In this document: in pieces, positions 1 to 20,488 of the stretch
Position numbering within the stretch: the first letter of the stretch is position 1
How the letters are laid out: each line of letters starts with the position of its first letter
NCBI GenBank assembly: GCA_022566355.1
Contig: JADFJB010000085.1
Coordinates: forward strand, 1 to 20,488
DNA from: a candidate division KSB1 bacterium
GTDB taxonomy: Bacteria; Zhuqueibacterota; JdFR-76; DREG01
DNA: 20,488 bases
Direction: 5' to 3'
Translations under genes and position numbers: made by a program
The notes under the pieces: model-generated
The model's database searches: none
Told to the model about the DNA's origin: nothing
What the model saw: only the letters and a program-made list of their open reading frames with translations

Positions 1-870
1 CTTAACGATCTGCTGAGCGGGAACGTAGACGCAATTATGGAAACTAACCCAATTCATATTCCCAAGCTGGCCGCTGATCCGCGGTTTCGTGTTTACCATT
101 CATATTCTGCTTGGTGGATCCAGCGGGCTATCTACTGGCAAAACGATCACCCGCTTTTCTGCGATTTCCGCGTCCGTCAAGCACTTACGCACGCCATTGA
201 TCGCCGGGAACTGCTGCGTGTGCTCAACTTACCGGAGACAATAACTATCGTGGACGGGCCCTACAGCCGCCGTCAACTTCTGCGTAGTCGGTTGCCCGAT
301 CCATTGCCTTACGATCCAGAGAGAGCCCGAACTCTCCTCGAGGCTGCCGACTGGCGAGACCGCAATGGTGACGGAATACGCGACCGGGATGGGCGGGAGT
401 TCCGCTTTACCACACTTGTTGGCAGTTTACCCTTTAACAAGGAAGTAGCGGTCTACATTCAGGACAAGTTCCGGCGTGTAGGTATCATAATGAATATCCA
501 AATGATGCCTAACATTAATGTGTTGGCAAAAGTGAAGGAGGGACAGTTTGAGGCCGCCTTGACCGTCTTTGTGAGCCACGACATATGGCTGAAGCGGTTT
601 CACTTTGGAGAGAGATATCCACTTGGATACAAAAACACAAGGGTTGTCGAACTGATCGAACAAGCGAGCGCTGTTCTGGCTGAGTCGGATGCCAAGGATC
701 AAATTTACGTTCAGCTTATGGAAATTTTCCGTGAGGACTTGCCGGTCACATTCCTTTTCCAACGCGTCCGGACCATCTTTGCCCATCGGCGCATCAAGGG
801 ACTGAGCAGTCCCTGGCAGGCCGATCCGCTCTGGTACATGGAATACCTGTGGCTGGAGGACGAAGATTGA
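1..870 (+). CDS. Peptide ABC transporter substrate-binding protein, family 5 (3' part)
   Basis: This is the C-terminal part of an extracytoplasmic solute-binding protein of the SBP_bac_5 (DppA/OppA) family, which captures peptides or similar ligands and delivers them to the permease pair encoded next. The frame is open from the first base (LNDLLSGNVDAI precedes the first Met at 37), so the true start lies upstream and 289 residues are visible of a family that usually runs to about 500-600. Family hallmarks are the FRVRQALTHAIDR block, the YDPERARTLLEAADW block and the following Asp/Gly-rich NGDGIRDRDG turn. The stop codon overlaps the start of the permease gene by one base (TGATG), so translational coupling is likely. 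The ligand cannot be told from this part. Confidence 0.9.
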   Translation, partial: LNDLLSGNVDAIMETNPIHIPKLAADPRFRVYHSYSAWWIQRAIYWQNDHPLFCDFRVRQALTHAIDRRELLRVLNLPETITIVDGPYSRRQLLRSRLPDPLPYDPERARTLLEAADWRDRNGDGIRDRDGREFRFTTLVGSLPFNKEVAVYIQDKFRRVGIIMNIQMMPNINVLAKVKEGQFEAALTVFVSHDIWLKRFHFGERYPLGYKNTRVVELIEQASAVLAESDAKDQIYVQLMEIFREDLPVTFLFQRVRTIFAHRRIKGLSSPWQADPLWYMEYLWLEDED

Positions 871-1862
871 TGGTACGTTATATTCTAAAGCGGCTGGTTC
901 AGGCCATACCGCTCCTTTTGGGGATCGCTACGGTCACGTTCTTCATCGTGCACATGGCGCCGGGCGATCCCATGGACTTTTATCTCGAGCAGCGCTTCCG
1001 CCGCAACATAGACCCGGAGGTCATCGAGCTCATCCGGCAAAAATACGGACTCGATCAGCCCCTTCACGTTCAATACGTGAAATGGCTCGGCAACTTGCTT
1101 CAGGGTGATCTTGGTGAGTCGTTTGCACACCGGCGCCCGGTTAGCGCCCTGCTGGCGGAGGCCATTCCCTACACACTGCTGTTAGCCTTTTTTGCGCTCC
1201 TCTTCGATGCGATGGTTGGGATTGCCCTCGGAATCATCTCGGCCGTCAAACAATACTCCGCGCTGGACAAGACCATTACGCTTGGTTCGCTAATCCTTTA
1301 CTCGGTTCCGGGATTCTGGTTGGCGCTTATGCTCATTCTGGTGTTTTCCGTCACACTCGGCTGGTTTCCTACTTCCCAGACCCGGTCGTTTGACTATGAA
1401 TTTCTCTCCTGGTTCGAAAAACTAGTAGATCTGGGCTGGCATCTTGCTCTACCGGTCTTTGTTCTTGGTATCGCGTCGGCAGCCGGGACGGCGCGCTACA
1501 TGCGCAGCCGCTTATTGGAGGTATTGAACGAGGAATACATCCTGGCTGCCCGCGCACGCGGACTTCGAGAACGGGCTGTGATTCTCAAACATGCCCTTCG
1601 AAATGCGCTGATTCCCATCATAACCATTTATGGCCTCTCCCTGCCTTTTTTGTTGGGAGGGGCGGTCATCATAGAGAACATCTTCGCCTGGCCCGGGATG
1701 GGAAGACTGGCGTTGTCAGCCATCCATGCCCGTGATTACCCGGTTATCCTGGCGACAAGTATGATAGCGGCGGTTTTAACCGTGATCGGTAACCTCATCG
1801 CAGATGTTACTTATGTAATGGTAGATCCAAGAGTATCCTATGAAAAGAAGAAACCAGTCTAG
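870..1862 (+). CDS. Peptide ABC transporter permease, DppB/OppB type
   Basis: Inner-membrane permease of a peptide/nickel-type ABC importer, 330 residues, the usual length for DppB. I chose ATG 870 because it gives the canonical N-terminus MVRYILKRLVQAIPLLLGI and overlaps the upstream stop; an ATG at 849 would add seven residues inside the preceding gene. The first helix is followed by the family motif APGDP (about 31-35), a periplasmic loop ending GDLGESF, and then five more hydrophobic segments. The cytoplasmic EAA loop, EYILAARARGLRERAVILKH, contacts the ATPase subunits. It also carries the conserved ENIFAWPGMGRL segment near the C-terminus. Its 3' end overlaps the next permease gene by 23 bases. 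Confidence 0.95.
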   Translation: MVRYILKRLVQAIPLLLGIATVTFFIVHMAPGDPMDFYLEQRFRRNIDPEVIELIRQKYGLDQPLHVQYVKWLGNLLQGDLGESFAHRRPVSALLAEAIPYTLLLAFFALLFDAMVGIALGIISAVKQYSALDKTITLGSLILYSVPGFWLALMLILVFSVTLGWFPTSQTRSFDYEFLSWFEKLVDLGWHLALPVFVLGIASAAGTARYMRSRLLEVLNEEYILAARARGLRERAVILKHALRNALIPIITIYGLSLPFLLGGAVIIENIFAWPGMGRLALSAIHARDYPVILATSMIAAVLTVIGNLIADVTYVMVDPRVSYEKKKPV

Positions 1863-2994
1863 TCAATTTAGCCTTCTGGCAGCTTCTCTGCTCCCCGGAA
1901 TGGGTCACATCCTGCTGGGTAAACACAGTCGTGGTAGACCGCTTCTGGCGTTTACGCTCGCGATCATTCTGGTGCTGTATTGGCGCTGGCAAGTCTTTCT
2001 TAACGTTTTTAATACCACCGGGTTCGACTACTGGCTGGCAGCTGTTTTTCTCATCGTATCGTTAGCCGCGAGTGTGATCTACTCCGTTTGGGATGTGCGT
2101 CGACTCCTTACGGCAAAACCCGAGGGTCCCCGGGGAAAGAGTCCATTCCGGCTTGCCCGCCGCAGGTTTACAGCCAACCGTATGGCAGTTACCGCACTTT
2201 ATGTGATTGTGGTTTTCTATATCCTTGCCATACTTGCACCGATTCTGGCTCCTTATGATCCGGCAGCGATAACGGATGTCCTGAGCACCCGATATCTCCC
2301 TCCTTCAACGGACCATCTATTCGGCACCGATGAATTCGGACGTGATCTGCTCAGCCGAGCCCTCTATGGCGCCAGGGTTTCCCTATCTGTCGGTCTGCTG
2401 GCGGTTTTGGTTGCCATCTCGCTCGGTACAGTCTACGGTGCGATGGCCGGCTACTTTGGAGGAATCATCGATAGCATCTTCATGCGAATCGTGGACGTCA
2501 TCATTTCATTTCCAACTTTCTTTTTGATGCTCATGTTGGTAGGTATATTTGAAGCTGACATTGTTTTTCTTGTATTGATTCTCGGGCTGACTTCCTGGCC
2601 GGGAACAGCACGATTCATCCGTGGGGAACTTCTCTCTTTGAAGCAGCGAGAGTTTACCGAGGCAGCCCGTGCCATCGGGCTGCCAAATCGTTTAATCATC
2701 TTTCGACACTTGATTCCGAATGCCATGTCGCCGATTCTGATAAGCGCCGCGCTGATGATCGGCGGGATGATCGGCGCTGAAGCTGGTTTATCGTTCCTGG
2801 GTATCGGCATTCGACCACCCACACCGTCGTGGGGAAATATGGTCAGCGCGGGGCAAGACGCCCTCTTGGTAGCCTGGTGGGTTGCCTTTTTCCCGGGAAC
2901 TCTGCTTGCAATCACGGTCCTTTGTTTCAATTTACTGGCGGACGGACTTCGCGATGCGTTGGACCCCAAGTCCCTGATGCGGAGGTTCGTATGA
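1840..2994 (+). CDS. Peptide ABC transporter permease, DppC/OppC type, with extra N-terminal membrane domain
   Basis: Second permease of the importer, 384 residues, roughly 80-100 longer than a standard DppC. Residues from about 100 on are classical DppC: the RFTANRMAVTALYVIV first helix, the LFGTDEFGRDLLSRALYGAR block, the EAA loop EFTEAARAIGLPNRLIIFRH, and the closing LADGLRDALDPK. The first ~95 residues are an addition: a short Gly/Pro-containing hairpin (LLPGMGHILLGKHSRG) and two hydrophobic segments, resembling the small TM2/DUF5683-like membrane modules. The ATG at 1840 lies inside the upstream gene; the next start that would remove the extension is Met 116, within the first DppC helix, so the extension appears genuinely part of the protein. 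It overlaps the ATPase gene by ATGA. Confidence 0.93.
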   Translation: MKRRNQSSQFSLLAASLLPGMGHILLGKHSRGRPLLAFTLAIILVLYWRWQVFLNVFNTTGFDYWLAAVFLIVSLAASVIYSVWDVRRLLTAKPEGPRGKSPFRLARRRFTANRMAVTALYVIVVFYILAILAPILAPYDPAAITDVLSTRYLPPSTDHLFGTDEFGRDLLSRALYGARVSLSVGLLAVLVAISLGTVYGAMAGYFGGIIDSIFMRIVDVIISFPTFFLMLMLVGIFEADIVFLVLILGLTSWPGTARFIRGELLSLKQREFTEAARAIGLPNRLIIFRHLIPNAMSPILISAALMIGGMIGAEAGLSFLGIGIRPPTPSWGNMVSAGQDALLVAWWVAFFPGTLLAITVLCFNLLADGLRDALDPKSLMRRFV

Positions 2995-3962
2995 GCATGC
3001 TTTTGCAAGTCGAAAACCTAACAAGCACCTTCTTCCTTGACGAAGGAGTTTTAAAGGCGGTCGATGGGATTAGTTTCCAGGTGAATGAAAAGGAGACCGT
3101 GGCTCTGGTCGGCGAGTCGGGCTGTGGCAAAACCATCGTGGCTCTTTCCTTGCTCAATCTCATTCCCTGGCCGGGACGAGTCGTAGGCGGCAGTATTCTT
3201 TTCAATGGAGAAAACCTGTTGCGGGTGAATATGGAAAGACTTCGCCAAATACGAGGAAGTGACATCGGCATGATCTTCCAGGAACCCGGCGCCGCGCTCA
3301 ATCCGGTCTTCACCATTGGGCACCAAATTACTGAAGTGCTTCGGCTGCATAGAGGGCTGGGCAAACATGAAGCCAAAACTGAAGCGGTTCGACTGTTAGG
3401 CGAAACCGGTATTCCTGAGCCGGAGAAAAGAATCAAAGCTTATCCCTTTGAATTCTCCGGTGGTATGCAACAGCGAGCGGTCATTGCCATAGCGATCAGC
3501 GGAAGACCCAAACTTCTGATCGCGGATGAGCCCACCACGGCCCTGGACGTCACGGTGCAAGGGGAAATTGTCGATCTCCTCTGCTATCTGCAAGAACAAT
3601 ATAAGATGGCGATTTTGCTGATTACCCACGATATGGGCGTGGTTGCCGAGATGGCCAAGCGTGTGATGGTGATGTACACGGGTAAGCTTGTCGAAGTTGC
3701 CCAAACCCATGCGCTCTTTCGAGAACCAAAACATCCGTATACGCAAGGCCTCCTTCAGTCCATTCCCAAACTGGGTTTTGGACGTAAAGAGCCTTTACAC
3801 GGCATTCCGGGAGTTGTCCCTGATTTTCTGGACTTACCCTCCGGATGTACCTTTCATCCTCGTTGTACCATCGGTGATACGTCATGCACATCCGAGTTTC
3901 CTCCGCTCCGAAATATCTCGGATATGCGCAAGTGCGCATGCTACAAAGTGGGGACGGGCTGA
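2991..3962 (+). CDS. Peptide ABC transporter ATP-binding protein, DppD/OppD type
   Basis: Cytoplasmic ATPase subunit, 323 residues, energising the importer. ATG 2991 is chosen because it overlaps the upstream stop (ATGA) and follows a GGAGG at 2981-2985; the frame is open further upstream, but inside the permease gene. Walker A is GESGCGKT (41-48), the Q-loop Gln is 97, the signature is FSGGMQ (155-160), Walker B ends ADE (Glu180), and the H-loop His is 213. The C-terminal oligopeptide-transporter domain is present with its Cys-rich motif (Cys286, Cys292, Cys299, and Cys315 or 317), as in DppD proteins that carry an iron-sulfur-like site. The next gene begins one base after the stop. Confidence 0.95.
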   Translation: MSMLLQVENLTSTFFLDEGVLKAVDGISFQVNEKETVALVGESGCGKTIVALSLLNLIPWPGRVVGGSILFNGENLLRVNMERLRQIRGSDIGMIFQEPGAALNPVFTIGHQITEVLRLHRGLGKHEAKTEAVRLLGETGIPEPEKRIKAYPFEFSGGMQQRAVIAIAISGRPKLLIADEPTTALDVTVQGEIVDLLCYLQEQYKMAILLITHDMGVVAEMAKRVMVMYTGKLVEVAQTHALFREPKHPYTQGLLQSIPKLGFGRKEPLHGIPGVVPDFLDLPSGCTFHPRCTIGDTSCTSEFPPLRNISDMRKCACYKVGTG

Positions 3963-3963
3963 T

Positions 3964-4785
3964 ATGAACGGAATATTGCTGTCGGTCTCGGGCCTCAAAA
4001 CCTACTTCCCATTTGGCAGCCGTTGGTTTGGCAGCCAACAATGGGTTAAAGCCGTGGATGGGGTCGATCTAACGATAGAACGAGGCGAGGTACTGGGTCT
4101 GGTTGGGGAATCCGGCAGCGGCAAGACAACGCTGGGAAGATCCATACTACGGCTTGTGGAGCCAACAGCAGGGACGATCCATTTCGATGGAGAAAATCTG
4201 CTAACACTTAGCGCAAAAAAACTGCGGAAATTGCGGCGGCGGATGCAGATTATCTTCCAGAATCCCTATGGCTCTCTGAATCCACGTATGCAAGTGAAAC
4301 AGATTCTTGGCGAGCCGCTTCGACTCCATCGCATGGTTCCCAAACATCAGATCGAAGAGCAGGTTGCTTCGTTGCTCTCCAAGGTAGGCATGGAAGCCTA
4401 TTTCATGCACCGCTATCCCCACGAATTCAGTGGTGGACAGCGTCAACGCATAGCTATTGCGAGGGCTCTGGCCCTGGAGCCAGATTTCATTGTGGCCGAT
4501 GAACCGGTGTCGGCGCTGGATGTCTCAGTACAAGCGCAGATCCTAAACCTCTTAATTGATCTTCAGCGGAAAGAGGGCATCGCCATGCTATTCATCTCTC
4601 ACGATTTGGCCGTGGTCGAGCGCGTCGCCGATCGAATTGCGGTGATGTACCAGGGAAAGATTGTCGAGGAAGCAAATACTGACCGTCTGATTTCCAGTCC
4701 GCAGCATTCCTATACCAAGTCGCTCCTTGCTGCGGTTCCCGAAGCAGATCCGGGCAGAAAACGAAAAAGGAGGAAAGGAGGTTAA
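3964..4785 (+). CDS. Peptide ABC transporter ATP-binding protein, DppF/OppF type, short form
   Basis: Second ATPase of the importer. ATG 3964 follows the upstream stop by one base and gives the typical [16 protein letters not shown] start. Walker A is GESGSGKT (48-55), the signature is FSGGQRQR (155-162), Walker B Glu is 180, and the H-loop His is 213, so the nucleotide-binding domain is complete. At 273 residues it is about 50 shorter than usual DppF. It stops just after [11 protein letters not shown] with a basic tail (RKRKRRKGG) instead of the C-terminal oligopeptide/dipeptide domain and its Cys motif. The A/G-rich bases encoding that tail also provide the AAGGAGG ribosome site (4775-4781) for the next gene. 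Confidence 0.93.
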
Positions 4786-4790
4786 TCAAT

Positions 4791-5093
4791 ATGAGGAGAT
4801 TGATAAAAAGTGGAAAACTTTTAACCTTAAGCGGAGCAACCCAGATGTGGCTTCTAGTGATTCCTATCGCGCTGATGCCTATCGGTTCCCTGTTTTTTGA
4901 CCTGGAGGCGGCGCAAGCGCCGAAAGCCAGCGTCGGCAAACCTTACAAAGTGGCCGAGGTCGATATTACGGGGGCGGTTTCCCCAAATGGGTGCTTCCTT
5001 ACTTATACGGACTGGACTACCGGCGATCTGGCTGTTCACAGCACAGACGCAAAGTTGTACGTGTGTGACCATACCGGAGCCCGGCGTAGCTAA
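4791..5093 (+). CDS. Truncated membrane-anchored TolB/PD40-like beta-propeller protein (N-terminal stump)
   Basis: A 100-residue open frame with a strong ribosome site (AAGGAGG, 4775-4781). An N-terminal membrane segment or uncleaved signal (about residues 19-36, MWLLVIPIALMPIGSLFF) is followed by VDITGAVSPNGCFLTYTDW and TGDLAVH. That is the usual first blade of TolB/WD40-like propeller proteins, where SPDGR, YxDW and GDLAV recur. Family members run to several hundred residues, but here the similarity stops near residue 84, after which HSTDAKLYVCDHTGARRS does not look like a propeller. I read it as the 5' remnant of a longer gene cut off by a rearrangement near 5040. It probably belonged to the peptide-transporter operon. 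Whether the stump is expressed as a useful protein is unknown. Confidence 0.6.
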   Translation: MRRLIKSGKLLTLSGATQMWLLVIPIALMPIGSLFFDLEAAQAPKASVGKPYKVAEVDITGAVSPNGCFLTYTDWTTGDLAVHSTDAKLYVCDHTGARRS

Positions 5094-5283
5094 AAGTAGC
5101 GCTCAACCCAGCGGCAGTTTCGATCTGTTCCATTGTTTGTAAGGCGGCAACCTTTTAGTGAACACAATATAATGTGGTTAGCCAAACGTGAAATGTCAAT
5201 ATATTGTATATCCTTTTAATCTTTCGACTTTTTACGAGTTCGTCATACATTATTTAGTAAAATAAAAATCTGATCCGTGTGTC

Positions 5284-5308
5284 CCCAGTTCGATTTTGGG
5301 AGGTGCTA
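5284..5308 (+). other. tRNA 3'-end-like fragment (T arm plus acceptor strand), no 5' half
   Basis: The bases fit tRNA geometry: a 5-bp T stem CCCAG/TTGGG (5284-5288 and 5296-5300, one G-T pair) closing the 7-base loop TTCGATT (5289-5295). A 7-base 3' acceptor strand AGGTGCT (5301-5307) and an A discriminator at 5308 follow. No matching acceptor 5' strand (AGCACCT-like), D arm or anticodon arm is visible in the preceding ~100 bases, so this is not a complete tRNA gene. A strong terminator follows within 10 bases, as is common behind tRNA genes. It is most likely a leftover or duplicated tRNA end, possibly an attachment site. Confidence 0.4.
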
Positions 5309-5314
5309 CTGCTT

Positions 5315-5349
5315 AAGCCCTGTAATATTAAAATAGTACAGGGCTTTTT
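5315..5349 (+). terminator. Rho-independent terminator
   Basis: A perfect 10-bp inverted repeat AAGCCCTGTA (5315-5324) / TACAGGGCTT (5337-5346) with a 12-base loop, running into a T tract (5345-5349). It is oriented for plus-strand transcription and sits directly behind the tRNA-like fragment. The stem also has A residues on its 5' side, so weak bidirectional activity is possible. Confidence 0.85.
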
Positions 5350-5657
5350 GTTTGATTTCAATTTAACTGGTTTTGACTCATATTTACAACTTTTTTATTA
5401 GCGTCACAGTGCTTAAAATATTGAGATTGTATGTTGTAAATAATTCCGATTCCAACTCCCGTATACATTCGAAAAATGAAGGGGTAGGGTCAGATATATT
5501 AATGTCCTAAAATTTTCCAGAATTTTTTCCAAGGAGCCCGGCATAGTTTTAAAGTTTAGTTTTTCTTAAATCCGGATCGCTGATCTCACAATCATGCTGG
5601 TCTTTCTTTTGACGAAGAATTTCATACTCACCTGAATTTTTCTTTTTTATACGAAAA

Positions 5658-5894
5658 TTAAACTTTATATGCCTTTTCCGTACGTTTTGTGAGCGACTCA
5701 ACTTTTTCTACTTCCCCGGTTAATTCAATGAAACCACAGGTCATGCATATTCGCGAGTTGATGGTCATGTTACCCGGAACCAGCTGCAGAAACTTTGTAG
5801 CTTTTGGACGAAAGGATATAGTGCCTGACGATTGAACCGCACCCTCCTCAAAATCATCGGATCCGCATCTGATACATTTATATTCGACTATCAT
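5658..5894 (-). CDS. Small zinc-ribbon protein
   Basis: A 78-residue protein with two Cys pairs, CIRC (Cys7/Cys10) and CMTC (Cys50/Cys53), separated by about 40 residues containing an SSGTISFRPK beta segment. This is the layout of a single four-Cys zinc ribbon, similar to small families such as DUF6487 that occur beside many unrelated genes. The start is well supported: a GGAGG ribosome site (plus-strand CCTCC, 5899-5903) lies four bases before the ATG. The second half, after GFIELTGEVEKV, is charged and probably flexible. It stands alone, transcribed opposite to its neighbours. Its role is unknown; the family name is a guess from spacing, while the metal site is well supported. Confidence 0.8.
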   Translation of the reverse strand: MIVEYKCIRCGSDDFEEGAVQSSGTISFRPKATKFLQLVPGNMTINSRICMTCGFIELTGEVEKVESLTKRTEKAYKV

Positions 5895-6022
5895 AAAACC
5901 TCCATAAAAAATTATTTATTTACATTTCATGTTATCGGTATGAATTTTAAAATATTTATAAAATTGTTAGTTGAATTAAATAATTTCATAGAGGTGTGAG
6001 ACCACAAACGTGATACGGTAGA

Positions 6023-6046
6023 CCCTTCGACTGAGCTCAGGACATG
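6023..6046. repeat. Short dispersed repeat, CTTCGAC..GCTCAGGA family
   Basis: CCCTTCGACTGAGCTCAGGA is the reverse complement, allowing two changed bases, of the sequence inside the hairpin at about 19218-19236, and is related to the arms at 14760-14787. Such sequences form a widespread class of small intergenic palindromic repeats in environmental bacteria. An unconvincing minus-strand reading frame that spans it is not reported as a gene. Confidence 0.45.
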
Positions 6047-6198
6047 TGGCAGAAGTGAAACGTGAGACAGTGAAACGGAGAATCTGAAAATTTCAATACT
6101 CAAGAAAATCATTGGTTTTGGATTTCTTAACTAGTACTATCCAATATCGTTTTACCGGAAATATCTCCTGACTAAAATCAAAAACTATTTTTTTTGCT

Positions 6199-6555
6199 AT
6201 GACAATAAAGATTACCGTAACAAAGAGGGATATTGTTAGGCGTGTAGCTCGACAAGTTGATGAGAAACTTCCCTTAGCAGAAAAAGTTGTATCTGCATTG
6301 TTTACGATTTTACGAGAAGTTATGGCCGAAGCTGATCCTGAAGTAAGGATTGAGATTCGTGATTTCGGTGTTTTCGAAGTAAAGACGACAAAAGCAAAGC
6401 CCAAAGCACGTAACCCCAAAACCGGTGAGAGTGTTTATGTTCCCCCAAGAAGGAAAACTCATTTCAAACCAGAAAAATTACTTAAAAAGGAGTTAAAAAC
6501 CTCTCTGAACAATATAGGTGTATTCTGCAACAGCCTGCACGACGGGATGACATAG
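6199..6555 (+). CDS. HU/IHF-family DNA-bending protein with extended tail
   Basis: A 118-residue nucleoid-type DNA-binding protein of the HU/IHF (Bac_DNA_binding) family. Residues 7-50 form the helical dimer part, IEIRDFGVFEVK (51-62) opens the beta-sheet, and RNPKTGE (71-77) with the intercalating Pro lies at the tip of the DNA-embracing arm. VYVPPRRKTHFKPEKLLKKEL (80-99, roughly) completes the conserved core. Typical members end at about 90-100 residues. Here the last ~17 (from about SLNNIGVF onward) are extra, and the final bases of the gene belong to a dispersed repeat also found at 8628, so the natural stop seems to have been replaced. There is no clear Shine-Dalgarno site before the ATG. 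It is monocistronic. Confidence 0.88.
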   Translation: MTIKITVTKRDIVRRVARQVDEKLPLAEKVVSALFTILREVMAEADPEVRIEIRDFGVFEVKTTKAKPKARNPKTGESVYVPPRRKTHFKPEKLLKKELKTSLNNIGVFCNSLHDGMT

Positions 6556-6605
6556 TTGGAAGTTTTAAACATCAAAGCATGATTCATGAATTATTCAGTT
6601 TAATT
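6541..6605 (+). repeat. 65-bp dispersed repeat, copy A (overlaps the HU stop)
   Basis: It starts GACGGGATGACATAG and ends ATTATTCAGTTTAATT. It matches 8628-8692 with only a few substitutions and two single-base length changes. The in-frame TAG that ends the HU-like gene (6553-6555) lies inside it. Confidence 0.75.
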
Positions 6606-6888
6606 AATTATTTACATAACATCGTTTTATTTGATGTTGAAAAAACGAAGAGATATGAATAAATTCCAAAAAACAGACCAGGATTATAGGTACAATATTT
6701 TAATTGAAAACAAAAAATGAAGGAAAAAGCATAGCATAAAAATTCATTCACTATTTTTAGGCACAATATATTGCAAAATATTATAAAAATTAGAGTGTCT
6801 TGCGGTAATTTTCGGAATAATTTCCTTTATATTGTCGTTTAGATGGTTGTAAAAAGTCAAAGATGAACCTCAATAAGGAGGGCTGGAG
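6556..6888. other. AT-rich intergenic region
   Basis: After the repeat ends at 6605 I see no gene and no convincing RNA structure. The last 60 bases must hold the promoter and leader of the DUF3179 gene, but no -35/-10 pair with good spacing stands out. A GGAATAATTTCC near-palindrome lies at about 6814-6826. Confidence 0.4.
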
Positions 6889-7560
6889 ATGCTACGACAG
6901 AAAATGAAACCAATTGTCCTCTTGGCGTGGATATTTCTCTTAAGCTGTACTGATTCTTCCACTGGACCAGCAGGACCTACTGTAGAGTCAAGGGATGGGA
7001 AATTCTTTATCGTGGATCGAACCGGAAAAAGTTGGGATGTCACCCACGCTAAGGAAAAGTACAATATGGACCCATTCGCGTTTCAATTTGGCTTAGGGCC
7101 TTTTGCCATAACACCACTCCTGAATCCGGAAATGCTTGCCCCAGGCGATCCTGGTTACCCCGAGGTTCCATCTCCTTTTATGGTACTAGGGGTTAGTCTG
7201 GCTAATGACCCGCGAGCCTATCCCATTAGAGTTTTATCGTGGCATGAGATTGCCGATGAGGTGTTCGGCGAAACCCATGTTGCGGTAGCATACTGACCGC
7301 TCGTCGATTTGGCTGCCGTGTACAGCCGTGAGATAGATGATAAGGTACTAACCCTAAGTGCAAGCGGTTGGACCTTTGATAACACTTTCGTTTTGTTTGA
7401 CTATGAAACTGAAAGCCTCTGGTATCATTTGCCGGGAGAGGTCGGACTGACTTGCATAAGTGGTCAATACGCCGATCGGAAACTTGCGGAGTTTCCATCG
7501 ACAAAGACAAGGTGGAATACTTGGAGAGACGCCCATCCGACATCTAAGTTTCTCAAATAA
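6889..7560 (+). CDS. DUF3179 lipoprotein with in-frame TGA: candidate selenoprotein (or nonsense-interrupted gene)
   Basis: Reading through one TGA at 7294-7296 (codon 136) gives a single 223-residue DUF3179-family protein in one frame. The start has a strong AGGAGGG ribosome site (6876-6882). A signal peptide ends in the lipobox LLSC (Cys20), so the product should be a lipid-anchored envelope protein. Before the TGA the family features DPRAYPIRVLSWHEI and HVAVAY appear; after it come PLVDLAAVYSR, LTLSASGW, YETESLWYHLPG and the closing TRWNTWRDAHP. In DUF3179 proteins the residue after the conserved Tyr is normally Cys (Tyr-Cys-Pro-Leu), and the TGA sits exactly there. A hairpin suited to a bacterial SECIS follows. 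If the TGA is simply a stop, the product is a 135-residue fragment. Function of the family is unknown. Confidence 0.7.
7297..7335 (+). promoter_or_regulatory. Possible bacterial SECIS-like hairpin downstream of the in-frame TGA
   Basis: GGCTG (7311-7315) and CAGCC (7323-7327) form a 5-bp stem closing a 7-base loop CCGTGTA that contains GU. The loop begins 20 bases after the TGA (19 bases between), within the roughly 16-37 base distance known for bacterial SECIS elements. The first two loop bases are C rather than G, which departs from the usual preference, and there is little support for a longer lower stem. Confidence 0.35.
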
Positions 7561-7607
7561 ATTGTTCAATTTGAAAAAGCACGAAAGATAGTATAAAAAA
7601 TGTATAA

Positions 7608-7879
7608 CGGATTAAAACACAAAAGTTAAATGAATCTCGAAGGAGAGCTGAAAGAAAAGCTGATTTGCGTACAAAATATGGAACGGTTATAGCTCAAAAA
7701 ATAATAAACCAGAAAATATGGCTTGGAATGTCTGCAGAAATGGCACGTAAAAGTGGGGAGAGCCTAATTCAATAAATAAATCAGTGGGAAGTTTTGGATT
7801 ACACTAACAATGGATATATCAAAATAATTACCTTTATTTTGAAAATGGTATTCTTAATAGTTGGCAGGAATCAAAATAA
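7608..7879 (+). pseudogene. Decayed small gene with GMSAEMARKSWGEP..INKSVGS..HEQW-type C-terminal domain
   Basis: The frame open from 7608 reads RRRAERKADLRTKYGTVIAQ and then a stretch ending LGMSAEMARKS (to 7754). One missing base then shifts it; in the new frame WGEPNSINKSVGSFGLH continues (from 7754), followed by TAA at 7805 where a Glu codon (GAA) is expected. QWIYQNNYLYFENGILNSWQ then runs to a true stop at 7877-7879. The conceptual product closely resembles a small bacterial domain with the pattern GMTxEMxxxSWGxPxxINRTVGSWGVHEQWVY. Its function is not known to me. There is no initiation codon in a sensible place, so the 5' end is also lost. One frameshift plus one nonsense codon in an otherwise readable sequence indicates recent inactivation. 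Confidence 0.7.
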
Positions 7880-7936
7880 AATAAATATTTCGGATAAAGT
7901 TTTGAATGATATTTGACATTATTGACGGTCACAAAA

Positions 7937-8031
7937 AGTCTCTTATCTACGAAACGGATACTAGAGATTTATTGTTTTATCTTGCTCTAATTGTATATTC
8001 GTTTTTAATGTGAAAATTGATAAAAGAGACT
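7937..8031. repeat. Imperfect inverted-repeat unit of about 95 bp
   Basis: AGTCTCTTATC (7937-7947) pairs with GATAAAAGAGACT (8019-8031), allowing a two-base bulge. Further in, AAACGGATAC and GTATATTCGTTT are again inversely related. The whole unit could fold into one long hairpin, as a small palindromic element would. Confidence 0.4.
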
Positions 8032-8076
8032 AAATTCACAACAATATATCAATATATATTATATTAAATTAAGTAT

Positions 8077-8240
8077 TTAGTGTCTGAACGAAAACTCGAC
8101 AACTAGTGTCATTCCGGTAATCTTCCCTGCTAAAAACATGCAGGGACAAGCTTGAGCCGGAATCTAATCATTTCAAGCAGGTAGATTCCCGCTAAAAATA
8201 TGCGGGAATGACAGAAAGGATGTATTTGTTCAGACACTAA
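8077..8240. mobile_element. MITE-like non-autonomous element with 13-bp terminal inverted repeats
   Basis: TTAGTGTCTGAAC (8077-8089) is the exact reverse complement of GTTCAGACACTAA (8228-8240), and the match continues loosely a few bases inward. Between them TGTCATTCC (8107-8115) and GGAATGACA (8205-8213) form a second inverted pair enclosing two hairpins, CCCTGC/GCAGGG (8125-8145) and ATTCCCGC/GCGGGAAT (8185-8209), each with a TAAAAAYAT loop. The 164-bp size, terminal repeats and lack of coding capacity fit a miniature element. I see no clear target duplication. Confidence 0.55.
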
Positions 8241-8246
8241 TTATTG

Positions 8247-8304
8247 AATCCATTGATTGGTAATAGGCATGTCGAAGTCTTGTCCGCTAGTCAATGGATT
8301 TTTT
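8247..8304 (+). terminator. Terminator-like hairpin with T tract
   Basis: AATCCATTGA (8247-8256) pairs perfectly with TCAATGGATT (8291-8300), and the 3' arm runs into TTTTTT (8299-8304). The loop of 34 bases is long for a simple terminator, and no gene ends just upstream, so it may instead close a small untranslated RNA or be repeat debris. Confidence 0.4.
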
Positions 8305-8615
8305 GTTTCATAATGATGTAAAGGTATTGATAATGAAGTCAGAAAAACAAAGAGCACTAAATCTATTTAATGATTTTTTTAGAGCTGTGATCTGATGAAG
8401 GTGAAATAATGGCTGAACATTTGAGATTGATAAACTGAAAGAAGAGTGAAAGAGTTAATTATAAAATAATAAATAATAATGTTGGAAAGTACGTGAAGTG
8501 CAAAAAATTATTTAACTTGATCTATTCATAAACCTTATCACTGTTAATCGAGGAAATGATCTTTTTAAGATATTTTATGCTTATCATGCAGGCTTTTTCA
8601 AATGTATGGAAATAG

Positions 8616-8635
8616 ATCCCGTCACGTGACGGGAT
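8616..8635. repeat. Perfect 20-bp palindrome
   Basis: ATCCCGTCACGTGACGGGAT is identical on both strands. It forms the left edge of copy B of the dispersed repeat (8628-8692). Confidence 0.6.
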
Positions 8636-8692
8636 GACATAGTTTGGAGGTTTAAGCATGAAAGCATGATTCATGAATTATTCAGGTTAATT
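8628..8692 (+). repeat. 65-bp dispersed repeat, copy B
   Basis: Begins GACGGGATGACATAGTTTGG and ends ATTATTCAGGTTAATT. It is a near match to 6541-6605, with the central AAAGCATGATTCATGAATTA identical. Confidence 0.75.
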
Positions 8693-8992
8693 TACTTTCA
8701 AATAAAGGACATGATTAATTGGGAATCTTAATATTTTTCCCATCAAACAATTTGATTAAGATCTAAGATTTTCATTGATTTTTAACTTATCAACTAGTAT
8801 TATGCAGCATCTATGGATAAAAAGAGACAAGATCAAGATAGTATTTTATATGCAGGTTGATAAGTGCATTGTTTACCTTCGGGGTTGATAAATAGATAGC
8901 AACTTTTTTCTTGTCAGATTGTTTAAATTAAAATTTTATAAAATAAATTTTCCAAATCTTTTGTTACTATATCGATTAAATAGTACTAACCA

Positions 8993-9008
8993 AATTAAGT
9001 TCTTAATT
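8993..9008. promoter_or_regulatory. Short inverted repeat before the glycan cluster
   Basis: AATTAAG and CTTAATT are separated by two T, a 7-bp dyad ending 24 bases before the first ATG of the cluster at 9033. The position suits an operator or leader hairpin, but in AT-rich DNA this could be chance. Confidence 0.25.
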
Positions 9009-9032
9009 CCGAAAATGAGATAGCATCTATAA

Positions 9033-11111
9033 ATGCGAATTGGGATTGACGCCACATCTTTACCTATTTGCCCGGCTGGCGCTGGTCGGTATCTTTGTAA
9101 TTTGATTAGCAATTTGGCAAAGGTTGATGCAAATAATGAATATTTTATCTTTTTAAAGCGAAGAGATTTTTACCATTTTTCAAATCTATCCGGAAATTTT
9201 GATCTAATTGGATTACCGAATTTTTCTCGCATTCCCCGTATTGCCTGGGAAATGGGTCGGCCAAAATATTTTTCAAAAAAAATGGGTTTGGATGTTTGGC
9301 ATTCACCACATTATGTTGCTCCAATCGGATTTGTCAATACTAGGTTGGTTGTCACGATCCATGATTTAACATTCTTCCTTTTCCCGCAATTGTATTCTTT
9401 CTCCCGCCGGTTTAGTTTTCAGAAATTCATTAACCAGGCAGTGAACCACGCTGATGCGTTGATCACTGTATCCCAAAGCACACAAAATGACCTGACTTCA
9501 CTTTTTCCCCAGGCTGAAGCGAAAACAACAACCATCCACTCAGGAATCGAACCGTACCCCAATAATGGCTATAGCATTGAACAGAAATCTCGCACAAAAA
9601 ACTATTTGACAGACGGTTACCCTTATATTCTTTTTGTAGGTACGTTAGACCGGCGAAAGAATATTCCCTTGCTCATATCTGCGTTTTCAGAACTGGTTCA
9701 AAATAAAGGCATTACACACCATCTGGTCATTGTTGGTCAAGCTGGTAACGATTTGAACTGCGTACGAAGAGAAATTCAATCTGCCAGGTTAGAAAACCGC
9801 ATTCATCTCACTGGATATGTGAACGAAAAAAAATTGCAGTCTTTATACCGGGGAGCTGAATTATTTGTTTGTCCTTCCATGTACGAAGGATTTGGTTTCC
9901 CTGTGCTGGAAGCAATGGCTTATGGCGTTCCAACTCTTTGTTCGGATGTTGGTGCAACAGCTGAGATCGCTAGTTGGCCTGGTATGCGTTTCGAGCCCGG
10001 GGACAAAAAGCAACTGATAACCAAAATGGCCGGGGTATTGTTTGATGTACGGTTTAGAGAAGATTTGATCCAAAAAGGCTTGGCCAGAGCCGGTGATTTC
10101 TCATGGGAAAATACCGCCCGAAAAACAGTTGATTTGTATGAGCAGGTAGGCGTAAAAAGATCCTATAAAACATATGATCGATCTTTCCACGGTTCCAAAA
10201 AAACAGGAAAAAATATCCCCGGATCCAGTTATGCATCACCAACGGGTATTCGAGAAGCCATCCTTCAGACCCTCCTGTTTTCAGACTTATTCGATTATCC
10301 TTTAACGCTGGAGGAAATCCATCGTGATTTGATAGCATATCCAGCATCTGCAAAAAGCATTCAAAAAGAATTAGAAAGCGAGCTGTTAAAAAAAGAAATT
10401 CAATTTTTCGATTGTTATTATTTTCTCAAAGGACGTCAAAATCTCGTTTCACTCCGGCTGCAAAAAAAGGATAAGACAAAAAAGCTTTTACAAAAATACC
10501 GTAGAACACTGAGAAGGATCTGCAGTTTTCCTTTTGTGAAAGCGGTAGCTCTGACCGGAACAATAGCTTTCGAAAATGTTAATGGTAACGATGATATCGA
10601 TCTGGTGCTTATCGTGGATGGACGAAGAACCTGGATTACCTATCTGATGCTGGTCTTGTTTCTAAAAGTGATCGGCAAAAGAAACATAATGTGTATTAAT
10701 TACCTGGAGGGATATTCTCGACCCACTTTACCAGAACAAAACTTTTTCACAGCTCATCAAATTGCCCACCTGTGTCCAATATCAGGGAACGGAGAATTTG
10801 TCCATTATTGGCAGGCCAACAATTGGATCTACGATTTTTTACCCCACGCCGGCTTAACAGGAGTAAATGACGGATTTTTCAATATTCAAAAATCGCGAGT
10901 CAGTAAATTTTTAAAAATGATGTTATCCAATCCTTTTTTCGATCGGCTGGAAAATTTTGTTTACCGGAATTACTCGAAACGAATTCGAACAATTACAGCA
11001 GAATTACAGAACAGCAGAATCTGGATCGATCGCCAGCGAATTCAACTTTTCACCAATGATCATCAGGAACGAATCATGACAAAATTCAATAAAAGAATAT
11101 TATCTCACTAA
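9033..11111 (+). CDS. GT4 glycosyltransferase fused to a nucleotidyltransferase-like domain
   Basis: 692 residues in two parts. Residues 1-375 are a retaining GT-B glycosyltransferase of the GT4 family: MRIGIDATSL with the Gly-rich AGAGRY (15-20), TIHDLTFF (108-115), FVGTLDRRKN (201-210), and the donor-binding EX7E motif Glu285/Glu293 in YEGFGFPVLEAMAYGVP. Residues about 404-692 are a separate module: a winged-helix-like start (LLFSDLFDYPLTLEEIHRDL) followed by a nucleotidyltransferase-fold core with GT (509-510) and DID (Asp521/Asp523) acting as the metal-binding GS/T...DxD motif. FFTAHQIAHLCPISGN is a conserved block in free-standing members. It opens the cluster and is immediately adjacent to the next gene. 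No Shine-Dalgarno is visible. Donor and acceptor are unknown. Confidence 0.85.
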   Translation: MRIGIDATSLPICPAGAGRYLCNLISNLAKVDANNEYFIFLKRRDFYHFSNLSGNFDLIGLPNFSRIPRIAWEMGRPKYFSKKMGLDVWHSPHYVAPIGFVNTRLVVTIHDLTFFLFPQLYSFSRRFSFQKFINQAVNHADALITVSQSTQNDLTSLFPQAEAKTTTIHSGIEPYPNNGYSIEQKSRTKNYLTDGYPYILFVGTLDRRKNIPLLISAFSELVQNKGITHHLVIVGQAGNDLNCVRREIQSARLENRIHLTGYVNEKKLQSLYRGAELFVCPSMYEGFGFPVLEAMAYGVPTLCSDVGATAEIASWPGMRFEPGDKKQLITKMAGVLFDVRFREDLIQKGLARAGDFSWENTARKTVDLYEQVGVKRSYKTYDRSFHGSKKTGKNIPGSSYASPTGIREAILQTLLFSDLFDYPLTLEEIHRDLIAYPASAKSIQKELESELLKKEIQFFDCYYFLKGRQNLVSLRLQKKDKTKKLLQKYRRTLRRICSFPFVKAVALTGTIAFENVNGNDDIDLVLIVDGRRTWITYLMLVLFLKVIGKRNIMCINYLEGYSRPTLPEQNFFTAHQIAHLCPISGNGEFVHYWQANNWIYDFLPHAGLTGVNDGFFNIQKSRVSKFLKMMLSNPFFDRLENFVYRNYSKRIRTITAELQNSRIWIDRQRIQLFTNDHQERIMTKFNKRILSH

Positions 11112-12590
11112 ATGCCAGATGTAATCATAGGACAATCTTATTTTCTGCGCTTTGATCCTAAACTATGGGAGGCAAAGCAACCCTACCCCCCGCTTGGTTC
11201 GCTCTATGCTGCCAGCTACCTGGAGAAAAAAGGCTATGATGTAGCGTTCTTCGATGCCATGCTGGCAGAATCTGAATCGGATTGGCAAGACGCCTTGAGA
11301 AAATATCAACCCAGGTATGCGGTTCTGTTCGAAGACAATTTTAACTATCTCAGCAAAATGTGTCTTTTGCGTATGCGGGAAGCTGCATTTCAAATGTGCA
11401 AAATGGCTAAAAATGTCGGATGTGTTGTTATTGTTTGCGGTTCCGATGCTACCGACCACCCGGGTAAATATTTCGCGGCCGGCGCTGATTATGTTTTGCG
11501 CGGCGAAGGCGAACTAACACTTGGGGAACTGTTGGACGAATTATCCGGTCGTACCACAACTGGTATCCATCAAATAAAATCTTTGTTTTGGCCGAATGGA
11601 AATAGCGGTTTGAACCAGTCAGATCCCAGACCGGTACTAAAAGACCTGGATACTTTGCCGTTTCCTGCCTGGGAAAAGATTGACTTAGATCGATATCGAA
11701 AAACCTGGATAAAAAATCATGGCTACTTCTCCATGAACATGGTTACGACACGTGGTTGTCCGTATCATTGTAACTGGTGTGCGAAACCCATTTGGGGCCA
11801 GCGATACAATTCCCGATCGCCGCTAAATGTTGTCGAAGAATTGGCCTGGCTAAAAGAAAACTATCATCCGGATCATATTGGGTTTGCTGACGACATTCTG
11901 GGACTGAAACCCGGTTGGATCGAGGAGTTTGCCGACCTGGTAGAATCGCATAAAGTTCATACACCTTTTAAAAGTTTAAACCGGGCAGATTTACTACTGA
12001 GATCAGATACCATACCATCGCTGAAAAGAGCGGGGTGCCAAACCTGCTGGATCGGGGCTGAGTCCGGCTCGCAAAAAATTCTCGATGCGATGGAAAAGGG
12101 AACCACAACAGAGCAGATTCATGAAGCTGCAAAACAGCTTCATGAAATTGGGATTAAAGTTGGATTTTTTCTGCAATTCGGCTATCCCGGTGAAACCTGG
12201 CAGGATATCGAGAAAACCATGCAGATGGTGCGAGACTGTAAACCCGACGACATAGGCATCTCGGTGAGTTATCCATTACCAGGAACGAAATTTTATGACC
12301 TGGTAAAAGACCAGTTGGGAACCAAACAGAATTGGCAAGATAGCGACGATTTAGCCATGCTTTACCAGGGTCCCTATTCGACTGCTTTCTACCGGAAGCT
12401 GCATACTGTCATCCATAAAAATTTCCGCAGACAATTGGCCAGGGAGAATCTGAAAGCTGCATACCATTCTCCGCAAAAATTGAATATGAACTACTTTCGT
12501 AAAATTGGCAGAATCGCTTTCAATTCATTAACGCTGCCATTTGATGAATTTGGACTTCAGAGGCTGAAAAAACAATCTGGAATTAGTTGA
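11112..12590 (+). CDS. B12-binding-type radical SAM protein
   Basis: A 492-residue class-B-like radical SAM enzyme. The N-terminal ~180 residues have the cobalamin-binding-domain fold signature (PPLGSLYAASYLEKKGYDV, then a strand pair ending YVLRGEGE), though a clear DxHxxG cobalt-ligand motif is not seen. The radical SAM core begins at VTTRGCPYHCNWC, with cluster Cys216, Cys220 and Cys223 (CxxxCxxC). It continues with the HIGFADDIL, CWIGAESGS and FLQFGYPGET strand motifs typical of this family. Enzymes of this type methylate unactivated carbons or phosphorus or make cyclic skeletons. Its start codon directly follows the previous stop (TAA then ATG), so it is co-transcribed. Substrate unknown; a C-methylation within the glycan or metabolite pathway is inferred. 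Confidence 0.88.
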   Translation: MPDVIIGQSYFLRFDPKLWEAKQPYPPLGSLYAASYLEKKGYDVAFFDAMLAESESDWQDALRKYQPRYAVLFEDNFNYLSKMCLLRMREAAFQMCKMAKNVGCVVIVCGSDATDHPGKYFAAGADYVLRGEGELTLGELLDELSGRTTTGIHQIKSLFWPNGNSGLNQSDPRPVLKDLDTLPFPAWEKIDLDRYRKTWIKNHGYFSMNMVTTRGCPYHCNWCAKPIWGQRYNSRSPLNVVEELAWLKENYHPDHIGFADDILGLKPGWIEEFADLVESHKVHTPFKSLNRADLLLRSDTIPSLKRAGCQTCWIGAESGSQKILDAMEKGTTTEQIHEAAKQLHEIGIKVGFFLQFGYPGETWQDIEKTMQMVRDCKPDDIGISVSYPLPGTKFYDLVKDQLGTKQNWQDSDDLAMLYQGPYSTAFYRKLHTVIHKNFRRQLARENLKAAYHSPQKLNMNYFRKIGRIAFNSLTLPFDEFGLQRLKKQSGIS

Positions 12591-12627
12591 AATAAATCCT
12601 ACTGAAATGCATAAAATATACTAAACC

Positions 12628-13443
12628 ATGGTAGAATTAACAAAACAACTAGTTAAAGTGGAAGAAGCCTTTTCACGGCAATCTAACCATTATGATGAGG
12701 TTGAAAAAGACAACCTGGTTTTGCAGTGGATGCGTGAGCAAGTTCGAAATCATGCACTATCTTATGTTCAGACTGGTCAACATATTCTTGAGCTGAATGC
12801 CGGAACCGGATTAGATGCGGTATTTTTTGCGAATAATGGCTGCCGTGTTCATGCCATTGATATTTCCGAAGGCATGCTTAACCAGTTGCGTAAAAAAGTT
12901 GATTTGCTGAAATTGCACCATAGAATAACTGTTCAAAAATGCTCGCTTACCGAGCTGGAAAATATCAACCATAGTCAGTTTGATTTTATATTTTCAAATT
13001 TTGGCGGATTAAACTGTGTGCCGGATTTGACTTTAGTTACAAAATCCATTTTGCGCTTACTAAAGCCAGGTGGATTTGTAACTATTGTAATAATGCCAAA
13101 ATTTTGTCCCTGGGAATTAGCGCTGATTTTTCGTGGAAAATTTAAAACCGCTTTCCGCCGGCTTCGCCAAAATGGTGCGTTAGCGCAAATTGAAGGCGTA
13201 CAATTTATGGCCTATTACTTTAGCCCTCGACAAGTTATTAGAGCATTTGGACAAGAATTCAAAATAATCAATTTGCAGGGCTTGGCATCTATTAGCCCAC
13301 CTCCTTACATGGAAAAATTCCCTAAACGATATCCCCGGCTATACCGCACTTTAACCGCATTTGATCAATTATTTAGTCGAATTACACCATTTAACAAATG
13401 GGCTGATCACTTCATCTTAACGATGCAATACAATCCGAATTGA
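12628..13443 (+). CDS. Class I SAM-dependent methyltransferase
   Basis: 271 residues. The SAM-binding motif I is HILELNAGTGLDAVFFA (52-68), followed by an acidic ribose-binding strand HAIDIS (Asp78). Motif IV appears as FDFIFSNFGGLN, and LLKPGGFVTIV is the typical motif VI strand. Asn in place of the usual Gly/Cys in LELNAGTG is a mild deviation. The C-terminal half has an FSPRQVIRAFG segment common in methyltransferases acting on small molecules or sugars. It lies 37 bases after the radical SAM gene in the same direction, with no Shine-Dalgarno visible. The methyl acceptor (O, N or C) cannot be told. Confidence 0.85.
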   Translation: MVELTKQLVKVEEAFSRQSNHYDEVEKDNLVLQWMREQVRNHALSYVQTGQHILELNAGTGLDAVFFANNGCRVHAIDISEGMLNQLRKKVDLLKLHHRITVQKCSLTELENINHSQFDFIFSNFGGLNCVPDLTLVTKSILRLLKPGGFVTIVIMPKFCPWELALIFRGKFKTAFRRLRQNGALAQIEGVQFMAYYFSPRQVIRAFGQEFKIINLQGLASISPPPYMEKFPKRYPRLYRTLTAFDQLFSRITPFNKWADHFILTMQYNPN

Positions 13444-13478
13444 AAAGAAATAGTTCTTACTAAAAAGATGGGCCATAA

Positions 13479-14711
13479 ATGAAGTTGCTGTTAAAAAATT
13501 TACATATCTACTCTGATGGTAAAGATTTTTTTGCCGATCTCCGTATAGAGAAGAAAATCCTTACTCGCTGCCAGGGAATTGCACAACGCAGGCGAGAATT
13601 GGTATTGGATCTTTCCGGATATATGGCGCTTTCTGGTCTGATAAACTCTCATGATCATCTCGAATTAAATCTCTTCCCACGATTAGGTAATCCACCTTAC
13701 AATAATTTCTATCAGTGGGCACAAGCAATTTATCATCCTGCATCAACACCCGTCAAGGAAATATTGAATCTTTCACTTGTCGATAAACTGTGGTGGGGAG
13801 CTTACAAGAATTTGGTGTCTGGGGTCACAACCGTTGTTCATCATAATCCATATTATAGTAAAATTTTCAACAATAAATTTCCGATACGCGTGCTTAGAAA
13901 ATATGGCTGGTCTCATTCAATAGGGCACGGATCTGAACTCAAAAAGTCTTTCAAAAAAAGCCATGGAAAACCGTTCATTATTCACGCTGGTGAAGGAATC
14001 GATGCTCAATCTACTTCTGAAATTAATCAATTAATAAAAATAGGACTTATTAGAGAAAACACTGTTCTTGTGCATGGAACAGCACTAAAACCAAAACAAA
14101 TTGATAACCTTTCAAAGGCGAAAGCAAGCCTGGTTTGGTGCCCGGCATCGAATATTTATCTTTTTGGCCAAACGGTAGATGTCTCCATATTAAGAGGACA
14201 AATTCGTGTGGCTTTGGGAACTGACTCCACGATGAGTGGTTCGGCAACATTATTAGATGAACTTCAATTTGCGCAAACCACTGGTCTTGCAGCGAAGAAA
14301 GAACTATTAAAAATGGTTACGTCTATCCCTGCTTCCATTTTCAAAATGACAAATGGATCAGGGTTTTTGGAGGAAGGTTCACCGGCAGATTTAATCCTAG
14401 TGAAAGATACTGGAAAGCCACCGGAACAAATATTGCTCAACTTAAAACCAGGAGATATTGAACTGGTCATGGTAAACGGACTGCCGCGACTTGCAAGTGA
14501 ATCACTTGCCGGTTTACTGGATTTAGGCAACTGTAATGCGCGGATAGGTGGAATTTCTAAATGGATTTATGGCGACGTGGAATCTTTAAGAAACCGTATT
14601 CAGGAGCAGGTTGGAGAAGAAATTCTATCCGGAAATCCACTATGGAATTTATTTCAGGAAAGTGAAAGTCAGGTGATAACAACCGAAGAATATTTGGTTC
14701 ATACCAATTAA
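13479..14711 (+). CDS. Amidohydrolase-family metal-dependent hydrolase
   Basis: 410 residues of the amidohydrolase superfamily, with the composite beta domain at both ends and the TIM barrel between. Metal ligands are recognisable: HDH (His58/His60) in LINSHDHLE, His169 in IIHAGEG, His199 in LVHGTAL, and the barrel-end Asp249 in ALGTDSTMSG. The C-terminal GSPADLILVK segment is the typical return to the beta domain. Close relatives of this layout are SsnA/TrzN-like and cytosine/guanine-deaminase-like enzymes that hydrolyse C-N or C-Cl bonds, so a deaminase or amide hydrolase acting on a biosynthetic intermediate is plausible. It lies 35 bases after the methyltransferase gene and shares its direction. 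Substrate unknown. Confidence 0.88.
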   Translation: MKLLLKNLHIYSDGKDFFADLRIEKKILTRCQGIAQRRRELVLDLSGYMALSGLINSHDHLELNLFPRLGNPPYNNFYQWAQAIYHPASTPVKEILNLSLVDKLWWGAYKNLVSGVTTVVHHNPYYSKIFNNKFPIRVLRKYGWSHSIGHGSELKKSFKKSHGKPFIIHAGEGIDAQSTSEINQLIKIGLIRENTVLVHGTALKPKQIDNLSKAKASLVWCPASNIYLFGQTVDVSILRGQIRVALGTDSTMSGSATLLDELQFAQTTGLAAKKELLKMVTSIPASIFKMTNGSGFLEEGSPADLILVKDTGKPPEQILLNLKPGDIELVMVNGLPRLASESLAGLLDLGNCNARIGGISKWIYGDVESLRNRIQEQVGEEILSGNPLWNLFQESESQVITTEEYLVHTN

Positions 14712-14759
14712 ATAGGGATCATCATAATAATGCGCACTTATTAGTATAAGTATAAAATT

Positions 14760-14841
14760 GTCATCCTGAGCGTAGCGAAGGATCTCTGAAATGTCATAAA
14801 CCCAATAAAATCAAGAGATTCTTCACTTCGTTCAGAATGAC
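14760..14841. repeat. Imperfect palindromic intergenic repeat (28-bp arms)
   Basis: The left arm (14760-14787, GTCATCCTGAGCGTAGCGAA...) and right arm (14814-14841, ending TTCGTTCAGAATGAC) match as inverted repeats at 23 of 28 positions around a 26-base loop. This is a widely dispersed hairpin repeat type, here placed between two cluster genes. Confidence 0.75.
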
Positions 14842-14913
14842 ATTTCGCTAGATATGAATTGATATTAAGATATGGCGAAACATCTTGAATTCTTAAGCAA
14901 AAAATAAAATCCA

Positions 14914-15717
14914 ATGAATGATGCCCTAAGTAAAGTCCAATCCACTTATTTGACATCAGCTTCTGCTGTGACTTATCTTTCAAAGCCGCAAAGATTTAAG
15001 AAATTTGAAGAACTTTATCTTTCTGTCAGGGAAAGCGAGGAACGATTATATCCTGATGAAATAGTAAAGCGGTTGCCATTTATTAATCCTCGCCATTCAT
15101 TAAATGGTGAATGGAAAATACGAGCAACTAGCGCAAAGAATTTCATTGGTTATTTGAAACAGAAATCGAAGTCTTTGACAATTCTGGATTTGGGTTGCGG
15201 AAATGGCTGGTTTGCATATTTCTTATCCAATGAACTGGATTGCCATGTTACTGCATTGGATATTAATGAAAAAGAACTGATACAAGGAATACGGGTTTTT
15301 GGCAATACTGCAAAAATCTCGTTTGTTTACGGAAATATCTTTGAAGATATTTTGCCAAAATCTAAATTCGATGTTATTTTACTTGCAAGTTCAGTCCAAT
15401 ATTTTTCGGATTTAAATCAACTTTTAAATCAACTAAAATACTTACTACCTGTTGACGGTGAAATTCACATTATAGATAGTCCTTTTTACAGCAGAGATAA
15501 CATCATTTCAGCCAGGAGCCGAACCCGGGACTACTATAATTCTCTTGGCTTTCCTGAAATGAGTGACCATTATCACCACCACACTTTCGATTCATTTCAG
15601 GGTTTCACGGTAGAATATTTACAGCTAACTGGCAGCCTGTTTCAACAAATTCGCAAAAGGATATCAGCAAGGTTTCGACCGCCATTCCCCTGGATAAAGT
15701 TGACAGTAAATTCTTAA
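14914..15717 (+). CDS. Class I SAM-dependent methyltransferase
   Basis: 267 residues. An N-terminal ~85-residue region rich in charged residues (with SLNGEWKIR) precedes the SAM-binding core, where motif I is ILDLGCGNGWFA (90-101), the acidic strand is ALDIN (Asp116) and motif IV is FDVILLASSVQYFSD. After the core a HYHHHTFDSFQG His-rich segment and a basic C-terminus (FRPPFPWIKLTV) follow. The N-terminal region and end resemble methyltransferases seen in polysaccharide and secondary-metabolite clusters. The gene is separated from the amidohydrolase by a 202-base gap holding a palindromic repeat, so it may have its own promoter. There is no clear Shine-Dalgarno. Confidence 0.83.
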   Translation: MNDALSKVQSTYLTSASAVTYLSKPQRFKKFEELYLSVRESEERLYPDEIVKRLPFINPRHSLNGEWKIRATSAKNFIGYLKQKSKSLTILDLGCGNGWFAYFLSNELDCHVTALDINEKELIQGIRVFGNTAKISFVYGNIFEDILPKSKFDVILLASSVQYFSDLNQLLNQLKYLLPVDGEIHIIDSPFYSRDNIISARSRTRDYYNSLGFPEMSDHYHHHTFDSFQGFTVEYLQLTGSLFQQIRKRISARFRPPFPWIKLTVNS

Positions 15718-15751
15718 TAGATTTGGAATATGAAATTTTCATGACGTTAAA

Positions 15752-16906
15752 ATGAAACAGCCGAATCAAACATTTAATCAACCAATGCGCCTGCGAATTG
15801 CTGTAATTATCCCGGGTTTTCCTGCAAGGAACAATGATTGGTTTTTGCCTTCAATATCCAAGTTGCAGGTAGAACTAAAAAAATATGTAGATATTACGGT
15901 TTTCGCTTTGAGCCATCCACGCAGCAATGAATCGTATGAATGGCAAGGCCTTCCCGTTCAAAGCTTTGGCGCCTGGCGCAGAGGCTCGTGGTTGCCGGTT
16001 AGTTTGGTCAGTTTAGTAAAACAGCATGCCAAAACCAAATTCGATTTGATTCATGCATATTGGGCAACTGAACCGGGGTTAGTTGGTACTTTAGCCAAAC
16101 GAATACTTGGCATACCTCTGCTTATTACCGGCCTGGGAAGTGAGTTTGTAAGTTTACCGGAAATTAATTATGGCGCTCAACTAAAGTGGCGCTGGCGGCG
16201 TCTTCTGCCTTTCGTACTGCGCAATGCAGATGGCATCATATATGGAAGCAAAGCACAAATGGAAATGTCGAAAAAAGTCAACGGTTTTGCTTCAGGGTCG
16301 AAAATACTACTGCCTATCGGTGCGGAAATTAAGTCGAATCACATTAAAGATAAAAAATCCCATAATATTCGGTTATTAACAGTTAGCAGTTTAATAGCAG
16401 TTAAAAATATCGGTATAATCCTGCAAGCCATGGTAAAGTTACCAAAAACTGTTACACTCAAAATTATTGGAGATGGCCCTCTTCGTAACGACCTCGAGGA
16501 ATTATCAAGAAATTTGGGTTTAAATGAACGGGTAGATTTCATGGGTTGGGTTCATCATGAAGAAATGTATAAGTATTACCATTCATCGGATATCCTCGTT
16601 CATGCGTCTGTGCATGAAGGAGAATGTTTTGCAATCCAGGAAGCGTTGGCAGCCGGCTTGCCTGTTGTAAGCAGCAACGTAGGCATTGCCAGGGATGTTG
16701 TAATTCCAGGTACGAATGGTTTTTTATTCGATCCTAAAAAGCCTGGTGAGTTAACAGGGGCAATAAACAAATTTGTGTTCCATCCGGAGCTTTGTCAAAG
16801 TTTTGCTACCGCAAGCCTGGCAATCGCTCAAGAGAAATTGAATCGATTAAAACAAGTGCCAAAGTTGATTAATCTATACACTAAAATGGTAGGTAAAAAA
16901 GCATGA
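15752..16906 (+). CDS. GT4 family glycosyltransferase
   Basis: A 384-residue retaining GT-B glycosyltransferase. The N-terminal acceptor domain begins RIAVIIPGFP and includes LIHAYWATEPGLVG. The C-terminal donor domain has LLTVSSLIAVKNI, the KIIGDGPLRNDLE strand, and the EX7E motif Glu289/Glu297 in HEGECFAIQEALAAGLPVV. The start is uncertain: ATG 15752 adds eleven polar residues before MRLRIAVIIPG, whose ATG at 15785 is equally possible because neither has a ribosome site. No membrane helix or signal is seen, so it acts in the cytoplasm or at the inner face of the membrane. The stop overlaps the next gene by ATGA, implying coupled translation. Confidence 0.9.
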   Translation: MKQPNQTFNQPMRLRIAVIIPGFPARNNDWFLPSISKLQVELKKYVDITVFALSHPRSNESYEWQGLPVQSFGAWRRGSWLPVSLVSLVKQHAKTKFDLIHAYWATEPGLVGTLAKRILGIPLLITGLGSEFVSLPEINYGAQLKWRWRRLLPFVLRNADGIIYGSKAQMEMSKKVNGFASGSKILLPIGAEIKSNHIKDKKSHNIRLLTVSSLIAVKNIGIILQAMVKLPKTVTLKIIGDGPLRNDLEELSRNLGLNERVDFMGWVHHEEMYKYYHSSDILVHASVHEGECFAIQEALAAGLPVVSSNVGIARDVVIPGTNGFLFDPKKPGELTGAINKFVFHPELCQSFATASLAIAQEKLNRLKQVPKLINLYTKMVGKKA

Positions 16907-18366
16907 TCATTCTTTTCAACCCGAAAGTTTGCGGACCCGGCGCTCGACGTTTCCCGCTATCGGTAATGCATATTGGTGCGATCCTGAAAGATGATGAATA
17001 TGTTATCGTTGATGGAAATATCGATCCATCTCCCGTTAAAACAATCTCTAATCTATTGACTTCGAGAGACGATGTGGAGCTCATTGCCGCCACGGTGATG
17101 CCGGGACCCCAAATTGGAAATGCTGTACCGCAATGTAAGGAGTTGAAAAAACGTTTCCCCACTATTCCCATGATGTGGGGAGGTTACTTTCCCTCCATGC
17201 ATACTGATGTGACTCTACAGTCAGGTTTTGTAGACTTTGTCGTGCGTGGACAAGGTGAGCAAACACTGGTAGAGTTTTTAAATATTTCTAGGAATGGCGG
17301 TCAATTTGAATCGATCAAGGGTCTCTCGTTCAAAAATGGCCGGGAAATAATTCATAATCCATCAAGACCCATGGTCAGCCCCAATGAATTTCCATGCCGG
17401 TTGCCCTATCACAAAATAAAGCCGGACTATTATTTGTACGGTTCATTCTTAGGTAAACGAACTGCTGTACATCATACAAGTATGGGTTGTCCTTTCAGTT
17501 GCAATTTTTGTGGAGTTATTTCGGTTTATGGCAGCCGTGAAAAAATAGCATCACCAGCTCGAACCGAGCAAGCGCTCACCTATCTAAAAACTAAATTTCA
17601 TATCGATTCGATCTTGTTTTTCGATAATAATTTTTTCCTTGCCGAGGATCACGCGATTGAATTGTTTGATCGAATGATGCCATTAGGAATCAAATGGTGG
17701 TGTGAAGCCCGCATAGACATTCTGTTACGTTTCAGCGATTCAACCTGGAGAAAAATGCGTGATGCCGGCTGCAAAATGATCTTCTTTGGCGCCGAGTCTG
17801 GCTCTAACGAGTCACTACGCGATATGAAGAAAAACCAAACCCGGGAACAAATTGTAGAAATGGCCCAACGTGCTAAACGATTTGATATTATTCCGGAGTT
17901 TAGTTTTCTATTCGGTAACCCAAGAGATCCGCTAGGCGATGCGTTGCAAACCATCGATTTGATTTACCAGCTCAAGCAAATCGACCCCAGGTGTGAAATA
18001 ATTATTTATCATTATACCCCAACACCACAACAGCGGGGCTCGTACGGTGATATCGATGCCCAAAACCCATATCCAAATAAATTGGAAGACTGGGCAACCC
18101 GGGAATGGATTAATTTTGCATCCCATCACAATCCTCAAGTGCAATGGCTTAAAGGAGATTTACTTGCGTGGCTAAAGAACTTCGAAACTGTTATGCAATG
18201 TCGATGGCCCACCATTCAGGATTTTCGACTCACAACATTTACACGAAAACTCCTTGCAACCTTAGCGGGGTGGAGATATCGATCGAGATATTATCATTTG
18301 CCCATTGAACTCAAAATTGCAAAACGTGCGATCTCGTTACGAAATCCTCGTGTAGAAAGTTCATGA
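16903..18366 (+). CDS. B12-binding-type radical SAM protein (second in cluster)
   Basis: 487 residues. The N-terminal region has the B12-domain outline (LSVMHIGAILK, MMWGGYFPSMH, then VDFVVRGQGEQT), but no canonical DxHxxG is evident. The radical SAM motif is TSMGCPFSCNFCGV with Cys196, Cys200 and Cys203. ILFFDNNFFL, ARIDILLRF and MIFFGAESGS follow as in BchE-like and methylase-like enzymes, and the 120-residue C-terminal region is aromatic and basic. It differs clearly from the first radical SAM gene (11112), so the two are not a recent duplication. ATG 16903 overlaps the previous stop, and its own stop overlaps the next gene (ATGA). Substrate unknown. Confidence 0.87.
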   Translation: MIILFNPKVCGPGARRFPLSVMHIGAILKDDEYVIVDGNIDPSPVKTISNLLTSRDDVELIAATVMPGPQIGNAVPQCKELKKRFPTIPMMWGGYFPSMHTDVTLQSGFVDFVVRGQGEQTLVEFLNISRNGGQFESIKGLSFKNGREIIHNPSRPMVSPNEFPCRLPYHKIKPDYYLYGSFLGKRTAVHHTSMGCPFSCNFCGVISVYGSREKIASPARTEQALTYLKTKFHIDSILFFDNNFFLAEDHAIELFDRMMPLGIKWWCEARIDILLRFSDSTWRKMRDAGCKMIFFGAESGSNESLRDMKKNQTREQIVEMAQRAKRFDIIPEFSFLFGNPRDPLGDALQTIDLIYQLKQIDPRCEIIIYHYTPTPQQRGSYGDIDAQNPYPNKLEDWATREWINFASHHNPQVQWLKGDLLAWLKNFETVMQCRWPTIQDFRLTTFTRKLLATLAGWRYRSRYYHLPIELKIAKRAISLRNPRVESS

Positions 18367-19109
18367 ATTTGTGGCAGCGTATTCGTCGCAAGCTTGAGTC
18401 TAATCCGGTCGAAACCGTTGACGCACATACAGGTTATGAACGTTGGGCGTCAAAATACAAAGATGAAGACAACCCACTGCTTAGCCTTGAGAAAAATGCG
18501 ATCCAAACGCTGCTGCCAAATCTCAATCAACTAAATATACTCGATTTCGGTTGTGGAGTCGGTCGAGGAATAAAAATGATGGCGGATCATGGAGCTGCTT
18601 GTGTCGTCGGTATAGACTTTTCATTCAATATGCTTACCGAAGCTAAATCCCAATTGCATATTGAAAGCAATTCAAGATTATTACAAGCAAATGGACTGTT
18701 TTTGCCTTTTGTAAAGGACAGTTTTGAAGTAGTGCTTTCATCATTCGTTATGGGACATATTGAACAATTAGGTGAGGCGCTAAAGGAAATTGTACGCGTT
18801 ACACGATCTGGCGGGACTATACTCATTTCTGACTTTCATCCATTCTGTACGATCATTGGATGGAATCGGTCATTTTTGGAGTGGCATGGCAATCGTTATA
18901 AAGAGTTTCGTATTCGCAACTATGTCCATTTGCATGAAGATTACTTTCGAATTTTTAAGGAAGCTAATTTAAAATTAGAAGAGATCCGCGAACCCCGGAT
19001 TGACGATTCCGTTAAACATTTTTTTGACCGAACTCCAAAAGGTCGCGAAACCTATAAACAATCCGTTGGATATCCAGCAGTTTTAATTTTCAAATTAAGC
19101 AAACCTTAA
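18363..19109 (+). CDS. Class I SAM-dependent methyltransferase (UbiE/COQ5-like)
   Basis: 248 residues. YERWASKYKDE near the N-terminus followed by ILDFGCGVGRGI (motif I, 59-70), GIDFSFNML (Asp85), NGLFLPFVKDSFEVVLSSFV and the LKEIVRVTRSGGTILISD strand give the Methyltransf_11 pattern of UbiE-like enzymes. The C-terminal part has FLEWHGNRYKEF and KGRETYKQ, not diagnostic of a substrate. The ATG overlaps the preceding radical SAM stop by four bases, so the two are translated together and may act in sequence on the same intermediate. It is the third methyltransferase in the cluster. Confidence 0.87.
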   Translation: MNLWQRIRRKLESNPVETVDAHTGYERWASKYKDEDNPLLSLEKNAIQTLLPNLNQLNILDFGCGVGRGIKMMADHGAACVVGIDFSFNMLTEAKSQLHIESNSRLLQANGLFLPFVKDSFEVVLSSFVMGHIEQLGEALKEIVRVTRSGGTILISDFHPFCTIIGWNRSFLEWHGNRYKEFRIRNYVHLHEDYFRIFKEANLKLEEIREPRIDDSVKHFFDRTPKGRETYKQSVGYPAVLIFKLSKP

Positions 19110-19201
19110 TACCGCCAACTACTTTTCGAAAACTTTTATTTTAAAGCTTGAATTAACATGAGTTCGACACAATTAATCTTATGGAAAATATACAAAATTA
19201 T

Positions 19202-19282
19202 CAGCCTCGACGAGTTCATCCTGAGCTTGTCGAAGGGCTCAGGCTGCTGAATTTAAGCCATGGTGAGCGGAGTCGAACCATG
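19202..19282. repeat. Tandem palindromic intergenic repeats
   Basis: CGACGAG (19208-19214) pairs with CTTGTCG (19226-19232), nested within CAGCCT (19202-19207) and AGGCTG (19241-19246). A second hairpin is CATGGT/ACCATG (19259-19264 and 19277-19282). The part TCCTGAGCTTGTCGAAGGG is the inverse of the repeat at 6023-6042, so this is a repeat family of the genome rather than a terminator: there is no T tract. Confidence 0.6.
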
Positions 19283-19312
19283 AATTCACCTATTACGAAC
19301 TCACGTTAGTAT

Positions 19313-20488
19313 ATGAATATATGCCTCATTCATGGATATTACGATTCGGATTTATTTTCCAGAGGCGGGCTTTCCGGCAAGGATTTGCTAACGACGTACT
19401 CATTAACTTACCACTTACCCTTACATTTGAAACAATTGGGACACAAAGTAACCGTTCTTCTCCATTTTTACCAAAATGAAATGATCGAAGATGATTCTGT
19501 TCTTTTCGAATTTATGTCTCCACCGTTTTTCTTCGCCAATGTCGGCAAGCTCGCTGGTTTTTTCTTTCACCAATACCGCTATCCATATTTTCAATTAGCC
19601 TCTAAAATGATAAAGCGATTAAATGCGCTGCAACCGCAAATCATACATTATTTTGGTCTAACCATGACGCCAAATCTATGGCTAATCTCACGCTGGGCTC
19701 ATAAAAATCGAGTTCCTGTGATTGTTCATTATCACGGTGGATCGCCGGCGCATAATTTGATTGCCAGAAAATTTGAAAGGAAAAATTTGCAGCGGTTGAG
19801 TTCTGTATTATTCACAACATTGGAACAATCGAAACCCTGGTGTGAGGAAGGTCTTGATTCCAGAAAAGTGCGGCTGGTTGTAGAATCCTCAACAAATTTT
19901 CAGAAGATCGATAAAATCCAGGCCCGGAAACAATCCGGACTCCAGGGCGATCCTATTTTCATTTCTATTGGAAGGCTGCATCCTATCAAAAATCCCCTGG
20001 TAACCCTGCGTGGTTTTGAACAAATTGCCGAGGTGTGGCCAAATGCAAGGCTATATTTTTATTATCGTTCAACGGAACTATTGGACAGCTTGAAAGAGGA
20101 AGTGCGGAGTAAACCAGTCCTGGCACAAAAAGTTACATTTTGTGGCGAGATTTCGCACGCAAAGATGGAAATCATTCTAAATAGCGCAGATTTCCTTTTG
20201 CAGGCCAGTCATAAAGAATTTAGTGGTTATGCCTTATTGGAAGCCATGGCCTGTGGGACGATTCCAGTTGTGTCTGATATCGCCCCTTTTCGTGTCATAA
20301 CTGAAAAGGGTCGATATGGTATCCTGTTTCCTCGCGGCAATTATTCAGCGCTTGCCGAAAAAGTTCTCGATATTCATAGAAATGGCATTCCTGATTTATC
20401 AAAAACGATAAGAGATAAATTTATTCGTGATTTGAGCTTCTCATCGCTGGCAAAAAATGTTGAAAAGGTTTACCGCGAATTAGTGACG
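19313..20488 (+). CDS. GT4 family glycosyltransferase (cut by window end)
   Basis: The frame is open from ATG 19313 to the last base, 392 residues with no stop, so the 3' end lies beyond the window, probably only slightly since GT4 proteins are about 370-420 residues long. MNICLIHGYY and LFSRGGLSGKDLLTTYSLTYHL form the N-terminal donor-loop region. IHYFGLTM, VIVHYHGGSPAHN, FISIGRLHPIKNP and the EX7E pair Glu302/Glu310 in HKEFSGYALLEAMACGTIPVV mark the GT4 fold. A short palindromic-repeat gap of 203 bases separates it from the methyltransferase. It most likely adds a sugar in the same pathway; specificity is unknown. Confidence 0.88.
   Translation, partial: MNICLIHGYYDSDLFSRGGLSGKDLLTTYSLTYHLPLHLKQLGHKVTVLLHFYQNEMIEDDSVLFEFMSPPFFFANVGKLAGFFFHQYRYPYFQLASKMIKRLNALQPQIIHYFGLTMTPNLWLISRWAHKNRVPVIVHYHGGSPAHNLIARKFERKNLQRLSSVLFTTLEQSKPWCEEGLDSRKVRLVVESSTNFQKIDKIQARKQSGLQGDPIFISIGRLHPIKNPLVTLRGFEQIAEVWPNARLYFYYRSTELLDSLKEEVRSKPVLAQKVTFCGEISHAKMEIILNSADFLLQASHKEFSGYALLEAMACGTIPVVSDIAPFRVITEKGRYGILFPRGNYSALAEKVLDIHRNGIPDLSKTIRDKFIRDLSFSSLAKNVEKVYRELVT

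Follow-up and report, generated by a model that had tools for sequence, protein, structure and literature searches.

One open reading frame in the window, by which we mean the whole 20,488-nucleotide stretch of DNA analysed here, runs from 6889 to 7560 and is split by a single TGA codon (7294-7296), raising the question of whether this UGA is decoded as selenocysteine (Sec) or marks a gene broken by nonsense mutation. The initial annotation proposed the former, in a lipid-anchored DUF3179 protein, and regarded the latter as a serious alternative. The frame is otherwise open, as had been described: it begins with an ATG at 6889, preceded by a GGAGG ribosome-binding site, and ends with a TAA at 7558-7560, leaving 135 codons 5' and 87 sense codons 3' of the TGA. 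Both pieces match DUF3179 (PF11376), the 135-residue piece at 34 bits and the 87-residue piece at 58 bits, each exceeding the curated cut-off of 27 bits, whilst the read-through protein scores 116 bits (E 2.6e-33). The features of the locus are as follows:

6889-7560, + strand: gene for a 223-aa single-repeat DUF3179 lipoprotein, with the TGA read as Sec (PF11376 in both halves).
6889-6948, + strand: lipoprotein signal peptide with lipobox LLSC, Cys20 being the predicted lipidation site (from sequence; Cys20 invariant in alignment A1).
7180-7557, + strand: DUF3179 repeat, present in one copy (two in full-length members), with a predicted Rieske-like fold (profile match, AlphaFold2 model, duplication test).
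7294-7296, + strand: TGA codon, read as Sec136, in an invariant (Y/W)-U-P-L motif (TGA conserved; Cys in the Cys homologues).
7310-7328, + strand: putative SECIS apical stem-loop UGGCUG-CCGUGUA-CAGCCG, loop at 7316-7322 with an invariant GU (covariation, folding).

Residues 98-222 of the read-through protein align to positions 27-147 of the 292-position, two-repeat PF11376 model, the whole of which is not spanned. Full-length DUF3179 (L023:1495-2562) is a tandem duplication, the two halves aligning with one another (hhalign E 1.8e-18) and the Cys or Sec being kept only in the first repeat; with only the first half of the model covered, the window protein therefore represents a one-repeat branch. 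It is 45-68% identical to 27 relatives of the same architecture, hereafter the short class, which share the lipobox Cys, an N-terminal segment of approximately 60 residues (IVDRTGKxWDVTHA) and one DUF3179 repeat; no NCBIfam model matches the window protein. The LLSC20 lipobox and its invariant Cys bear out the proposed lipid anchor, at the level of a prediction.

The region 3' of the gene is indeed decayed, as first noted, with no ORF of 60 aa or more between 7560 and 9030. A relic reading TKYGTVIAQKIINQKIWLGMSAEMARKSGE at 7660-7775 of the window, apparently the leftover of a small protein gene, lies in this region. Such decay would fit a dying gene, in which TGC or TGT had mutated to TGA in this strain alone and the downstream half was a relic, and decayed copies do exist in the family: one short-class copy (L136, G007:C169:59518-59979) has lost its N-terminus, carries a TAA near its end and has a broken hairpin. 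However, when the window gene was compared with four relatives, dN after the TGA (hairpin excluded) was 0.16-0.28, versus 0.27-0.42 before it, with dS saturated. Constraint on the downstream half is thus no weaker than on the upstream half, and a relic is ruled out.

We then compared the TGA across copies and genomes. The source genome (G000) encodes four DUF3179 genes, each with exactly one internal TGA in the same column, within a Y-U-P-L motif in three short lipoproteins and a W-U-P-L motif in one full-length protein. We scanned 84,980 named species using peptide patterns from which the U column was excluded. All 27 short-class loci recovered in named genomes have TGA, and none has TGC or TGT; the bins carrying these loci are named Calditrichota/KSB1, Latescibacterota, Gemmatimonadetes, Handelsmanbacteria, Zixibacteria, Bacteroidota and Acidobacteriota. 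Across 82 phylum genomes no intact short-class copy with E below 1e-55 lacks the TGA, the TGA copies in 59 phylum genomes are spread over many families, and the final short-class gene set carries it in 39/39 copies. Close relatives with TGC or TGT, which had been named as evidence that would count against Sec, were therefore absent from the 27 loci. In alignment A3 column 136 is invariantly U or C, the TGA column being Cys in the Cys homologues, as had been expected. The sole short-architecture Cys homologue (L139, VYCILADLGG) comes from a genome (G028) with no SelB and ten DUF3179 matches, none with a TGA. Since the four paralogues share this TGA with all of the relatives, which come from several phyla and thus from independent genomes, a nonsense mutation in this strain is excluded for practical purposes, and the hairpin described below, maintained by compensatory change, also speaks against it.

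Several further copies were observed during this comparison. Short-class Sec genes are frequently arranged in tandem, as pairs with a TGA in each gene (L101, L110, L111, L112, L114, G013:C36 and G015:C14). A Handelsmanbacteria copy (L107:4001-4705) has an extra in-frame stop 5' of the TGA and is either a pseudogene or an assembly error, and a full-length TGA-containing DUF3179 gene (G040:C78:18524-21096) lies approximately 1.6 kb from selC.

If the UGA is recoded as Sec, a SECIS element is expected close by, and a GGCTG/CAGCC hairpin with GU in its loop had been pointed out at a suitable distance (7310-7328, with the loop at 7316-7322 beginning 19 nt after the TGA). Its folding energy alone is unremarkable (z -1.0; MFE -12.3 kcal/mol for 7297-7341), so the case for a SECIS rests on comparison. 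Over 39 genes, codon entropy at positions +5 to +11 after the UGA is 0.23, versus 0.86 in 65 other columns (p 2.4e-5), these near-frozen codons including TTG GCT GCC GTG TAC AGC. Offsets 16-21 pair with 29-34 in a 6 bp stem around a 7-nt loop. Pooling 47 distinct sequences from both classes, short and full-length, we found 96.5% of cells paired, a figure that falls to 18-53% when the partner is slid by 1-3 bases. Double changes occur at four of the six pairs. The compensatory cells number 21, whereas shuffling yields 4.4 on average and none of 2000 shuffles reached 21. Among the changes are a switch from GGCTG/CAGCC to GACTG/CAGTC, a T-A pair that is C-G in the other class, and a C-G pair inverted to G-C in L047. 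The GU of the loop is invariant. Codon freeze and compensatory change together place the hairpin far above chance.

The published bSECIS limits allow a stem of 4-16 bp, a loop of 3-9 nt, a spacing of 16-37 nt and an MFE no higher than -7.5 kcal/mol (PMC13188914); the window hairpin, with a 6 bp stem, a 7-nt loop, 19 nt of spacing and -9.7 to -12.3 kcal/mol, falls within these four limits. The same model, as set out in that source, places a G among the first two loop positions. In the window loop, CCGUGUA, the G is third, and becomes second only if the C7316-A7322 mismatch is taken to be stacked; at the same place in the loop base, the full-length class forms a U-A pair. The folding check that had been proposed thus bears out stem, loop, spacing and energy, with the position of the G depending on how the loop is delimited. 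Like the SECIS of E. coli formate dehydrogenase type, the window element is a hairpin just 3' of the UGA, within the coding region, with a small GU loop; unlike it, the window element has G at loop position 3 of a 7-nt loop, and its sequence is nearly invariant across phyla.

Decoding of UGA as Sec further requires a dedicated machinery, and we searched the G000 assembly (4.62 Mb, 213 contigs, 98.5% complete) for its genes. A selD gene is present (L073, G000:C12:35945-36865) and itself carries a TGA at the catalytic Sec17 position (TCG-U-AAKISP), followed by a SECIS of -17 kcal/mol whose loop starts with G. There was no match for selA in this assembly, none over the cut-off for selB, and none over the cut-off or by pattern for selC. 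SelB-family matches were rejected on frame length and N-terminus, the best (L001) being a 400-aa EF-Tu-like frame and the remainder resembling other translational or sulphate-assimilation GTPases. The eight best tRNA-Sec-like matches are Tyr, Ser, Leu, Lys and Trp tRNAs. The check on sel genes suggested by the initial annotation was therefore answered in part, by a selD with its own Sec codon; the lack of selB and selC, which it would have counted against Sec, is literally what the assembly contains.

We read this lack as a likely assembly gap. SelB was detected in 41 of 59 phylum genomes. Of the 14 genomes in the phylum sample that carry the TGA, 13 have it, as do 14 of the 15 named genomes in which short-class TGA genes occur, three of these being chromosome records; the exception among the 15 is G085, the genome of L104. 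Relatives encode a canonical tRNA-Sec with anticodon UCA. A LiaF-like gene that lies beside selA in G001 and near selA in G002, the two same-family genomes, was also not found in G000, which suggests that it and selA fall in one missing segment, or possibly that they are really absent; a search for the selA-flanking gene, intended to locate the contig end at such a gap, found nothing in G000. The selC genes of relatives (L075-L090) are located close to contig ends at a frequency above chance (combined p 0.0014; p 0.54 for selB as control), and four further assemblies with SelB yielded no selC, as though it were readily lost from such bins because it sits at an integration site or is otherwise hard to assemble. 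Because both same-family genomes have selAB, an assembly gap is the likeliest explanation for the absence of selABC from G000, and the selABC of this strain would then be located outside its assembly.

Two other readings of the missing genes have to be weighed. The lineage may have recently lost selABC, leaving four genes intact but now truncated on translation. The absence of selAB and selC at this level of completeness, together with the selA-flanking gene, agrees with such a loss, as does G085, which likewise lacks SelB; against it, selD retains its Sec codon and SECIS, the four paralogues are intact with good hairpins, and selC shows the behaviour at contig ends described above. We consider a recent loss very improbable. 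Alternatively, a suppressor tRNA or an altered genetic code may cause UGA to be read as Cys, Trp or some other amino acid, which would fit an assembly in which selA, selB and selC were not found. Yet TGA ends 7 of the 14 window ORFs checked and 6 of 30 long ORFs elsewhere in G000, and is thus an ordinary stop, which rules out a global code change as the explanation; plain suppression would give the hairpin no role, and the relatives have a standard tRNA-Sec and SelB. This reading is just as improbable as a recent loss.

Taken together, the comparison of sequences lends strong support to Sec insertion at residue 136, through the TGA conserved in independent genomes, the Cys homologues, the covarying SECIS, the constraint on the protein after the TGA, the selD with its own Sec codon and the SelB of the named genomes. 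It is very probably a functional selenoprotein gene, in which UGA 136 is decoded as Sec by SelB and Sec-tRNA via the SECIS, yielding a lipid-anchored product. The hairpin, its stem starting approximately 13 nt after the UGA, would direct SelB and Sec-tRNA to UGA 136, and the product, with its one DUF3179 repeat, would be exported and lipidated and so be extracytoplasmic.

We then turned to the structure of the product. AlphaFold2 predicts the window protein with a pLDDT of 92.2 and places U136 at the end of a strand, in what would be a small beta domain. Foldseek returned no match with E under 0.001, and there is no solved structure related by sequence. Among the structural matches listed, 50 of 50 chains are Rieske-fold proteins, with a best Z of 6.9 for the short model and 8.4 for the full-length model. 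The likeness to Rieske [2Fe-2S] domains is one of fold in these matches to predicted models only: Rieske domains have C-x-H...C-x-x-H ligands, whereas the window-type domain lacks both C-x-H and C-x-x-H, alignment A3 has neither a second invariant Cys nor an invariant His in the domain, and Rieske ferredoxin profiles gave nothing significant against alignments A3 and A4. We therefore treat the Rieske-like fold of DUF3179 as a lead and not as membership. A match of L031 to an NCBIfam Rieske dioxygenase model is weak (E 5e-4, 19 bits against a cut-off of 830) and likewise a lead only. A similar ungapped 20-residue spacing to the next motif had suggested that Sec136 might correspond to the first Rieske Cys ligand; the aligned structural ranges argue against this, and we do not put the idea forward.

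The biochemical function of the window protein can be sketched from these features. Sec136 would most likely act as a redox selenolate, reacting with an oxidant or a disulphide. The residue at +3 after the U is V, I or K in 28 short-class rows (UPLV in the window); lacking the C/T found at this position in published DUF3179 selenoproteins, the protein would have to be regenerated by an outside thiol or, in the majority of members, perhaps by Cys189, which is present in 24 of the 28 rows. Near short-class genes we also observed a gene for a protein of approximately 310 residues that resembles an outer-membrane barrel (GAWTQKK...EFNH) and belongs to no Pfam family. It is close by, in either orientation, in 10 of 30 contexts (barrel genes at L018:541-1494, L096:3620-4618, L099:4612-5625, L105:4672-5628, L108:4645-5565 and others); the 30 contexts comprise the window, its own paralogues L018 and L019, and the 27 named-genome loci.

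DUF3179 (PF11376, motif UxxC/T) already appears in tables of selenoprotein families (PMC9312934, citing Zhang and Gladyshev 2007; PMC13188914), and 'DUF3179 domain-containing (seleno)protein' is a RefSeq name in use. The family as such is therefore not the new selenoprotein that was first proposed; what looks undescribed is its single-repeat, lipid-anchored, Sec-only branch with UPLV in place of UxxC/T, which appears to be missing from the accessible text of the literature mentioning DUF3179. Published DUF3179 selenoproteins share with the window protein the Pfam domain and the Cys/Sec position, and L031 (UPLC) and L047 (UPLT) fit the published motif. The window branch differs from them in having one repeat rather than two, in being a lipoprotein, in carrying TGA in every intact copy found and in having V/I/K at +3, hence no C/T partner; because UPLV does not fit UxxC/T, we count the window protein as a variant and not as a plain member. 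The full-length W-U-PLANTAVVY proteins of the phylum, including the window's own paralogue L016, have the same Sec column, SECIS register and GU loop, but differ in having two repeats, no visible lipobox and A at +3.

According to PMC13188914, nearly all selenoproteins have Cys homologues. A branch without close Cys forms is therefore unusual, and points to selenium-requiring chemistry. It is conceivable, if doubtful, that the Sec-only DUF3179 branch constitutes an extracytoplasmic selenoenzyme class, in which an isolated selenolate, housed in a Rieske-like domain without a cluster, performs chemistry that Cys cannot replace, with the neighbouring outer-membrane barrel as its partner. For genome analysis, the absence of selABC from a bin is not by itself proof that Sec is not decoded. 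Since gene callers that end a frame at each TGA split these genes in two, the branch is likely mis-annotated in Calditrichota/KSB1, Latescibacterota and other uncultured phyla. DUF3179 is a domain of unknown function, for which the tandem duplication and the predicted Rieske-like fold together provide a testable structural idea.
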